Origin: Brevibacterium limosum
GTDB taxonomy: Bacteria; Actinomycetota; Actinomycetes; Actinomycetales; Brevibacteriaceae
DNA: 64,000 nucleotides
Reading direction: 5' to 3'
NCBI RefSeq assembly: GCF_011617705.1
Contig: NZ_CP050154.1
Span: forward strand, 62,001 to 126,000
This document shows positions 1 through 64,000 of the stretch, one piece after another. The notes below the pieces were generated by a model. That model saw nothing but the letters and a program-made list of their open reading frames with translations, was not told the DNA's origin and did no database searches. Position numbers and translations under genes: made by a program. Each line of letters starts with the position of its first letter. Positions within the stretch are counted from its first letter, which is position 1.

Positions 1-926
1 CGAACACGTGGCGTCACGTCGCTTTCGTCGAACAGGATTCCGACCGGATCGAGAAGGCCCGCGAATCCGGACGCAAGCTCGTCAACCTCGGGATGCCGAC
101 GATCCGACCCCGCACGGATGAGTCATCGGGGGCCCAGCCTCTCGACGGCGCCCTCGGTGCTGCTGCGGAGGGGCGGACCAGCGCAGGACTGCCGACGACA
201 CCGGAGCTCGGTGTCGACCTGTTGGCTCCCGGTGCCCTGGAGCCGACTGACCCTGCAGACTTCACCGGCGTCGATACGACCCCGCCGGACACCGCCGACT
301 TCCGCTGGCTGATGTCCTCGGACGTGTGCAAACACTGCACACATGCAGGCTGTCTCGACGTCTGCCCGACCGGCGCCCTGTTCCGCACCGAATTCGACAC
401 CGTCGTCGTGCAGAACGATGTCTGCAACGGCTGCGGCACCTGCGTGGCCGGCTGCCCCTTCGGTGTCATCGAACGCCGCGACGACGGCACGATCAACACT
501 CCCACCGACCGGGAAGATCGCAAGGCCGCGGATATGGACGTGCCGGACAAGGGCACCGCGAACAAGTGCACGCTCTGCTACGACCGCCTCGTCGAGGGCC
601 AGGAACCGGCCTGTGCGCAGACCTGCCCGACTCAGTCGATCAAGTTCGGCGACCGGGACGACATGGTCGCCCAGGCACATGAACGCGTGGCCGCACTGCA
701 CGAGAAGGGGCTGACCGAGGCCCGCCTCTACGGAGCGAACCCGAACGACGGCGTCGGCGGCACCGGGTCCGTCTTCCTCCTCCTCGACGAGCCCGAGGTC
801 TACGGGCTGCCGCCGGATCCCAGGGTGGTGACGAAGGACCTGCCCGGCATGTATGCGAAGGCCGGCCTGGCGGCGCTCGGCATGGCGGCGGCGGCCGGTC
901 TCGCGTTCCTGGGGAGCAGGCGTTGA
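1..926 (+). CDS. Formate dehydrogenase-type 4Fe-4S (beta) subunit, 5' end outside window
   Basis: Electron-transfer subunit that passes electrons from a molybdopterin catalytic subunit to the membrane partner. The frame is open from base 3, and the residues before the ATG at 93 read NTWRHVAFVEQDSDRIEKAR, a typical internal stretch of this family, so that ATG is internal and the gene starts upstream of the window. Four cysteine groups for [4Fe-4S] clusters are visible (CKHCTHAGCLDVCP, CNGCGTCVAGCP, CTLC and CAQTCP). A hydrophobic helix near the C terminus ends in GSRR and probably anchors the protein. The stop overlaps the TTG start of the membrane subunit (TTGA). The assignment to formate rather than another substrate rests on the adjacent selenocysteine genes and is inference. 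Confidence 0.88.
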   Translation, partial: NTWRHVAFVEQDSDRIEKARESGRKLVNLGMPTIRPRTDESSGAQPLDGALGAAAEGRTSAGLPTTPELGVDLLAPGALEPTDPADFTGVDTTPPDTADFRWLMSSDVCKHCTHAGCLDVCPTGALFRTEFDTVVVQNDVCNGCGTCVAGCPFGVIERRDDGTINTPTDREDRKAADMDVPDKGTANKCTLCYDRLVEGQEPACAQTCPTQSIKFGDRDDMVAQAHERVAALHEKGLTEARLYGANPNDGVGGTGSVFLLLDEPEVYGLPPDPRVVTKDLPGMYAKAGLAALGMAAAAGLAFLGSRR

Positions 927-2197
927 GCACATCCGAATTCGATTCCTACCGACCACCCGAGCCGGAAGGCGGACGGAAGAAACGTCGCCGAGGCGGCCGC
1001 GGCGGTCCCGGCGGACGCCGCGGTGGGCCCGGCGGTCAGGGTTGGAAGAACCGGGGGGCCGAGGGCAATCGTGAGATGCCGATGGTCGAGGACGTCGAAT
1101 TCACGTCCTACTACGGCAGACCCATCGTCAAGGCTCCGCCGTGGGGCGACGAGATCGCCCTCTACCTGTTCCTCGGAGGCCTGGCCGGAGGCTCCTCCCT
1201 GCTGGGCCTGGGTGCACAGTTCACCGATCGCCCCGGTCTGCGCATCGCCACGAGGCTCACGGCGCTCACCGCGACCGGTGTGGGCGGCGCGGCCCTCGTG
1301 GCCGACCTCGGGCGGCCGGAGCGCTTCATCAACATGATGCGTGTGTTCAAGGTGTCCTCGCCGATGAGCTTGGGCACCTGGATACTCTCGGGCTTCGGCG
1401 TCGGCTCGGGAGTGCTCGCTGCCATCGAGGTCGATCGGCTGACCGGTGACAAGCTGCTGCCCTTCGGCCCGCTGCGACGTCTGCTCCACGCCTTCGAGAC
1501 GCCTGCCGCCATCGAGTCCGCTCTCTTCGCCACTCCTCTGGCTGCGTACACCGGGGTGCTGCTCGGCGATACCGCGGTTCCCACCTGGAACGCGGCCGGT
1601 CGCAATGGACTGACGTACGTGTTCGCGTCGTCTGCCGCGCTGGCCGCCGGTGGTGCCGCCATGGGGCTGGCGCCGGTTCGCGAGGCGGGGCCCGCTCGTC
1701 TGCTCGCGCTGACCGGTGCCGCGAGTGAAGTGGTGGCGATGGACCGGATGAAGAAGGGGATGCATCCCGCCGAGGTCGATCCCATGGAAGAGGGCGAACC
1801 CGGTCACAAGCTCCATCGGGCCGAGAAGCTGCTCATCGCCGGAGCCATCGGCACCGCCGTCGCCGAGGTGGGCGCCAGGGTGTTCGCGAAGAAGCTGGCG
1901 CGCGGTGGCGGTGCAGCTGGTGGCGCGACTGGTGCGATTGCGGATGCCGTGAGCCGCGCTGTTGGTTCAGCTGGCCGCGGCAAACGCAGCTGGAAGACCC
2001 GCGCTGTGCTGCGCGGACTGTCCGTCGTCTCCGGTGCGGCTCTTGCGGCCGCCTCGGCGTACACGCGTTTCGGTGTACTCGAGGCAGGCATCGAATCGAC
2101 GAAGGATCCCAGGCAGGTCGTCGAACCCCAGCGCGCTCGCCTCGAAGAGCGTCGCGCGGCCGGCATCACCGACGACTCGATCACCACCGGACGGTAA
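923..2197 (+). CDS. nrfD: NrfD/PsrC-family membrane subunit (quinone-reducing partner of the Fe-S subunit)
   Basis: Integral membrane subunit expected to pass electrons from the Fe-S subunit to the quinone pool. The start is TTG, in a TTGA overlap with the previous stop, which implies translational coupling. After about 70 soluble residues come several hydrophobic segments, beginning with EIALYLFLGGLAGGSSLLGLG, typical of NrfD proteins. The N-terminal tail is odd: residues 18-45 are almost entirely Arg, Lys and Gly with repeated RGG/GGP units. The C-terminal third is Ala/Gly-rich with further hydrophobic stretches and ends in a charged tail. Length is 424 residues, within the usual range plus the tail. 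Confidence 0.85.
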   Translation: MSTSEFDSYRPPEPEGGRKKRRRGGRGGPGGRRGGPGGQGWKNRGAEGNREMPMVEDVEFTSYYGRPIVKAPPWGDEIALYLFLGGLAGGSSLLGLGAQFTDRPGLRIATRLTALTATGVGGAALVADLGRPERFINMMRVFKVSSPMSLGTWILSGFGVGSGVLAAIEVDRLTGDKLLPFGPLRRLLHAFETPAAIESALFATPLAAYTGVLLGDTAVPTWNAAGRNGLTYVFASSAALAAGGAAMGLAPVREAGPARLLALTGAASEVVAMDRMKKGMHPAEVDPMEEGEPGHKLHRAEKLLIAGAIGTAVAEVGARVFAKKLARGGGAAGGATGAIADAVSRAVGSAGRGKRSWKTRAVLRGLSVVSGAALAAASAYTRFGVLEAGIESTKDPRQVVEPQRARLEERRAAGITDDSITTGR

Positions 2198-2395
2198 GCG
2201 TCCCTCACCGATAGTGGCTCTGGCTACTGTTGGTGTCGGCGCCTACAGTTCGCTCGGCATCTCTCACCGTGAGCTCCGAAGCCTCGCCGAAACCACTCGG
2301 TGCAGCGGTGCGATTCGGAGCTGACGGCGTGTGATGCCCGTCGGTTCGGCAACGAGGCTTGCGGAAAGAGTCTCGTCGGGTAACGTGAGAAACCT

Positions 2396-2626
2396 ATGAA
2401 GAAGCTGCTCAAGGACCGCGAAAGCCTGAGAAGTGGTGTGCTCGTGGCGCTGCTCTTCCCGCTGGTCTACTTCGGCATGAATCTGCTCGGCTGGGGCAAC
2501 GAGTCTTTCAACTGGTGGCAGACACTGCTGGGTGGCCTATTCACTGGCGTCTTCTTCTGGTTCTTCATGTCCAGCTTCCGCCAGTTCCGCGACGAGGACG
2601 TGACCCCGCCCAGCCAAAGGAAATAG
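2396..2626 (+). CDS. Small two-helix membrane protein, unknown function
   Basis: A 76-residue protein that I do not recognise. A basic N terminus (MKKLLKDRESLRSG) precedes two hydrophobic segments, at about residues 14-32 and 40-59. A charged tail of about 17 residues, rich in Asp/Glu and Arg, follows. Codon use is GC-biased at third positions, which supports real coding. It lies about 200 bases after the NrfD gene on the same strand and is followed convergently by selD. A link to the dehydrogenase is possible but nothing in the sequence shows it. Confidence 0.7.
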   Translation: MKKLLKDRESLRSGVLVALLFPLVYFGMNLLGWGNESFNWWQTLLGGLFTGVFFWFFMSSFRQFRDEDVTPPSQRK

Positions 2627-2679
2627 CAGCCGCGGACTGGTGGCACCCGCATCCGAGTGTGAAGTGCCCCTGGCGAAAC

Positions 2680-3666
2680 TCACCGCACGTGCACACCCGA
2701 GCCGGCGACGATCTCGCCGATGACAGGGTGACCGGGCAGCTCGCCGACGACGAGCAGTCCGCCCGAGGTCTGCGCATCGGCCAGAAGCAGCAGGTCATCC
2801 TCGCTCACCGAATCATCAGCGGTGAGATGCGGTCGCACCCAGTCGAGGTTGCGCCGCGTTCCGCCTGAGACATAACCGGCGGCGACCGACTCATCGACAC
2901 CGTCGAGGCGCGGCACCGCGGCCGCGTCGATGACGGCACCGACCCCCGAGGCACGAGCCATCTTGAAGAGGTGGCCGAGCAGACCGAAACCGGTGACGTC
3001 GGTCGCCGCCCGAACACCAGCGGCAACAGCGGCCCGTGACGCCTCGTCGTTGAGCGCGGTCATCGTCGCGATGGCCTCATCGAAACGATCACCCGTAGCC
3101 TTGTGCCGATTGTTGAGGATGCCCACGCCGATCGGCTTGGTCAAGGTCAGGGGCAGCCCCGTCTCGGCGGCGTCATTGCGCAAGATCTCATCCGGGTGGG
3201 CGATGCCGGTCACGGCCATCCCGTACTTCGGTTCGGGATCATCGATCGAATGTCCGCCGGCCACGGGGCAGCTCGCCTGCGCGGCAACGTCGAGCCCGCC
3301 GCGCAGGACCTCGGTGAGCAGCTCCATCGGCAGCTTCTCGCGCGGCCATCCGACGAGGTTGATCGCCGTGACCGGTGTCCCACCCATCGCGTAGATGTCG
3401 GAGAGCGCATTCGCGGCAGCGATCCGTCCCCAGTCGTAGGCATCGTCGACGACGGGAGTGAAGAAGTCCGCGGTCGACAGCACCGCGAGATCCTCACGAA
3501 CCCGCACCGCCGAGGCGTCGTCACCATCGTCGAGGCCGACGAGGACATCGGGGGAAGACTGTCCCGTGAGCCCACGGACAGCGTCCTCGAGCTCACCCGG
3601 CGGGATCTTGCAGGCGCATCCTCCGCCGTGGGCGAACGAGGTCAGACGGTCCACAGTCGCAGTCAT
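2680..3666 (-). CDS. selD: Selenide, water dikinase SelD
   Basis: Makes selenophosphate from selenide and ATP, the selenium donor for selenocysteine synthesis. The N terminus carries the catalytic motif GGGCACK with Cys17 and Lys20, the same positions as in E. coli SelD; this copy has Cys rather than Sec at the catalytic position. The ATP-binding AIRS-type core follows, with VGLDDGDDA, GGTPVTAINLVGWP and ATDVTGFGLLGHL. Length is 328 residues, normal for the family. It is transcribed divergently from selC-selA-selB, with 115 bases between its start and the tRNA, so all Sec-synthesis genes share one regulatory region. Confidence 0.96.
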   Translation of the reverse strand: MTATVDRLTSFAHGGGCACKIPPGELEDAVRGLTGQSSPDVLVGLDDGDDASAVRVREDLAVLSTADFFTPVVDDAYDWGRIAAANALSDIYAMGGTPVTAINLVGWPREKLPMELLTEVLRGGLDVAAQASCPVAGGHSIDDPEPKYGMAVTGIAHPDEILRNDAAETGLPLTLTKPIGVGILNNRHKATGDRFDEAIATMTALNDEASRAAVAAGVRAATDVTGFGLLGHLFKMARASGVGAVIDAAAVPRLDGVDESVAAGYVSGGTRRNLDWVRPHLTADDSVSEDDLLLLADAQTSGGLLVVGELPGHPVIGEIVAGSGVHVR

Positions 3667-3781
3667 ACCGTGAGACTAACACTGGTGGCGACGACCCGTC
3701 ACCAGACGCCGCGTGTGGGCCCCACCGACCGCGGCGAGGCGGGCGAACACAGCCGCTGACGGCCGCGATAGGATGACCGGT

Positions 3782-3876
3782 GGAGGCGTCCGTGTCCTGG
3801 TGGGCGCCCTGGTCTTCAAAACCAGTGAGACCGAGTATCTCGGTCTGGCGGGTTCGATTCCCGTCCGCCTCCGCCA
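3782..3876 (+). tRNA. selC: tRNA-Sec (anticodon TCA)
   Basis: Selenocysteine tRNA that reads UGA. The sequence starts GGAGGCG and ends CGCCTCC-G-CCA, with the CCA encoded. The anticodon stem CTGGT/ACCAG encloses the loop CTTCAAA, placing anticodon TCA at 3816-3818. A long variable arm (AGACCGAG/CTCGGTCT around a 3-base loop) follows. The T loop TTCGATT sits on a GC-rich stem. The length of 95 bases matches E. coli selC, and the acceptor plus T stem totals about 13 pairs, the bacterial tRNA-Sec hallmark. It lies 61 bases before selA. Confidence 0.97.
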
Positions 3877-3937
3877 ACCTTTTCGTGGTCACCTCGACGA
3901 GGTGGCGCACCCGCGTCGGCACACCCAAGGAGGGCAG

Positions 3938-5326
3938 ATGGTCGAGTCCGACCCGCGTCGGTCCATTCCGCGCACGGATCATCTCCTCGCCCTCCCTGAG
4001 GTCGTCGCCGCCGGTGAGCACCTCAAGCAGGGGACGATCAAGGCGATCATCTCCGAGGTGCAGACCGCGGCCCGAACCGGTGAGATCCCCGTCGCCGAGG
4101 TGGCCCCCACCATCATTTCCAGGCTCGGTTCCCGTTCGGCCTCCTCCCTGACCCCGGTGCTCAACGCCACCGGAATCCTCGTCCACACGAATCTCGGCCG
4201 CGCACCGCTCTCTACTGCGGCGACACGGGCCATCACCGAGGCGGCCGGCTACGTCGACGTCGAAATGGACCTCGGCACCGGCAAACGCAGCAAGCGAGGG
4301 GCCGGGGCGAAGGCCGCCCTGTTGCGGGCGTGTCCTGCCGCCGAGGACGCCCTCGTCGTCAACAACGGAGCCGCGGCCCTGCTGCTGGCCGTCACGGCAC
4401 TGCGCGGCAGCTCCCCGGTGGGCACCGCCTCGGCGAGTGGCGATTCTGCGCGGAATTCCCGCGCTGATTCCGAGCCCGGCGAGATCGTCATCAGCCGCGG
4501 CGAACTCATCGAGATCGGTGCCGGGTTCCGCCTCACCGACCTCATGACCACGACCGGTGCACGGCTGCGCGAGGTCGGCACGACGAACCGCACCCACCTG
4601 GCCGACTACGCCGAGGCGATCGGCCCGAACACATCGAGTCTGCTCAAGGTGCACACCAGCAACTTCCGCGTCGAGGGGTTCACCTCCGCCGTCGACGTGG
4701 CCGACCTGCGCGGACTCGCCGATCACCACGGACTGCCGCTCATCGTCGACCTCGGTTCCGGACTCTTCACTCCCGACCCGGCCCTGCCCGATGAACCCGA
4801 TATCGACTCGGCTCTGCGCGCCGGCGCCGACCTCGTCATCGTCTCCGGCGACAAACTGCTGGGCGGACCGCAGGCCGGGCTCATCCTCGGCCGCACCGAA
4901 GCGGTGCAGACACTGGCGAAACACCCCCTGGCCCGGGCGCTGCGGACCGACAAACTCACCCTCGCCGCGCTCGAGGCGACGATCACGGACGCCGCGAACC
5001 CGATCCACGATGCCCTCCACATCGACCCGGACCGTCTGCGCGAACGCACCGAGACCCTCGCCGAGGCAGTCGGTGCCACAGTCGTCGAACACGACGGTCG
5101 AGTCGGCGGCGGGGGAGCCCCCGGAGTCCCCCTGCACGGCTGGGCCGTCGAACTGCCCGAAGACTGCGCCCACGCACTGCGTGCCGGCGATCCCGCGATC
5201 GTCGCTCGCGTCCATCAGGGGCGATGCCTCATCGACCTGCGCTGCGTACCCGAAAGCGACGACCAGTGCGTCGCCGCCGCCATCGGCGGGGTGCTGGGAC
5301 CTCGCCACCTCGGTGACAATGGCTGA
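3938..5326 (+). CDS. selA: L-seryl-tRNA(Sec) selenium transferase SelA
   Basis: PLP enzyme that converts seryl-tRNA(Sec) to selenocysteinyl-tRNA(Sec) using selenophosphate. The start is the ATG at 3938, preceded by AAGGAGGG with 5-7 base spacing; the frame is open further upstream only because it runs through the tRNA gene. The N terminus contains IPRTDHLL, followed by the family motif VLNATGILVHTNLGRAPLS. The PLP lysine is in SGDKLLGGPQAG at about residue 306. Length is 462 residues, as expected. Its last eight bases overlap the start of selB. Confidence 0.96.
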   Translation: MVESDPRRSIPRTDHLLALPEVVAAGEHLKQGTIKAIISEVQTAARTGEIPVAEVAPTIISRLGSRSASSLTPVLNATGILVHTNLGRAPLSTAATRAITEAAGYVDVEMDLGTGKRSKRGAGAKAALLRACPAAEDALVVNNGAAALLLAVTALRGSSPVGTASASGDSARNSRADSEPGEIVISRGELIEIGAGFRLTDLMTTTGARLREVGTTNRTHLADYAEAIGPNTSSLLKVHTSNFRVEGFTSAVDVADLRGLADHHGLPLIVDLGSGLFTPDPALPDEPDIDSALRAGADLVIVSGDKLLGGPQAGLILGRTEAVQTLAKHPLARALRTDKLTLAALEATITDAANPIHDALHIDPDRLRERTETLAEAVGATVVEHDGRVGGGGAPGVPLHGWAVELPEDCAHALRAGDPAIVARVHQGRCLIDLRCVPESDDQCVAAAIGGVLGPRHLGDNG

Positions 5327-7256
5327 GATGCCCCACGCCGCCGAAGAGGCAACCGCCGGCACCTTCGTCATCGCTACCGCCGGGCACGTCGACCACGGGA
5401 AGTCGACGCTGGTGGGTGCCCTGACCGGAATGGAACCCGACCGCTGGGCCGAGGAGAAGAAGCGCGGTCTGACGATCGACCTCGGCTTCGCCTGGACGAC
5501 TCTGCCCTCGGGCCGGGAGCTCGCGTTCGTCGACGTCCCCGGACACGAGAAGTTCCTCGCGAACATGCTCGCCGGGCTCGGCCCCGCCCCCATCGCCTGC
5601 TTCGTCATCGCCGCCGACAAGGGCTGGCAGGCCCAATCGAGTGACCACCGCGACGCGATCAACGCGCTCGGCATCACCCACGGCCTCGTCGTCATCACCC
5701 GCGCCGACCTCGCCCCTGACTCCCTTGAGACCACGAAGGCGCAGGCCAGCGCCCAGCTGCGTAAAACAACACTCGAAGCGGCCCCGATCGTCACGGTCTC
5801 GGCCACGACCGGGGAGGGTCTGCCCGAACTCATCAGCGTCCTCGACGAGGTCACGGCCACAGCCGAGCCCCCGTCCGCCTCGGCGCGTGTGCGGTTGTGG
5901 GTCGACCGAGCGTTCACGATCAGAGGCGCCGGCACCGTCGTCACCGGAACACTCACCGCAGGCACCCTGACCACCGGCGATACCGTCGAACTGCGCGGAG
6001 AGACCATCGACCGGGCCGTGGGCGTGCGCGGTCTGCAGTCCCGGAATTCCACCACCACCGAGGTGGTCCCGCAGGCCCGCGTGGCCGTGAACCTCCGCGA
6101 CGTTCCCGCCGATGACCTCCACCGCGGCGACGCCCTGCTCACCGCCGACACCTGGCCGATCGTCGACACGATCGACGTTCGCCGCACCATGGGCGAGGCC
6201 CTCGACTCCGGCATCCACGAACTCATGGCCCATATCGGCACCGCCGCCGTCCCCGCTCGATTGCGGGCCTTCGATGCCGACCACGCCCGTCTCACCCTCG
6301 ACCGACCGCTTCCCCTCCAGGTCGGCGACCGGATTGTGCTCCGCGCCCCAGGAAGCCGCAACGTCTTCGCAGGCCTCCTCGTGCTCGACGTCGACCCGCC
6401 CGAACTGTCCCGACGAGGCGACGGTGCCCGGCGAGCTCAAGAGCTGGCCGACCGTCCCATCGAGGGCGATATCCTCGCCGAGGTGGCCCGCCGCGGAGCC
6501 GTCGAACGCGCCGTCCTCACCCGGTTCGGACTTCAGTTTCCCGTCGACGAGGACCTGCCTGGAGAGGTCGAGGAGGTGGGTGGGTGGCTCGTCCACTCGC
6601 CGACGCTGACCGCCTGGGTCGAGGCGGCGAAATCCCTGGTCAGTCGTGAACTCGCCGCTGCACCGATGGTTGCGGGAGTACCCGTCAAGGCCATTGCCGA
6701 GGCATTGCGCCGGACCCCTGGCGCAGGTCGCAGACGAAGCGCCGAGACCAGTCGCGGTGCCTCGCCGAAGGCGAAAGGGCGGCCGACGCGGCCCCTGCCC
6801 GAAGACTCCGGCGGCGCGACTCGCACACTGCTCGGCGCTATCATCTCCCGAGCGGGACTCGAAACCGTCGACGGAATGGCTCGCCCGCCCGGTCACTCCG
6901 CGGACCTCGGAGCCGCCGAAGCCGGGCTCGCCGAGATCGAACGTCGACTCTCAACCGACCCGTTCGCCGCCCCTGAGGCCGATGACCTGCGCGAACTCGG
7001 CCTCGGAGGGCGGGAGCTCGCGGTCGCCGAGAAAGCGGGGCGGATCCTGCGCCTCGGCGACGGGATCGTCGTCTCACCGCGCACGCCCGCGCAGGCGATG
7101 CGGATCCTCGCCGGTCTCGAACAGCCGTTCACGACCAGCCAGGCCAGGCAGGCGTTGGGGACGACCAGGCGGACCGTCATCCCCCTCCTCGAACACCTCG
7201 ACGCGCGCGGATGGACTCGTCGCCTCGACGGTACGCATCGCGAGGTCGTGCGTTAG
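5319..7256 (+). CDS. selB: Selenocysteine-specific elongation factor SelB
   Basis: GTPase that delivers Sec-tRNA to the ribosome at UGA codons followed by a SECIS hairpin. The GTPase domain shows GHVDHGKS (G1), GLTIDLGFAW, DVPGHEKF (G3) and TRAD as the G4 variant. EF-Tu-like beta-barrel domains follow. The C-terminal part, from about residue 380, is the winged-helix region that binds SECIS RNA. The start ATG at 5319 lies inside selA (MAEMPHAAEE); a second in-frame ATG at 5328 is possible. Length is 645 residues. The gene order selC-selA-selB makes a complete decoding cassette. Confidence 0.96.
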   Translation: MAEMPHAAEEATAGTFVIATAGHVDHGKSTLVGALTGMEPDRWAEEKKRGLTIDLGFAWTTLPSGRELAFVDVPGHEKFLANMLAGLGPAPIACFVIAADKGWQAQSSDHRDAINALGITHGLVVITRADLAPDSLETTKAQASAQLRKTTLEAAPIVTVSATTGEGLPELISVLDEVTATAEPPSASARVRLWVDRAFTIRGAGTVVTGTLTAGTLTTGDTVELRGETIDRAVGVRGLQSRNSTTTEVVPQARVAVNLRDVPADDLHRGDALLTADTWPIVDTIDVRRTMGEALDSGIHELMAHIGTAAVPARLRAFDADHARLTLDRPLPLQVGDRIVLRAPGSRNVFAGLLVLDVDPPELSRRGDGARRAQELADRPIEGDILAEVARRGAVERAVLTRFGLQFPVDEDLPGEVEEVGGWLVHSPTLTAWVEAAKSLVSRELAAAPMVAGVPVKAIAEALRRTPGAGRRRSAETSRGASPKAKGRPTRPLPEDSGGATRTLLGAIISRAGLETVDGMARPPGHSADLGAAEAGLAEIERRLSTDPFAAPEADDLRELGLGGRELAVAEKAGRILRLGDGIVVSPRTPAQAMRILAGLEQPFTTSQARQALGTTRRTVIPLLEHLDARGWTRRLDGTHREVVR

Positions 7257-7320
7257 GGGAGTCAGCACTGGTGAGGCGGCGGGGTTTCGGAATCCTATGG
7301 TGAGGAGATCTTCGCAGCGC

Positions 7321-7662
7321 TCAGGAATAGGACGGTTTGTCCACGCTGGTCACCGTGGTGAGCAGGAATGCGCATTCTTCCAGTGCCAGCACCGAGTGGC
7401 GCTCATGGGTGAGGATCCACAGTTCGCCGGCCCCGAACTCCCCCTGCATCTCCTCGCCGAGTTCGACCCGAATGCTGCCGGTCAGCACCTGGATGCTGGC
7501 CGCAGGGGGCGAATTGTGAGCGGGAAGTCGAACGCCATCTGCCAGAGCGATCACTGATTGGCGCAGTTCGCCGTCGTGGGCGACGAGTTCGGCGCTGCGT
7601 CCGTTCTCATTTTCGCGTGCAAGCGCCAAGTGGGTTTCGGTCAGTTCATTCAGGTCAGCCAT
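7321..7662 (-). CDS. Small cupin-fold protein
   Basis: A 113-residue single-domain protein resembling cupins of the kind found as small sensors or sugar-acid/auxin-binding-like proteins. The segment LPAHNSPPAASIQVLTGSIRVELGEE followed by GEFGAGELWILTHERHSVLALEE matches the two conserved cupin strands, with the second motif giving the usual His. I chose the ATG at 7662 because a GAGGA ribosome site sits just upstream; a GTG at 7695 also opens the frame but lacks one. It is convergent with selB. No substrate can be assigned. Confidence 0.75.
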   Translation of the reverse strand: MADLNELTETHLALARENENGRSAELVAHDGELRQSVIALADGVRLPAHNSPPAASIQVLTGSIRVELGEEMQGEFGAGELWILTHERHSVLALEECAFLLTTVTSVDKPSYS

Positions 7663-7718
7663 GTCAGTCCTCAGGGTCGTCGGAGTGTGATCCACGATAC
7701 CCGAGGGCTGCTGGGAGG

Positions 7719-7931
7719 ATGTCGTCCATCGCGGAGGCGGTCAGCCACGCCCTCGAGGAGAACGGCTCCCTCGGTTCGGTCGCCCACGAAGTCTCGTACC
7801 CGTACGACCAGGACGACAGCTTCGTCCCCTACCGCCTGAACGGTGTGATCCTCTCCGGCCCTGAGTTTTCCGTGGCACGCGCCTGCAAGCAGCCCGACGA
7901 GCCGATCGAGACCCCGGTCACGGGCAGGTGA
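7719..7931 (+). CDS. 70-residue orphan, possibly a gene remnant
   Basis: Short reading frame with clear GC-biased third positions from the ATG at 7719 to the stop, and ordinary non-coding composition before it. It begins MSSIAEAVSHALEENG and ends in a Pro/Thr-rich tail. I do not recognise a family. GGGAGG abuts the ATG with almost no spacing, so either initiation is unusual or this is the 3' part of a longer lost gene. It is divergent from the cupin gene, with 56 bases between the starts. Confidence 0.5.
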   Translation: MSSIAEAVSHALEENGSLGSVAHEVSYPYDQDDSFVPYRLNGVILSGPEFSVARACKQPDEPIETPVTGR

Positions 7932-8208
7932 GAGCGCCGCTGGTGACCGCGAGGCGTTCAGCGAACTCTGATCGCATGCACACGGAACCGTGACGATTCG
8001 TTGCGACGAGAATGAGCCTCCTCGGAGTCTCTCTGCATTGAACGGGGCCGCTCGGTCCGTCAGTGTGGTGTGGGGCGATTCCACGGCACCTTCTGCTCTG
8101 GTGTTCCTGTGCCGACCACAGACCGAATACCGCAGAACACAACACGTATGCCGCGCACCAGGAGTCGCCGACCGGGTCGAGGACCCGATCGAGAGAAAGT
8201 GAGAACAG

Positions 8209-8814
8209 ATGAAACGTGCGCGCACTCTTGCGGTGACTGCACTGTCCGCCGCCGTCCTCGCCGGGGGAGTCTCCCTGGCAACGGCCACCTCGGCCTCGGC
8301 CGGCCCGATCTCCGGAGGCGTCAGCCAGGAGAACGCAGAAGCACCGGCCGGTGACGGCTCCGAAGCCGGATCGACCGGAGGGATCGACGACCCGGACGAG
8401 TTGAGCGAGGAGCAGATCGACAATGCGCGCACCATCATCGGCGTCGGCAAGGGCGCGGATCTGTCGAAGCAGGCGCAGACGATCGCTGTGATGACCGCAC
8501 TGCAGGAATCGAGCCTCAACGACCTCGACGGCGGGGACCGCGATTCCGCCGGTGCGTTCCAGCAGCGTCCGTCGATGAAGTGGGGATCGGTCGATGAAGT
8601 CACCGACACCGTGTACGCATCGAAGGCTTTCTACGGAGTCGACTCCGGAAGCGCGAACCCGGGCCTGACCCAGATCGACAACTGGGAGAGCATCGACCCC
8701 GGTGACGCCGCACAGGAGGTGCAGCGCTCTGCCTTCCCCGACGAATATGCGAAGTGGGAGCCGCTGGCTGAGAAGCTCGTCGACGACAACCAGGACGTCG
8801 ACGACATCGACTGA
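8209..8814 (+). CDS. Secreted lysozyme-like/transglycosylase-type protein
   Basis: A 201-residue exported protein. The signal peptide is clear: MKRARTLAVTALSAAVLAGG with cleavage expected near SASA-GP at about residues 30-31. An acidic linker is followed by a domain with QTIAVMTALQESSLNDL, GDRDSAGAFQQRPS and YASKAFYG. That pattern belongs to lysozyme-like cell-wall proteins in which the Glu of ALQES is the likely catalytic acid. It probably acts on peptidoglycan outside the membrane. The region 7932-8208 before it holds no gene and presumably carries its promoter; I see no defined site there. Confidence 0.78.
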   Translation: MKRARTLAVTALSAAVLAGGVSLATATSASAGPISGGVSQENAEAPAGDGSEAGSTGGIDDPDELSEEQIDNARTIIGVGKGADLSKQAQTIAVMTALQESSLNDLDGGDRDSAGAFQQRPSMKWGSVDEVTDTVYASKAFYGVDSGSANPGLTQIDNWESIDPGDAAQEVQRSAFPDEYAKWEPLAEKLVDDNQDVDDID

Positions 8815-8865
8815 TCCAGCGGCGCAGTCAATTGGGTTGGCCCGGACTCAGCCCTTCCGAAGAGA

Positions 8866-10131
8866 TCAGGCCAGGGCCCCGGCGGCGAGCCGGCGAACCA
8901 CCTCGGTGAGGTGATGGAGTCCCGAGACGAGATCCTCGTCCTTCGTGAATTCGGCGAGGCTGTGGGAGATCCCGTCGACGCTGGGGATGAAGAGCATGAC
9001 GGTGGGCACCTCGTCCTTCATGTTCGTCGAATCGTGCCCGGCCACGGTCATCACCCGCGCCGAGGTGAGTCCCAGGTCGTCCGCGGCCGACCGTGCCAGC
9101 TCGACCCCGTCCTCGGAGTACGGATTCTGATCCCAGCTGTGTTCGGCGACGATCTCGATATCCACGTGATCATCGGCGCTGACCTGGGCGATCGTGGACA
9201 TCAGCTTCTCATGGGCGGCGGCGATCACCTCGGCGTTGGGGGAGCGCAGGTCGAGCAGCAGGCTGACCTCACTGGCGACGACGACCGGGGAATTCGGATA
9301 CACGGTGAGCTGACCGCACGCGGTGTGCAGCGCGCCGGGCTCGAAATCGTCGACGAGTTCACGCGCAGCCACGACGAGACGGGCGGCCCCGAGCAGGGCA
9401 TCCTGCCGATCCGACATGAGCGTCGACCCGCTGTGAGCCTGCGCACCGGTGACCTTGAACTCGTACTTGTGTGCCGCCCACGTGGCGTTGACCAGGCCGA
9501 TCGTCACTCCGTCCTCTTCCATGCTGCGACCCTGCTGGACGTGGATCTCCGCATAGGAGGCGATCTCGGGGGCGGTGAAGTCACCGCGCTCGCCGATCGC
9601 ATCGAGCGCCTCGGCGACGGTGACGCCGGCAGCATCCTGCGTGGTCAGGGCCGCCTCGAGCTCGGCCTTGCCGGTGAAGACGTTGCTGCCCATCATCGAG
9701 GGCTTGAACCGGGAGCCCTCCTCGTTGAACCAATTGACGACGGCCAGATTGAACCTCGCGCGCGAGGGATCCGCCCGCAGCTCATCGGCGACAGCGAAGC
9801 ACGCATGCGCCGAGGCCATCACCCCATAGGCACCGTCGAAGCGCCCGGCCGTGGGCTGCGAATCCATATGCGAACCCGTGAGCACGTACGGGGCGCCCGG
9901 CACGAGCTCGAGAAGCCCGAACTGATTGCCGATCGCATCCCGGTGGACGCTGAAACCGTGCTGCACGAGCAGATCCTCGAACCATTTCCGCTGCTGACCA
10001 TCGGCAGCACTCGCCGCCTGTCGGTCGACCCCATTCGTGCCCTCGACCGCACCGAAACGCGAATGCACGGCCCAATCGGCGAGGAACTCGGCTTCGCGAT
10101 CGGCACTGATCAGAGTGGGTGAAACGGTCAT
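8866..10131 (-). CDS. M20-family N-carbamoyl/ureido amino-acid hydrolase
   Basis: Metal-dependent amidohydrolase of the hydantoinase/carbamoylase (allantoate amidohydrolase) group, 421 residues. Metal ligands are recognisable: GSHMDSQPTAGRFDGAYGV (His and Asp), NEEGSRF (catalytic Glu pair), EIHVQQG (His) and VAGHDSTNM (His). The usual HIEQG motif reads HVQQG here. The start is the ATG at 10131, seven bases after AAAGGA; an upstream TTG is less likely. It is the last gene of an operon with the ThDP enzyme (23 bases upstream) and the MHS permease, so it probably deacylates or decarbamoylates an intermediate of that pathway. Confidence 0.85.
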   Translation of the reverse strand: MTVSPTLISADREAEFLADWAVHSRFGAVEGTNGVDRQAASAADGQQRKWFEDLLVQHGFSVHRDAIGNQFGLLELVPGAPYVLTGSHMDSQPTAGRFDGAYGVMASAHACFAVADELRADPSRARFNLAVVNWFNEEGSRFKPSMMGSNVFTGKAELEAALTTQDAAGVTVAEALDAIGERGDFTAPEIASYAEIHVQQGRSMEEDGVTIGLVNATWAAHKYEFKVTGAQAHSGSTLMSDRQDALLGAARLVVAARELVDDFEPGALHTACGQLTVYPNSPVVVASEVSLLLDLRSPNAEVIAAAHEKLMSTIAQVSADDHVDIEIVAEHSWDQNPYSEDGVELARSAADDLGLTSARVMTVAGHDSTNMKDEVPTVMLFIPSVDGISHSLAEFTKDEDLVSGLHHLTEVVRRLAAGALA

Positions 10132-10154
10132 GATGGGTCCTTTCGACAACGGGG

Positions 10155-11900
10155 TCAGGCGGTTTCGTCGGCGGCTGGGGGCTTGGTCGCCGGGTCGATG
10201 AGCACGTGGATGAGCGCGGGAGAATCCGATGCCAAGGCGCGGTCGAGCGCCGGCCCGAACTCCTCGGTCGTCTCGACGCGTTCCCCGTGCCCGGTCAGAC
10301 CGGACACAGAAGGCCCTGCCCCGTTCCCGGAATCGTCACCCACCGAGGAGACCCCGGAGCTGCTCAGATCGAACGCCGTCATCCAGGCCGCGAAGTCAGG
10401 GTTGACCATCCGCGTGCCCGAGGGCCGGCCCGGATAGTGGTTCTCCTGGTGGGACACGATCGTGCCGTACACACCGTTGTCGATGACGATGATGAGCGGC
10501 TTCGCTCCGTGGGCGAAGGCCGTGGCGATCTCCTGTCCGTTCATGAGGAAGTCCCCGTCGCCGCAGATCGCGACGGCTCGCCGGTCCGGGCACGCCAAGG
10601 ACGCGGCGACAGCTGCGGGAACGGCGAGCCCCATGGCTCCGTTGCGGGCCCCGACGAGGGTCGCAGGCCGTTCGTGCCGGATGAAGCGGTGCCCCCAGAT
10701 GGTGGCATTGCCCGCCCCGTAGGTCAGGATCGCTTCCCCGCCGAGGCGGTCGTCGAGGATCCCGATCGCCACCCCCAGATCGACCCCGGGCCGGTCTCCG
10801 GCGGTGGCTTGCGAATCGGCGGGTGCCGCCTCGGCGTCGGGCCTGTAAGCGGCGAACCGGGCCTGTGCTGCCACGCGCTCGTCCCTCCAGTCATCGGTTC
10901 GCGCACCGCGCGCAGCGGCGGCATCGAGACTGGTCAGAGTCTCGGTGAAGGACCGTGGTGACGCGAAGATCTGCTGATCGATCCGGCCGGCATGCTGTGT
11001 GGCTTCGGCGTCCAGGGATACGAGCACCGTCTCGGCGTCGAAGCCGATCGTGTAACCGTCGCTGGCCACATCGGAACGGGTACAGCCGACGAAGACGAGC
11101 AGGTCCGCCTCGGCGAACCCGGCCGCCACCGCATCGGCGCGACCATAGCCGAGCCACCCGGCCCATGCCGGCGAGGAATGCGGCAGCGCATCGTAGGCGC
11201 GCCAATCGCAGAAGACCGGCACCCTCGCCGAGGCGGCGAACCGAGCGAGATCGGCACCGCAGCCCGACTGCCAACCGTCACCGCCGAGGACGAACGCGGG
11301 ACGTTCGGCTGCCGCGATGCGGGAGGTCAGCGACTCGAGCTCGGTGTTCGCCGGGATCGGCGGGGCCGCCTCGGTGAGGGTCGGGGTGGGGGATTCGGTG
11401 AGACGGACGAGGACGTCCTCTGGCAGGCCGACGACGACGGGGCCGGGCCGACCGGACGCGGCGATGCGCAGGGCATCGGCGGTGAGCTCTCCGGCACGGT
11501 GCTCGTCATCGATGGTGAGCACGCGCTTCGCCGTCGAGGAGAACCATTCGGGCAGGCTGAACTCCTGGAACGATTCCCGCGACCTGTCGGTGAGCGGGAC
11601 GAGGCCGACGAAGAGGACGAGCGCGGTCGCATCCTGCCAGGCCGTGTGGACGGAGATCATCGCGTTCGCCGCACCGGGCCCGCGGGTGACCATGGCGATT
11701 CCCGGACGACCGGTCAGGCGCGATTCGGCCAGAGCCATGAACCCCGCACCGCCCTCCTGACGGCACACCACGGTGTCGATGGACGAGTCATAGAGCCCGT
11801 CGAGCACGTCGAGGTAGGACTCGCCGGGGACCGCGTAGACGCGTTCGATTCCCGCGCTCTCCAGGGTGTCGACGATGAGGTGGCCGGCGGAACGCGACAT
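10155..11900 (-). CDS. Thiamine-diphosphate-dependent decarboxylase/carboligase, acetolactate-synthase-like
   Basis: A 581-residue ThDP enzyme of the three-domain POX/ALS fold. The N-terminal PYR domain has GIERVYAVPGES and CRQEGGAGFMA, whose Glu matches the cofactor-activating glutamate. A central domain follows (AAAERPAFVLGGDGWQSG). The C-terminal PP domain carries the GDGDFLMNGQE...IIVIDNGVYGT metal/ThDP motif. The start ATG at 11900 follows AAAGGA. The glutamate argues against glyoxylate carboligase, which lacks it. The substrate is unknown; the operon partners are an MHS permease and an M20 amidohydrolase. Confidence 0.85.
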   Translation of the reverse strand: MSRSAGHLIVDTLESAGIERVYAVPGESYLDVLDGLYDSSIDTVVCRQEGGAGFMALAESRLTGRPGIAMVTRGPGAANAMISVHTAWQDATALVLFVGLVPLTDRSRESFQEFSLPEWFSSTAKRVLTIDDEHRAGELTADALRIAASGRPGPVVVGLPEDVLVRLTESPTPTLTEAAPPIPANTELESLTSRIAAAERPAFVLGGDGWQSGCGADLARFAASARVPVFCDWRAYDALPHSSPAWAGWLGYGRADAVAAGFAEADLLVFVGCTRSDVASDGYTIGFDAETVLVSLDAEATQHAGRIDQQIFASPRSFTETLTSLDAAAARGARTDDWRDERVAAQARFAAYRPDAEAAPADSQATAGDRPGVDLGVAIGILDDRLGGEAILTYGAGNATIWGHRFIRHERPATLVGARNGAMGLAVPAAVAASLACPDRRAVAICGDGDFLMNGQEIATAFAHGAKPLIIVIDNGVYGTIVSHQENHYPGRPSGTRMVNPDFAAWMTAFDLSSSGVSSVGDDSGNGAGPSVSGLTGHGERVETTEEFGPALDRALASDSPALIHVLIDPATKPPAADETA

Positions 11901-11965
11901 GGGGTGTCCTTTCGACGATCGAGCGGTGAGGGTCCGGGGCTTCCGGATCGGTGCTGTGCTGGTTC

Positions 11966-13297
11966 TCAGTGTTTGAAGCCGGGCAGGGCGACGCTCATGC
12001 GGGGAGCGACATATCCGGCGAAGGCGGTGAACAGGGAGAGGAAGGCGAGCATCGCCGCGGCCGGCCACCAGTGGTCACCGGCGGAGGCGACGAAGCTCGT
12101 GGCCAGCAGCGGGATGAATCCGGAGATCATGCCCGCGGCGTTCTGCGCCATCCCCACACCCGTGTAGCGGGTGGTGGCGGGGAACAGACCGGTGAGCACG
12201 GTGCCCGAGGCCGCGTAGGGCAGGGACAGGGTGGACACGGCCAGGGTCATGGCGATGACGACGAGGACCGGATTGCCGGACTCGAACATGAAGAACGCAG
12301 GCACCGCGACGGCCGCCGAGGCGACTCCACCCCAGAGGATGACCTTCGAGGCTCCGTACTTCGTGCCCAGGGCACCGCCCCAGAGGAGGGCGAGGATCTC
12401 GACGGCGGCCGCGACCATGCTGCCGAGCAGGAGGAGCGAATCGTCGTAGCCGAGGATGTTGACCCCGTACCAGACGCAGAACGCGGTGACGAGGTAGAAG
12501 CCGCCGACGCCGAGCAGGGCCGCGGCCATGCCGATGATGATCTGCTTCCACGAGTCACGGAAGGTCGTGCGGATGGGGCTCTTCTCGACCTCACCGGACT
12601 CTTCGAGCTGACGGAAGACCGGGGACTCCTCGAGGCGGGCACGCAGGTAGATGGCGACGACGAGCAGCGGCAGGGCGATGAGGAACGGGATCCTCCAACC
12701 GAATGAGTTGAAGCTGTCCTGGGAGAACACCAGGGTCATGACGAAGAAGCCGCCGGAGGAGAGGATCGTGCCGATCGGGGAGCCGATCTGCGGGATCGCC
12801 GCGTAACGGGCGCGCAGGTGGAGCGGGGCGTTCTCGACGACGAGGGTCATCGCGCCCGACCATTCGCCGCCGACGAAGAGTCCCTGGAGGATGCGCAGGA
12901 GCACGAGCAGGGCAGGGGCGGCGAAGCCGATCGCCGCATAGGTCGGCAGGAGGCCGATGAGGCCGGTGACGACGCCGATGCCGATGATCGTGATGAGCAG
13001 GACCTTCCGGCGCCCGATCTTGTCGCCCATGCGGCCGAAGATCAGACCGCCGATGGGGCGAGCGGCCAGACCGACGCCGAAGGTGGCGAACGAGGCCATC
13101 GCGGCGGCCGTGGCGTTCTCGCTGGTGAAGTACTGGACGTTGAAGACCAGGGCGGCCGCTGCCGAGAAGAGGAAGAAGTCGTACCACTCGAGGGCGGTGC
13201 CGATCAGCGCCCCGGCGGCGACCTTGTTCGCGTCCTTGATGCTCAGTTCCGTCGTGGCATTGAGCTCGGCGGACGCCGTGATGTTCTGCTCGCTCAT
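11966..13297 (-). CDS. MHS-family MFS permease (organic acid/osmolyte proton symporter)
   Basis: A 443-residue transporter with about twelve membrane segments. The N terminus has AGALIGTALEWYDFFLFSAAAA, the signature of metabolite:H+ symporters (ProP, ShiA, KgtP group). The MFS loop motif GRMGDKIGRRKVL lies between helices 2 and 3. GLFVGGEWSGA follows in helix 4. It is the first gene of the minus-strand operon 13297-8866 and should import its substrate. It is divergent from the PucR-type regulator at 13480, which probably controls it. The ATG at 13297 begins MSEQN. Confidence 0.87.
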   Translation of the reverse strand: MSEQNITASAELNATTELSIKDANKVAAGALIGTALEWYDFFLFSAAAALVFNVQYFTSENATAAAMASFATFGVGLAARPIGGLIFGRMGDKIGRRKVLLITIIGIGVVTGLIGLLPTYAAIGFAAPALLVLLRILQGLFVGGEWSGAMTLVVENAPLHLRARYAAIPQIGSPIGTILSSGGFFVMTLVFSQDSFNSFGWRIPFLIALPLLVVAIYLRARLEESPVFRQLEESGEVEKSPIRTTFRDSWKQIIIGMAAALLGVGGFYLVTAFCVWYGVNILGYDDSLLLLGSMVAAAVEILALLWGGALGTKYGASKVILWGGVASAAVAVPAFFMFESGNPVLVVIAMTLAVSTLSLPYAASGTVLTGLFPATTRYTGVGMAQNAAGMISGFIPLLATSFVASAGDHWWPAAAMLAFLSLFTAFAGYVAPRMSVALPGFKH

Positions 13298-13452
13298 GGT
13301 TCTCTCCGTCGAGTACTGGGATAGCGGCCCGATCGGCCGCATCCGATTGCGGATGGTGCACTGGCCGGTGTGTTCGACCGGCAGGTATCGACCTTACAGA
13401 GTGCCACATGTCCTGATCCAGGCACATTTGTCGCCGATAAGCGGACCGTGTT

Positions 13453-13466
13453 TGTGCGGATGCACA
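13453..13466. promoter_or_regulatory. Inverted repeat between MHS operon and PucR gene
   Basis: TGTGC-GGAT-GCACA, a perfect 5+4+5 inverted repeat ending 13 bases before the GTG start of the regulator gene, inside the divergent intergenic region 13298-13479. It is a candidate operator for the PucR/CdaR protein; this is inference from position and symmetry. Confidence 0.35.
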
Positions 13467-13479
13467 TAATCTTGAGGGT

Positions 13480-14664
13480 GTGAAGGAAGAACAGGATGGA
13501 ATTAAGGGCACACGACAGCTTCGGGACCGGCCGGTGCCCGGGGACGAACGACGGTGGCTCGAACTCCTCGACGCCCTCGACCTCGATGAGCTGACCGAGC
13601 GGTTCATGACGCGCGTGGTCACGGTCTCCGGCTACGATCCCGCCCCGATTCCGATCTCGGAGCTGCGCCGGACCGGGCGACTGTCCTTCTCCACCCTGAT
13701 CGAGGGGCTGCGGGCAGGCGGTTTCGACGGGCCTGTGGCGGTCTCGACGGAGGTCGGGGTCTCCCGGGCTCGTGCAGGCATCCCTCTCGAGGCGCTCATG
13801 ACCGCGATCCGGCATGACTTCAATGTGCTCTGGGAGGTGCTCACCCGGGTGGCGAGCCAGGACGATGCGGAGCTCGTCATCCGCCACACCGGCATCGTCT
13901 TATCCACCGTCGACGAGTACGTCTCCCAGGTCCAACAGGCCTACACGGCCGAGCTGGCGCGGATGCGGGCGGAAGAGGATTCGGTGCATGCGGGACTCAT
14001 CGCAAGCCTCTTCGACGATCCCGATCCGACCGGCGAGAGGTTATCGACGATCGCGACCGGTCTCGGCCTCGGCGTGGACTCACCGCTGCTCGTCATCGCC
14101 GCCACCGGGGACGATGTCCGGGCCCTGCGGGTGATCGTCTCCGATCATGCCCGCGCGGGCGGGACCATGTTCACGCACCACCTCGGCGAGGTTCTCATCG
14201 CCTTCACGAGTGTTCACGAGACTCCCGGCCACTCCTCGGAGACGCTTGCCCGCAGGATCGCCGAGGCCCGGGTGGGGTATGTGCGCGCCGAGGGCATCGG
14301 GGCCCTGCGGCGTTCGGCGCTGACGGCCCGAGACCTCGCCGACGTCATCGCCGCTGATGAGACGTCCGCGATGACGTGGCGCAGCGGATGGGCGCGCCTG
14401 GCCGCCCGGTCGCTGAACGCGGCGGGCAACCCGATCCTCGCCGATGTCGAATCGGCGCTGTCCGCCTGCGGTCCGGTCGAGCGCGAGCGCCTCATCGAGG
14501 CGGTGCGCGCCTATCTGGCCTCGGGCAGCATCGGCGCCAGTGCGACCGAGCTGTTCTGCCACCGCAACACGGTGGCCAACCGTCTGCGCCGCTTCGCCGA
14601 ACTCACCGGTGTCGACCCGATGATCCCCGCCGAGGCGGCCCGTCTCGTCGTCGGTTGGGCGTGA
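13480..14664 (+). CDS. PucR/CdaR-family transcriptional regulator
   Basis: A 394-residue regulator of the sugar-diacid/purine-catabolism type. It has a long sensory region followed by the C-terminal PucR helix-turn-helix (LIEAVRAYLASGSIGASATELFCHRNTVANRLRRF, about residues 330-365). The start is GTG, with GAGGGT just before it. It is divergent from the MHS-ThDP-M20 operon and is the obvious controller, probably responding to the pathway substrate. Its 3' end overlaps the convergent DUF2332 gene by 62 bases. Confidence 0.87.
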   Translation: MKEEQDGIKGTRQLRDRPVPGDERRWLELLDALDLDELTERFMTRVVTVSGYDPAPIPISELRRTGRLSFSTLIEGLRAGGFDGPVAVSTEVGVSRARAGIPLEALMTAIRHDFNVLWEVLTRVASQDDAELVIRHTGIVLSTVDEYVSQVQQAYTAELARMRAEEDSVHAGLIASLFDDPDPTGERLSTIATGLGLGVDSPLLVIAATGDDVRALRVIVSDHARAGGTMFTHHLGEVLIAFTSVHETPGHSSETLARRIAEARVGYVRAEGIGALRRSALTARDLADVIAADETSAMTWRSGWARLAARSLNAAGNPILADVESALSACGPVERERLIEAVRAYLASGSIGASATELFCHRNTVANRLRRFAELTGVDPMIPAEAARLVVGWA

Positions 14665-15778
14665 GTTGGTCGCGGCGGGGCTGCGGCAGTCCGGTGAGGC
14701 TCTGCCCGTGTGGTCCGGTCAGAGCGACTGCTCGGCCGTCGACGCTGAGGATGAATCGCCCATCGGGGTTGATTCCAAGCGCCTCGAGTTGTGCCCGGTT
14801 TTCGGGGAGGACGCCAGCTCCCTCATTGCTGATCCACACGAGGTCTTCGCACGATTGCATGAGCGAAGCGAAGCTGGCACGCGCCTCGGCGTCGACATAG
14901 GCCAGCACCGCACTGTGGAACACGACCGGCTGGGTGCCGTCCGGTACCTCGGCGAGCAGGGACTCGACGGTGTCGAGCAGGTCACCGCAGACGAGCCGGG
15001 GCGGTGCGGCGGCGACGAGCGCAGCCGCCGCAGTGAGCCGTTCGCGTCGCTCATCGTGCTCGGGCCAGATCAGTGAGGTGAGCCATTCCCGCTGGTCAGG
15101 TTCGGTAATGTCGAGCGGATTGAGATCGATGCCTGCCCGCCACGCGACCTCGGGGATGCGGAAAGGTGCCTCGACATTAGTCAGTTCGCACTCGAGGACG
15201 ACCGGGCTGAGGCCTTTCGGCGGGTGGAGGCTGACCAAGCGGCCGGACTTCGCTCCGGGCTCCGTCCGGGACTCCGAACTGGGCGAAGCGGACTCCGAAC
15301 TGGGCGATGCGTGCCCGGCACGTTCGGTCGTTCCTTCCGCACCGACCACCTCGGTGACGGTGTAGCGGTAGCTGTAACGGTCGGGATAAAGGCAGAGCCC
15401 CGCAGAGGCACTGACCTCGATGAGTGCTAGCGGTCGGTCGATCTGCGCGAGCGCCGGCAGCAGCGCCGCGCACCGGCCGGCCTCATTCGTCTGCGTCGAA
15501 CGGGCGAGCATGAGTTCGCGCACCTTCGCCCAATGATCAAGCAGCCACGACCGCAGCTCAGCATAGGAGCCCTCACCGGCGCCGAGGTGGCGGGCTGCAG
15601 CGAAGAGGAGGTTGGCTCGGCGTTTGGGGCGGGGCAGTTCGAGGAGGAGTGCGATGATCTCGTCATCGGCGGACACGCCCTCGGCCCAGGCAGTGTATAT
15701 CGGGGAGGTGCCGGCGGCCTCGAGGCGGGCGAATGTCCGATAGTAGTCGCGCAGGGTTTCGGCGTCGAGTTCAGTCAT
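14603..15778 (-). CDS. DUF2332 family protein
   Basis: A 391-residue cytosolic protein matching DUF2332: SPIYTAWAEGVSADDEI near the N terminus, LIEVSASAGLCLYPDRYSY in the middle, and PVVFHSAVLAYV near the C terminus. The fold looks methyltransferase-like but no activity is established. It carries a seven-residue in-frame tandem duplication (ASPSSES units) at 15269-15310, in a loop. The ATG at 15778 begins MTELDAETL; a GTG at 15787 fits an upstream GGGAG better and may be the real start. The end overlaps the convergent PucR gene. Confidence 0.8.
   Translation of the reverse strand: MTELDAETLRDYYRTFARLEAAGTSPIYTAWAEGVSADDEIIALLLELPRPKRRANLLFAAARHLGAGEGSYAELRSWLLDHWAKVRELMLARSTQTNEAGRCAALLPALAQIDRPLALIEVSASAGLCLYPDRYSYRYTVTEVVGAEGTTERAGHASPSSESASPSSESRTEPGAKSGRLVSLHPPKGLSPVVLECELTNVEAPFRIPEVAWRAGIDLNPLDITEPDQREWLTSLIWPEHDERRERLTAAAALVAAAPPRLVCGDLLDTVESLLAEVPDGTQPVVFHSAVLAYVDAEARASFASLMQSCEDLVWISNEGAGVLPENRAQLEALGINPDGRFILSVDGRAVALTGPHGQSLTGLPQPRRDQLTPNRRRDGPPRRGSSGRHR
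15269..15310. repeat. 21-bp tandem duplication inside the DUF2332 gene
   Basis: Two adjacent copies of GGACTCCGAACTGGGCGA followed by AGC or TGC. They differ at one base, keep the reading frame, and duplicate seven residues in a Ser-rich loop. Confidence 0.85.
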
Positions 15779-16164
15779 CGGCTGCACCGTGGCTCCCCTT
15801 CGCAATCGGGTTGTCTGCACTCATCGTAACCAAGTCGCCCAAAGCTAATTCTCGAAGCCTGATGGCGCGGCAGCTGGTTATGAGTGCAAACGCCACGGCA
15901 CTAAGGCTGCGCGTCTGCACTTTGAACCAGCTGGTCAGTGATCAGGCGCGGGGTCGGCACGCTGCTGAGGGGCGATCGGGACCGCTGAGCCGTCTCGTCC
16001 CGCCGCCGCTTCGGCACGCGCCGCGTCCCGGTATTCGGAACTTCGCGCCCGAACCCTGGGCCAGCCGCCCGCGCTGTCGTAATGTGTTGCCGTACTGCGC
16101 CGACGGCCGCCACCGCGGCGCATCCCGTGCCACCACCGTGGCCGGCCTGATTGAAGGAGATCCC
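15779..16164. other. 386-bp intergenic region, divergent promoters
   Basis: No coding signal on either strand. It separates the DUF2332 gene and the ACS permease gene, which point away from each other. It holds a perfect palindrome ACCAGCTGGT at 15926-15935 and an overlapping inverted repeat CTGGTC-AGT-GATCAG at 15931-15945 with one G-T pair. These could be regulator sites for the permease/oxidase genes. No repeat or RNA gene is visible. Confidence 0.5.
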
Positions 16165-17529
16165 ATGTCATCCGAGGTGAGCCCGCTGACCAGCGGACAG
16201 ACCCCCGCCGATTCGGCCCTGGAGAAGAGGACCCTGCGCAAGGTCCTCCTCCGCCTCATCCCGTTCATCATCGCGATGTACTTCATCAACTATCTCGACC
16301 GCACGAACCTCGGCATCGCCGGACCCGGCGGAATGAACGAAGACCTCGCGATGAACGCAACCCAGTTCGGGTTCGCCGCAGGCATCTTCTTCTTCGGCTA
16401 CCTCATCCTCGAGGTGCCCTCGAACCTCGCGCTGCACAAGTTCGGTGCTCGTATCTGGCTCGCTCGGATCCTCATCAGCTGGGGCATCGTCGCCGCCGCG
16501 ATGGCCTTCGTGCCCAACCACGGTTGGCTCTATGTCCTGCGGTTCCTCCTCGGCGTCGCCGAAGCCGGCTTCTTCCCCGGCATCATCCTCTACCTCACCT
16601 ACTGGTTCCCGACCTCGATGCGCGCCCGGGCCACCGCCCTGTTCATGCTCGCCATTCCGCTCTCCAGCGTCGTCGGCACACCGGTCTCCTCGTGGCTGAT
16701 CTCCAGCGGCAACGCGATCTTCGAGAACTTCGCGGGCTGGCGCTTCATGTTCATCATCGAAGGCGTGCCGGCGATCGTGCTGGGCATCATGTGCATCTTC
16801 TACCTCACCGACCACCCGCGCGACGCGAAGTGGCTGAGCCCCGAGGAGCGCAACTGGCTGCAGACGACGATGGACGCCGAAGAGAAGTCCAAGGAAGAGA
16901 CCTTCCACTACCCGGTCCGCCGCTCCCTGCTGCAGCCGCGAGTCTGGGCGCTGTCCTTCGTCTACTTCGGCATGGTCTACGGCCTGTACGCCATGAGCTT
17001 CTTCCTGCCCACGATCATCTCCGGCTTCCAGGAGACCTTCGGCGTCGAATACTCGATCGTCGAGATCGGCTTCATCACCGCCATCCCCTACGTCTTCGGG
17101 GCGCTGGCCATGTATTTCTGGTCCCGCCACGGCGACCGCACCGGCGAACGAGTCTGGCATGTCGCCCTGCCGCTGTTCGTCGGCGGAGTGGCGATCCCGA
17201 TCGCCCTCTATCTGTCCTCGCCGTTCACCACGATGGTCGCCGTGACCATCACCTGCATGGCCATCTGCGCGGCCCTGCCCACCTTCTGGCCGCTGCCGCA
17301 GACCTTCCTCGCCGGGGCCGGTGCGGCCGCCGGGCTGGCGCTGATCAATTCACTGGGCAATTCGTCGGGATTCTTCGCCCCGTACATCACCGGCTGGCTC
17401 GCCGATCTCACCGGCACCCAGAATGCCGGTATGTGGGTCGTCGGGGCTGTGATGATCGCCGCCGGAATCGTCACCCTCATCCTCAAGGCCGCTCCCGCGC
17501 CCGATAACCTGGACGCGAACCACACGTGA
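16165..17529 (+). CDS. ACS-family MFS permease (organic anion importer)
   Basis: A 454-residue transporter with about twelve membrane segments. It belongs to the anion:cation symporter group that imports sugar acids and aromatic or hydroxy acids: YFINYLDRTNLGIA in helix 1, a loop with FGARIWLARI, and GVAEAGFFPGIILYLTYWFP in helix 4. The ATG at 16165 follows GAAGGAGA. It is 91 bases upstream of the GlcD-like oxidase on the same strand, so the pair probably imports and oxidises one 2-hydroxy acid. Confidence 0.86.
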   Translation: MSSEVSPLTSGQTPADSALEKRTLRKVLLRLIPFIIAMYFINYLDRTNLGIAGPGGMNEDLAMNATQFGFAAGIFFFGYLILEVPSNLALHKFGARIWLARILISWGIVAAAMAFVPNHGWLYVLRFLLGVAEAGFFPGIILYLTYWFPTSMRARATALFMLAIPLSSVVGTPVSSWLISSGNAIFENFAGWRFMFIIEGVPAIVLGIMCIFYLTDHPRDAKWLSPEERNWLQTTMDAEEKSKEETFHYPVRRSLLQPRVWALSFVYFGMVYGLYAMSFFLPTIISGFQETFGVEYSIVEIGFITAIPYVFGALAMYFWSRHGDRTGERVWHVALPLFVGGVAIPIALYLSSPFTTMVAVTITCMAICAALPTFWPLPQTFLAGAGAAAGLALINSLGNSSGFFAPYITGWLADLTGTQNAGMWVVGAVMIAAGIVTLILKAAPAPDNLDANHT

Positions 17530-17620
17530 AGGCAGGCAGAGCTGACGTCTCCCGTCGCCGAGGCGGCCGATCGTCACCGTGTCCCGTCCGCGTTCGCCGC
17601 CACCGATCCGAGGAGCAGCA

Positions 17621-19057
17621 TTGACGACCCCGACGTCCACCGCACCCGACTTCCCCGCCCTCGACCCGACAGCTCTCGACGATCTCGCCGCGCGGCTCAG
17701 CCCGGGCGTACTGACGACGGACCCCGACGTCATCGACGCCCACTCCAGCGACGAAGCCCTGTTCTGTCCACGCGAAGGCGCGATCGCCCTGGTCAGGGCC
17801 GCCTCGGCGGAGGATGTGCAAGAGGTCATGCGGTTCGCCACCGAGCATCGCATCCCCGTCGTCCCACAAGGGGCACGGTCCGGAATCTCGGGTGGAGCGA
17901 ACGCCTCACCCGGGGCGATCCTGCTCAACGTGTCGAAGATGAACGATGTCGTAGCCGTGAACGAGGCCGAACGTCTCGTCACCGTCCAGCCGGGCATCAT
18001 CAACCAGGACCTCAAGGACCACCTCACCCCGTTCGGACTGTCGTACCCACCGGATCCGGGTTCGGTGGCGCTGTCATCGATCGGTGGGAACATCGCGACG
18101 AACGCAGGCGGACTGTGCTGTGTGAAATACGGTGTGACCAGGGACTATGTTCGGTCGCTCACGGTTGTTCTCGCCGACGGGACCATCACCACGCTCGGCC
18201 CGCAGACGGCGAAGGGTGTGGCCGGACTCGACATGCGCCACCTCTTCATCGGATCCGAAGGCACTCTGGGCATCGTCGTCGAGGCGACGCTGCGCCTGGT
18301 GCCCGCCCTGCCCGAGCCGTTCACCGCGATCGCGACGTTTGCGAATGAGCGCAGCGGGCTGCAGACCGTCGCCGACTTCATGGCCGGAGGAGGGGTGCCG
18401 AGTCTGTTCGAGTTCCTCGACGGGGCGAGCCTGCGCATGCTCAACGACTATGGCGACTTCGGCCTCGACGGCGATGCCGGGGCCATGCTCATCATGCAGG
18501 TCGACGACAACCCGACCGAAGCGGAAGCCGCGATGTCGACCTTCACCGAGGTGGCTCAGGGCTGTGGTGCCCTCGACGTCGCGTACTCCGACGACCCGAC
18601 GGATTCCGCGGCCCTCATCACCGCGAGGCGGATGATCCAGCCGGCCTACGAGAAGTTCGCGAACGCCCACGGCGGCGGTCAGCTGCTCGACGATGTGTGC
18701 CTGCCGCGCACCGCGCTTCCCGAATTCTGCGACCGACTGGCCGAGCTGCGGGCATCATCCGGACTCGAGATCGCTCTCGTCGCGCACGCCGGTGACGGCA
18801 ATATGCACCCCTCGGTGTTCTTCGACTCTGCGGATGCGGCCGAGACGGCGAAGGCCGAAGAGGTCTTCGAAGAGATCATGCGCGTCGGCCTCGACCTCGG
18901 CGGCACGATCACCGGCGAACACGGGGTCGGGTTCCTCAAACGTGCCTGGCTGCCGAACGAACTCGACGAGGGCTCACGACGGATCCAGCTGGCAGTGAAG
19001 AACGCCCTCGACCCGCAGGGCATCCTCAACCCAGGAAAGATGCTCGCCGAGATCTGA
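17621..19057 (+). CDS. FAD-linked 2-hydroxy-acid oxidase/dehydrogenase (GlcD-like)
   Basis: A 478-residue flavoprotein of the glycolate oxidase GlcD / D-lactate dehydrogenase family. The PCMH FAD-binding domain shows VVPQGARSGISGGANASPGA and LSSIGGNIATNAGGLCCVKYG. The C-terminal domain has LVAHAGDGNMHPSVFF (ligands) and TGEHGVGFLKRAWL. I place the start at the TTG at 17621 because AGGAG sits five bases upstream; a GTG at 17579 opens the same frame. No GlcE or GlcF partner is nearby, so it may act alone, as D-2-hydroxyglutarate or D-lactate dehydrogenases do. Substrate is not determined. Confidence 0.87.
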   Translation: MTTPTSTAPDFPALDPTALDDLAARLSPGVLTTDPDVIDAHSSDEALFCPREGAIALVRAASAEDVQEVMRFATEHRIPVVPQGARSGISGGANASPGAILLNVSKMNDVVAVNEAERLVTVQPGIINQDLKDHLTPFGLSYPPDPGSVALSSIGGNIATNAGGLCCVKYGVTRDYVRSLTVVLADGTITTLGPQTAKGVAGLDMRHLFIGSEGTLGIVVEATLRLVPALPEPFTAIATFANERSGLQTVADFMAGGGVPSLFEFLDGASLRMLNDYGDFGLDGDAGAMLIMQVDDNPTEAEAAMSTFTEVAQGCGALDVAYSDDPTDSAALITARRMIQPAYEKFANAHGGGQLLDDVCLPRTALPEFCDRLAELRASSGLEIALVAHAGDGNMHPSVFFDSADAAETAKAEEVFEEIMRVGLDLGGTITGEHGVGFLKRAWLPNELDEGSRRIQLAVKNALDPQGILNPGKMLAEI

Positions 19058-19061
19058 GCGT

Positions 19062-20081
19062 TCAGCCCTCGGCTTTGCCCTGCCGCCAGTAGCCCATGAA
19101 CGCGATCTGCTTGCGATCGACCCCGACTTCCTGGACGAGGTAGCGGCGCAGACGCTTGACCGGTCCGGCCTCTCCGGCGATCCAGGCATAGAAGGGACGG
19201 TCGTCCTTCTCCGTCGCACTCGAACTGCCCTGGGCCGCCTCGGTGAGGGCCGCGGGAACATCCCAGAGGATCTCCTCGTCGATGTTGACATCATCGAGTT
19301 CCCGCACCGGACCACTCGGCCCGCCGGCCGACCCTGCCGATCCGGCCCCCGCCTCGGCGGGGATCCGGGTTTCAGAGCGCACGGCCTCACGGACGGCGGG
19401 TTCGAGCAGTTGTCCGAAATCGGCGTTGCCGCGCGACAGCCATTCGATCTCGAAGCCGGCGGGAGCAGTCATGTCGATGATGTCCTCGGCGCTCGGGACC
19501 TCGAGAACGGCCTTGCCTAGGGCCTGGCTGTCCTTGAGCGAATCGAGGATCGAGGCGATCGCGGGCACGGCGGTCTCGTCGCCGGCGAGCAGGATCTGGT
19601 GGGCGTCGCCGGGGGCGAATTCGATCCCGGCGCACGGGGTCTCCGAGGCACGGGAGGGGCCGATGATGTGGAGACTGTGCCCCACCTCGGCGGCTTCGGC
19701 CCATTGGGCCGCCGGACCCGAATGACCGTGCTCATCGGTGTGGAGGACCATGTCGATGACGAGTCTGCGCTCGGCATCGTTCCATTCCCGCACCGTGTAG
19801 GTGCGCATCGCGCCGCGAACCTCGGGATCGATCTGCAGCCAGGCCTGGTACCAGGACACACCGGCGGCTTCCTGCTCCGTGAGGAATGCGGGCAGATCGA
19901 ACTGCGGCGCGGCAGCACGCTGAGGAGGGATGACGAGTTTGATCCGCAGGTCACGAGGGTGCGTGTTCGGGCCGAATTCCTCGAGTCCCGCACCCCCGAA
20001 TGTCACCCGACGGAAAGACGGGCTGAGGTCTTCGACGGCGAGGACCTCTGCTTCGAAGGCACCGATGGGGGCTCGTGACAC
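19062..20081 (-). CDS. Siderophore-interacting protein (FAD-dependent ferric-siderophore reductase)
   Basis: A 339-residue cytosolic flavoprotein of the SIP/ViuB family that releases iron from ferric siderophores by reduction. The N-terminal FAD domain has FRRVTFGGAGLEEFG, HPRDLRIKLVIPP and a MRTYTVREW segment. The C-terminal NAD(P)H-binding domain has LLAGDETAVPAIASIL and YAWIAGEAGPVKRLRRYL, ending in FMGYWRQGKAE. The start is GTG at 20081 with AAGGAG seven bases upstream. A low-complexity insert near residues 240-260 (Gly/Ser/Ala) is unusual. It is divergent from the iron-siderophore binding lipoprotein around a DtxR-like box. Confidence 0.9.
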   Translation of the reverse strand: MSRAPIGAFEAEVLAVEDLSPSFRRVTFGGAGLEEFGPNTHPRDLRIKLVIPPQRAAAPQFDLPAFLTEQEAAGVSWYQAWLQIDPEVRGAMRTYTVREWNDAERRLVIDMVLHTDEHGHSGPAAQWAEAAEVGHSLHIIGPSRASETPCAGIEFAPGDAHQILLAGDETAVPAIASILDSLKDSQALGKAVLEVPSAEDIIDMTAPAGFEIEWLSRGNADFGQLLEPAVREAVRSETRIPAEAGAGSAGSAGGPSGPVRELDDVNIDEEILWDVPAALTEAAQGSSSATEKDDRPFYAWIAGEAGPVKRLRRYLVQEVGVDRKQIAFMGYWRQGKAEG

Positions 20082-20121
20082 TGATTCTCCTTCGCATCCC
20101 ACGACCATAGGGGCGTGGGTT

Positions 20122-20137
20122 CGTCCCCGCGGGGACG
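20122..20137. repeat. GC palindrome, copy 1 of 3
   Basis: CGTCCCCGCGGGGACG, perfect 16-base palindrome upstream of the SIP gene. It shares the core GTCCCCGCGGGGAC with the copies at 20319-20336 and 20370-20385. Confidence 0.8.
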
Positions 20138-20200
20138 CGTTCTGTTCGTGTGTGCAGCTGTCGAGGACGTCGGAACATCCACAACACTGCTCTACTCTAA

Positions 20201-20219
20201 TTCAGTAAGGCTAGCCTTT
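20201..20219. promoter_or_regulatory. DtxR/IdeR-type iron box
   Basis: TTCAGTAAGGCTAGCCTTT. The core AAGGCTAGCCTT is a perfect palindrome, and by eye 15 of 19 positions fit the known DtxR consensus TWAGGTWAGSCTWACCTWA. It lies midway between two divergent iron-acquisition genes, so iron-loaded DtxR/IdeR would repress both. Confidence 0.75.
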
Positions 20220-20318
20220 CCAAATAGTGTTACGGTGGTTCCGGCGTCACCACAGGCGTCATCAACAGGGCAGCCGAGCAGCGCTCTGACCAGCACTTCC
20301 ACCGTTCCGTCACGTCCA

Positions 20319-20336
20319 AGGTCCCCGCGGGGACCT
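20319..20336. repeat. GC palindrome, copy 2 of 3
   Basis: AGGTCCCCGCGGGGACCT, perfect 18-base palindrome with the same 14-base core as the other two copies, between the iron box and the lipoprotein gene. Confidence 0.8.
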
Positions 20337-20369
20337 GCCCGATCCGTCCTCGCCGGGACTCACCCGTTC

Positions 20370-20385
20370 CGTCCCCGCGGGGACG
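20370..20385. repeat. GC palindrome, copy 3 of 3
   Basis: CGTCCCCGCGGGGACG, ending 18 bases before the lipoprotein start codon. At that position it could form a hairpin in the leader or act as an operator. Confidence 0.8.
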
Positions 20386-20403
20386 CTCACCGAAAGGCTC
20401 TCG

Positions 20404-21384
20404 ATGCGTCGTCGTCAGCTTCTTGCCCTCTCCGTTCTCGCACCGTTCGCCCTCGTCGCCTGTCGAAGTGAGGCCGATGGCGCCGCAGGAAGCGGTGCTT
20501 CCGGCTCCACAGGCGGCGTCCCGAACTTCACATACTCGCCCGAAGGCTATGACGGGCTGACGATCGAACTCGACCGGCCTGCCAAGCGCATCGCAGCGGA
20601 CTTCTATTCGGCGGCCGGGCTCGCGCAGTACGGAATCACCCCGGTCGCGGTCTTCGGCTTCGGGCAGAACGAATCCCCGGGCAAGGCCTTCGACTCCGAA
20701 GGAGTCGAGGTCGTCGGCACCGATATGGAACTCGATATCGAAGCCCTCGCGGTCGCCGAACCGGACATCCTCGTCGCCTACGGCAATGAGGCCGGCGACG
20801 GGTGGACTTGGTGGGACGATAAGGTGAAAGGCCAGGTCAGCGAGCTCGTGCCCTTCGTCCCGGTCAAACTCGGCGGGCAGGGGCCCGATGCGATGTTCGC
20901 CCAGTACGCGGCCATCGCCGAAGCGCTGGGCAAGGACACGGACACCGGCGACATCGCGGACAGACGCAAGGACTTCGACGACTCCCGCACCCGCATCCGC
21001 AGCGTGGCGAAGAAGCAGGACGAGCTGACCGTGTTGCTGGCGAACTTCACCGCGGAGATCAATTACACCTCGAACTCCCTGGGCATCGCCGAGATGCTCA
21101 GCGAGGACGGACTCACCCTCGTCGGTCCCGATGCCACGGGTGAGAGCAGCTGGGCCGAGGTCTCCTGGGAGAAGATGTCGGACTACCCGGCCGACGTGGT
21201 CCTCGTCCACGACGCCTCGACCGACTATGAGGACAACCCCGTCTACAAACGGCTGCCCGCGGTGGAGGCGGGGCAGCTGGGCACCTGGGACGACAAACGC
21301 GCCTACACCTACGACGGCTATGCGAAATGGCTGAACGAACTCGCCGACGTCCTCGAATCCGCGAAGAAGATCGTTAAGAGCTGA
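20404..21384 (+). CDS. Iron-siderophore ABC transporter substrate-binding lipoprotein
   Basis: A 326-residue exported lipoprotein of the FepB/FecB/FhuD (periplasmic binding type 2) family. The signal is MRRRQLLALSVLAPFALVAC with the lipobox cysteine at residue 20. The mature protein has the family pattern GAxAKRIAADFYSAAGLAQYGITPVAVFGFG-like start, then VVGTDMELDIEALAVAEPDILVAYG, and a C-terminal lobe with FTAEINYTSNSLGIAEML. It binds ferric siderophore outside the membrane. No cognate permease or ATPase genes are adjacent, so it must work with components encoded elsewhere. The iron box at 20201 lies upstream. Confidence 0.9.
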   Translation: MRRRQLLALSVLAPFALVACRSEADGAAGSGASGSTGGVPNFTYSPEGYDGLTIELDRPAKRIAADFYSAAGLAQYGITPVAVFGFGQNESPGKAFDSEGVEVVGTDMELDIEALAVAEPDILVAYGNEAGDGWTWWDDKVKGQVSELVPFVPVKLGGQGPDAMFAQYAAIAEALGKDTDTGDIADRRKDFDDSRTRIRSVAKKQDELTVLLANFTAEINYTSNSLGIAEMLSEDGLTLVGPDATGESSWAEVSWEKMSDYPADVVLVHDASTDYEDNPVYKRLPAVEAGQLGTWDDKRAYTYDGYAKWLNELADVLESAKKIVKS

Positions 21385-21416
21385 GCATCTGCGTCTGGCC
21401 CGGCTACCATCGGTGC

Positions 21417-22772
21417 ATGAGCGAACTGCCTGACGAACTCAGCACCGACGAGGTCATCCGATCTCTGGCAACGGGCCGACCGACCATATGGGTTCGGTCC
21501 AACCCCACCGAGGCGGCCCTGCCCGATCTCGCCGACGTCATGGACTCCGCGGCGGCCCGGTTCGACCGCTTCGCCCCCTGGTTCGCCGAGACCTTCCCGG
21601 AAACGGCAACGATCCCGGACGAGCTCGAATCGGCATTCCCCGAGGCCCGCGGCGGGATGATCGAATCGGCCCTGGTCCCCGCCCCCGCGACGCAGCAGCG
21701 CCTCGACGGCCTGTTCGGATCGGACTTCGTCGGACAGCTGTGGCTCAAGCGCGACGACAGCCTGCCGGTGAGCGGGTCGATCAAAGCGCGAGGCGGCTTC
21801 CACGAGGTGCTCGAATTCGCCGAGGCGGTCGCCGCCGATCGCGGCCTCGAGGCTCATGATCCCGCCACCTATTCGAGTCCGCAGTTCCGTGAGATCGCCG
21901 CGAACCACCGCATCGTCGTCGGCTCGACGGGCAACCTCGGGCTGTCGATCGGGATCCTGAGCGCTCGCCTCGGATTCGCCGCCTCGGTGCACATGTCCGC
22001 TGACGCCCGCGCCTGGAAGAAAGACCGGCTGCGCGATCACGGAGTCGACGTCATCGAACACGCCGGTGACTTCGTCGAAGCCGTCGAAGCCGGCCGAGCC
22101 TCAGCGGAAGCCGCCGAGAACACGCATTTCGTCGACGACGAGGACTCGGTGAGTCTCTTCGCCGGATACGCGGTGGCCGCACTGCGGCTCAGACGGCAGT
22201 TCGATGCCGCCGGAGTGACCATCGATGAGCAGAATCCGCTCACCGTCTATCTGCCGTGCGGAATCGGCGGCGGTCCCGGGGGAGTGACCTTCGGACTCAG
22301 ACGCGTCTTCGGTGCTGCGGTGCGCTGTGTCTTCGTCGAACCGAGCCAGGCACCGGCGATGTTCCTCGGCGTGCGCACCGGTCGGCACAGCGACATCTGC
22401 GTTCAGGACATCGGACTGACCGGGGCCACCGCTGCCGACGGACTGGCGGTCGCCCGCCCGTCACGATTCATCGGACCGACGATCGGGCCGCTGATCTCCG
22501 GTTTCGCCGCCCTCCCCGACGAGGTCATCCGGGCCGGAGTCGGCGTGCTCTATGAGACCGAAGGCATCGATGTCGAGCCCTCGGCGACCGCTGGGCTGAC
22601 CATTCCGTGGCGGATGGGCGACGCAGCGGCTGCGTCTCCGGCGGGCGTCCACCTGGTGTGGCTCACCGGTGGGGCGATGGTTCCCGACGATGAGCGGGCT
22701 GCCTACGTCGATGAAGGACGAGGGCTGCTGGAGAGGATCGGCGGTACCGCCTCGGCGATATTCGTCGACTGA
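21417..22772 (+). CDS. dsdA: D-serine dehydratase
   Basis: PLP-dependent lyase converting D-serine to pyruvate and ammonia, 451 residues as expected for DsdA. The PLP lysine is Lys123 in SGSIKARGG. The phosphate loop VGSTGNLGLSIGI and the region PCGIGGGPGGVTFGL are present, as is the DsdA-type C-terminal LYETEGIDVEPSATAGL. The start is ATG at 21417, 32 bases after the iron lipoprotein gene; co-transcription is possible but no functional link is apparent. No D-serine permease or DsdC regulator is adjacent. Confidence 0.93.
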   Translation: MSELPDELSTDEVIRSLATGRPTIWVRSNPTEAALPDLADVMDSAAARFDRFAPWFAETFPETATIPDELESAFPEARGGMIESALVPAPATQQRLDGLFGSDFVGQLWLKRDDSLPVSGSIKARGGFHEVLEFAEAVAADRGLEAHDPATYSSPQFREIAANHRIVVGSTGNLGLSIGILSARLGFAASVHMSADARAWKKDRLRDHGVDVIEHAGDFVEAVEAGRASAEAAENTHFVDDEDSVSLFAGYAVAALRLRRQFDAAGVTIDEQNPLTVYLPCGIGGGPGGVTFGLRRVFGAAVRCVFVEPSQAPAMFLGVRTGRHSDICVQDIGLTGATAADGLAVARPSRFIGPTIGPLISGFAALPDEVIRAGVGVLYETEGIDVEPSATAGLTIPWRMGDAAAASPAGVHLVWLTGGAMVPDDERAAYVDEGRGLLERIGGTASAIFVD

Positions 22773-22781
22773 CGCGCCAGC

Positions 22782-25700
22782 TCACCAGTCCCAGGGATCG
22801 TCGGTGACGGTGATGACGACCTTGCCGTCGACGATCTCAGCCGTGCCGGTGAGGTCGAAGGTCACGGTGTCATCGAAGGGTTCGGACTCGTCGAACATGT
22901 CGTAGCTGCCGGTCACGAGCGCCTCACCGGAGGTGTCCGAGGAGATCAGCCACGCAGGTCCGCCGTTCGGACCGGTCGCATCCGCGGGATCCGAATACTG
23001 GTCGGCACCGATGGAGTCATCGGCGACGGTCACCGTCGGATACGACGAGATCGACCACGTGAGTCCGGTGGCATCGAAGCTCTCCGCCATCGAGGAGCCG
23101 AACGGGCACCCGTCGGGCTCGGCGACGGTCTTCTTGGCGCAGCTGTCGATGAGGGTCTTGACCTGCTTGTCGACCTCGCTGCGGAACGCGTCCGAGGGGT
23201 GGGCGGCAAGCAGCGGCGTCTCCTCACCCTCCATGTCCGCGTCGTCTCCGAGGAAGGCCCGCACCTCGACCGCGTCGGCGGTGATGAGATCGGACTTCTC
23301 AGCCAGATCGATCGTGTAGAGACCGGGGAAGGCCGGCAGGGACAGCGTCGACCCGTCGCTGTCGACATCGATTCCGTTGACCTTGACCTTCTTGAGGCCG
23401 GGAGTGTCGACGGTGAGGGTGAGCAGATCCGGGCTCTTGAGCGTCCAGTCGTCGAAGAACAGCGCCTTCTTCCCCGCCTTGTGCAGGGTCAGGGTGCTGT
23501 TGCCCTTGGACCCTCCGACGTCATAGGTGACCGCGACCTTCGCTGTGTCGCCTGACATCTCGGCATCCTCGACGGTGACATCGTCGGGCAGCGCCTTGGA
23601 GTCGCCGAGGACGTCGTTCGTCAGCAGGGTCCGTGACTCCTGTGGAACATCGACGTCGGCGACCTTGAGCGCACCCTCGGCGTCTCCGTCGGAGAGCTCC
23701 GCGAAGTACTTCTCCACCGTCGCTTCAGGACCGAACATGTGACCATTGAGCTGGGTGACGACGATGAGCGCGGCGACTAGGAGAAGGACGGCCCCTCCGG
23801 CCACGACCGACACGAGCGTCGTCTTCTTCTTGTCGAAGGGTTTGGCCGGACCCGCATACGGCTGCGCGGCGTACATTCCCTGCGGAGCCGAGTACGACTG
23901 CTGCCCGGCCGAACCCTGCGGGTAGGCATAAGGCTGCTGGTCTGACGGTGTCGGAGCCTGCTGCGGCCCAACCGGGGCGGAGAACTGCTGCGGACCCTGC
24001 GGCGGCCCGACCGGTCGGCCCGGCGAGCCGAACCCTTGAGGCGATGCCGGCTGACCCTGGTATCCGCCGGGCCCCTGCGGACCGACTTCGCCGGGGACGG
24101 GGCCGACTTCGCCGGGGACGGGAGCGACCGGCGGCGGGGTCGGGGCGGTTGCCTGGGCCAGATCGGGATGCGCGAAGGCGAAACGCGGTTCGCTCATGCC
24201 CAGATACGGTCCCCAGTGCGGATGCACGGTCCGTCCGGCGGCGATCCGGGCCAGGGCCGGGAAGGTGAGGGCGAGACGTGGGCCGAGGGTCCGCGAGAGC
24301 ACCTCGATGATCCCACCCCAGAGGGCGAAGATGAGGAACGTCCAGGCCAGGGGACCGATCCCGGCACGGGCCGCACCGGACCCACCGAAGTACATGGCCG
24401 CCTCGGCGGATCCGGACATCGATAGGTTCGCGGGAACGGCCAGCAGCGACAGCAGACCCCAGACGAGGCAGAACGCCACCGGCAGCTTCCAGGCACTCGA
24501 CCACTGCTGTTTGTCTTCTTTGATCACGGTCCAGGCTGGACCTCGGGTGACGGTGGCGACGATCGTGGCGATCAGCACCGCGACCGCAACGACGAGCAGT
24601 CCCAGCCACAGCAGGCCGGGAGCGTCGCGACTGAACAGGGTGAGGCTTTCGGTGAAAGTGTCCGAGTAGACGCCGAAGTCGCCCTGGACGGTGGCGCCGA
24701 TTCCGCCGAGGTGGGTCAGCGAGGTGAGGATGAGCCCCATGTTGACGAACGTCAGCGGCACCAGCTGGCCCGGCATCTCGACGGACAGCGGCAGGACGAA
24801 GAGCGCGACGACCGAGAATACGGCCACGCAGAGAGCAAGGTGGATCCAGGTCACCAGCAGCGGTGGGACCGCCCAGCGCAGGAACGGTGCGCCGATCGCC
24901 TCGGTGCCTTTGAAGTGCCCGGCGACCCGACCGGCGATGCTCGCGACGAGGATGACGAGCAGAGGCAGGAAGAACGACCGGACGGTGACCGTCGAGTAGG
25001 AGAAAGTGAGCGCACCGTCTTCTTCGAACGAGGAGAAGCGGGCGGCGAAGATGACCTGGAGGAGGAAGAGCACGAGCGTCGTCGCCAGGGTGGAGACTCC
25101 GATGCGGATCCATGTGGACACCCGGTTGGGCGCGGGGGAACGGCGTTCGCTGATCTTCGTCATCCACCACAGCAGACCCACGATGACGATGGTGACCAGC
25201 AGAGGTGCTCCCGTGGTGAAGAGGCTCAGCTGGGCATTGAAGCTGTCAGGGGCGTTGATGTCCAGGCGCAGCGCCGCCGAACCGAACAGAGACAGTGCCA
25301 TGAGGATGAACGGCAGGGCGTAGCTGAGGCTGTCGAGGTTGAAGCCGGTCTCCTCGGTCAGGGAGCTGAATTCTGACATCGACGCGAGGATGACGGTGAG
25401 GATGATGGAGACGATGATGCCGCCGAGGAGGGCGATCCCAGGCGGGATCAGGGCCGTCTTCCACGTGGATCCCTTCGCCAGCGCCGAGGCGAACTTCGAC
25501 CTCGGGGCGTTCGCCGGGTAACCCGGTGGTGCCGGGTAGGGCATGGGACCGGAGTGGACGGATTGGTAGCGGCCTTGCTGGTGAGAGACTTGCTGGTAGG
25601 GGCCCGAGCCCTGCGGGAAGGCTCCGTGTTGGTACGGATCGGGTTGGTAGGGGCCGGGCCATTGAGCGTATGGACCTGCCGTCTGCGGATGCGAACCCGA

Positions 25701-26012
25701 ACCCTGGGGGTACGCGCTCGCCCCCTGGGGCTGAGGGCCGGTGTTCGCAGAGTCGTTCTCGGCGGCGTTCTCGTACGGATCGACTGTCTGCGGGGTGGTG
25801 CGCGTGCCGTCTTCCGGAGGCGCCCAGCGAGCAGTCTCTTCGGTGGCCTGACCATCCGGGGCCTCGGAGTCGACGCTCTTCTCGGATTCAGGGTCCGGCT
25901 CGAGTTCGGCGCTCGCCTCATCAGAAGGCTCGGGACTCTCCTGAGCCTCGGCGTTCCGATCCTTCGGCTCCTCGGCGGCGGTCGGTGTCGTCTCGTCGGA
26001 TTCGTCGTCCAT
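22782..26012 (-). CDS. Large Pro/Gln-rich multi-pass envelope protein with extracytoplasmic domain
   Basis: A 1076-residue protein of no family I can name. Order of parts: residues 1-60 very acidic; 60-170 rich in Pro, Gln, Gly and Tyr (PQGSGP-like repeats); about eight membrane segments from 187 to about 560; a second Pro/Gln/Gly-rich stretch, with a PVPGEVG repeat, at about 620-720; one further membrane helix at about 732-755; then about 320 residues outside the membrane with two Cys (one in SCAKK, one in GCPFG) and many Asp/Thr residues. The outer domain begins ATVEKYFAELSDGDAEGAL, like the repeat domains of TcaA-type cell-wall proteins. It is divergent from a second Pro/Gln-rich protein at 26186. 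Confidence 0.82.
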   Translation of the reverse strand: MDDESDETTPTAAEEPKDRNAEAQESPEPSDEASAELEPDPESEKSVDSEAPDGQATEETARWAPPEDGTRTTPQTVDPYENAAENDSANTGPQPQGASAYPQGSGSHPQTAGPYAQWPGPYQPDPYQHGAFPQGSGPYQQVSHQQGRYQSVHSGPMPYPAPPGYPANAPRSKFASALAKGSTWKTALIPPGIALLGGIIVSIILTVILASMSEFSSLTEETGFNLDSLSYALPFILMALSLFGSAALRLDINAPDSFNAQLSLFTTGAPLLVTIVIVGLLWWMTKISERRSPAPNRVSTWIRIGVSTLATTLVLFLLQVIFAARFSSFEEDGALTFSYSTVTVRSFFLPLLVILVASIAGRVAGHFKGTEAIGAPFLRWAVPPLLVTWIHLALCVAVFSVVALFVLPLSVEMPGQLVPLTFVNMGLILTSLTHLGGIGATVQGDFGVYSDTFTESLTLFSRDAPGLLWLGLLVVAVAVLIATIVATVTRGPAWTVIKEDKQQWSSAWKLPVAFCLVWGLLSLLAVPANLSMSGSAEAAMYFGGSGAARAGIGPLAWTFLIFALWGGIIEVLSRTLGPRLALTFPALARIAAGRTVHPHWGPYLGMSEPRFAFAHPDLAQATAPTPPPVAPVPGEVGPVPGEVGPQGPGGYQGQPASPQGFGSPGRPVGPPQGPQQFSAPVGPQQAPTPSDQQPYAYPQGSAGQQSYSAPQGMYAAQPYAGPAKPFDKKKTTLVSVVAGGAVLLLVAALIVVTQLNGHMFGPEATVEKYFAELSDGDAEGALKVADVDVPQESRTLLTNDVLGDSKALPDDVTVEDAEMSGDTAKVAVTYDVGGSKGNSTLTLHKAGKKALFFDDWTLKSPDLLTLTVDTPGLKKVKVNGIDVDSDGSTLSLPAFPGLYTIDLAEKSDLITADAVEVRAFLGDDADMEGEETPLLAAHPSDAFRSEVDKQVKTLIDSCAKKTVAEPDGCPFGSSMAESFDATGLTWSISSYPTVTVADDSIGADQYSDPADATGPNGGPAWLISSDTSGEALVTGSYDMFDESEPFDDTVTFDLTGTAEIVDGKVVITVTDDPWDW

Positions 26013-26185
26013 ACCCAGTCCTCAAGTGCCGTCGCCCGACAGCTCCGCAATGTAGTTCAAACCGAAACAATCAACTGAGCAGATCAAGCATGTGTAGTTC
26101 ACAACTTATATTAGGCTGTTAATGCAAGAGAAGTTCTATATCGGGACTTTTTCTGGAATACGGCGTGATCGATCTGGAGTTGCGG
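26013..26185. promoter_or_regulatory. AT-rich divergent promoter region
   Basis: This 173-base gap is clearly more AT-rich than its surroundings (for example ACTTATATTAGG near 26104). TGTAGTTCA occurs twice, at 26051-26059 and 26093-26101, 42 bases apart, which is four helical turns. It presumably drives both Pro/Gln-rich membrane protein genes; exact -10 and -35 boxes cannot be fixed by eye. Confidence 0.5.
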
Positions 26186-27181
26186 ATGAGTACGAACCCT
26201 CCCGGACGCGGGGATGAGGACGAATGGGACGTCAACGACCGATCGGGAAGCCAATGGTCTCCGCAGCCCGGATCTCAACCGGGGCCTCAACCGGGATCCC
26301 AACCGGGACCTCAGTCAGGCAATGGCTGGGGCACGCCCCCTCCGCCACCTCAGCCGCCGCAGCGCCCGTATATCCAGACCCCGCACCCGCAGACCGGCCC
26401 ACCTCACCGCACCGGGCAGCCTCCCCAGCAGCAGAGCGGTCCTCTTCCTCAGGGCACCCAGGCCCATCACGTCGGCGGCCAAGCACACGCCGCAGGCATG
26501 CCCCCGCAGCCCGGCCAGCCCGCACACCAGCAGCCCTTCGCCTATGGACCGGGACCGTACCAGCCGGCCGGACAACCTGCGCAGAAGAAGCGCGGCGGAC
26601 TGATCGCTCTCCTCGCCGTCGTCGTCATCGTACTCGCCGTGGGCATCGGCTGGGGCGCGGCGACCTTCTTCTCGCAGGACTCCGACGACCCCGCCACCGT
26701 CGCCTCCACCGATGAACCGACAAACGCCGACAGCGAAGACGGTTCGTCCGCAGCCAGCGAAGCGCCCGAACCCACCGAGACCGAATCGGCGCTTCCTGAC
26801 GATCCGAAGAAGGCGCTCGAACAGCTCGCCGACTCCGACGGTCAAGCGGCCAAGAGCGAACTCGACGGCAGATGGGTGCCCCAGCTGAGCTCGAAGAAGG
26901 TCGGCCTCGAAGCCGAAGGGAAGACCTGGGACGAAGAGGCGATCCTCGAGGAATTCGAAGGACTGCGCGAAGAGTTTCCCCGGGTGAAGCTTCTCTGGTC
27001 CGGCGACTTCGACAGCTTCAAGGAAGACGACTTCTGGGTCACCGTCGTCGGCATCGGCTACGACGACCCCGACGACGCTCTGTCGTGGTGCTCATCGCAC
27101 GGGCTCGGGCCCGACAGCTGCTACGCCAAACAGCTCAACACCTCCGGCGGCCACGACGGAACGACCCGGCTGCAGGACTGA
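26186..27181 (+). CDS. Pro/Gln-rich single-pass membrane protein, unknown function
   Basis: A 331-residue protein I do not recognise. Residues 1-135 are disordered-looking (Pro, Gln, Gly, His), including two QPGSQPGP units. A basic KKRGG precedes one membrane helix at about residues 138-160. The outer part has an acidic Ser/Thr/Glu linker (about 165-205) and a folded domain of about 110 residues with a Cys pair near the end (SWCSSHGLGPDSC). GGAG lies six bases before the ATG at 26186. The layout mirrors the N- and C-terminal parts of the divergent 1076-residue protein, so the two may act together at the cell envelope. Confidence 0.8.
   Translation: MSTNPPGRGDEDEWDVNDRSGSQWSPQPGSQPGPQPGSQPGPQSGNGWGTPPPPPQPPQRPYIQTPHPQTGPPHRTGQPPQQQSGPLPQGTQAHHVGGQAHAAGMPPQPGQPAHQQPFAYGPGPYQPAGQPAQKKRGGLIALLAVVVIVLAVGIGWGAATFFSQDSDDPATVASTDEPTNADSEDGSSAASEAPEPTETESALPDDPKKALEQLADSDGQAAKSELDGRWVPQLSSKKVGLEAEGKTWDEEAILEEFEGLREEFPRVKLLWSGDFDSFKEDDFWVTVVGIGYDDPDDALSWCSSHGLGPDSCYAKQLNTSGGHDGTTRLQD
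26264..26311 (+). repeat. Two in-frame 24-bp repeats (QPGSQPGP)
   Basis: Tandem coding repeat giving QPGSQPGP twice in the disordered N-terminal tail. The DNA copies differ at a few third positions, so the repeat is kept at protein level. Confidence 0.8.
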
Positions 27182-27202
27182 CGACTCCCTCGCCGAGGAG
27201 GC

Positions 27203-28612
27203 TCAACCGTGGATTCGCCGCCGGTTGTTGACCGCGAAGACCGCAAGCCCGATGACGAGCCAGACGCTGCCGATGACCAGGGCCAGAGGATTCGCGCTGA
27301 CGAGGACCGCGATGAGCAGCCCGGCACCGATGACCGGGACCACCCCGTGGTTGACCCAGTTCGGGGCCTCGCAGCCGTGCTTCTTCACCAGGAAGTATCC
27401 GACCACTGAGGCCTGAAGGAAGATGAACGCCGTCAGCGCCCCGACGTTGACGATCGAGGTCAGCTGGTCGAGACCATCGGCACGGGTCGCCGCCCACCCT
27501 GCCACGATGACATTGCCGGCGGCGGCCACGAGGATCCCCTTCCACGGAACACCGGTCTTCGGGGCCACCTCGGCGAGGAATTTCGGCACCTGCCGGGACC
27601 GTCCCATGTCCATGAGGATCCGGGAGCCGGCGGCCTGGCCGATCATCGCGGAGAACGCTGCGCCCACGGCCTTGGCCAGGGCGAGCAGCCAGTGCAGCCA
27701 CGGACCCAGAGTCGAGTCGACGGCGCTGTAATACGCGGCCCCTCCGAGCGCGGGATCGGCCTGCAGCTGCGCCGGGGTCAGCGGTGAGAGCAGACTGCCC
27801 ACCCAGGTCTGCGCGACGAAGAAGACACCGGCGAGCACGAGGCAGATGAGCGTGGCCCGGCCGACGATCCGCGGCCCGCCCTTGGCCTCCTCGGAGAACG
27901 TCGCCAGCGAATCGAAGCCGAGATATGACAGGACAGCCACGGACACGGCCGCGAGCACCGCGGTCACGGAGAACGCATCCACCCCGGTCAATGGGGTCAT
28001 CCACCCGCGCGTCGGACCATGCTGGAGAAGGTAGGCGATGCCGAGGACGAGGACCAGGGCGAGGACGGCCACCTCGGCGAGGACTACCCCGGTGATCACG
28101 CGGGATGCGACCTTGACCCCGGCGAGATTGAGCCCGGTGGTGAGGATGACGGCCACGGCCACGAACACCCAGACGGGCAGTGCGGGGAAGATCGAGTTCA
28201 GGGCGATCCCGGTGAACAGATAGGCGACCGAGGGGATGAAGAGATAGTCGAGGAGGATCATCCACCCGGCGACGAAGCCGGCCGGCTTTCCGATTCCCGC
28301 CGAGGCGTAGGCGAACACCGTTCCCGCGCGGGGGACCTCCCGAGACATGCGCATATAGCTGACCGCGGTGAAGGCCATGACGATCGTCGCGACGATGTAG
28401 ACGAGTGCCACGGCCCCGCCCGAGCGGGCGTCGAGAGTGCCGAACACTCCGACGGCGGCCGCCGGACCGATGAAGACGAGACCGAAGAAGACGAGTTCGC
28501 TCAGGCCGATCGTCCGTCGCAGGCTCCCCCCACTCGCCGAGGCGGCCGTGCCCTCGGGCGCTGACGGATCGGTTCCGGTTCCGGATCGGTCGTCGGCAGT
28601 CGTGTCGTCCAT
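27203..28612 (-). CDS. APC-superfamily amino acid/amine permease
   Basis: A 469-residue transporter with about twelve membrane segments. LRRTIGLSELVFFGLVFIGPAAAVGVFG is the helix-1 signature of APC permeases, and VSYMRMSREVPRAGTVFAYAS in helix 3 is close to the putrescine/amine importer branch. EEAKGGPRIVGRATL fits the mid-protein APC loop. It probably imports an amino acid or polyamine by cation symport. An AAGGGA lies ten bases before the ATG at 28612. It is divergent from a small membrane protein at 28759. Confidence 0.86.
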   Translation of the reverse strand: MDDTTADDRSGTGTDPSAPEGTAASASGGSLRRTIGLSELVFFGLVFIGPAAAVGVFGTLDARSGGAVALVYIVATIVMAFTAVSYMRMSREVPRAGTVFAYASAGIGKPAGFVAGWMILLDYLFIPSVAYLFTGIALNSIFPALPVWVFVAVAVILTTGLNLAGVKVASRVITGVVLAEVAVLALVLVLGIAYLLQHGPTRGWMTPLTGVDAFSVTAVLAAVSVAVLSYLGFDSLATFSEEAKGGPRIVGRATLICLVLAGVFFVAQTWVGSLLSPLTPAQLQADPALGGAAYYSAVDSTLGPWLHWLLALAKAVGAAFSAMIGQAAGSRILMDMGRSRQVPKFLAEVAPKTGVPWKGILVAAAGNVIVAGWAATRADGLDQLTSIVNVGALTAFIFLQASVVGYFLVKKHGCEAPNWVNHGVVPVIGAGLLIAVLVSANPLALVIGSVWLVIGLAVFAVNNRRRIHG

Positions 28613-28758
28613 CGTGGTGCCGTCCCTTCGCAGCGAGGTTCGATTCGCTATGTTCCGTCCGCGGTGTGCGATCGGGGAGTGTGCGCTTCAACTCTACGCG
28701 CCGGTCATGGTGTGGTTTCCGGTCCCCGATAGGATCGGGGGAGACGAAGGAGGCCCGG

Positions 28759-29151
28759 ATGACGCATCACCCGCACATGATCCGGCCCGGTGGGTTCCCG
28801 CCGGGTGGGGTGCCTGCGAAGAAACCGTCCGTGGTGCCGGGAATCCTCCTCATCATCGCCGGAGTCCTCGGGCTCGGTATGGGGTTGTGCATCCTCGTCA
28901 TCCCCATGCTTCTGTTCCTCCTCGGAGGCGGCGGGAACGTCGATGCCTTCGACGATTTCGCCTCCGGCTTCTACACCACCGGGTTCGTCGTCGCCGTCGT
29001 ATCCGTTCTGGTGCTGATCGCCGGGATCGTCCTCACCACCGTCGTCGCCAGAAAGCGACGCAGAATGCGACCGCAGGTCTGGATGGTCAGGCCCCCTGGC
29101 GGGCCGCAGATACAGCAGCCTCCCGGAGGACCTCCAACGCCGAGGCGATGA
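28759..29151 (+). CDS. Small two-helix membrane protein, unknown function
   Basis: A 130-residue protein with an excellent ribosome site (AAGGAGG) before the ATG at 28759. The N terminus is His/Pro/Gly-rich (MTHHPHMIRPGG). Two hydrophobic helices lie at about residues 27-53 and 67-93. A Met/Arg-rich cytosolic tail ends in Pro/Gly repeats. The last 65 bases overlap the convergent LysR gene. No family recognised. Confidence 0.7.
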   Translation: MTHHPHMIRPGGFPPGGVPAKKPSVVPGILLIIAGVLGLGMGLCILVIPMLLFLLGGGGNVDAFDDFASGFYTTGFVVAVVSVLVLIAGIVLTTVVARKRRRMRPQVWMVRPPGGPQIQQPPGGPPTPRR

Positions 29152-30013
29152 TCGGCTGAGCGCCCGAACCGCGGCGAATGCCGGAGAGGATCTTCCGCGA
29201 CGGCACCGGATCACCGCGCAGCGGCACCCGAACCACATCGAAGCCATCGGGCAGGCGGGCCAGACGAGGAATGAGCGCGACCCCGAGTCCCGCCGAGACC
29301 AACGACGCACCCGTCTCCCACTCCCGTGACTGATGGGCCTGCTCCGGTTGGAAGCCGGCCGCCGCACACGCCGTGCGCACCAGACGGTGATACGGCGAAC
29401 CCGACCGATCGAGGATCCAGGACTCCTCGGCGGCCTCACTCAACGGCACCGACGCCTTCTCGGCCAGACGATGCCCGACGGGAACCAGCAGATCGAGACG
29501 ATCGCTCAACAGTGCGGACTGCTCGAATCGAGGATCGCTGCGCGGCGGCAGCGGGTCGGTGGCCACGACCACGGCGACGTCGGCGTGGTCGGAGACGAGA
29601 AGATCGAAGCACTCTTCGGGATCGGCTTCGATGATCGTGACTTCGGCACCCGGGAACCGCTCCATCACCGTCAGGGCGGTCGGTGGCAGCAGGGCTGCTG
29701 CTGCAGTGGAGAACCCGCACAGACGAAGCCGCCTGTTGCGCGTGTCGAGCCCGGAGCCGAGGCCGTCGAGCTCACCGCGGATCTCCTCCCACCGGGCGAA
29801 GAGCTCCTGCGAACGCTCGAGGAGGAGCTGACCGGCGCGAGTGAGGACGAGACCGCGGCCGCGCGGTTCGACGACACGCACGCCGAGATCTTTGGACAAG
29901 CCTCTGAGCTGGTGCGATACGGCCGAAGGAGTGTACCCGAGGCGGTGTGCCGCCTCGGTGAGGGTGCCGACTTCGGCAAGGACCCGAAGGACGTGGAGAC
30001 GCGGATCGATCAT
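29087..30013 (-). CDS. LysR-family regulator of the gbcAB genes
   Basis: A 308-residue LysR-type regulator. The N-terminal winged helix-turn-helix reads RVLAEVGTLTEAAHRLGYTPSAVSHQLRGLSKDLGVRVVEP, and a substrate-binding-like effector domain follows from about residue 90. The ATG at 30013 sits inside a perfect inverted repeat (TGCAATA-G-TATTGCA), as expected for an autoregulated LysR gene. It is divergent from the Rieske oxygenase gene at 30169 and is the likely activator of it. The effector is not known; glycine betaine or dimethylglycine are candidates by context. Confidence 0.88.
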   Translation of the reverse strand: MIDPRLHVLRVLAEVGTLTEAAHRLGYTPSAVSHQLRGLSKDLGVRVVEPRGRGLVLTRAGQLLLERSQELFARWEEIRGELDGLGSGLDTRNRRLRLCGFSTAAAALLPPTALTVMERFPGAEVTIIEADPEECFDLLVSDHADVAVVVATDPLPPRSDPRFEQSALLSDRLDLLVPVGHRLAEKASVPLSEAAEESWILDRSGSPYHRLVRTACAAAGFQPEQAHQSREWETGASLVSAGLGVALIPRLARLPDGFDVVRVPLRGDPVPSRKILSGIRRGSGAQPIIASALEVLREAAVSAARQGA

Positions 30014-30027
30014 GCAATAGTATTGCA
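30013..30027. promoter_or_regulatory. LysR-type box overlapping the regulator start codon
   Basis: TGCAATA-G-TATTGCA, perfect inverted repeat of the T-N-A form that LysR proteins bind, placed between lysR and gbcA. Binding here would block lysR initiation and could activate gbcA. Confidence 0.6.
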
Positions 30028-30168
30028 CGTTTCGGATGAAGAAGATTCGCTTTTCTTCAGCATACCTGTGGCGGACACTGGGGGCAGGAGCACGAACTCC
30101 CGGGCCGCGGCCGGCGAAGGGGCCGGCAGGAGAAGCGGTCGAGACATTACGACGAGGTGGTGGACGAA

Positions 30169-31527
30169 ATGACTCTGGCACCAGAGCAGAAGAGGACCAA
30201 TTCCAGTACGAGCGGACCCGCCGGATCGGGTGCGGTCGCTGGATCGGGCGGGCACGGCAGGACCGACATCGACCGACTCATCGACGAACGCGTACCCGGC
30301 TACTCGTTGGCGGCACCGTTCTACATCAGCCCGGAGTTCTTCGAGCGCGACATCGAGGCGATCTTCGCCTCGACCTGGATCTTCGTCGCCTCCACCGCCG
30401 AAGTGCCCGAAGCCGGCGACTACCTCACGATCGACATCGGCACCTACTCGGTCATCGTCATCCGCGATGACGATGGCGAGATCCGCGCCCACCACAATGT
30501 CTGCCGGCACCGGGGCACCCGACTGCTCAACGACCTGTCCGGGTCGGTGGGCAACATCGTGTGCGGCTACCACCAGTGGACGTACACTCCCGCAGGCGAG
30601 CTCATCTCCGCGGGCGTCCAAGCTCCCGGTTTCGATCGGACCTGTTTCTCGCTGCGCTCGGTGAACGTGCGCGTCATCGGCGGGCTGATCTTCATCTGCC
30701 TCAGCCCCACCCCGCCGGACGACATCGACGAGGTGGCCGCCGTCATCGAACCGTATCTGGCAGGGCATGACATCGCCGGGACGAAGGTGGCTGCGCAGAG
30801 TGACCTCATCGAGGACTCGAACTGGAAGCTCGTCATGGAGAACAACCGCGAGTGCTACCACTGCGAAGCCGGTCACCCGGAGCTGACCTGCACATTCTTC
30901 CCCACGTACGGCTACGCACCCGACGAGATTCCCAAGCGTCTGCAGCCGGCTTACCAGCGTTACCTCGACGCCGAGGAGCAGCTGCGTGCCGACTGCGACC
31001 GCAACGGCCTGCCTTATGCCCTCGTCGAGGAACTGAGCGGACGGCCGACGGGGTTCCGAATCGAACGGGCCGCCCTCGATGGGCGGGGTGAGTCGTACAC
31101 GATGGACGGTTCGGCCGCCTCGGCGAAATTGTTGGGCGAGCTCGACACCTTCGTTCTGGGCCGGGCCTCGCTGCACGTGCAGCCGAACATGTGGTTCCAC
31201 GCGATGGGCGACCATGTGGTGACGTTCAGCCTGCTGCCGCTGGCCGAGGACAAGACGCTGGTGCGCACGACCTGGCTCGTCCACGCCGATGCGGAAGAAG
31301 GCGTCGACTACGACCTCGACAACCTCACAAAGGTGTGGATCAAGACGAACGAACAGGACGCGACCTTCTGCGAACGCGGACATCTGGGCATCTCGTCGCC
31401 GGCGTATGAACCCGGCCCCTACGCACCGACCGAATCGCAGGTCGACGACTTCGTCACCTGGTACATCGAACGGCTCCAGGCACACAAGGAGCTCAACGCC
31501 CACAAGGAGAAGGGAGCGCGGCGATGA
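30169..31527 (+). CDS. gbcA: Glycine betaine monooxygenase, Rieske oxygenase subunit (GbcA-like)
   Basis: Rieske non-heme iron oxygenase of 452 residues. The [2Fe-2S] Rieske motif is C112-x-H114-x17-C132-x2-H135. The mononuclear iron region has NWKLVMENNRECYHCEAGHPEL, and the C-terminal part has TTWLVHADAEEGVDYDLDNL. Both segments are close to Pseudomonas GbcA, which demethylates glycine betaine to dimethylglycine. Two GTG codons at 30157 and 30160 precede the ATG at 30169; GAGG at 30154 fits either. The stop overlaps the start of the reductase gene (ATGA). The substrate could also be another quaternary amine such as carnitine or stachydrine. Confidence 0.87.
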   Translation: MTLAPEQKRTNSSTSGPAGSGAVAGSGGHGRTDIDRLIDERVPGYSLAAPFYISPEFFERDIEAIFASTWIFVASTAEVPEAGDYLTIDIGTYSVIVIRDDDGEIRAHHNVCRHRGTRLLNDLSGSVGNIVCGYHQWTYTPAGELISAGVQAPGFDRTCFSLRSVNVRVIGGLIFICLSPTPPDDIDEVAAVIEPYLAGHDIAGTKVAAQSDLIEDSNWKLVMENNRECYHCEAGHPELTCTFFPTYGYAPDEIPKRLQPAYQRYLDAEEQLRADCDRNGLPYALVEELSGRPTGFRIERAALDGRGESYTMDGSAASAKLLGELDTFVLGRASLHVQPNMWFHAMGDHVVTFSLLPLAEDKTLVRTTWLVHADAEEGVDYDLDNLTKVWIKTNEQDATFCERGHLGISSPAYEPGPYAPTESQVDDFVTWYIERLQAHKELNAHKEKGARR

Positions 31528-32891
31528 GATACCGTCACTCGACGCTGGCCTCCAGGCTCGTCGACGCGGCAGCTGCGGCAGTCACTGCGACAGGAGATCC
31601 GGCGACTCCGTCTCCGACAGGCAAGGCGACTTTCCGTGTGCCCGCGAGGACCGGGCGGGCCTGGGCCGAGTGGCCTGCCCAGACGAGCGCGGCCGCCGGG
31701 GCCGCCTGGCCCGCTCAAGCGACCATGGCTGCTCCGGCCGCCCCGTCCACGTATCCGGCTGCGACCACCCCGGGCGTCCCGCCTGCCCCGACCGGGCAAC
31801 TTGCCGTCGTGGAGGAGCCGCTCGACCCGGAACTGCTCACCGGACCCGTCGAGGTCACCGGAATCACGCAGGTCACCCACGACGTGAAGACCTTCGAGCT
31901 GCGGGCAGGGTGGATGTCCGCCGTCGACTTCGCGCCGGGCCAGTACGTGACGATGCGCATCCCCGAGCTCGGACTCGAGCGCTGCTATTCGATCTCCTCG
32001 GCGCCCTTCGGCACGAACATCTTCACCATCACGGTCAAGCGCGAGCCCGAGGGAGCGGTGTCGACCCATCTGCATGACAATGTTCAGGTCGGCGATCGGC
32101 TCCACGTGGACGGGCCCTACGGGCTCTTCAGCACGAGCTTCCATCAGGCCGAACGCCACCTCTTCCTCTCCGCCGGCTCCGGGATCACCCCGATCATGTC
32201 GATGGTGCGCAACCTGCTTGCCCGACAGGGCGGTTTCGGCACCGACATCGTGTTCGTCCACAGCGCCTCGACGCCGGAAGACATCATCTTCCGTGCCGAG
32301 CTCGAACAGCTCGCCGAGGTCGCCGGGGTCAGCGTGACCATCCTCTGCTCCCGGGACACTGAGGCGGAGACCTGGACCGGCCGTCACGGTCGGATCGATG
32401 CGGCCACCCTCGCCGAGGTGGTCCCCGACGCGGCCGATCGCGAAACCTTCGTCTGCGGCCCCGGTCCGTACATGGACGCGGTGCGTCCCCTGCTCGCCGA
32501 GGCGGGGGTGTCGCAGGCTCGGACGCATGAGGAGTCGTTCGTCTTCGCCACCTCGCCTGCCGATCGTCTGGCCAGGGCCGGGGCGAGGGCGAAGGCCGCA
32601 GGAGCCGGCGCCGTTGGAGTCACCGGTGTGAGCCATGCGGTCGAGTTCACGGTCTCCGGGCGCGTGGTCGACTGCGATGAGTCCACAACCGTCCTCGACT
32701 CGGCTCTGGACGCTGGACTGTCGGTGCCCTCCTCCTGCTCGGAAGGCGCCTGCGGGACCTGTAAGTCCGTCCTCGTCAGCGGGGAGGTCGAGATGAAGCA
32801 TGCCGGTGGGATCCGGACGAAGGAGATCGCCGCCGGGAAGTTCCTGCCCTGCTGCTCGACCCCGTTGACCGACCTCGTCGTCGAACGGTGA
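31524..32891 (+). CDS. gbcB: Glycine betaine monooxygenase reductase subunit (GbcB-like)
   Basis: Electron-donor partner of the Rieske oxygenase, 455 residues. A ferredoxin-reductase FAD domain (PGQYVTMRIPELGLERCYSISS) is followed by an NAD(P)H domain (LFLSAGSGITPIMSMVR ... FVCGPGPYMDAVRPLL). The C-terminal plant-type [2Fe-2S] ferredoxin has C-x4-C-x2-C-x29-C. Compared with GbcB there is an extra Ala/Pro-rich N-terminal stretch of about 90-100 residues. An in-frame ATG at residue 69 could be the true start, but the ATGA overlap with gbcA favours the longer form. Confidence 0.87.
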   Translation: MRYRHSTLASRLVDAAAAAVTATGDPATPSPTGKATFRVPARTGRAWAEWPAQTSAAAGAAWPAQATMAAPAAPSTYPAATTPGVPPAPTGQLAVVEEPLDPELLTGPVEVTGITQVTHDVKTFELRAGWMSAVDFAPGQYVTMRIPELGLERCYSISSAPFGTNIFTITVKREPEGAVSTHLHDNVQVGDRLHVDGPYGLFSTSFHQAERHLFLSAGSGITPIMSMVRNLLARQGGFGTDIVFVHSASTPEDIIFRAELEQLAEVAGVSVTILCSRDTEAETWTGRHGRIDAATLAEVVPDAADRETFVCGPGPYMDAVRPLLAEAGVSQARTHEESFVFATSPADRLARAGARAKAAGAGAVGVTGVSHAVEFTVSGRVVDCDESTTVLDSALDAGLSVPSSCSEGACGTCKSVLVSGEVEMKHAGGIRTKEIAAGKFLPCCSTPLTDLVVER

Positions 32892-32957
32892 GTGGTTCAG
32901 GCCCGTGACCACGGGGACTCCTCGATGGTGTCGGGCCGGGGCGAGTACCGTGGCACC

Positions 32958-33767
32958 ATGGATGCTGACATCTGGTCCAGCGCCAGCTTGGCCGACCGCT
33001 TTGCCGATGACGTCTACGCTTCAGCCAAGGGGTACGTGCGCACCTATGTGCTGCACCATCACCTGCTGGAGCGGCTGCCGCCGCCACCGGCACCCGTGCT
33101 CGACGTGGGCGGCGGTGCCGGTCACCAGTCCTTTCCGCTGGCCGAGGCCGGTTATGACGTGACACTGCTCGACTCCTCGACGGCGATGCTGGAGAAGGCC
33201 AGACAGCGGCTCCCGCAGCTGTCCGCTCAAGCCCGACGACGGGTGACACTCGTGCTGGCGGACGGGGAGAAGGCCGAGGATGCGATGAACGGCCGGCGTT
33301 TCGCCGCCGTCCTGTGCCATGGCGTACTCGGCTATCTTGAGCCGGAACCCCTGATCGAACAGCTGTGTCGGTGCACTCGGGCCGGTGGTGTGGTCTCGAT
33401 CATGGCAGGAAACGCCGCGACGATGGCGGTGCGCCCGGCCCTGGAACGACGGTGGGACGATGCGTTGGCCTCGTTCGATGAGACTTCGGGGGACATCAAG
33501 GAGTTGGGCGTCCACGGCCAGTCCCACACCGTGGATGAGGTCAGCGAACACCTGCGCGGTCACGGGGTCGAACCACTCGGTTGGTACGGGACGTGGCTGT
33601 GGGTCGATCAGCTCGAGTTCAGCGGAGTCGACCTGGCATCGATCGATTCCAGAGAACTGTCGGCGATGGCCGAGGTCGAACTCGAAGCGAGTCGCCGAGA
33701 CCCCTACCGCCAACTCAGTCGCACCTTTCATGTCCTCGGGCGCAAAGGCCCCGCTGGCCAGCGGTGA
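32958..33767 (+). CDS. Class I SAM-dependent methyltransferase
   Basis: A 269-residue methyltransferase with motif I VLDVGGGAGHQSFPLAEAGYDVTLLDSS and a motif-IV-like FAAVLCHGVLGYLEPEPLIEQL. It resembles the CmoM/SmtA-like group that includes tRNA and small-molecule methylases. The ATG at 32958 begins MDADIWSS; the ribosome site is weak. It follows gbcB by 66 bases on the same strand, so it may be co-transcribed, but a role in betaine metabolism is not shown. Confidence 0.78.
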   Translation: MDADIWSSASLADRFADDVYASAKGYVRTYVLHHHLLERLPPPPAPVLDVGGGAGHQSFPLAEAGYDVTLLDSSTAMLEKARQRLPQLSAQARRRVTLVLADGEKAEDAMNGRRFAAVLCHGVLGYLEPEPLIEQLCRCTRAGGVVSIMAGNAATMAVRPALERRWDDALASFDETSGDIKELGVHGQSHTVDEVSEHLRGHGVEPLGWYGTWLWVDQLEFSGVDLASIDSRELSAMAEVELEASRRDPYRQLSRTFHVLGRKGPAGQR

Positions 33768-33867
33768 GGCAGAGACGATCCGGATCGCCGGTACTTCTGC
33801 GAGCTGATACCCGGATACTCCCAGAAGCGGATGTGTTCGGCTGCCCATGCTGTCTACGGTCGACAAC

Positions 33868-34548
33868 ATGAATAAGGATGTCGCCGTCTCAGAATCTTCC
33901 GCACGCAGCAGGAATCCCTTCGCGTGGATCCTACTGGTCCTGGCGCTGGGCTTCGGCATCGCCATCACCTTCCCCTATTGGAACCTCGACATCACGGAGA
34001 GTCGCCTCACGGTCGGCAGCGAGCTGCAGTATTCGGTGCTCATCGTTCACATCTGCACGGCCGCCGTGGCTCTGGTCCTCGGTCCTCTGCAGTTCATGCC
34101 CCGACTGCGGGCCCACCGGCGGATCCACAGGGCCATCGGCCGGAGCTATCTCCTCGCAGGGGTGCTGCCCGCAGCGGTGAGCGCGGTCCCGGTCGCCCTG
34201 TGGTCGGGGCGCATCATCACCCAGATCGGACTGACCACCGCCGCAGTGCTCTGGCTGATCACGGGCGTTCTGGCATACAGAGCCGCCGTCCGTCGTGACT
34301 TCGCCGCCCACCGGGCGTGGATGATCCGCAACTATGCGCTCGCTCTCCTCGCGGTCACTGCGCGCATCCTCACTCCCGTGCTGCTGCTGGTTCAGATTCT
34401 CGTGAGCGGAGCCGAACCCGATGTGATCAGGGAGCAGGTGGACTCGATGATTCCGGTCGGTCAGACAGTGGGATGGATCGTCAACCTCATCGTGGCCGAG
34501 ATCGTGGTCATCAGGAGGTCGCCGAAGCCGGTCTTCGCCGAAGGCTAG
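33868..34548 (+). CDS. DUF2306 membrane protein
   Basis: A 226-residue protein with about six membrane segments. The family features are GPLQFMPRLRAHRRIHRAIGRSYL and RRDFAAHRAWMIRNYALALLAVTARI, with conserved His/Arg residues in the loops. The function of DUF2306 proteins is not established. I prefer the ATG at 33868 (MNKDVAV); an in-frame ATG lies at 33847. Neither has a clear ribosome site. Confidence 0.75.
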   Translation: MNKDVAVSESSARSRNPFAWILLVLALGFGIAITFPYWNLDITESRLTVGSELQYSVLIVHICTAAVALVLGPLQFMPRLRAHRRIHRAIGRSYLLAGVLPAAVSAVPVALWSGRIITQIGLTTAAVLWLITGVLAYRAAVRRDFAAHRAWMIRNYALALLAVTARILTPVLLLVQILVSGAEPDVIREQVDSMIPVGQTVGWIVNLIVAEIVVIRRSPKPVFAEG

Positions 34549-34629
34549 TTGTCGCGGGGTAGGTCGTTCAGGGAATTTTCAGTTTCAGCCCACGGGAATC
34601 TTCAGGGAACAGCGACCTATGGTCGTTCC

Positions 34630-34887
34630 ATGCCGAAGCTCAGAATTGAAATCACCGCGACCGATCAGATCGAGGCCAAGCGAATTCAGTCCGTGTACCA
34701 ACGTGGGGAGCGAATCGTGAAACTCGATGACGAAGCCACTGACGCAACGTGGAAAGCGGGGTACACGCCTGTCGGCCGGCCGATATTCATCGGACTGACC
34801 AATGGCGAACCAATCAGCTATCGTTACGATGTGCCGGTTGAGACGTCGGCGGGACAGCCTCACTCCCGCCGGTCATCGGCGAGGTGA
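34630..34887 (+). CDS. Small protein of unknown function
   Basis: An 85-residue soluble protein beginning MPKLRIEITATDQIEAK. Codon choice is less GC-biased than its neighbours (ATT, CAA, AAA, CGT, ATA appear), which suggests recent acquisition or weak selection. No family recognised. The frame is open up to 34549, but the upstream part lacks coding character. It is convergent with the ABC importer operon across a 129-base gap with no clear terminator. Confidence 0.5.
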   Translation: MPKLRIEITATDQIEAKRIQSVYQRGERIVKLDDEATDATWKAGYTPVGRPIFIGLTNGEPISYRYDVPVETSAGQPHSRRSSAR

Positions 34888-35016
34888 ATGTACCGATAGT
34901 CGGGCCGGCCGCTATGGGACTCGGATCCCTGTCCCTGGACGCCGAGAATGTCGTCGGGATCCCGATCGTTAGGACCTGAGGGAGGGGCGGCTGCACATGT
35001 CCGGGTGGAATCCGGC

Positions 35017-36558
35017 TCAGTGTTTGAGCTTCGCCTCCTTCAGCCCGTAGGTGCCGAGGACATAGGGCTGGAAATCCACGACGTCCCTGCTCATCCCGTA
35101 CAGCGCTCGCTGGTAGGCGATCGGAACGATCGGTGCCTCCTCGGCGACCTGCTGCTGGATCTGGGCGTAGAGCTCGTTCTGCTTCTCCGGATCCTCTTCG
35201 GCCACGGCCTCCTCCGCCCACTTCTCCACCTTGGGATTCGCATAGCCGGAGCGGATTCCGGAGTCGTCGGTGACGGCGAGGAAATTGATCATCTGTGAGG
35301 TGTCGGAGACATCGGAAGTCGCATAGCTGACCTGGACTTGGAAGTCACCGTTCGTCCGGTTCGTCGTCAGTGTCGCATCGTCGAGCTTTTGGACGTGGAC
35401 GGTCAGCCCGATGTCCTGCCACGCCTGTTGGGCGATCTGCGCGAGCAGCTCACGATCAGCGACTCCCGAGGGGATCTGGATGGTGATGTCGATGCCTTCG
35501 GGATGATCGGACTCCTTGACCAGTTCTTTGGCTTTCTCCATGTCGAACTGGCTGCTGTCGACCTCGTCCGAATGACCCGCGAGGCCGGGGGAGATGAACG
35601 AGGTCGCGGGCTCGGCATAGCCGGCGTACACAACCTCGACGATGGACTTCCTGTCGACCGCGTATGACATGGCGCGTCGCAGCTTGGGATCGTCGAGTCC
35701 CTTCTCCTTATTGTTGAGGTTGAAGTAGAGGATCTTCGTCGAAGTGAATGCCTGGGCGTTGATGTCCTGGGAGCGCGAGAGCTGACTCATGCTCAACGGT
35801 GCAGGTTCCTGATTGATATCGGCCTGGCCTCCCTGCAGCTGCAGACGACGAGTGTTGTCATCGGCGACGACGTTGAAGGTCACGGAATCCAGTGAGGGAA
35901 CGCCCTTCTCCCAGTAGTCCGGGTTCTTCACCAGTTCGAGACTCTGCCCCTTATTCCATCTGCCGACCTCGAACGGCCCTGTTCCGTCGGCATGTGCGGC
36001 CATGTACTCGGCGTCGTGTCCGCCGAAGTCATCGGGATAGATCGATGCGGCGAACAGCGCCATATAGCTCGGCAGAGGACCCCATGGCTGCTTCAAGTCG
36101 ATGCGCACCGTCTTGTCGTCGACCTTCTTCACGTCTCTGATCGGATCGAACTCGGCCGCCCAGAGGTTGTTCTCATCCTCCTGATCGCGGGCATAGTTGA
36201 GGGAGAAGACGACATCGTCGGCATCGAGCGTCTTGCCGCTGTGGAACTTCACTCCCTCGCGCAGGTGAAAAGTCCAGGACATCTTGTCCTTGGATTCCTC
36301 CCAATCGGTTGCCAGACCCGGTTCGACCCCGGACCCGTCGGGTTTGTTGAGGGTGAGAGTCTCATAGACCTGCTGCAGCGTCCAGATGTCTTCGTTCTGG
36401 GTCGTCGTCGGCGGCAGAAGAGTAGTGGCATCGGCGGCGCGAGCGAAGACGAGATCGCCTCCGGGACGAGCGGTCTTCTCCCCTCCCGAACCGCACCCTA
36501 CGAGGACCAGGAGGCAGGCACAGAGCGCTGCAGTCACTGCTGCGAATCTTCTGGCCAT
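35017..36558 (-). CDS. Peptide/nickel-type ABC transporter substrate-binding lipoprotein
   Basis: A 513-residue SBP family 5 protein. The signal MARRFAAVTAALCACLLVLVGC places the lipobox Cys at residue 22. GDLVFARAADATTLLPPTTT and WTFHLREGVKFHSGKTLDADDVVFSLNY are typical of DppA/OppA-type binders. It captures a peptide or similar solute outside the cell. It is the last gene of its operon. The ATG at 36558 overlaps the previous stop (TGATG) and AGGAGG lies nine bases upstream; a GTG at 36561 is an alternative. Confidence 0.9.
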   Translation of the reverse strand: MARRFAAVTAALCACLLVLVGCGSGGEKTARPGGDLVFARAADATTLLPPTTTQNEDIWTLQQVYETLTLNKPDGSGVEPGLATDWEESKDKMSWTFHLREGVKFHSGKTLDADDVVFSLNYARDQEDENNLWAAEFDPIRDVKKVDDKTVRIDLKQPWGPLPSYMALFAASIYPDDFGGHDAEYMAAHADGTGPFEVGRWNKGQSLELVKNPDYWEKGVPSLDSVTFNVVADDNTRRLQLQGGQADINQEPAPLSMSQLSRSQDINAQAFTSTKILYFNLNNKEKGLDDPKLRRAMSYAVDRKSIVEVVYAGYAEPATSFISPGLAGHSDEVDSSQFDMEKAKELVKESDHPEGIDITIQIPSGVADRELLAQIAQQAWQDIGLTVHVQKLDDATLTTNRTNGDFQVQVSYATSDVSDTSQMINFLAVTDDSGIRSGYANPKVEKWAEEAVAEEDPEKQNELYAQIQQQVAEEAPIVPIAYQRALYGMSRDVVDFQPYVLGTYGLKEAKLKH

Positions 36559-37391
36559 CACCCTTCACCTCCTCGGATCCGGTCGAGGTAGGCGCTGTGG
36601 AAAGTCGGTATCGCCTTCAGCAGCGTCTTCGTGTAGTCGTCGCGCGGGGACGTGAAGATCGCCTCGGTGGTGTTCTCTTCGACGAGGCGGCCACGGTGGA
36701 TGACGTAGATCCGCTCGCACAGCTTTCTGACGACGGCCAGGTCATGGGAGATGAAGAGGATCGACAGGTCGAGCTCCTCCCGCAACCGGGCGAAGAGCGC
36801 GACGATCTCCGCCTGAACACTGACATCGAGGGCGGAGACTGCCTCATCGGCGACGATGACGCTGGGTTCGACGGCCAGGGCACGAGCGATCGCCACCCTC
36901 TGCCTCTGCCCGCCCGACATAGCGGTCGGGGTGCGGTCGAGGAACTCCTCGGGCAGCCGCACCATCTCCATGAGTTCTCGGCAGCGGTCCCGCAGCGCGG
37001 ACCCGGAGGCGAGACGGTGATGGCGGATCACCTCGGCGAGGGTCGCCCGCACCGTGTAACGGGGGTCGAGGGAGGCGAAGGGATCCTGGAAGACCATCTG
37101 CACGATCCGCCACTGTGCGCTCGTGCGCTTCTGCGCGAACTCCCTGCCGTCGACGCTCACCTTTCCCTCGTATTCGCGTTGGAGTCCGCAGATGACGCGG
37201 GACAGCGTCGATTTTCCGGAGCCCGATTCGCCGACGAGTCCGACGATTTCGCCGGGTCGGACATGCAGATCGGCGGAGTCGACGGCGGTGAAGGCGCGGT
37301 CACTGCGTCCGAAGGTGACGGTGACGTTCTCGGCGCGCAGGCCGAGCGACGGTGCCGGCGTCGGCGAAGACTGAGTCAGGGTCTCGGTCAT
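36558..37391 (-). CDS. Peptide-type ABC transporter ATP-binding protein (OppF/DppF-like)
   Basis: A 277-residue ATPase with Walker A GESGSGKST, Q-loop VFQDPFASLDPR, signature MSGGQRQRVAIARAL, Walker B VIVADEAVSALD and the switch His in FISHDLAVV. It energises import together with the paired ATPase upstream. GAGGAGG precedes the ATG at 37391, which overlaps the preceding stop by four bases. Confidence 0.92.
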   Translation of the reverse strand: MTETLTQSSPTPAPSLGLRAENVTVTFGRSDRAFTAVDSADLHVRPGEIVGLVGESGSGKSTLSRVICGLQREYEGKVSVDGREFAQKRTSAQWRIVQMVFQDPFASLDPRYTVRATLAEVIRHHRLASGSALRDRCRELMEMVRLPEEFLDRTPTAMSGGQRQRVAIARALAVEPSVIVADEAVSALDVSVQAEIVALFARLREELDLSILFISHDLAVVRKLCERIYVIHRGRLVEENTTEAIFTSPRDDYTKTLLKAIPTFHSAYLDRIRGGEG

Positions 37392-38203
37392 CGCGCCTCC
37401 TCGGCAACGCCCTCGTCGATGCGCGGAGTCGCCGTGAGCAGTCGACGCGTGTACTCCTCCTGAGGTGCGTCGAAGACCTCCTGCAGCACTCCGTGTTCGA
37501 TGATCTGTCCGTCCTTCATCACGCTGATCGTCGAGCACAGCTGAGCGACGACCGCGAGATCGTGCGTGACGTAGAGCAGGCCGAGCCCCTCGTCCTGCTG
37601 CATGGAGCGGAAGAGGTCGAGCACCTGGGCCTGGATCGTCACGTCGAGCGCGGTCGTCGGTTCGTCACAGAGCAGAACCTGCGGCTCCTGAGCCAGCGCC
37701 GCCGCGATCATCACGCGCTGACGCATGCCGCCGGAGAGCTGGAACGGGTAGTTCGACGCTCTGCGGTCGGGCTCGGCGATGCCGACGCGGTCCATGAGCT
37801 CGACGGCGAGGTCGTGCGCCTGCCTCTTCGACAGCCCCCTGCGCTCGGCGATGGCATCGGTGATCTGGCGTCCGACCTTCATCACCGGGTTGAGCGCGAT
37901 GGCCGGTTCCTGGAACACCATCGAGATGCCGGTGCCGCGTATGCGCTGGTCGAATCGTCCGCCCGGCCCGGAGGAGAGGATATTGCGACCGTCGAATCGG
38001 ATCTCTCCGTCGACGACGGAGGCGCCCGGCGGGAGCATTCCGAGGATGCTGCGCAGCGTCATCGACTTACCCGACCCCGATTCGCCGACGAGCCCCATCG
38101 GCTCACCGGCCTCGAGGCTGATCGACACGTCGTGGAGGATCCGGCGTCGACCGGCCTCTCCGTCGATGTCGACGGTGAGGGAGTCCACTTCGAGAATCGA
38201 CAT
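37388..38203 (-). CDS. Peptide-type ABC transporter ATP-binding protein (OppD/DppD-like)
   Basis: A 271-residue ATPase with Walker A GESGSGKSM, Q-loop VFQEPAIALNPVM, signature LSGGMRQRVMIAAAL, Walker B VLLCDEPTTALD and VTHDLAVVAQL. It is the second ATPase of the importer. GAGGT sits just before the ATG at 38203. It overlaps the next ATPase gene by four bases (ATGA), which indicates coupled translation. Confidence 0.92.
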   Translation of the reverse strand: MSILEVDSLTVDIDGEAGRRRILHDVSISLEAGEPMGLVGESGSGKSMTLRSILGMLPPGASVVDGEIRFDGRNILSSGPGGRFDQRIRGTGISMVFQEPAIALNPVMKVGRQITDAIAERRGLSKRQAHDLAVELMDRVGIAEPDRRASNYPFQLSGGMRQRVMIAAALAQEPQVLLCDEPTTALDVTIQAQVLDLFRSMQQDEGLGLLYVTHDLAVVAQLCSTISVMKDGQIIEHGVLQEVFDAPQEEYTRRLLTATPRIDEGVAEEAR

Positions 38204-38205
38204 TG

Positions 38206-39147
38206 TCACCTCTTCGGCTTCAGGGTGTTCGTCAGACCGTCGCCGATGAGCGCCAGTGCGAAGGAGACGATGACGACGGCGAATCCCGGCCACAGGATGA
38301 GTCCGTAGTTGCCGGTGCCCATGTACTGCTGACCGTCATTCATCATCTGACCCCAGTCGGCGGTCGGTGGGACGATGCCCATGCCGAAGTAGCTGAGGGT
38401 GACGACGACTCCGATGTTGAGCACGATGTCGGACATCGCGTAGATGACGCCCTGGCTGACGGTGTTCGGAATGATGTGGCGAGACAGGATACGGGGTGTG
38501 CTCAGCCCCGAGGCGCGGCAGGCGGAGATGAACTCCTGCTCTCTCAGGACGAGCACCTCGCCGCGGACGATGCGGGCGTAGGCCACCCAGGACACGGCGC
38601 TGATGGCGACGAAGATGCTGCCCATGCCGTTGCCCATGACGAAGACGAGCACGATGACCAGGACGTAGAACGGGAAGGCCGAGACGATATCGGCCAGGCG
38701 CATGATGACGATGTCGACCCATCGGCCGAAGTACCCGGCCAGCGAACCGAGGACGGTGCCGAGGAGGAAGGGCACGATGACGGCGACGACGGCGACGATG
38801 AGGTCGACGCGTCCGCCGTGGAGGAAGCGGGAGAGGACGTCACGGCCGAGCTGATCCGTGCCCAGCGGGTGCGCGACCGAGGACGGAGCGAAGGTGTTGA
38901 GCAGGTCCTGCCGGTTGGGATCATCGGTGACGAAGAGCGGTCCGATGGCGAGCAGCAGCACCATCGCACCGAGGATGACCGCACCGATCCACAGCTGCAG
39001 ATTGTGCCGCCGCAGGAACGCCGGCAGGGGAAGCGAGAACCGCGCGGTCGGCGTCGCCCGGGACGCCGTGCCGCCGCGAGTCCGCGGTGGCTTGCCGCCC
39101 GGACCACCGGGGCCGGCCGTCGCTGGGGAGGTCATCGGTTCGGTCAT
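38206..39147 (-). CDS. Peptide-type ABC transporter permease (OppC/DppC-like)
   Basis: A 313-residue membrane component. A Pro/Gly/Arg-rich cytosolic N terminus precedes helix 1 (LQLWIGAVILGAMVLLLAIGPLF). HPLGTDQLGRDVLSRFLHGGRVDL is the DppC signature, and the coupling-loop EFISACRASGLSTPRILSRHIIPN is present. It pairs with the DppB-like permease upstream through a TGATG overlap. Confidence 0.91.
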   Translation of the reverse strand: MTEPMTSPATAGPGGPGGKPPRTRGGTASRATPTARFSLPLPAFLRRHNLQLWIGAVILGAMVLLLAIGPLFVTDDPNRQDLLNTFAPSSVAHPLGTDQLGRDVLSRFLHGGRVDLIVAVVAVIVPFLLGTVLGSLAGYFGRWVDIVIMRLADIVSAFPFYVLVIVLVFVMGNGMGSIFVAISAVSWVAYARIVRGEVLVLREQEFISACRASGLSTPRILSRHIIPNTVSQGVIYAMSDIVLNIGVVVTLSYFGMGIVPPTADWGQMMNDGQQYMGTGNYGLILWPGFAVVIVSFALALIGDGLTNTLKPKR

Positions 39148-40085
39148 CAGGCCCCCAGACGCACGCGCGGATCGACGAGGCTGTAGACGACGTCGGTGAG
39201 CAGGTAGACGAGGACGACGAGGACACCGAAGATCACGGTCAGGGCCTGCACGACGTCGTAGTCGCGGGCGAGGACGGCTTCCATGAGGAGTGAGCCGACT
39301 CCGGGTATCGCGAAGACGTTCTCGACGACGAGCGCACCGCCGACGAGGTGGCCGACCTGGATGCCGAGGATCGAAACACCCGTGATTCCGGCATTGCGGA
39401 ATGCGTAGTCGATCACGGTCCGCTTCCTGCTCAGTCCCTTCGACAGGGCGAAGTTCGTGTACTCGGCCGACATCGAATCGTTCAGTGCCGCCGTGAGGCT
39501 GCGGATGAGCACGGGGCAGATCGTCAGCGCCACAGCAAGTCCGGGCAGGACGAGGGAGTAGAGGTGCTCACCGAAGTTGCTGCCGTAGCCGCCGACCGGG
39601 AAGATTCCCAGGTTCACGCCGAGGACGAGGATGAGCAGAGTGCCGACGAAGAACGCCGGCATGCCTTGTACGGTGGCGGCGAAGACCCTCGACACGATCG
39701 CCGAGGCGGCAGATCGCTTCGCGGCCACCCACAGTGACAGCGGGACGGAGATGACGACAGCGAACACCAGAGACACGAGCATGAGCAGCAGCGTCGCCGG
39801 CATCCGCAGCTTCAGCAGCTCGAGCACCGAGGTCTGGAAGATGAACGACTGCCCGAAGTCACCGACGAGAAGGCCCGCAAGGAACTGGAGATACTGGATG
39901 ATCATCGGTTCGTCGAGGCCCCAGGCCCGACGAAGCTGAGCGACGTTCTCCGGAGTGGCTTTATCGCCGAGATAGGCGGCGGCGGGATCGCCCGGTGCCA
40001 GCTTCATGAGGATGAAGGACAGCGTGGCGACACCGAGCACGATCGGAATCATCAGCAGCACACGCCGGAGGATGTACTTGCCCAC
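39147..40085 (-). CDS. Peptide-type ABC transporter permease (OppB/DppB-like)
   Basis: A 312-residue membrane component and the first gene of the importer operon. It begins MGKYILRRVLLMIPIVLGVATLSFILMKLAPGDP, the classic DppB N terminus. The coupling loop includes MSAEYTNFALSKGLSRKRTVIDYAFRNA. I chose the GTG at 40085 because GAAGG sits about seven bases upstream; a GTG at 40091 would add two residues. A TetR gene lies 92 bases upstream on the same strand. Confidence 0.9.
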   Translation of the reverse strand: MGKYILRRVLLMIPIVLGVATLSFILMKLAPGDPAAAYLGDKATPENVAQLRRAWGLDEPMIIQYLQFLAGLLVGDFGQSFIFQTSVLELLKLRMPATLLLMLVSLVFAVVISVPLSLWVAAKRSAASAIVSRVFAATVQGMPAFFVGTLLILVLGVNLGIFPVGGYGSNFGEHLYSLVLPGLAVALTICPVLIRSLTAALNDSMSAEYTNFALSKGLSRKRTVIDYAFRNAGITGVSILGIQVGHLVGGALVVENVFAIPGVGSLLMEAVLARDYDVVQALTVIFGVLVVLVYLLTDVVYSLVDPRVRLGA

Positions 40086-40177
40086 ACCCACCCCTTCGCA
40101 GTGTGACCGGGATTACACCTGTCAGTCTATTCGCACCACGCCTTGCCTCTGCGATCCGGGATGCGGCGTGTCGGTCC

Positions 40178-40858
40178 CTACCGTGAGGCGATCGCGGTGA
40201 CGATCGTCTGGATCTGAGGGATCAGCTCGTCGAGTGCGCGCCCCTGGCTGTGCAGCCACTGATCGATCTGTGCGGCGGACAGAACTGCCATGACCGCCTC
40301 GGCACGGGTTCGGATCAGATCGGGCTCGGGTGCGTTCGCGTCCGACGGCTCGGGGGCCCCGGTCGTCCAGGTGTCGGTGATGAGGATCTCGACGTGGCGC
40401 CGCCAGAAGGGGTAGGTCTCTCGGTCGAAGCGTCCTTTCGGGGAGCTGCTTTCGGTGAGGAGCACGAGGTCGAGATTGCGCGCGATGTGGTTGAGGTAGG
40501 CGGCGACGAATGCTCGGAGGCGCTCGCCTCCTGAGGCGCCGGGCCCCAGCGGGGGCGGCCCCTGCAGCATTCTGGCGTGCATGTCCCTGACGCGGTCATC
40601 GAGCAAGGCGGAGGCGATCCCCGCCTTGTCGGTGAAATTGCGGTAGAGAGTGCCTTTGCCGACCCCGGCACTCCGGGCGAGTTCGTCCATCGTCAGCCCG
40701 TCCACTCCGTATTCGACGAGGATGTCAGCGGCCGCATCGAGGACCTTCCGCCGATTTCTCTGCGCATCGGCGCGCAGAGGCGCCTGTGAGGGGACCAGGG
40801 GGAGAACCTTCTCGTCCCCTCTTCCATAAGCGGACTGCGGTCCGGTAATCTCTTCCAT
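40178..40858 (-). CDS. TetR-family repressor
   Basis: A 226-residue regulator. The N-terminal HTH is RRKVLDAAADILVEYGVDGLTMDELARSAGVGKGTLYRNF, followed by an all-helical ligand domain. It is divergent from the quinone oxidoreductase gene (45-base gap). Two related operators flank its start codon, one of them within the first codons of this gene. The ATG at 40858 has no ribosome site, because that region is occupied by the operator; a leaderless transcript is possible. It could also influence the importer operon downstream. Confidence 0.87.
   Translation of the reverse strand: MEEITGPQSAYGRGDEKVLPLVPSQAPLRADAQRNRRKVLDAAADILVEYGVDGLTMDELARSAGVGKGTLYRNFTDKAGIASALLDDRVRDMHARMLQGPPPLGPGASGGERLRAFVAAYLNHIARNLDLVLLTESSSPKGRFDRETYPFWRRHVEILITDTWTTGAPEPSDANAPEPDLIRTRAEAVMAVLSAAQIDQWLHSQGRALDELIPQIQTIVTAIASR
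40831..40844. promoter_or_regulatory. TetR operator candidate O2
   Basis: CGGACTGCGGTCCG, with arms CGGAC/GTCCG identical to the site at 40862. It lies inside the first codons of the TetR gene, 31 bases (about three helical turns) from the centre of the other site. Confidence 0.6.
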
Positions 40859-40861
40859 ATC

Positions 40862-40875
40862 CGGACTATAGTCCG
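40862..40875. promoter_or_regulatory. TetR operator candidate O1
   Basis: CGGACTATAGTCCG, perfect 14-base palindrome in the 45-base gap between tetR and the oxidoreductase gene. Its centre TATAGT could also serve as a -10 element on either strand, so a bound repressor would block both promoters. Confidence 0.7.
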
Positions 40876-40903
40876 CATCGATCTCGACTTCGAGGAGGCA
40901 GCA

Positions 40904-41872
40904 ATGACATCGATCATCGTCAACGAACACGGGGGACCCGAACAATACGTGGTCACCGCTGATGACTCCAGCGCATCCGCCGCGCCCGCCGAGGGTCAGC
41001 TGCAGGTCAGTCTGAGCAAGTCGGGAGTGAACTTCCTCGACGTCGTCCAGCGACGTGCCGCCCTGCCTACCCCCTTCCGCGCGGGAGTCGAAGGGGTCGG
41101 CACGGTCACCGCCGTCGGTGACGGAGTCGACGGCTTCTCCATCGGCGATCGCGTCGGCTGGATGGCAGGCGGTCAGGGAAGCTTCTCAGCGACCGCGCTC
41201 GTCAATGCCGACAAGGCAGTGCCGCTGCCGGATGACATCGATGACGAGACCGCTGTTGCCGCCCTCATGCAGGGCATCACCGCCCACTACCTGACCACGG
41301 ACACCTACTCGGTCTCATCCGGCGACGTCGTCCTCATCCACGCGGCCGCCGGTGGACTCGGTCAGCTGCTCACCCAGATTGCGGTGCTCAAGGGAGCCAC
41401 AGTGATCGGCACGACCTCCTCCGAGGCCAAAGCGGAGATCGCCCGGAAGAACGGCGCCGCCCATATCTTCGGCTACGAGGACTTCGCCGAGAGGACCCGC
41501 GCAGTCACCGACGGCCGGGGCGCCTCGGTCGTGTACGACGGGGTCGGCAAGACCACCTTCGACGGCGACCTCGAAGCCGTTGCCACCCGCGGCACCATCG
41601 TCGTCGTCGGCAACGCCAGCGGACCGGTCGATCCGGTCGACGTCAATACCCTCAACACCTCGGGCTCGCTTTTCCTCACCCGTCCCACCGTCGCCGACCA
41701 TGTCCGGACCCCTGAAGAGCTCCGCACTCACACGGACGAGATCTTCGGCTGGATCCGCAGCGGAGACCTCAAGATCGATATCGGCGACCGGTTCCCCATC
41801 ACCGAGGTGGCCGCCGCGTTCACAGCGCTCGAGTCCCGGGCGACGACCGGAAAGATCATCCTCGAGCACTGA
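40904..41872 (+). CDS. Zinc-free NADPH:quinone oxidoreductase (MDR family)
   Basis: A 322-residue medium-chain reductase of the QOR type. The catalytic-zinc cysteines are absent. The substrate domain has KSGVNFLDVVQRRA and FRAGVEGVGTVTAVGDGV, and the NADPH fold has VLIHAAAGGLGQLLTQIA. It probably reduces quinones or other electrophiles in one- or two-electron steps in the cytosol. GAGGAGG lies six bases before the ATG. The divergent TetR gene probably represses it until an electrophile binds. Confidence 0.9.
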   Translation: MTSIIVNEHGGPEQYVVTADDSSASAAPAEGQLQVSLSKSGVNFLDVVQRRAALPTPFRAGVEGVGTVTAVGDGVDGFSIGDRVGWMAGGQGSFSATALVNADKAVPLPDDIDDETAVAALMQGITAHYLTTDTYSVSSGDVVLIHAAAGGLGQLLTQIAVLKGATVIGTTSSEAKAEIARKNGAAHIFGYEDFAERTRAVTDGRGASVVYDGVGKTTFDGDLEAVATRGTIVVVGNASGPVDPVDVNTLNTSGSLFLTRPTVADHVRTPEELRTHTDEIFGWIRSGDLKIDIGDRFPITEVAAAFTALESRATTGKIILEH

Positions 41873-41890
41873 TCGGCGAGGAACGGAGGC

Positions 41891-42937
41891 TCACCGCAGC
41901 ACGAACCCGGGCACGAGGTCATCGAGCGGGTCGATTTCGAAGGTCGAGGTTGCCACGCGGTGGGCACTGCCGCTGATGACCGGAACGACGCCGTCAGCGG
42001 TCTCCTCGAGCACTCTCGCCCGAAAACGCGTGCCGACGATCGACTCATGGATCAGCGTCTGTCCCGATCGAAGCTCACCGGTGGCATGGAGAGCGGCCAC
42101 TCGAGCCGCCGTTCCCGAACCACAGGGTGAGCGGTCGACCTGACCGTCGGCGAAGACTGTGACATTGCGCTGATGCAGCGCCCCGCCGGGCATGGTCCCG
42201 AATCGGTCGACGAAGATCGTGCCATAGACGCCGGAGAGGCGGTCGTCCTCGGGGTGGACGGTGTGCGGATTCTCGGCGAGACCCGCCTTGATCTCCCTGC
42301 CGACGGCGATGAGCGCGGTGAGATTCTCGGGAACGACCTGCCGACCGGGGGCACCGAACCGGGTCGCGTCGACTGCGGCGGCGTCGAACTCCGCGGTATC
42401 GACGATCGCGTAGATCGCCCCACCCCACGCGAGGTCGACCGATACCGGTCCCCAGCTAGTGGGCACTGTGATCCCCGAGGAGACGAGTCGACTGGGCACA
42501 TTGACGAAATCCACCGAGGTGGCCCGCCCATCGGCATCCGTGTGCACCTGCGCACGCACCCGACCCGAGGGCACGTCGATCGTGACCTCGGTGATCCCGG
42601 ACGGATCGACGGCGACGATTCCCGACGCCACAGCCCACGCCCCGAGCGCCATGGTCCCGTGCCCACAGGCGGTGGAGAAGCCATCCTTGTGCCAGCACAG
42701 CACCCCGAAATCGGCCCCGTCGTCATCGGGGGCGGTGATGAAGCCGCCGTACATGTCCGCATGGCCGCGCGGTTCGAAGCACAGCAGCCTGCGCAGATCA
42801 TCGACCGCCGAGCCCGGCACGGCCAGTGCCCGACGCTCGGTCACGTTCGTGCCGGGGATGTCCACGGGCGGTTCGGCCACGATCCGGAACGGTTCGCCGG
42901 CAGTGTGGAAGTCGATGCTCGTGCAGATCGTGCTCAC
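41891..42937 (-). CDS. Proline racemase-family epimerase (4-hydroxyproline 2-epimerase/proline racemase)
   Basis: A 348-residue enzyme with both catalytic cysteines: Cys91 in ACGHGT and Cys272 in DRSPCGSGTAA. Two cysteines indicate racemase or epimerase activity; 3-hydroxyproline dehydratases carry Thr at the second site. The substrate is therefore proline or 4-hydroxyproline. It overlaps the preceding flavin oxidoreductase gene by four bases (ATGA), so the two are co-translated and likely share a pathway for N-methylated proline compounds. Confidence 0.88.
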   Translation of the reverse strand: MSTICTSIDFHTAGEPFRIVAEPPVDIPGTNVTERRALAVPGSAVDDLRRLLCFEPRGHADMYGGFITAPDDDGADFGVLCWHKDGFSTACGHGTMALGAWAVASGIVAVDPSGITEVTIDVPSGRVRAQVHTDADGRATSVDFVNVPSRLVSSGITVPTSWGPVSVDLAWGGAIYAIVDTAEFDAAAVDATRFGAPGRQVVPENLTALIAVGREIKAGLAENPHTVHPEDDRLSGVYGTIFVDRFGTMPGGALHQRNVTVFADGQVDRSPCGSGTAARVAALHATGELRSGQTLIHESIVGTRFRARVLEETADGVVPVISGSAHRVATSTFEIDPLDDLVPGFVLR

Positions 42938-45057
42938 AGACCCATGCCCACTCTCAATCCTTCCAACACCGCCGCATGCACATTGCGGGAGGCGACAGCG
43001 TCACCGATCCGGTACAGCGCGAACTTCGGCCCCGCCTCGGCGTCGGTGGATGTGCTCACCGGGTCGGCACCGGAATCCGGCTGCGGCCGTCCCCGGACCC
43101 ACGCCTCGAGATCCGTCGCCCCGTGGTTCGACGACTGCGATTTGAGCTCGAAGTAGACCTCATCGTTTGGGGTCGTCCCGAAATCGACGACCACGGCATC
43201 GGTGACGACCTCGGTCTCCCGATCCGAATAGTCGTTGCGCAGCATCGCCACGATCTCCTTCCCCTCGATTCGCGGCTTCTCCGTCAGGCGCTCGCCGAGG
43301 CGGACCTCGACCCCGAATTCGGAGAACGCCTGCAGATAGGCGGGGGAGTTCATCGATCCCACGTCGATGCCGATCGTGCGTTCGGGGCTGACATAGGTGA
43401 CCTGCTGGCCGCCCCGAGCCAGACGTTCGACGGCGTCGAGGGCGGGGTAGAACCCATGATCGTCGAAGACGAGCACCCGCTGCTTCGACTTGAGCCGGTC
43501 GTCCATGACGTCCCAGACGTCGAAGCTCGGGCCCTGCTCACGGAAGGGATACCCGGCGTCGGGGACTCCTCCGGTGGCGACGATGACGACGCCGGGGTCG
43601 AGCGCGAGGATGTCGTCCGCCTCGGCGAAGGTGTTCAGGCGCAGATCGACACCGTGCTTCCTGCACTGCTGGACGCGCCAGTCGATGATGCCGATGAGAT
43701 CGCGGCGGCGCTGCGAGCGGGCGGCGAGGCGGACCTGCCCTCCGGGGGCGTCCTCGGCCTCGAGCAGGGTCACCCGGTGCCCGCGCACGGCGGCGACGCG
43801 GGCGGCTTCGAGCCCGGCGGGACCGGCACCGATGATGACGACATGCTTGGGTCCGGTCTCGACGTCGTGGGGGATCTCCTGGGGCAGGTCGGCCTCCCGG
43901 CCGCTGGCCGGGTTGTGGATGCAGGTCGCCGCTCCCGAGGTGTAGATGGAGTCGAGGCACATGTTCGCACCCACGCAGGGCCGGATGTCGTCCTCGCGCT
44001 TCTCCTCGATCTTCTTCACCAGATACGGATCGGCCAGTTGTGCTCGGGTCATGCCGACGAGGTCGAGGCAGCCGTCCTCGATCGCGAAGCGGGCGGTCGG
44101 AGCATCAGCGATGCGCGCGGCGTGGAGAACGGGGAGATCGATGGCCTCACGGATGCGTCGGCAGGTCTCGAGCCAAGGTGCCGAGGGTGTGCCCATGCCC
44201 GGGATCGCCTCGGCGAGTTCCCGATCAGAGCTGATCGTCCCGACATTGAGGTTGAGGAAGTCGATGCCGTGGGCCGCATATTCCGTGAGTGCCTCGATGG
44301 CCTGCTCCTCGGACGTGCCTTCGGCGACCTGCTCGAGCACTGACATGCGCACGCCCAGCGCCATTCCGGTGGACTCCCTGCGCATCGCGTCGATGATTCG
44401 CAGTGGGAAACGCAGGCGGGCTGAGAGATCTCCGTTGTACTCGTCGTCCCGGTCGTTGAACCGGGAAGCGAAGAAATAGTCGATGAGGTGCCCGGTGTGG
44501 AGAAACTCGAGCCCGTCGAAGCCGGCCGCCTTCACGCGCGCCGTGGCCGCGGCGAAGTCGTCGACGACCCGCTCGATGTCGAAGTCCTCCATCGCCTTCG
44601 TGAACGAACGATGAGTCGGCTCGCGATGGCGGCCGGCTGAGATCAGCGGCAGCCAGTCGGCAGTGAAGTTCGAGTTCCGCGGCCCCAGATGCGTGAGCTG
44701 GATCATCACCGCAGTGCCCTCGGCGTGGCAGTCCTCGGCGATCGCGGCCAGCCACGGAATGACCTCGTCGGTGGAGAGATCGACGTTGCCGAAGGCGGCG
44801 GGGGAGTCCTTGGAGACTGTTGCCGAACCTGCGGTCATCGTCAGGCCGACTCCACCGCGTGCCTTCTCCCGATGGTAGAGGCGGTAGCGGTCCTTGGGCA
44901 TGCCGAGTTCTGTGTAGGCGGGTTCGTGCGCCGTGGATACGATGCGGTTCCTCAGCTGTACGGGGCCCAGCGTGAACGGTCGGAGCAGTGGGTCGGTGGA
45001 TGTGTCGGCCGCGGACGTGGTCGGTGCAGATGTGCCGGGTGCGGGTTCGGCAGTCAT
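42934..45057 (-). CDS. FMN/Fe-S/FAD oxidoreductase, N-methyl amine demethylase type (DgcA/StcD-like)
   Basis: A 707-residue protein of the trimethylamine dehydrogenase/2,4-dienoyl-CoA reductase family. Residues 1-350 form the FMN barrel (VQLRNRIVSTAHEPAYTE; GGVGLTMTAGSATV). The Fe-S segment is C361-x5-C367-x11-C379, with Ala364 where dienoyl-CoA reductase has its second Cys. The C-terminal half is an FAD/NAD domain (HVVIIGAGPAGLEAARVAAVRGH). The operon with a proline-racemase-family gene, and the nearby ProP-like permease, favour demethylation of N-methylproline or related betaines. The ATG at 45057 follows a GGAGGAA. Confidence 0.85.
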   Translation of the reverse strand: MTAEPAPGTSAPTTSAADTSTDPLLRPFTLGPVQLRNRIVSTAHEPAYTELGMPKDRYRLYHREKARGGVGLTMTAGSATVSKDSPAAFGNVDLSTDEVIPWLAAIAEDCHAEGTAVMIQLTHLGPRNSNFTADWLPLISAGRHREPTHRSFTKAMEDFDIERVVDDFAAATARVKAAGFDGLEFLHTGHLIDYFFASRFNDRDDEYNGDLSARLRFPLRIIDAMRRESTGMALGVRMSVLEQVAEGTSEEQAIEALTEYAAHGIDFLNLNVGTISSDRELAEAIPGMGTPSAPWLETCRRIREAIDLPVLHAARIADAPTARFAIEDGCLDLVGMTRAQLADPYLVKKIEEKREDDIRPCVGANMCLDSIYTSGAATCIHNPASGREADLPQEIPHDVETGPKHVVIIGAGPAGLEAARVAAVRGHRVTLLEAEDAPGGQVRLAARSQRRRDLIGIIDWRVQQCRKHGVDLRLNTFAEADDILALDPGVVIVATGGVPDAGYPFREQGPSFDVWDVMDDRLKSKQRVLVFDDHGFYPALDAVERLARGGQQVTYVSPERTIGIDVGSMNSPAYLQAFSEFGVEVRLGERLTEKPRIEGKEIVAMLRNDYSDRETEVVTDAVVVDFGTTPNDEVYFELKSQSSNHGATDLEAWVRGRPQPDSGADPVSTSTDAEAGPKFALYRIGDAVASRNVHAAVLEGLRVGMGL

Positions 45058-45118
45058 GGGTTCCTCCTTCGTTGCAGGAACGTCATTGTGGGAACGACTC
45101 CGGTAAGGAGTCGAGGTG

Positions 45119-45132
45119 GGTAATCGATTACC
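45119..45132. promoter_or_regulatory. GntR operator candidate
   Basis: GGTAATCGATTACC, perfect 14-base palindrome between the divergent demethylase and GntR genes. A looser inverted repeat surrounds it (TAAGGAGTCG at 45104-45113 against CGACTACCTA at 45132-45141, eight of ten paired). Confidence 0.65.
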
Positions 45133-45245
45133 GACTACCTACGTCAATGGTGCGATCTCGCGGATATGCTGTCAATAGTCGGCGAGCAGATCGGGGCTCA
45201 GAGATCGAGCCGGCGGGCCGACGGCGATTCGAAGGGGTGTGTGAG

Positions 45246-45992
45246 ATGGAGCGAGTGAGACCGCAGGCCGAATCGCTGCGCGAGCAGGCATTGGGCATCA
45301 TCCGCGATGCCATCACCGCAGGTGAGCTCGCCGAGGATCGCATCTACTCCGCCGCCGGCCTCGCCAAGCAGCTCGGCATCTCGCTCAGCCCGGTGCGTGA
45401 GGCGATGATGGCGCTCGTGACCGAAGGGACCGTCGAAGCCGTGCCCAATCGCGGCTTCCGCCTGGTCACGATCACCGAGGCGGACCTCGAGGAGATCATC
45501 GCCATCCGCGTCCTCCTCGCCGTTCCGGCCGCCCGCAACCTGGCCGAGGCGGGCAGCGATGACATCGTCGGCCGTGCGGCGGACGCTGACGGGGAAGCAG
45601 GCGGGGCGAATGCAGAGCCGATCTGGGCGACGAAAACAGCGACCAAGACGGAGGCGATCGCACGATTGCGAGATTTCGCCGAGGCGACCGTCGCCGCCGC
45701 CGTGGCCGGCGAATTCGCGGAGTTCTACACGCAGGACCGCCGGTTTCACGAGGCTCTGCTCGAGTTCGGTCTCGGCGGGCGGGCGGCATCGATCAGCCTG
45801 CGCCTGCGCGATCAGTCCCGCCTCTACCGGCAACAGGACCACATCGGGACCGTCGCAGTGGACTCGGCCGGCGAGCTGCCGAGAATCGTCGATCTCATCG
45901 AAGCGGGAGACTCCGCCGAGGCGGCCGAGCTCGTGACGTCGAACCTCTACTTCTTCAAACGGTTCCCGGCCACGACGGACGCCGAGGGCTGA
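45246..45992 (+). CDS. GntR-family (FCD) regulator
   Basis: A 248-residue regulator. The winged helix reads ALGIIRDAITAGELAEDRIYSAAGLAKQLGISLSPVREAMMAL; an FCD-type all-helical ligand domain follows from about residue 80. An insert of about 25 Gly/Ala/Glu residues near position 110 is unusual. AAGGGG lies eight bases before the ATG at 45246. It is divergent from the demethylase-racemase operon with a strong palindrome between, so it most likely controls that operon and perhaps the ProP-like permease. Confidence 0.87.
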   Translation: MERVRPQAESLREQALGIIRDAITAGELAEDRIYSAAGLAKQLGISLSPVREAMMALVTEGTVEAVPNRGFRLVTITEADLEEIIAIRVLLAVPAARNLAEAGSDDIVGRAADADGEAGGANAEPIWATKTATKTEAIARLRDFAEATVAAAVAGEFAEFYTQDRRFHEALLEFGLGGRAASISLRLRDQSRLYRQQDHIGTVAVDSAGELPRIVDLIEAGDSAEAAELVTSNLYFFKRFPATTDAEG

Positions 45993-46205
45993 GTCGTCAC
46001 TGTCGAGCCTTGCACCTTTCGACAGACGCGCTGCGGCTTGAACGAGGCGATTGCGGCGCCGTTGCATCGATGCGACCTGGCGAATCGGTACACCTTTTTC
46101 TCAGCTGCACACGGAGGAACGTGAGCAGTTCAGAGAAGACAGTACCGAAATGGCCTTAGCCGCCTGCTCACGCCTACGAATCGCACCGAGAAACGACGAA
46201 TCGAC

Positions 46206-46242
46206 GCTGGGCCGCCCCGAAACGGAACGGCCCAGCTTCTTC
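46206..46242. terminator. Hairpin between convergent GntR and permease genes
   Basis: GCTGGGCCG at 46206-46214 pairs perfectly with CGGCCCAGC at 46228-46236, followed on the plus strand by TTCTTCT. It lies 49 bases past the permease stop and about 210 bases past the gntR stop, so it probably terminates both. The rest of 45993-46284 holds no gene. Confidence 0.65.
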
Positions 46243-46284
46243 TGCACTCGATCTGGCATCGCAGCCGATAGGTTCTCACCTCGA

Positions 46285-47823
46285 TCAGGCAGGTGCCTTG
46301 TCGGGGTCGATGTCGACGATCGGCATGGAATCGATGTCCATGTCCGGGTTGTCGGCCTGGGTGCGAGCGAGCTCTTCGGCCTCCTCGTGGGTGTTCACCG
46401 TCGGGAATGAGCCCGGCAGCGGCCTGTGTGCCGATTCCTTCATGAGCAGCACGGCGACGAGCGCGACGACCGAGAAGAACATGATGTAGAACGCGGGCAT
46501 AAACGAGTTGCCGGTGAGGTCGATGAGTGCCTGAGCGAACAGCGGCGTGGTGCCGCCGAACAGGGAGACGCCGAGGTTGAACGTCAGCCCCATCGCACCG
46601 TAGCGCGACGCGGTCGGGAACAGAGCCGGCAGCGTCGAGGCCAGGCACGCGATGTAGAACCCGGCGGGCAGGGCGACCATGAACAGGGCCACGATCACCG
46701 CCCACATCTCACCGATCTGCATGACGGCGAAAGCGGGAACGATGAGGACGATCGTCATGATCGCGGCCGCGAGGAAGACGAACTTGCGTCCCAGCCTGTC
46801 GGAGAGCCTGCCGATGAGCGGCAGGCACAGCGACATGATGACGAGGACCGGGATCGTGGCCACGGCGGCCTGGACGTTCGAGACCTTGACGGTCTCTTCC
46901 AGATAGGTGGGCATGAAGCTCGTCAGTGCGTAGCCGACCGTCTGGGAGCCGGCGACGACGGCGATGCCGATGAGGATCTCCTTCCAGAAGTGGCGGACGA
47001 CGCCGATGAGACCGTGGCGGGCGTACTTGTCGTCCTTGACCTTGACGTCGCGGCCGGCTTCCTCGCTCGACTCGAAGCTCGGGGTCTCCGGGATCTTCAG
47101 ACGGAACCAGATGGCGACGGCACCGAGCGGGATGGCGATGAGGAACGGGATCCTCCAGCCGCCGTCGAGCATGGCGTTCTCGCCGTTGATGGACGTGGTG
47201 ACCACTGTTGTGATGGCCACGGTTCCGGCGCCGGCGGCGAAGCCGAGGTATGAGCCGACATCGAGCCAGGAGGCCCAGTAGCCGCGGGACTTGTCCGGAG
47301 CGAACTCGGAGACATACGTGGTGGCACCGGCGTACTCGCCGCCGGTGGAGAAGCCCTGGATCATCTTGAGCAGGTAGAGGGGGACGATCACCCACAGGCC
47401 GACCTGGGCTGCGGTAGGCAGGACGCCGATGAGGGCAGTGGCGGTGGCCATCGTGGCCATCGTGAAGAACAGGACCTTCTGTCGTCCGATCTTGTCGCCG
47501 AGCGGTCCGAGCACCATGCCGCCGAGCGGGCGGACGAGGAAGGACACGGCGAAGCCGAGGAGGGTCACGAGCAGACCCATCTGTCGATCCATGCCTTCGG
47601 TGAAGACCGAGGTCATCGTCACGGCCAGGTAGCCGTAGACACCGAAGTCGAACCATTCCATGAAGTTGCCGACTGTGGTGCCGCCGATGGCGGTGCGGAT
47701 CGATTTTGTTTCGACGACGATGCAGTCATCGGCCTCGAACCGCTTCTGTTTCTTGATCGCACGCCGTTCCCTGCGGGTCGGCTTCTTGTCTTTCTGCGCG
47801 GGTCTGTCGTGGGCCTCTGGCAT
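46285..47823 (-). CDS. MHS-family osmolyte/amino-acid permease (ProP-like)
   Basis: A 512-residue transporter with about twelve membrane segments and a very basic N-terminal tail (KDKKPTRRERRAIKKQKRF). IGGTTVGNFMEWFDFGVYGYLA and GPLGDKIGRQKVLFFTM are the MHS/ProP hallmarks, and GFSTGGEYAGATTYVSEFAP is the helix-4 signature. It probably imports proline, glycine betaine or a related betaine by proton symport. GAGGA precedes the ATG at 47823. It sits beside the demethylase-racemase genes, consistent with supplying them. Confidence 0.87.
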   Translation of the reverse strand: MPEAHDRPAQKDKKPTRRERRAIKKQKRFEADDCIVVETKSIRTAIGGTTVGNFMEWFDFGVYGYLAVTMTSVFTEGMDRQMGLLVTLLGFAVSFLVRPLGGMVLGPLGDKIGRQKVLFFTMATMATATALIGVLPTAAQVGLWVIVPLYLLKMIQGFSTGGEYAGATTYVSEFAPDKSRGYWASWLDVGSYLGFAAGAGTVAITTVVTTSINGENAMLDGGWRIPFLIAIPLGAVAIWFRLKIPETPSFESSEEAGRDVKVKDDKYARHGLIGVVRHFWKEILIGIAVVAGSQTVGYALTSFMPTYLEETVKVSNVQAAVATIPVLVIMSLCLPLIGRLSDRLGRKFVFLAAAIMTIVLIVPAFAVMQIGEMWAVIVALFMVALPAGFYIACLASTLPALFPTASRYGAMGLTFNLGVSLFGGTTPLFAQALIDLTGNSFMPAFYIMFFSVVALVAVLLMKESAHRPLPGSFPTVNTHEEAEELARTQADNPDMDIDSMPIVDIDPDKAPA

Positions 47824-48128
47824 CAGTGGTTCCTCGTTTCAGCTGCTGCTGGGCAAGTTGCAGTGCCGAGTCGCCGGAATGGAGCGAACTCTGCGCGGCA
47901 GTTGCTGTCGAATTTCGACAATGCAGAACATCCTTACGTGGCGGTGAAAGCATGTCAATAAAAATTGTGACACAGTTCACGCCGAATGCACCCGCGGGCA
48001 GTTGCCTTCGTTGGAATCCGTCCAGTGGTCCAGAAGATACGCAACAAGGATATAGCCTAATTCGCAGCGTCACTTGTCCAGTGACGTTGTCGGCCGAGGG
48101 CATCGGGATCGGCCGGAGCGCTGATCGA
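47824..48128. other. 305-bp intergenic region upstream of the ProP-like permease
   Basis: No gene. TGTCGAA-T-TTCGACA at 47906-47920 is a perfect 15-base inverted repeat, a candidate operator for the permease. An AT-rich patch (CAATAAAAATTGTGACAC) lies around 47956. A hairpin CGTCACT-TGTCC-AGTGACG at 48068-48086, about 45 bases past the decarboxylase stop, may help end that transcript, though it has no T run. Confidence 0.5.
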
Positions 48129-49673
48129 TCAGTCCCTGACGACGCGATAGGTCTCGAGGCCGGGATCGACGGCACCCCGGACGTGGCCGGAGGGGCTCGC
48201 CGCCACGGCCTGGAGGAAGCCGGTCGTCTCGGCGGTGATCTCCTCACCGGGCAGCACATTGGGGATCCCGGGCGGGTACGCAGCCAGCGAGCTCACACTC
48301 ACCCGTCCGACCGCCTCGGCGGCGGTGACGAGTTCGGAACCGGCGAAATACGCCTCGCGCGGGGTCATGGCCAGTCGGCCGGCCGTGGGCAGCGGCGGGA
48401 GGGCGGCTGCCGGGCTCGTCGCCGAGGCGGAGTCTGCGGTTTCGAGGCGCAGGATCTCCAGGGCATCGATGAGGCGGCCGATGTCCGGGGACTTTCCGAT
48501 GCCGATGAGTGCGACGAGGGTGGTCGCCGTCGACATCTCGGGGAAGATGTCGAACTCCTCGGCCAGGCGCTTGCGCACCGTGTGACCGTCGAGTCCGGTG
48601 GCGGTGATGTCGATGGGCAGGCGGAACGGGTCGATGTCGACGACATCGGCATGGCCGAGGAACTCGCCGGACAGCAGGTGGTAGCGGTCGGTCGCCTCGA
48701 TCTGCGCGCGGATCTGACGGATGTTCTCCAGCGAATCCGTGATCGCCTCGGTCGAGGTCATGAGTTCGCGCCGGGCCAGGTCGATCGAGGCCATGAGGTG
48801 CGCGTTCTCGCTCGTCGAGGCGGTCATCATGAAGGCGCGGGCCAGCGCCGGTTCGAGACGATCGGCGAACTCGGTGTCGCCGAGGTGGAGCAGCGCGGAC
48901 TGAGTGAGCGAGCCCGCGAGTTTGTGCGTGCTCATGATGACGATGTCGGCGCCCTGGGTGACGGGGGAGGCCGGCAGGTCCGGGTGGAAGCCGAAGTGCG
49001 CACCCCAGGCGGCGTCGATGATCAGTGCCGCACCCGATTCGTGAGCCGCCTCGGCGAGGGCTTCGACGTCGGCGACGGCACCGAAGTAGCTCGGGGTCAC
49101 GAGGTAGACGGCGGTCACCGGCTCGGGATGGCTGCGAATGGCCCGGCGCAGGGCGTCGGGGGTGACGCCGTGGGCGATGCCGTTGACCTCGTCGACGTTG
49201 GGGTAGACGAAGCCGGGGTTGAGTCCGGCCAGCACGATGCCGTCGATGAAGCTCGAATGCGCGCTGCGCTGGGCGACGACGCCGGACCCGAGGGTGCCGA
49301 CGGCCAGGGCGGCCATGCGGTTGCCCTGCGAGGAGCCGTTGGTGAGGAACCAGGTGCGGCGGGCGCCCCAGGCCTCGGCGGCCAGGCGCAGGGCTTCGTC
49401 CTTCGGGGTATCGACGCCGAGGTCGATGCCGTCGAAGAGCGGGGGGATGTCCAGGGAGAGGGTGTGCTCGCCGAAGAATTCGGCCTGACCTGCGGAGATG
49501 CCCTCAGTCGTGCCGCCGTGTCCGGGGGTGGACAGGAACAGCGAGCTGCGGTCGGCCGCGTGTGCCAGAGCTTCGGCATAGGGTGCGCGGGACTGCGTGA
49601 GGGCGGGATGCGTCGGTGACCCCGAGGAGGTGTGCGGGGCCGGGGGCATGGGGGAGTCCTGGTGCACGGTCAT
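48129..49673 (-). CDS. Orn/Lys/Arg-decarboxylase-family PLP enzyme
   Basis: A 514-residue fold-type I PLP enzyme of the basic amino acid decarboxylase family without the N-terminal wing domain. STPGHGGT and FFGEHTLSLDIPPLFDGIDL near the N terminus, NGSSQGNRMAAL for the PLP phosphate, DAAWGAHFGFH, and the PLP lysine in STHKLAGSLTQS are all visible. It should decarboxylate lysine, ornithine or arginine to a polyamine precursor; which one cannot be read from sequence. The start ATG at 49673 has no ribosome site and may be leaderless. It is divergent from a LysR regulator. Confidence 0.87.
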   Translation of the reverse strand: MTVHQDSPMPPAPHTSSGSPTHPALTQSRAPYAEALAHAADRSSLFLSTPGHGGTTEGISAGQAEFFGEHTLSLDIPPLFDGIDLGVDTPKDEALRLAAEAWGARRTWFLTNGSSQGNRMAALAVGTLGSGVVAQRSAHSSFIDGIVLAGLNPGFVYPNVDEVNGIAHGVTPDALRRAIRSHPEPVTAVYLVTPSYFGAVADVEALAEAAHESGAALIIDAAWGAHFGFHPDLPASPVTQGADIVIMSTHKLAGSLTQSALLHLGDTEFADRLEPALARAFMMTASTSENAHLMASIDLARRELMTSTEAITDSLENIRQIRAQIEATDRYHLLSGEFLGHADVVDIDPFRLPIDITATGLDGHTVRKRLAEEFDIFPEMSTATTLVALIGIGKSPDIGRLIDALEILRLETADSASATSPAAALPPLPTAGRLAMTPREAYFAGSELVTAAEAVGRVSVSSLAAYPPGIPNVLPGEEITAETTGFLQAVAASPSGHVRGAVDPGLETYRVVRD

Positions 49674-49764
49674 GCGTCCAGACTAAGGAGGCGAGCAGGT
49701 CCGAGAGAATAGCAACTTTCCTCCCTTGCTCTATAGTCAGTATTGAACTCAATGGGGGAGATCA

Positions 49765-50769
49765 ATGGAACCTCTGGATACTCGCGGGCTCACCGCTCTG
49801 CGTGCCGTCGCCGAGAACGGATCCGTGGCCGCGGCCGCCGCGCAGCTGCAGTGGAGCCAGCCGACGGTCAACCACCATCTGCGCAATCTGGAGCGGGCAC
49901 TGGGCGCCACTCTGCTCGATCGCACACCGCGCGGATCGCAGCCGACGACAGTGGGCAACCTCGTGGTGACCCGGGCTGTGGAGATCCTCGGTCTGTGTCA
50001 GCGACTCGGCGCCGAGGTGGCCCTCTGGCGGGAATCCCAGGCGGTGCCGGTGCGCATCGGAGCCGTGCCGACGGTCGGTGCCCGCGTCATCCCGCGCCTG
50101 CACGATCAGCTGCAGGTCCGCCCGAGGTGGCAGACCCGCGATGAGGCGGTCGCCGGCGACCGGACGGATGTCCTCACTGCGGCCCTGGACGTGACGATGG
50201 ACGAGCACGCGAAGCTCGTCTCCCGGCTCGAATCCGGGGATCTCGACCTCGCGCTGCTCGTGTCGACCGATCTCGATCGGACGTGGATTCCGGCGACGCT
50301 CACCGCCGCCCACCTGTATTCGGAGAGGCTGTTCCTGTGCGTGCCGAAGTCCATCGGCCCGATCGGCGTGGACGACCACGGGCTGCCGGACCTCAAGGCA
50401 CTCGTCTCACAGACCTGGGCGTTCAGCATCGACCCCGGTGACGCCATCGATGAGGTGGTCCGCTCCTTCTGTCTGAGCGCGGGATTCGAACCCCGGGTGG
50501 GGATGCGGATGGATGACTATGCGGCCATCAACCGGATGATCTCGGCCGGTCTGGCGGTGGCGATGATCCCCGAGTCCTCGCTGTCGACCGACCCGGACAT
50601 CGAGGTCATCCCGATGCCGCTGAGCGACTGTCGCCGCGATGTGCTGCTCGTGTCGCGTGCCGCACAGCCGCCGGCGCGCACCCGCCACGATCCGATCGTG
50701 GATGCGCATAACGCCGCCATCGCCGAGGTGGTCGCCGACGTCCGCACCGTCACCCGGCAGTGGCGGTGA
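49765..50769 (+). CDS. LysR-family regulator
   Basis: A 334-residue regulator. The N-terminal HTH is LTALRAVAENGSVAAAAAQLQWSQPTVNHHLRNLERALG, followed by DRTPRGSQPT and an effector domain. GGGAG lies four bases before the ATG at 49765. The position divergent from the decarboxylase gene, with a 91-base gap, makes that gene its likely target. The ligand is unknown. Confidence 0.88.
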   Translation: MEPLDTRGLTALRAVAENGSVAAAAAQLQWSQPTVNHHLRNLERALGATLLDRTPRGSQPTTVGNLVVTRAVEILGLCQRLGAEVALWRESQAVPVRIGAVPTVGARVIPRLHDQLQVRPRWQTRDEAVAGDRTDVLTAALDVTMDEHAKLVSRLESGDLDLALLVSTDLDRTWIPATLTAAHLYSERLFLCVPKSIGPIGVDDHGLPDLKALVSQTWAFSIDPGDAIDEVVRSFCLSAGFEPRVGMRMDDYAAINRMISAGLAVAMIPESSLSTDPDIEVIPMPLSDCRRDVLLVSRAAQPPARTRHDPIVDAHNAAIAEVVADVRTVTRQWR

Positions 50770-50803
50770 CGCCGCGGTTTCAGAGTGGCGGTCAGAATGC
50801 GTC

Positions 50804-52189
50804 TCAGAGGGCGAGGAGTGCGGGCACGGTGAGCACGGCGACGTAGTAGCCCATGAACTGGACTCCCGCATGCATGCCGATGAACCGGTTGAACAGGCCG
50901 CCGACGAGTCCGACGGTGAGCGTCACACCCAGAGCCAACAGTCCGCCTTCATAGAGGCAGATGACGCAGATGAGCGCGGCGAAACCGGCGATGATCGCTT
51001 CGTGGGAGACCGACTTCATCACCCAGGTCGCCGCCCGATGGGCATTCGTCATCACGAAGGGGTAGGCGATGGCGACGGCGATGATCGCCGCGATGACGGA
51101 GAAGAGAGCGAACTCACCGGTCGTGAGCAGGTCATGGAGATTGTTCGTCGTTCCCGCTTCAGCATCGAGGGTATAGACGGGGGGAGCGTTGAACAGGGGT
51201 CCTGCGGGACCGGCCGCCATCGGTGACAGCGGCAGGCCGATCGCGATGAGCGGGATGAGAGTCTCGGCGATGTAGGTCGACTCTGTGGTTCCGTTGCGGA
51301 CAGTGATGACGGTGGTGAGTCGTTCGTACCCGTTCTTGACCCGGCTTCCGACGATCTCGCCCATGAGCACAGCCATGGCGACGGGGGAGAAGACGAAGGT
51401 CGCGCTGGTGATCGCAGCTGAACCGCTGGTGTATGCCAATTGCTTTCCGGTCAGCACCTTGAAGGGGTTCGGCATCCTCGATCCCCCTGCGGGCCGGACG
51501 TCGGGGGCAAGGTTGAATTCCCGCTTGCCCGACTGCTGCATCGAGCGGCGTCCGACGGGGGAGAGTGCCGCGAACAGGTCGAAGATGAGCGGCCCGGTGG
51601 CGATGCCGAGGAAGAACGAAGTGGTGAACGTCGCTTCCTTCTGCTCCATGATGAAGGCCTGCAGGCCGACGATGAGCAGGACGAAGGGGATGAGCCCGGC
51701 GATCGCAGCGAGCTTGCCCTTCGAGGTGTAGGCGACGAGGACGGCCGCGGCGATGAAGATCCAGGGCGCGGCAGCGCCGATCGCCTCGGCGAAAGGGGTG
51801 AGGACGAGGGCGAACACGATCGACAGCGGAATGGCGATGGCCACTGAGACGACTCCACCGGAGATCGCCTTCTGCAGCGCGATATGCGGGATTCCGAGCG
51901 ACCTCAGCAGCTGCGCCTCACGCAGCATCGGCACCGCTGTGGTGTCACCCGGGATTCCGAGGAGAGTCGTCGGTACGGCGTGGGAGATGTGTTTGGCGAT
52001 GATCGCGGCGAGGAAGAAGGCGATCACCCCGGCAGGCGGCACACCGATGAGGATGACAAGCAGCGCCAGCGGTGCCACGATCGCCGTCTCGTCCGTGCCC
52101 GAGATCAATCCGATGCCGGTGAAGAGCACCCCGGCCAGCAGCGCCATCCCGACTGCCCACAGGATCGGTTCGATGAGTTCCGCAGTCAC
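50804..52189 (-). CDS. TctA-family permease, candidate mevalonate importer
   Basis: A 461-residue membrane protein with about ten to twelve helices. HAVPTTLLGIPGDTTAVPML is the conserved TctA motif; GLPLSPMAAGPAGPLFNAPPVY is a second conserved-looking loop. TctA proteins are the large subunits of tripartite tricarboxylate transporters. It overlaps the upstream small membrane protein gene (ATGA) and is last in the operon with HMG-CoA reductase and lyase, so mevalonate or a related acid is the inferred substrate. No TctC binding protein is present in the window. Confidence 0.85.
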   Translation of the reverse strand: MTAELIEPILWAVGMALLAGVLFTGIGLISGTDETAIVAPLALLVILIGVPPAGVIAFFLAAIIAKHISHAVPTTLLGIPGDTTAVPMLREAQLLRSLGIPHIALQKAISGGVVSVAIAIPLSIVFALVLTPFAEAIGAAAPWIFIAAAVLVAYTSKGKLAAIAGLIPFVLLIVGLQAFIMEQKEATFTTSFFLGIATGPLIFDLFAALSPVGRRSMQQSGKREFNLAPDVRPAGGSRMPNPFKVLTGKQLAYTSGSAAITSATFVFSPVAMAVLMGEIVGSRVKNGYERLTTVITVRNGTTESTYIAETLIPLIAIGLPLSPMAAGPAGPLFNAPPVYTLDAEAGTTNNLHDLLTTGEFALFSVIAAIIAVAIAYPFVMTNAHRAATWVMKSVSHEAIIAGFAALICVICLYEGGLLALGVTLTVGLVGGLFNRFIGMHAGVQFMGYYVAVLTVPALLAL

Positions 52190-52608
52190 TGGTGCCCGCC
52201 CTTCTCTTGGGCGCGCGCCTCATGGTTGTCGACGAGGGCGTCGTAGAGACCGAGGGCTCGGACTTCGGCCTGAACCGCCGGACCGAGGTCACGGGGGTCA
52301 CCGAGATCCCCGTATTCCTCGACGACCTCGTCGATGATCTCCTGGCGGCTGCGGGTGTCGGCTGCCGAGGTGGTGATCACTCTCTTGGGTTTGAACAGAA
52401 GCCCGGAGATCACGGCGCCGACGATGCAGCCGACGATGCCGACGAGGAGCGCATAGGAGTGACCCAGCGCTTCGTCTCCTCCGGCGGCGAAGAGATGATC
52501 GGCGATGAGATAGGCCGGGACTGCTGTCCCGACGGCTATGGCGATACCGCCGATGAGATGTCTGGGGTCGACGGTGTCATTCCACACCTCGAGCAATTGC
52601 GGCATCAT
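52186..52608 (-). CDS. Small membrane protein paired with the TctA-like permease
   Basis: A 140-residue protein with two hydrophobic segments (about residues 18-37 and 52-72), then a charged cytosolic tail of about 65 residues (RSRQEIIDEVVEEYGDLG). Position and coupling with the TctA gene suggest the role of TctB, but TctB proteins usually have four helices and no such tail, so I do not call it TctB. No family recognised. It starts 48 bases after the lyase gene. Confidence 0.75.
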   Translation of the reverse strand: MMPQLLEVWNDTVDPRHLIGGIAIAVGTAVPAYLIADHLFAAGGDEALGHSYALLVGIVGCIVGAVISGLLFKPKRVITTSAADTRSRQEIIDEVVEEYGDLGDPRDLGPAVQAEVRALGLYDALVDNHEARAQEKGGHQ

Positions 52609-52656
52609 TGCCTGCCTTCTGTAGGCCGACGGCTGTCGGGAACGTGAACGATGGAA

Positions 52657-53592
52657 CTACCGGCCGAGGACGGCCGAGGATGTTGCGGATGGAAGCGGAA
52701 TGCCGAGCTGCTCGCCCAGCCACTGGCTGACCGTCGCCACGGCGTCGATGTCGACGCCGGTCGAGATGCCCAGACCCTGGAGCATCCAGAGAAGATCCTC
52801 GGTCGCCAGGTTTCCGGAGGCGGTGCGGGCGAAGGGGCAGCCACCGATCCCTCCTGCCGATGCGTCGAACTGACTGACACCTGCTTGAAGCGCGGAGTAG
52901 ACATTCGCAAGCGCCTGGCCATAGGTGTTGTGGGTGTGCAGGGCGATCCGATCGATCGGAATCCCGGCGCCGACCAGGCTATCAAGAACAGCGGTCACAT
53001 GACCGGGAGTCGCGGTTCCGATGGTATCGCCGAGCGAGATCGTCAGGCAGCCCGCATCGACGAGGCGACGCGCAGCTGTCGCGACGCGTTCAGGATCGAC
53101 CGCGCCTTCCCAGGGGTCCCCGAAGACCATTGACAGATAGCCGCGCACCCGCAGGCCCGCCGCAGTCGCCGCTCGTGCCACCTCGAGGCTGCGATCGGTG
53201 GTGTGATTGAGGGAACCGCCGAGGTTGGCCTGCGAGAATGATTCGGTGACGCTGATGAAGACCGAAGCATCCTTCGTTCCCGCTGCGACGGCATCATCGA
53301 GACCCCTCCGGTTCGGGACGAGGACGGAAAACGCGAGATCGGAGTCCAGGTCGAGCCCTGCAAGCACCGATCGGGTGTCGGCCATCTGGGGAACGGCCCG
53401 CGGAGAGACGAAGCTTCCGGCTTCGATGGTCTTCAGGCCGGCATCGGAGAGCCGCCGGATCAGTTCGAGCCGGGTTGAGACAGGAAGCGTGCGTGCTTGC
53501 GACTGCAGACCATCTCGAGCGCTGACTTCGCAGACACTGACCGCGGTCGGCAGGTCCGACGGCGCGAACTGCTGTGGAAGCTGTGCCGTCAT
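52657..53592 (-). CDS. mvaB: Hydroxymethylglutaryl-CoA lyase
   Basis: Cleaves HMG-CoA to acetyl-CoA and acetoacetate; 311 residues, the normal length. CEVSARDGLQ holds the catalytic Arg26-Asp27 pair, LHTHNTYGQALANV the metal-binding histidines, and GGIGGCPFARTASGNLATEDLLWML the flexible-loop cysteine signature of the family. Its ATG overlaps the stop of the HMG-CoA reductase gene by four bases, so reductase and lyase are made together for mevalonate breakdown. Confidence 0.93.
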   Translation of the reverse strand: MTAQLPQQFAPSDLPTAVSVCEVSARDGLQSQARTLPVSTRLELIRRLSDAGLKTIEAGSFVSPRAVPQMADTRSVLAGLDLDSDLAFSVLVPNRRGLDDAVAAGTKDASVFISVTESFSQANLGGSLNHTTDRSLEVARAATAAGLRVRGYLSMVFGDPWEGAVDPERVATAARRLVDAGCLTISLGDTIGTATPGHVTAVLDSLVGAGIPIDRIALHTHNTYGQALANVYSALQAGVSQFDASAGGIGGCPFARTASGNLATEDLLWMLQGLGISTGVDIDAVATVSQWLGEQLGIPLPSATSSAVLGR

Positions 53593-54863
53593 CGCGACCC
53601 AGCGGAGCGGAGTTCGTCGAGGATGGACTGGACTCTGTCGAACCGGAAGGCCTTCTCTTCGATCAGGCGGTCCACGATGATCGTGGTCTCCTCGGCGTTC
53701 GCTCCGGCAGAGGCAGCGAGGTTCTTCGCATGCAGTGACATGTGTCCGCGCTGCACGCCCTCGGTGGCGAGAACTCGCAGTGCCGCGAGGTTCTGCGCCA
53801 AGCCGGCGGCGACGATCATCTCGGCGAGATCCTGTGCGCTCGCCACCTCGGCGATCTGCAGAGCTGCGCGCGCGGCGGGATGGACCTTGGTGGCGCCTCC
53901 GACGAGGCCGACCGGCATGGGCATCTCGAGGGTGCCGACCAGGTCGCCGTCGGCATTCCTCTCAAACGTCGAAAGCGAAGAGTAGCGGCCGTCGACGAGC
54001 GCATGGGAGTGCGCTCCGGCCTCGACCGCGCGGGTGTCGTTCCCGGTGGCGAGGACGACTGCGGAGATGCCGTTCATGATGCCCTTGTTGTGAGTGGCCG
54101 CTCGATAGGGATCGGCCGCGGCGAGTCCGTAGGCATGGAGGATGTTGTCGATGACCTCGTCTCCGCCGAGCAGTTCCCGGTCGAAGACTGCCCGTGCCCG
54201 AGACAGTCGACGGTCCGCCTTGTTGGTGAGGATGCGCAGGAGTGCGTCGCCTCCGGCGATGGCTGCCACGGTCCCGGAGACCGCCTCAGCCATCGTGTTG
54301 ACCGCATTCGCCCCCATCGCGTCTCGGACATCGACAAGGAGGTGGACGAGAACATACGTCATCGTCCGCGCCTCGACGAGGCGGACCTCGATGCTCTTGA
54401 CTCCGCCGCCGACCTCGACGAGCTTGGGGTCCTGCGCATTGGCCAGGTCGATGATCTCTGCTTGGCGTTCGAGAATCCGTGTGCGCGCGGCCTGCGGGTC
54501 CGCCACGTTGATGAGCTGGATCTGCGCCTGCATGACGGGCTCGGTCGAGCTTGTGAAGAAGCCGCCGTGCGGACGTGCCATCCGTGCTGCATTGCTGGCG
54601 GCGGCGATGACCGAGGCCTCTTCGGTCGCCATGGGTACGAGCACGTCGGTGCCGTTGATCGTGAAGTTGGTGGCTGCGCCGAGAGGAAGCGAGAACACGC
54701 CGAAGATGTTCTCGCTGAGGTTGGCGGCGTCTTCGGGACCGAAAGCGTCCGCATCGAGCTGGCTGAACAGTTCGGCGTCGAGCCCGGTCGAGGCTGCCAC
54801 GGCTTTCCTGCGATCGTCGACCGACATGTTTCGGAAGTCGGCAATTCGGCTGTTCTCTGCCAT
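53589..54863 (-). CDS. mvaA: Class II (degradative) hydroxymethylglutaryl-CoA reductase
   Basis: Oxidises mevalonate with CoA and NAD+ to HMG-CoA; 424 residues without the membrane region of eukaryotic enzymes. Motifs: PMATEEASVIAAAS (catalytic Glu at 81/82), DVRDAMGANAVNTM (nucleotide loop), THNKGIMNG (Lys260), GNDTRAVEAG (Asp276) and QRGHMSLHA (His374). Lys260, Asp276 and His374 keep a constant offset of seven from Pseudomonas mevalonii Lys267, Asp283 and His381, and Asp139 falls where its NAD-selecting Asp146 would be. GGAG lies before the ATG at 54863. First enzyme gene of the operon. Confidence 0.93.
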   Translation of the reverse strand: MAENSRIADFRNMSVDDRRKAVAASTGLDAELFSQLDADAFGPEDAANLSENIFGVFSLPLGAATNFTINGTDVLVPMATEEASVIAAASNAARMARPHGGFFTSSTEPVMQAQIQLINVADPQAARTRILERQAEIIDLANAQDPKLVEVGGGVKSIEVRLVEARTMTYVLVHLLVDVRDAMGANAVNTMAEAVSGTVAAIAGGDALLRILTNKADRRLSRARAVFDRELLGGDEVIDNILHAYGLAAADPYRAATHNKGIMNGISAVVLATGNDTRAVEAGAHSHALVDGRYSSLSTFERNADGDLVGTLEMPMPVGLVGGATKVHPAARAALQIAEVASAQDLAEMIVAAGLAQNLAALRVLATEGVQRGHMSLHAKNLAASAGANAEETTIIVDRLIEEKAFRFDRVQSILDELRSAGSR

Positions 54864-55013
54864 CGTGTATCTCCAGTCAGGTCGTCTTCGGCCGACATCG
54901 GCCGTCGGTCGGAGTTCCTCCGCAGAGGTCAGTCAAACAATGCACGCGCGAATCTTCCATGTCCTTTTCGGACGTGAATGTCGCACAGCTATGGCTGTTC
55001 CAGACATAACGGT
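54864..55013 (-). promoter_or_regulatory. Leader/promoter region of the mevalonate operon
   Basis: The 150-base gap between the regulator gene and HMG-CoA reductase has no coding signal. It holds three symmetric elements: ACAGC-TATG-GCTGT at 54985-54998, GTCC-TTTTC-GGAC at 54961-54973 and CGGCCG-ACAT-CGGCCG at 54889-54904. The first is the best operator candidate; the last could form a hairpin in the leader. Confidence 0.4.
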
Positions 55014-56912
55014 CTAGAGAGATGACTTCAGCTTGTCCAAGCGGAGCGCGACCTGGAGGCGGAACGCCCGCTCCGGTGCCCTCCACTCCTGACCGAGCAC
55101 GAGATCGGCTCGCTCCAACCGCTGCTTGACGGTGTTGACATGCACTGACATCTGAGTCGCGGTTCTGCGGATGTTCATGCCGGACTCGAAATACTCTCGC
55201 AGCGTCGAGAGCAGCTCGGCCGAGTGGGTTCGGTCCCATCGGCGCAGCGGCTCGAGCATCCGTTGCATGAAACTCTCCGCCTGCTCCGGCACGGTGCCGA
55301 ACATTGCGGTGTAAGGCGCGAAGTCCTCCGTGGGAAAGATCCCTTCGCTGATGCCGAGGGAATTGAGGATGCGGATGCACGACCACATTTCGTCCTCGGC
55401 AGTGCGCAGCTGCTTCCGGTCGTAGTCGGTGTCGGAGATGATCACCAGCGAACTGTCGAGGGCGCCCGACTCTTCGAACAGCGTGTCCAAGGTGGGCCTG
55501 TCGCGGATCACGGTGCTGGGGAGGAGCACCGTGATCCCGGGGGACCGCTGCGTCATGAGAATTCGCGGCTCGACGCGGACCAGGCGAGCGCCGATGCGGT
55601 CATCGTTTTCGATGTCGCCCTGAATCGTCATCAGTCTCCACGGGCCGGAGAGACTGAAGCTGCCGGTTCGGGAGCGGGCCTCGAGCTCACTGAGATCACG
55701 TGTGCCGGCAATGATGTCGACTGCGAGTTCTCCACGGACTCGGTTCTCGGCATCGGCCCGGGCCTGTTCATTCATTCGGATGAGCGCGAGCGTCTGCGCC
55801 GCCTGGGCGACGATGTTCGCGTCGCCGTCCGCCGGTTCGTGGTTGAAACGGACGAACAGTCCGCTGTGCTGTCGGCGGTGGGACGCCACTGAGGCGACGT
55901 ACAGGTGCTGTGCACCAGCGACCTGTGCGCTTCGGCCCGTCGCCCGGCTGCGACTCAGCGCCGTTCGGACGTCGGCATTGTTCACCGTTATGCCGTCGAA
56001 GAACGTCTCATCGGCGAGGAAGCTCGGAGAGCCGAGGCGTCCGCTGTCGACGACGATCACGTCGGCCTCGAGCAATTCGGAGATGGCGTCGAGAACTGCC
56101 GGGACTCCCCGTCCCTGCAGGACAAGCTGCGTCAGCTGCTCCTCGACTTCGACAAGCCGTCGGAGGGTGCTGGCCTGCGCGGCTGCTGTCTCCTCGGCGT
56201 CCGCGGAGGCCTGGGCCGCCTCTGCGAGGTCTCCCATCAGCTGCGCCGTCTTCAGTACCACGGAAGCGTGGTCCGCGAGAGCCGACAGCAGGGTGATCTC
56301 GTCGGCGGTGAAGTCATGTGGGTAGCGGTTGGCCGCGAAGAGGGCGCCGAGGACTTCGCCGTCGACGACCATCGGCACTCCGAGGAGCGATTCCATGCGC
56401 TCGGCCTTCACCGCGGAGTCGACGCGTCTTTCGTGAGGCAGTCGGGTCAGATCGTAGTTCGACGTCCACTGTGCGGCGCGATCGCGCACGACCTGTCCTG
56501 CCAGGCCGACGCCGGGAGGCACGCGCAGCTCATTGAGATTCGCCGAGATCGCTCCGCGACTGGCCTGAACACGCAGGTCGTCGGTCTCCGGATAGTACTG
56601 GGAGAGGTAGGCGATATCGCATCCGATGAGTGTTCGGGCACGATTGACGAGCTTCTGCAGCAGCTTCTCGGTGTCTCGCACGCGGATGAGCTCCGAGGCG
56701 CTTTCGAGCAGGGCCGAACGCTCGTGATCCTTCTGCTTCCACCGGGTCATGGTCGCAGAGAGATCGGAGAAGGAGTCGATGAGGTCGGGGTGGTGCTCGA
56801 GACCGCGGGCAAGGGCCGCGCGGTCGAGATCGACTCCGCGGGAGAGGGCTCTGACGATCTCGGCCACGGCGGCCGCGGACACGGTCCCCGACTCATCATC
56901 GATCTCTGTCAT
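55014..56912 (-). CDS. GAF-domain PucR/CdaR-type regulator of the mevalonate genes
   Basis: A 632-residue regulator. Residues 1-70 are helical; a GAF domain spans about 80-220 (LIGCDIAYLSQYYPETDDL; VGLAGQVVRDRAAQWTSNY; LLGVPMVVDGEVLGALFAANR). A coiled-coil-like Ala/Glu segment (about 220-255) and a second sensory region lie in the middle. The C-terminal PucR HTH reads LLSTLREYFESGMNIRRTATQMSVHVNTVKQRLERA. It sits directly upstream of the mevalonate genes on the same strand and is the likely inducer-responsive activator; the ligand is inferred to be mevalonate or HMG-CoA. The ATG at 56912 begins MTEIDDES. Confidence 0.86.
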   Translation of the reverse strand: MTEIDDESGTVSAAAVAEIVRALSRGVDLDRAALARGLEHHPDLIDSFSDLSATMTRWKQKDHERSALLESASELIRVRDTEKLLQKLVNRARTLIGCDIAYLSQYYPETDDLRVQASRGAISANLNELRVPPGVGLAGQVVRDRAAQWTSNYDLTRLPHERRVDSAVKAERMESLLGVPMVVDGEVLGALFAANRYPHDFTADEITLLSALADHASVVLKTAQLMGDLAEAAQASADAEETAAAQASTLRRLVEVEEQLTQLVLQGRGVPAVLDAISELLEADVIVVDSGRLGSPSFLADETFFDGITVNNADVRTALSRSRATGRSAQVAGAQHLYVASVASHRRQHSGLFVRFNHEPADGDANIVAQAAQTLALIRMNEQARADAENRVRGELAVDIIAGTRDLSELEARSRTGSFSLSGPWRLMTIQGDIENDDRIGARLVRVEPRILMTQRSPGITVLLPSTVIRDRPTLDTLFEESGALDSSLVIISDTDYDRKQLRTAEDEMWSCIRILNSLGISEGIFPTEDFAPYTAMFGTVPEQAESFMQRMLEPLRRWDRTHSAELLSTLREYFESGMNIRRTATQMSVHVNTVKQRLERADLVLGQEWRAPERAFRLQVALRLDKLKSSL

Positions 56913-56990
56913 GAGACCAGTGTCGCAGGGGCTCGGTGCCTCTGCCGCACCCGGCATCGGACGGATGATTCGCCCGGGCCGTCGTCGCCG

Positions 56991-58292
56991 TCAGCCGGCG
57001 GCTGCGGCTCCGCGCACCTCATGCTCGCGCACGATGGGCAGCTCACACGTCGTCGGAGCGACCTGCCGGTAACCGGAGAGGAACGTGTCGAGGCGTTCGA
57101 TCGCCTCGGTGAGCACCTCGACCGAGGGCAGGGTGACGAGCCGGAAATGGTCCGGTTTCGGCCAGTTGAAGGCCGTGCCGTGGGAGACGAGGATCTTCTG
57201 TTCGCGCAGCAGATCGAGGGCGAACTGCTCGTCATCGGTGATGCCGAACTTCTCGACATCGAGCTTCGCGAACATGTACAGCGCTCCGTCGGCCCGGTGC
57301 GCCGAGACCCCGTCGATCGAATTCAGGCCCTCGTAGGCGACCTGCATCTGTTGGCCGAGGCGACCGGCCGGCAGGACGAGGTCGTCGATCGACTGCTTCC
57401 CGCCGAGGGCCGCCTGGATGGCGTGCTGTGCCGGCACGTTCGAGCACATGCGCATATTCGCCAGCAGCTTGATGCCCTCGAGGTAGCTGTGCGCCTCGTT
57501 CAGCGGTCCGGTGATCGCAAGCCAGCCGGAACGGTAGCCGGCGACCCGGTAGGCCTTCGACAGACCCGAGAAGGTCAGGCACAGCACGTCGTCGCCGGTG
57601 AGCGTGGCCATGTTGACCAGTTCGACGCCGTTGTAGGTGATCTTCTCGTAGATCTCGTCGGAGAAGACGATGAGGTCGTGACGGCGGGCGATGTCGGCGA
57701 TCTTCTGCAGCGTCTCCTTCGAGTACACCGCGCCCGTCGGGTTGTTCGGGTTGATGACGACGATTCCGCGGGTGCGTTCGGTGATCCGGGATTCGAGATC
57801 TGCCAGATCCGGCTGCCAGGCGTCTTCTTCTGCGCAGCGGTAGTGGACCGGGGTGCCGCCGGACAGTGCGACCGAGGCGGTCCACAGGGGATAGTCCGGA
57901 CCGGGCACGAGGATCTCGTCGTCCGGGTTGCACAGCGCCTGGAGGCTCAGGGTGATGAGTTCGCTGACACCGTTGCCGAGGAAGACCTCGTCGGTGCCGA
58001 GATTGTGGATGCCGCGAGTCTCGTAGTACTGGACGACCGCACGGCGGGCGGAGAGGATTCCCCGCGAGTCGGAATATCCCTGGGTCACCGGCAGGTTCGC
58101 GGCGATGTCCTGGACGATCGCCTCGGGGGCTTCGAAGCCGAACGGGGCAGGGTTGCCGATGTTGAGCTTGAGGATCGTGTGCCCGGCGGCTTCCATCGCC
58201 TGGGCCTCTTCGAGGACGGGCCCCCGAATGTCATAGAGGACATTGGCCAACTTCGACGACTGCCTGAACATGTGAACCGAAAAACCTTTCAT
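56991..58292 (-). CDS. Class I/II aminotransferase, AlaA-like
   Basis: A 433-residue PLP aminotransferase. SSKLANVLYDIRGPVLEEA near the N terminus and NIGNPAPFGFEAPEAI are typical of the AlaA/alanine-aminotransferase group. The PLP lysine lies in SGLSKAYRVAGYRSGW and the PLP-binding Asp/Tyr region in PNNPTGAVYSKE and FSDEIYEKITY. It probably transfers amino groups between alanine/glutamate and pyruvate/2-oxoglutarate. The ATG at 58292 gives MKGFSVHMFRQ; an in-frame ATG at 58271 is also plausible and neither has a good ribosome site. Confidence 0.87.
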   Translation of the reverse strand: MKGFSVHMFRQSSKLANVLYDIRGPVLEEAQAMEAAGHTILKLNIGNPAPFGFEAPEAIVQDIAANLPVTQGYSDSRGILSARRAVVQYYETRGIHNLGTDEVFLGNGVSELITLSLQALCNPDDEILVPGPDYPLWTASVALSGGTPVHYRCAEEDAWQPDLADLESRITERTRGIVVINPNNPTGAVYSKETLQKIADIARRHDLIVFSDEIYEKITYNGVELVNMATLTGDDVLCLTFSGLSKAYRVAGYRSGWLAITGPLNEAHSYLEGIKLLANMRMCSNVPAQHAIQAALGGKQSIDDLVLPAGRLGQQMQVAYEGLNSIDGVSAHRADGALYMFAKLDVEKFGITDDEQFALDLLREQKILVSHGTAFNWPKPDHFRLVTLPSVEVLTEAIERLDTFLSGYRQVAPTTCELPIVREHEVRGAAAAG

Positions 58293-58432
58293 ACGACTGC
58301 TGCTATATCCACGCTAGGACCCCCGCCGAGGTGGTTCTGACCAAACAGAGGCCCGTTTCCCAGACCTTTGCCGGGCGCGGCGGATTGTTGTGCAGACCTT
58401 TTGCAGCTTGGTCTCACGATACTCTGGGAACC

Positions 58433-59068
58433 ATGGCGGATCTGAACCCGGGGCCCCGCCGGAGGGGGCGCCCGCGCAAGGCGGGCAGCAGTGACGCGCG
58501 AGCCGCGATCACCGACGCCGCTGCGGCCGAATTCGCCGAGAAGGGCTATGACAAGGCATCTCTGCGCGGCATCGCCCGCCGTGCCCAGGTCGACTCCGCG
58601 CTCGTCCACCACTACTTCGAGTCCAAGGCCGGCCTCTTCGCCGAGGTGGTCAGGCTTCCCGTTCGACCCGACCGCATCATCCGCTCGGCTTTCGACGTAT
58701 CGGACGACCGCCTCGGCGAGTCTCTCGTGCACACGGTGCTCAGCGCCTGGGAACACTCGAGCGTGAAGTCGATCGGGGTGACCGTTCTGCGGTCTGCGGT
58801 CAGCGACTCGGCGGCCGGCCGGCTGATCAGACAATTTCTGCTGCGCGAGCTCAAAGGAGCAGTGGCGGGGAGGATCGAGGACAGCGGTGTCGACCGGGCC
58901 GAGGCGGACCTGCGGGCCACGCTCGTCCTCACTCAGATGGCGGGTGCGCTCATGTTTCGCCACGTCCTCGAACTCGAACCGCTGGCGTCGATGTCCGTCG
59001 ACAGTCTCACCGCACGCCTGTCGCCCGCGGTGCAGGGGCATCTCGATGGGGTCAGCGACGCGGATTGA
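58433..59068 (+). CDS. TetR-family repressor of the adjacent ABC exporter
   Basis: A 211-residue regulator. A basic N terminus (GPRRRGRPRK) precedes the HTH AAAAEFAEKGYDKASLRGIARRAQVDSALVHHYFESK; the C-terminal ligand domain is of the kind with ADLRATLVLTQMAGALMFRHVL. It lies 109 bases upstream of an ABC exporter pair on the same strand and divergent from the aminotransferase. A perfect palindrome over the exporter start codon is its probable operator. Confidence 0.88.
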   Translation: MADLNPGPRRRGRPRKAGSSDARAAITDAAAAEFAEKGYDKASLRGIARRAQVDSALVHHYFESKAGLFAEVVRLPVRPDRIIRSAFDVSDDRLGESLVHTVLSAWEHSSVKSIGVTVLRSAVSDSAAGRLIRQFLLRELKGAVAGRIEDSGVDRAEADLRATLVLTQMAGALMFRHVLELEPLASMSVDSLTARLSPAVQGHLDGVSDAD

Positions 59069-59142
59069 GCCCGAACGGCTCCAGCGCAGCTGCCGCTCAT
59101 CGGCGATGGGGCGGCGCTTATGAGATCTGTGGGTGACAACTC

Positions 59143-59171
59143 TTGACCGGAGCACTCTCGGATGTCATATT
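59143..59171 (+). promoter_or_regulatory. Sigma-70-type promoter for a probably leaderless exporter transcript
   Basis: TTGACC at 59143-59148 and CATATT at 59166-59171 are separated by exactly 17 bases. The expected transcript start, about seven bases on, coincides with the ATG at 59178. No ribosome site is present, so the message is likely leaderless. Confidence 0.65.
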
Positions 59172-59187
59172 CATCACATGATGAATA
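59168..59187. promoter_or_regulatory. TetR operator over the exporter -10 box and start codon
   Basis: TATTCATCACATGATGAATA: nine-base arms TATTCATCA and TGATGAATA pair perfectly around CA. It overlaps both the -10 box and the start codon, so a bound repressor would block transcription directly. Confidence 0.7.
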
Positions 59188-60014
59188 AGTCGGTGGAAGC
59201 ACGAGGACTGACGATCCGGAGGGGCCGTCGGACCGTCATCGACTCCTTGGACCTCGATGTGTCCGGGGGCGCTGTCGTCGGCCTGCTCGGGCCCAGCGGC
59301 AGCGGGAAGACGACGCTGATGAGGGCCGTCGTCGGAGTCCAGATCGTCGCAGGCGGGCGGGTACAGGTGCTGGGTCGGCATGCCAGGTCGGCGGATCTGC
59401 GGCATCGGGTCGGGTATATGACTCAGTCGGCGAGCATCTACGAGGACCTCAGCGTGCGAGCGAATCTGCGCTACTTCGCCCGGGTGCAGGGCGCTCCGAA
59501 AACCGATGTCGACCGGGTGCTCGAGCGCACGGATCTCATCGGGCAGGCCGATCAGCTGGCTCGGACGCTCTCGGGCGGTCAGGCGAATCGGGTGTCCTTG
59601 GCCGCGGCAATGCTCGGGTCCCCGGACCTGCTGGTCCTCGATGAGCCGACCGTGGGCCTCGACCCTGTGCTGCGGACCGACCTGTGGGATCTCTTCCGCG
59701 GTCTCGCCGAGGAGGGGACCACGCTGCTCGTCTCGAGCCATGTCATGGATGAGGCCACTCGGTGCGATCGGCTCCTGCTCATGCGGGAGGGCGCGATCAT
59801 CGCCGATACGACGCCGCGCGATCTGCTCGCGACCACGGGGGCCGCCTCGGCGGAGGAAGCGTTCCTCGACATCATCGACAGGGACACGACCGGTCGGGGA
59901 TCGGCCGGGCGACAACATTCGGGGACTCATCTGCTCTCGCGCGAAATCGACGGGCCAGGGAAACGGGGGCATGGGCGACGAGGCCATGCCGGGGACAGAG
60001 GAGGCAGGCGATGA
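59178..60014 (+). CDS. ABC transporter ATP-binding protein (DrrA/NodI-type exporter)
   Basis: A 278-residue ATPase with Walker A GPSGSGKTT, Q-loop YMTQSASIYEDLSVRANLRYFA, signature LSGGQANRVSLAAAM, Walker B LLVLDEPTVGLD and switch His in VSSHVMDEATRCDRLLLM. It pairs with the ABC-2 permease, whose start overlaps its stop by four bases. The last 35 residues are Gly/His/Arg-rich. Two adjacent ATGs (59178, 59181) could start it. The TetR gene upstream points to inducible efflux of a drug or toxic compound. Confidence 0.9.
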   Translation: MMNKSVEARGLTIRRGRRTVIDSLDLDVSGGAVVGLLGPSGSGKTTLMRAVVGVQIVAGGRVQVLGRHARSADLRHRVGYMTQSASIYEDLSVRANLRYFARVQGAPKTDVDRVLERTDLIGQADQLARTLSGGQANRVSLAAAMLGSPDLLVLDEPTVGLDPVLRTDLWDLFRGLAEEGTTLLVSSHVMDEATRCDRLLLMREGAIIADTTPRDLLATTGAASAEEAFLDIIDRDTTGRGSAGRQHSGTHLLSREIDGPGKRGHGRRGHAGDRGGRR

Positions 60015-60745
60015 ATCCGATGCGCACCCTGGCGACGACGGGACGCGTCCTCGCTCAGATCCGGAACGATCCGCGTACGATCGCGCTGCTGCTCATCGTG
60101 CCCAGCCTCCTCATCGGCCTAGTGGCGTGGATCTTCGACGAGACCGAAGTGTTCGCCGACATCGGACCGGCGATGCTCGCGCTCTTCCCCTTCATCGTCA
60201 TGTTCCTCGTCACGAGCATCGCCACACTGCGCGAACGTCGCAGCGGAACTCTCGAGCGTCTGCTGTCGATGCCGTTGGGACGCGGCGACTTCATCCTCGG
60301 ATACACCCTGGCGTTCGGTCTCCTCGCCGTGGCGCAGACAGCGGTGGCCGTCGGGTACGCAACATTGGTGTGCGGGCTTGAGATCAAGGGATCGGTCGGA
60401 CTGCTCTTCGTCGTCGCGATCGCCGATGCTCTGCTCGGCACGGCGTTGGGGCTGTTGGCCAGCGCCTTCGCCCGCACGGAGTTCCAGGTCGTGCAGTTCA
60501 TGCCCGTGTTCGTGTTCCCGCAGATCCTGCTCGGCGGGATCTTCCTCCCGCGCGATCAGCTGCCCGACGTGCTCGAGGTCATCGGCGACTGGCTGCCGCT
60601 GTCACACGCGATCGACGCGCTCGGGGCGGTCTCGACCGGAGATGAGGACAATGCCTATATCTGGCTGCGGGTGCTCTTCATCGCCTGCTGGATCGTCGGT
60701 GCCATCATCATCGGATCGCTGACTCTGCGGCGTCGGACGCCGTGA
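60011..60745 (+). CDS. ABC-2 type exporter permease
   Basis: A 244-residue membrane protein with about six helices. VLAQIRNDPRTIALLLIVPSLLIGLVAWIF at the N terminus and MPVFVFPQILLGGIFLPRDQLPDVLEVIGDWLPLSHAIDAL near the C terminus are the ABC-2 signatures. A run RERRSGTLERLLSMPLGRGDFILGYT marks the cytosolic coupling region. GAGGAGG precedes the ATG at 60011. Confidence 0.9.
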   Translation: MNPMRTLATTGRVLAQIRNDPRTIALLLIVPSLLIGLVAWIFDETEVFADIGPAMLALFPFIVMFLVTSIATLRERRSGTLERLLSMPLGRGDFILGYTLAFGLLAVAQTAVAVGYATLVCGLEIKGSVGLLFVVAIADALLGTALGLLASAFARTEFQVVQFMPVFVFPQILLGGIFLPRDQLPDVLEVIGDWLPLSHAIDALGAVSTGDEDNAYIWLRVLFIACWIVGAIIIGSLTLRRRTP

Positions 60746-60763
60746 GATCTGGCGGCGACGTCG

Positions 60764-60780
60764 CGGTTCGTCGCGAACCG
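60764..60780. terminator. Hairpin between convergent exporter and permease genes
   Basis: CGGTTCG-TCG-CGAACCG, a perfect seven-base stem with a three-base loop in the 40-base gap between two convergent stops. There is no T run, so it may act as a weak bidirectional terminator. Confidence 0.45.
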
Positions 60781-60785
60781 GAGCG

Positions 60786-62258
60786 TCAGTTCCGTCCGGG
60801 CCCCATGGGTTCGGTGCGGTCGGTGAGTTCAAAGGGTCGGCGGCCCTGACCGCGGACGAAGGCGAGGTAGCACAGCCACAGCGCAGCCACCCACAGCAGT
60901 CCGACCCACAGCGCCGGTCGTGAATCGGGGACGATGCCGACCATGACGACGACGAAGACGATGAACGCCACGGTGATCCAGGAGCCCGCCGGCCACAGCG
61001 GCATGGGGAATTCGCTGGGAAGGCGTGCCTCCTCGGCGATCACCTTCTTCATCCGGATATGGGAGGCGAGGATGATCAGCCATACGAGCACCGTGGCGAA
61101 GGTCGCCAGCGCACCGAGGAGGAACAGCGCCTGATCGGGGTAGAGGTAGTTGAGGAGAACGCCGAGCAGGAGTGCGACGATCATCGTGACCACGGTCATC
61201 ACGGGCACGCCGCTGTGCGAGGTACGGGCGAAGGATCGTGGGGCCTGCCCCTGTTCGGCCAGGCCGTGGAGCATCCTGCCTGCGCCGAAGATATCGGCGT
61301 TGATGGCCGACAGAGCCGCCGTGATGAGGACGACTTGGAGGATGGCGGCGGCTGCACTGAATCCGACGGAGTCGAAGATCGCGACGAAGGGGCTGACCTC
61401 GGAGGTGATCTGGTTCCAGGGCAGGATGCACATGATCACGCCGAGGGTGAGGACATAGAAGAGGAGGATGCGCACCGGCACCGAGTTGATGGCGGCCGGC
61501 AGCACCTGCTTCGGGTTCTGCGCCTCGCCGGCGGTGACGCCGATGATCTCGATGCCGCCGAAGGCGAACATCACGATGGTGAACGATGAGAGCAGCCCCC
61601 AGAATCCGTTGGGGAAGAAGCCGCCGTGGTCGACCAGTGCCTGGGGGCCCATCTGGTCGTGGTCGGCGATGCCGAAGCCGAAGATGATGATGGCCACCCC
61701 GGCGGCGATGAGGGCGATGATCGCGACGATCTTGATGAGAGCGAACCAGAATTCGAGCTCGCCGAAGACCTTGACGCCGATCATGTTGATCGCGGCGATG
61801 AAGAAGACGACGGCGAGCACCCAGATCCAGCGGGGGACTTCCGGGAACCAGAAGCCCATGTAGACGCCGATCGCGGTGGCGTCGAAGACGGCGACGAGGA
61901 CCATTTCGAAGGCGAAGGTCCAGCCGACGAGGAATCCGGCGAAGGGGTGGATGTAGCGGGAGGCGTACTGGCCGAAAGAGCCGGAGACGGGGTGGCGGAC
62001 GACCAGTTCGCCGAGGGCGCGCATGACCATGAAGACGGCGGCACCGCCGATGATGTAGGCGAGCAGCACAGCCGGTCCTGCGGCTTGGATCGACTCGGAG
62101 GAGCCCATGAAGAGGCCGGTGCCGATGGCTGAGCCGAGGGCCATGAAGCGGATGTGACGGGCGGTCAGTTCCCTTTTCAGGCCGACGTTCTCTTCGTGTC
62201 CGTTCGCGGTTTCGTCGCTGGGGAGCGCCTCGTTGCGGTCCTTGTCGGCTGGAGCCAT
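60786..62258 (-). CDS. AAT-family amino acid permease
   Basis: A 490-residue APC transporter with about twelve helices. LKRELTARHIRFMALGSAIGTGLFMGSSESIQAAGPAVLLAYIIGG is the AAT-family start, and FVSGSFGQYASRYIHPFAGFLVGWTFAFEMV-like sequence in helix 3 is close to proline-, histidine- and GABA-type permeases. It imports a neutral or aromatic amino acid; the exact substrate is not readable. The 170-base region upstream holds no gene. Confidence 0.88.
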   Translation of the reverse strand: MAPADKDRNEALPSDETANGHEENVGLKRELTARHIRFMALGSAIGTGLFMGSSESIQAAGPAVLLAYIIGGAAVFMVMRALGELVVRHPVSGSFGQYASRYIHPFAGFLVGWTFAFEMVLVAVFDATAIGVYMGFWFPEVPRWIWVLAVVFFIAAINMIGVKVFGELEFWFALIKIVAIIALIAAGVAIIIFGFGIADHDQMGPQALVDHGGFFPNGFWGLLSSFTIVMFAFGGIEIIGVTAGEAQNPKQVLPAAINSVPVRILLFYVLTLGVIMCILPWNQITSEVSPFVAIFDSVGFSAAAAILQVVLITAALSAINADIFGAGRMLHGLAEQGQAPRSFARTSHSGVPVMTVVTMIVALLLGVLLNYLYPDQALFLLGALATFATVLVWLIILASHIRMKKVIAEEARLPSEFPMPLWPAGSWITVAFIVFVVVMVGIVPDSRPALWVGLLWVAALWLCYLAFVRGQGRRPFELTDRTEPMGPGRN

Positions 62259-62428
62259 CGGTGTCTGTAGTCCTCTTCTCTCGACTGCCCGAGGTCACCT
62301 TGCCTGTTTGATCGTCTGACCGGCCCCAGGGCCACATCAGACTTTCACACCGATACGGCGGCAGAGAACGGATGCCGGGAGAAAGAGTCCGAGATCTCAG
62401 AAAGTCGAGTCGGACAGACGGCCGAGAG

Positions 62429-63004
62429 TCAGGCCGTCTGTCGGTCGGTTGAGAGCATTCCGAATATGAGAGTGTCGGTCCATTCGCCCTTCGACCACCA
62501 GTCCTTGCGCAGGTGCGCTTCCTCCCGCATTCCGATCCTGCGAGCCAGTTTCGCCGAGGCGGCGTTCCGGGAATCCATCTGCGCGAACACCCGGTGGAGG
62601 CCGTAATGATCGAAAGCGACGTTGAGGACCGCGATGGCTGCCTCGGTGGCGAAGCCATGGCCGCTGGCGGCCGGATCGAGGATCCAGCCGATCTCCGCCT
62701 TCTCATCACTTCCGTCTTCGAGCCAGATCGCGATGTCCCCGATGACGTGTGAGCCTTCAATAGAATCGAGACCATCGGCAGTCTCGATGACCAGGGCCAG
62801 GGCACGGGATTCGGTCTCGAGCCCCGTACGCCGCATGCGTTCTGAGACCTTGGTCCGGGCCGCCTCGGCGGTCCACGGATCTTCGAGGAGGAAACGGGAG
62901 ACGTCCTCGCGGGAGAAGATGCGCAGCTGCTCCTCGGCATCGGATTCGACATAGGTGCGCAGACGCAGTCGGTCGGTGGTCAGCGGAAGTTCGAGCGGTT
63001 CCAT
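62429..63004 (-). CDS. GNAT-family N-acetyltransferase (RimJ/RimL type)
   Basis: A 191-residue acetyltransferase. LTTDRLRLRTYVESDAEEQLRIF starts the fold, EIGWILDPAASGHGFATEAAIAVLNVAF is the acetyl-CoA binding motif A, and RVFAQMDSRNAASAKLARRIGMREEAHLRKDWW is the end of the domain. It probably acetylates a protein N terminus or small amine. The start ATG at 63004 begins MEPLELPL. The 190 bases upstream contain no gene. Confidence 0.87.
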   Translation of the reverse strand: MEPLELPLTTDRLRLRTYVESDAEEQLRIFSREDVSRFLLEDPWTAEAARTKVSERMRRTGLETESRALALVIETADGLDSIEGSHVIGDIAIWLEDGSDEKAEIGWILDPAASGHGFATEAAIAVLNVAFDHYGLHRVFAQMDSRNAASAKLARRIGMREEAHLRKDWWSKGEWTDTLIFGMLSTDRQTA

Positions 63005-63194
63005 GGGCCTACTCTGCCAGGTCGACCTGTGGAGACGACGAACGATGCCGGACGCTTCGCTGGGAGCGTCCGACAGCGTTCGCATCATCGGATCCAGCCG
63101 AGCCGTCCTCGGCGATCGGGAAGACGAACGCCCGCAACCGTGCCGATGCCGCCCGGATCGCCGCGGAGAACGGTTGGCTGTAGGCCTCAGCCCG

Positions 63195-64000
63195 TCACCG
63201 CTTGAGCGCCTGCCCCCACGTCAGCTTCGGCCCTGACTTGAGGATCGAGCGTTCGAAGATCCGCGTGGCCAACAGCAGCGCCAACAGAGTGGTGGCGATG
63301 AGGATGAGCAGGGAGACCAGCGGCTCCCACCACTCGATCGTGCCGAGGAAGACTCGCATCGGCACCGCCACCGCAGCCGAGAACGGGATGTAGGACAGCA
63401 CTGCCATGACCGTCTCGTTGGACGAGAAGATGATGACGCCCATGTAGGGCAGGAAGATGAGCATCATGATCGGGGTGCTCGTCGACGGCAGGTCCTCGGT
63501 GCGCGAGACCATCGAGGCGGCCGCCGCATAGAGGGCGGCGACCATGACGAAGCCGACGATGAAGAGCGGGACGAACCAGGCGATGGGTTCGGCGACCTTG
63601 CCCAGCACCAGGTCGTTTCCGCTGATGGCGGCGCCCGCGAGGACCGCGACCGCGGTGAGTCCGATCTGTGCGAAGGCGAGGATCGTACACGCGATGACCT
63701 TGCCGAACATGAGCACCCGCGCCGAGGTGGACGCGAGGAGGATCTCAACGATCCGCGACTGCTTCTCCTCCACCACGGACGAGGCGATCGTGTTCCCGAA
63801 CGTCATCGCCGCCATGAAGAACACAAGACCGAGGCCGAGCCCGATGAAGTAGGTGAGCGCAGGGTCCGGGGCGTCGGGATCGAGGAGTTCGACCTCAGGG
63901 GTGAGGCTGAGCGCCCCGATGAGGGACTCCGGTGCCGAACGCAGGGACAGCACTGCGACCCCGGTCGGCGAATCCGTCGATTCGACGACAGCGGATTCGA
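63195..64000 (-). CDS. ABC-2 type permease (NatB/YhaP-like), 5' part outside window
   Basis: The frame stays open to base 64000 beyond the internal GTG at 63953 (residues ESAVVESTDSPTGVAVLSLR), so the gene starts to the right of the window. The visible 268 codons contain an outer-face segment, then about six helices. MTFGNTIASSVVEEKQSRIVEILLASTSARVLMFGKVI is the NatB-type ABC-2 signature. RTEDLPSTSTPIMMLIFLPYMGVIIFSS follows. It is probably the membrane half of a sodium/drug-type exporter, with its ATPase gene further upstream. Confidence 0.85.
   Translation of the reverse strand, partial: ESAVVESTDSPTGVAVLSLRSAPESLIGALSLTPEVELLDPDAPDPALTYFIGLGLGLVFFMAAMTFGNTIASSVVEEKQSRIVEILLASTSARVLMFGKVIACTILAFAQIGLTAVAVLAGAAISGNDLVLGKVAEPIAWFVPLFIVGFVMVAALYAAAASMVSRTEDLPSTSTPIMMLIFLPYMGVIIFSSNETVMAVLSYIPFSAAVAVPMRVFLGTIEWWEPLVSLLILIATTLLALLLATRIFERSILKSGPKLTWGQALKR

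Follow-up and report, generated by a model that had tools for sequence, protein, structure and literature searches.

Our analysis indicates that a five-gene locus of Brevibacterium limosum, within the 64,000-nucleotide stretch of DNA analysed here (the window), is probably an inducible unit for the uptake and breakdown of mevalonate; judging from sequence, we put the probability of this reading at about 0.8. Its enzymes belong to a familiar type, and the two-part uptake protein encoded beside them looks undescribed. As originally predicted from the ORF coordinates, the genes form a minus-strand set with two four-base overlaps, one at 53589-53592, where the lyase start lies over the reductase stop on the same strand, and one at 52186-52189, between the small protein and the permease (Table 1). 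The Pfam and NCBIfam families represented are HMG-CoA_red, HMGL-like, TctA, and GAF with a PucR HTH. Of 30 Brevibacterium loci, our own counted (locus counts here and below rest on tblastn), 25 combine the regulator, reductase, lyase and small protein, which argues that the grouping is not due to chance. The true start of the regulator is probably the ATG at 56912, giving 632 aa, a length equal to that of the homologue in B. aurantiacum (L002) as delimited by a simple gene caller that, in many loci, put genes in the wrong place or overlooked them.

Table 1. Features of the proposed mevalonate uptake-and-breakdown locus (window coordinates).
Feature	Coordinates	Strand	Basis
PucR/CdaR-type regulator, GAF and C-terminal PucR HTH (HTH_30)	55014..56957	-	ORF and domain matches
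Class II HMG-CoA reductase, degradative type, mvaA-like	53589..54863	-	TIGR00532, PDB matches, residues, tree
HMG-CoA lyase, mvaB-like	52657..53592	-	NF004283 and PDB matches
140-aa membrane protein, candidate accessory subunit of importer	52186..52608	-	Family alignment, AlphaFold model
TctA-like permease without TctB/TctC, candidate mevalonate importer	50804..52189	-	PF01970 and linkage
Candidate operator copy 1, GTCTGGAACAGCCAT, just past regulator stop	54991..55005	-	Motif scan
Candidate operator copy 2, GTCCGAAAAGGACAT, GTCC/GGAC inverted repeat, 32 bp from copy 1	54959..54973	-	Motif scan

The reductase scores 422.5 bits against the degradative equivalog TIGR00532 (cut-off 260) and 56.7 bits against TIGR00533 (NADPH), under the cut-off of 442, and its PDB matches include 6dio and 1qax (423 bits for 1qax, the Pseudomonas mevalonii enzyme). 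Besides Glu82, residues noted in the alignment include Lys260, Asp276 and His374, which correspond, as had been claimed, to the catalytic residues Lys267, Asp283 and His381 of P. mevalonii. The NAD-selecting position had been assigned to Asp139; Asp146, the NAD-selecting residue of P. mevalonii, aligns with Asp145 instead, and across 81 sequences position 139 varies, with 10 residues represented, and position 145 is Asp in 80. Because Asp also occupies the NAD site in all 27 archaeal homologues and in 6 of the 7 from Chloroflexota (49-56% identity), Asp145 is not diagnostic, and we rejected it as proof of catabolism. In a tree constructed without Firmicute biosynthetic class II enzymes, the window reductase falls into one group with 13 further enzymes of Actinomycetota, separate from those of archaea and Chloroflexota. 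Two further Actinomycetota genomes (G087, G109) encode class II reductases of full length with 44% identity, and the stretches fetched around these genes contain no match to the window lyase, small protein, permease or regulator.

The lyase scores 342.8 bits against NF004283 (cut-off 246), with PDB matches to 2ftp and 2cw6. Our comparison set consisted of 46 bacterial loci with close reductase relatives, Chloroflexota being set aside, and 34 archaeal or Chloroflexota loci; within the stretches fetched, 25 of the former and 0 of the latter contain a lyase. We propose that mevalonate would be imported by the TctA-like permease and its two-helix partner without a binding protein, as gene linkage suggests, and that the reductase, working oxidatively in line with its family, residues and context, would convert mevalonate, CoA and 2 NAD+ to HMG-CoA and 2 NADH. 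HMG-CoA lyase, to judge by its family, would then yield acetyl-CoA and acetoacetate, and the latter could be fed into central metabolism by a 3-oxoacid CoA-transferase whose genes lie outside the locus, a role we tentatively assign to the one pair of CoA-transferase subunits (TIGR02428/TIGR02429) that the genome carries.

Adjacent genes for an NAD-dependent class II reductase and an HMG-CoA lyase constitute the mvaA-mvaB operon, by which P. mevalonii catabolizes mevalonate. The B. limosum locus resembles it in both enzymes, the reductase class, the catalytic residues, the NAD-site Asp and gene adjacency; it differs in its actinobacterial host, which also has a biosynthetic mevalonate operon, in its PucR-type regulator and in its linked permease pair, the P. 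mevalonii transporter being outside this comparison. The HMG-CoA reductase of Burkholderia cenocepacia was reportedly characterised as oxidative in work by Schwarz et al. in 2014. A B. cenocepacia record (L162), matched to the characterised enzyme at the level of species, has the same reductase, small protein and permease set; unlike our locus it has a MocR-type regulator, and the 11 kb examined around it gave no lyase match. Among the PDB matches of the window reductase, the solved enzyme 6p7k ranks third; a figure legend of PMC12292504 gives its species as B. cenocepacia. Among the open-access matches listed, we found no study of either this transporter or a cluster for mevalonate catabolism in actinobacteria, the subscription P. 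mevalonii papers lying outside that scope.

Tripartite tricarboxylate transporters are defined by their TctB and TctC partners, and TctB has four membrane helices. Nearly the whole of the window permease aligns with PF01970 (TctA; 68.8 bits, cut-off 28.9), and all 24 members of its family match this model at E <= 0.001. The window permease is nevertheless very distant, scoring 68.3 bits as compared with 433-530 for the four other TctA proteins of the genome. No TctC lies near it, and the genome's 4 TctC matches each fall within 1 kb of one of those other four. Its partner is predicted from an AlphaFold model to have two membrane helices (15-41 and 46-71), not four, and a soluble tail, and Pro74-Lys75-Arg76 is invariant in the alignment of 24 family members. 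The small protein has no Pfam or NCBIfam match at E <= 0.001, and the 24 members have no convincing Pfam match; TctB is absent among the best 25 of 30 families listed for them at E <= 1 and is likewise not matched by the window protein, whereas a TctB of the same genome matches PF07331 at 66.5 bits. Structure searches of the PDB returned no match at E <= 0.001 for either the small protein or the permease, so fold gives no help with these two. We lean slightly towards the view that the pair constitutes an undescribed, two-subunit and binding-protein-independent transporter family dedicated to mevalonate, the substrate being proposed from gene linkage.

The small protein and the permease are found near the reductase in 23 of the 46 bacterial loci and are missing from the other 23; where present, the small protein is always directly upstream of the permease (23/23), and 8 of these 23 loci have no lyase in the fetched stretch. 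The transporter had been described as unlike that of the Pseudomonas system. This was not supported, since three Pseudomonas loci (L042, L044, L080) carry the same pair near reductase and lyase, P. mevalonii itself being outside the comparison. Genome searches with the permease alone, in which up to 4 candidates per genome were scored, recovered full-length matches in three collections: 2 among 396 Actinomycetota genomes, 7 among 399 genomes of the order to which Caballeronia (G436) belongs, and 6 in plasmid records. A reductase adjoins the permease in all 15 (12 of them outside the genomes from which the profile was made), the profile having been built from reductase-linked members and thus biased to that subfamily. 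The Pseudomonas, Caballeronia-order and plasmid occurrences rule out an actinobacterial novelty. Permease and reductase distances correlate across 24 taxa (Spearman 0.74, reached in 0 of 2000 permutations), although shared descent alone could suffice. Four loci without the permease have DctM/DctP TRAP genes beside the reductase. MFS genes were considered as an alternative transporter, the query matching L003, L008, L030 and L066; this is a weak candidate, as the same query also matches the permease-bearing loci L002, L077 and L081 at 5-10 kb.

The regulator (PucR HTH, PF13556, 64 bits) has a homologue beside the reductase in 25 of 30 loci of the genus. Its difference from the Pseudomonas regulator was borne out: a MocR-type protein (GntR plus aminotransferase) is encoded in the same three Pseudomonas loci and in 21 other Pseudomonadota loci. 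By these domain assignments, regulator type is lineage-specific, PucR-type here and MocR-type in most Pseudomonadota loci. A 15-bp motif, with one mismatch allowed, has only two matches in the window, the tandem copies of Table 1, and 0 of 100 shuffles had two. Both copies, exactly 32 bp apart and each matching at least 12/15, recur in 16 of 25 upstream regions of the genus and the pair is absent at 12/15 from the other 9, scores that are partly circular because the consensus was taken from the window copies and the genus alignment. The shuffles run for this comparison preserved base composition alone and so bear on the copies, not on their spacing. Outside the genus the motif is weak (L007, two copies at 12/15; L009, copies at 13 and 11; each pair 33 bp apart). 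An operator common to the biosynthetic operon was ruled out, as the region upstream of that operon holds none of the copies in L108, the best of which reach 12/15. The tandem motif is likely the operator of the regulator, which may sense mevalonate or a product and activate the operon from these candidate sites upstream of the reductase.

That the locus serves catabolism and not isoprenoid synthesis is well supported, but not for the reasons given in the original prediction, namely the NAD-site Asp and a missing mevalonate kinase. The kinase is indeed lacking from the window; the genome has six GHMP-kinase matches, none inside the window, and a separate operon (mvk-mvaD-pmk-fni-HMGR-HMGS) at C1:4192176-4198944, which rules out this argument for B. 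limosum. The same gene kinds make up the mevalonate biosynthetic cluster of Brevibacterium clade IV-A, as set out in the relevant part of PMC10588199; relative to the catabolic unit, this cluster stands at a separate locus, with a class I reductase and the opposite direction of flux. It is also possible to regard the class II reductase as a second, NADH-linked biosynthetic enzyme, given the archaeal and Chloroflexota homologues that share its NAD-site Asp, the mevalonate kinase in all 4 tested of those 34 genomes, and the kinase in the genome of B. limosum itself. We consider this hardly credible in view of the lyase and transporter in the operon, the placement of the enzyme in the tree, and the class I reductase, unrelated to it by BLAST, already in the biosynthetic operon; with Dxr, the one MEP-pathway enzyme covered by the search, also present, the window reductase would on paper be dispensable for isoprenoid synthesis. 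Moreover, mevalonate kinase exceeds the cut-off in 1 of the 46 related bacterial genomes as compared with the 4 of 4 archaeal or Chloroflexota controls, which suggests that the unit mostly occurs in organisms that do not make mevalonate, several of the 46 being metagenome assemblies of unstated completeness and 21 showing GHMP-kinase matches below the cut-off.

The one positive genome, that of Brevibacterium 239c (L008), and the operon in B. limosum would fit a unit that mainly recycles or limits the cell's own mevalonate, as overflow control, or reclaims what has leaked. The 45 genomes without a kinase over the cut-off, including that of B. aurantiacum, the closest named relative, make this improbable. 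Somewhat less so, and still unlikely, is that the pathway degrades, and the permease imports, a related compound such as mevalonolactone, free 3-hydroxy-3-methylglutarate or a larger isoprenoid-derived acid. Transport of diverse carboxylates by relatives of TctA is described in PMC5812351, and several sister clusters also encode a family III CoA-transferase, hydantoinase A/B or, in one locus (L003), a gluconolactonase-like protein, which hints at other entry points. However, the CoA-transferase turned up in only one of the 23 loci with the permease (L080), a lactonase of the L003 type is found in 0 of the other 79 loci, and the reductase would stand idle with 3-hydroxy-3-methylglutarate as substrate. 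Mevalonate uptake and breakdown is favored because of the linkage to lyase and transporter, the lack of a kinase over the cut-off in 45 of 46 genomes and the separate class I biosynthetic reductase.

If the permease and its partner do form such a transporter, they would be the first natural mevalonate importer identified at the gene level, in a family that is encoded both chromosomally and on plasmids and spans Actinomycetota, Pseudomonadota and Bacillota. Bacterial TctA without TctC is described as rare and unresolved in a passage of a 2018 review of these transporters (PMC5812351); the family offers a many-genome case with a predicted substrate and, if confirmed, would answer whether bacterial TctA can function without TctC. 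A natural bacterial importer would have direct use in isoprenoid engineering, and the PucR-type regulator could be a natural mevalonate sensor, a task for which an engineered AraC variant has been used, as noted in part of PMC3690029. Since the same genome also has genes for making mevalonate, in a separate operon and with another class of reductase, the catabolic unit would be expected to stay silent except when mevalonate is abundant, and a genome with genes for both the synthesis and the degradation of this compound would offer a clear setting in which to study the separation of opposing fluxes.

The window spans C1:62001-126000, where C1 is the sole contig of a 4.25 Mb genome; the features discussed here are collected in the table. 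The four-base overlaps claimed for the mevalonate unit are present in its minus-strand open reading frames, and the regulator start predicted at 56912 yields a protein of 632 aa, equal in length to the homologue called in a Brevibacterium aurantiacum locus (L002). The reductase exceeds the cut-off of the degradative equivalog TIGR00532 (422.5 versus 260 bits) and falls short of that of the NADPH model (56.7 versus 442 bits), and its best solved relatives in a PDB comparison are 6dio and P. mevalonii 1qax. Lys260, Asp276 and His374 are kept, as originally predicted, and are invariant in 81/81 aligned sequences; Glu82 is also kept, in 80/81 with one gap. Asp139, proposed as the NAD-selecting position, has to be replaced: P. 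mevalonii Asp146, which we take to be the NAD-selecting residue of that enzyme, aligns with Asp145 instead. Because 27/27 archaeal and 6/7 Chloroflexota homologues also have Asp145, it fits NAD use but is silent on direction. In a quick tree (81 rows, without Firmicute biosynthetic enzymes), the window enzyme and 13 other Actinomycetota enzymes form one group (SH-aLRT 99), apart from the archaeal and Chloroflexota enzymes. The nearest named relative among the matches listed (at least 587) is Brevibacterium aurantiacum XU54, with 87% identity in the reductase, and identity reaches 96% in other Brevibacterium genomes. Two further actinomycetotal loci (L127 and L128, from G087 and G109) carry a full-length class II reductase of 44% identity, and nothing in their fetched stretches matches the lyase, small protein, permease or regulator of the window.

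Features of the mevalonate unit, its surroundings and related loci (window positions unless a contig or locus is named)
Feature	Location	Description
Five-gene set	minus strand	PucR-type regulator, class II HMG-CoA reductase, HMG-CoA lyase, 140-aa two-helix membrane protein, TctA-like permease
GTCYGRAAMRGMCAT, two copies	54991-55005, 54959-54973	upstream of reductase, 32 bp apart
LysR-type gene	49765-50769	convergent to mevalonate unit; 34 bases from end of its last gene
ProP-like metabolite/H+ symporter	46285-47823	beside the next
Orn/Lys/Arg-decarboxylase-like protein	48129-49673	no link of this pair to mevalonate unit seen
Biosynthetic mevalonate operon	C1:4192176-4198944 (L108:6177-12944)	same genome as window
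SMP-30/gluconolactonase-like gene	L003:11321-12451	Streptomyces; reductase on one side, lyase on other

The reductase loci fetched, the 80 best among at least 587 matches, comprise 27 archaeal, 7 Chloroflexota and 46 other bacterial loci; a lyase lies near the reductase in 25 and a TctA-like permease in 23 of these 46, and each in 0/34 archaeal and Chloroflexota loci, some of which are short contigs. The small protein is directly upstream of the permease in all 23, with a lyase also within the fetched stretch in 15 and not in 8. These loci belong to Actinomycetota, to Pseudomonadota such as Pseudomonas, Caballeronia, Variovorax and Rhizobium, and to two Bacillota, Sporosarcina and Clostridium (38% identity). 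Searches that began from the permease used a profile and a plasmid query (the window permease) both made of reductase-linked members, with at most four candidates scored per genome in the profile searches. Among Actinomycetota, 2/396 genomes (this one and G050) had a match, the reductase adjoining in both; by contrast, the reductase profile matched 11/396, four at full length, two of these without the permease. In the order of G436, 9/399 genomes matched: seven at full length, with small protein and reductase adjoining in 7/7, and two as fragments of under 20 bits with an internal stop. G436 and G425, the genomes of L074 and L046, were already in the profile, their reductases known from those loci. 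All six plasmid records found also have the reductase. Over all these searches, plasmids included, and leaving out three genomes already in the profile, the reductase adjoins a full-length permease in 12/12. Distances across 24 taxa correlate (Spearman 0.74 for permease-reductase, 0.82 for permease-small protein, 0.58 for small protein-reductase; 0/2000 permutations for each), as shared vertical descent would also produce. Existing annotations of four plasmid copies, from Roseomonas, Lichenicola and Rhizobium (L159, L160, L161, L163), already name a degradative reductase, a hypothetical protein, a TTT permease and a lyase; the gene order is MocR, then reductase-small protein-permease, the lyase follows the permease except in Rhizobium, where it is divergent, and in three of the four transposase genes lie inside the 11-kb stretch.

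A tripartite tricarboxylate transporter (TTT), as defined in passages of a review, consists of TctA (12 TM), TctB (4 TM) and TctC (PMC5812351). The genome has four other TctA matches of 433-530 bits, and each of its four TctC matches has one of these within 1 kb, whereas the window's TctA (68.3 bits) has no TctC nearby. Unlike the four-helix TctB, the small protein is predicted to have two helices (pLDDT 83); TctB is absent among the families shown for 24 small-protein members (25/30 weak families listed, best E 0.0013), whereas a TctB of this genome does match its family. Models of small protein and permease match no solved fold. For these reasons we do not class the pair as a TTT, and we propose it as a candidate ion-coupled permease working without a binding protein, an arrangement that the same passages mention for bacterial TctA merely as a rare possibility (PMC5812351).

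Loci without the permease have other neighbours. TRAP genes (DctM and DctP) adjoin the reductase in L034, L040, L053 and L068, a weaker DctM match lies about 4 kb away in L029, and MFS genes are near it in L003, L008, L030 and L066; MFS matches 5-10 kb away also occur in permease-bearing L002, L077 and L081. Twelve loci encode a family III CoA-transferase, among them L024, with a weak partial match, and a permease-bearing Pseudomonas locus (L080); hydantoinase A/B occurs in L003, L004, L008 and L011. A second cluster type (L003, L004, L008, L010, L011, L012, L016, L029, L030, L066) joins the reductase to this CoA-transferase, often with lyase, sometimes with hydantoinase A/B or an amidohydrolase, and lacks the TctA-like permease; it may feed HMG-CoA from some other substrate. 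The SMP-30/gluconolactonase-like protein of L003 could open mevalonolactone.

Regulators differ by lineage. A PucR-type match is present in 13/14 Actinomycetota loci, plus L010 and L012 (on the opposite strand in L003 and L011, more distant in L008 and L011), and a MocR-type regulator (GntR and aminotransferase domains) in 24/28 Pseudomonadota loci. With one mismatch allowed, the two copies of the tandem motif are the only ones in the window (0.13 expected; 0/100 shuffles gave two), and a pair matching at 12 or more of 15 positions each, at the exact 32-bp spacing, is found in 16 of the 25 upstream regions from the genus; of the remaining nine, L132 belongs to the other cluster type. The class II reductase profile matches 32/57 Brevibacterium genomes, one match being a contig-end fragment, with two copies in G846, G882, G885, G887 and G893; L132, one of the G893 copies, has a lyase and no small-protein match in range. 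All four of the regulator, reductase, lyase and small-protein genes occur together in 25/30 fetched genus loci, whose 1.5-kb flanks are too short for the whole permease.

Elsewhere in the genome, a biosynthetic operon encodes a mevalonate kinase that scores 230 bits (cut-off 163), together with diphosphomevalonate decarboxylase, phosphomevalonate kinase, type 2 IPP isomerase, HMG-CoA synthase and a class I HMG-CoA reductase. This class I enzyme is below the cut-off of TIGR00533 (271 versus 442 bits), matches 6hr7 and 1dq8 (E below 1e-53) and has no significant similarity to the window's class II enzyme (E 0.44). With the MEP gene Dxr also encoded, this one genome probably combines two isoprenoid routes with mevalonate catabolism; passages of PMC10588199 describe a mevalonate cluster of similar kind for Brevibacterium clade IV-A. 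Mevalonate kinase was sought for 50 of the 80 fetched loci, in the genomes of the 46 non-Chloroflexota bacteria and of four archaeal or Chloroflexota controls (of 34 such loci). It exceeded the cut-off in 4/4 controls and in 1/46 of the bacteria (L008, Brevibacterium 239c), with sub-cut-off matches in 21 further genomes of the 46, for which completeness is not given. Judged by these gene contents, the class II reductase of related bacteria would thus usually sit where isoprenoid synthesis cannot use it.

Some mevalonate can enter cells without a dedicated importer, since an E. coli auxotroph grew on external mevalonate, according to passages of PMC3690029. The enzymes of the unit belong to a pathway of a kind already known, here in an actinobacterial host. 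As far as the open-access papers searched show, three aspects look new: the candidate role of the permease pair in mevalonate import, the putative control of the unit by a PucR-type regulator at tandem sites, and the coexistence of mevalonate catabolism with biosynthesis.
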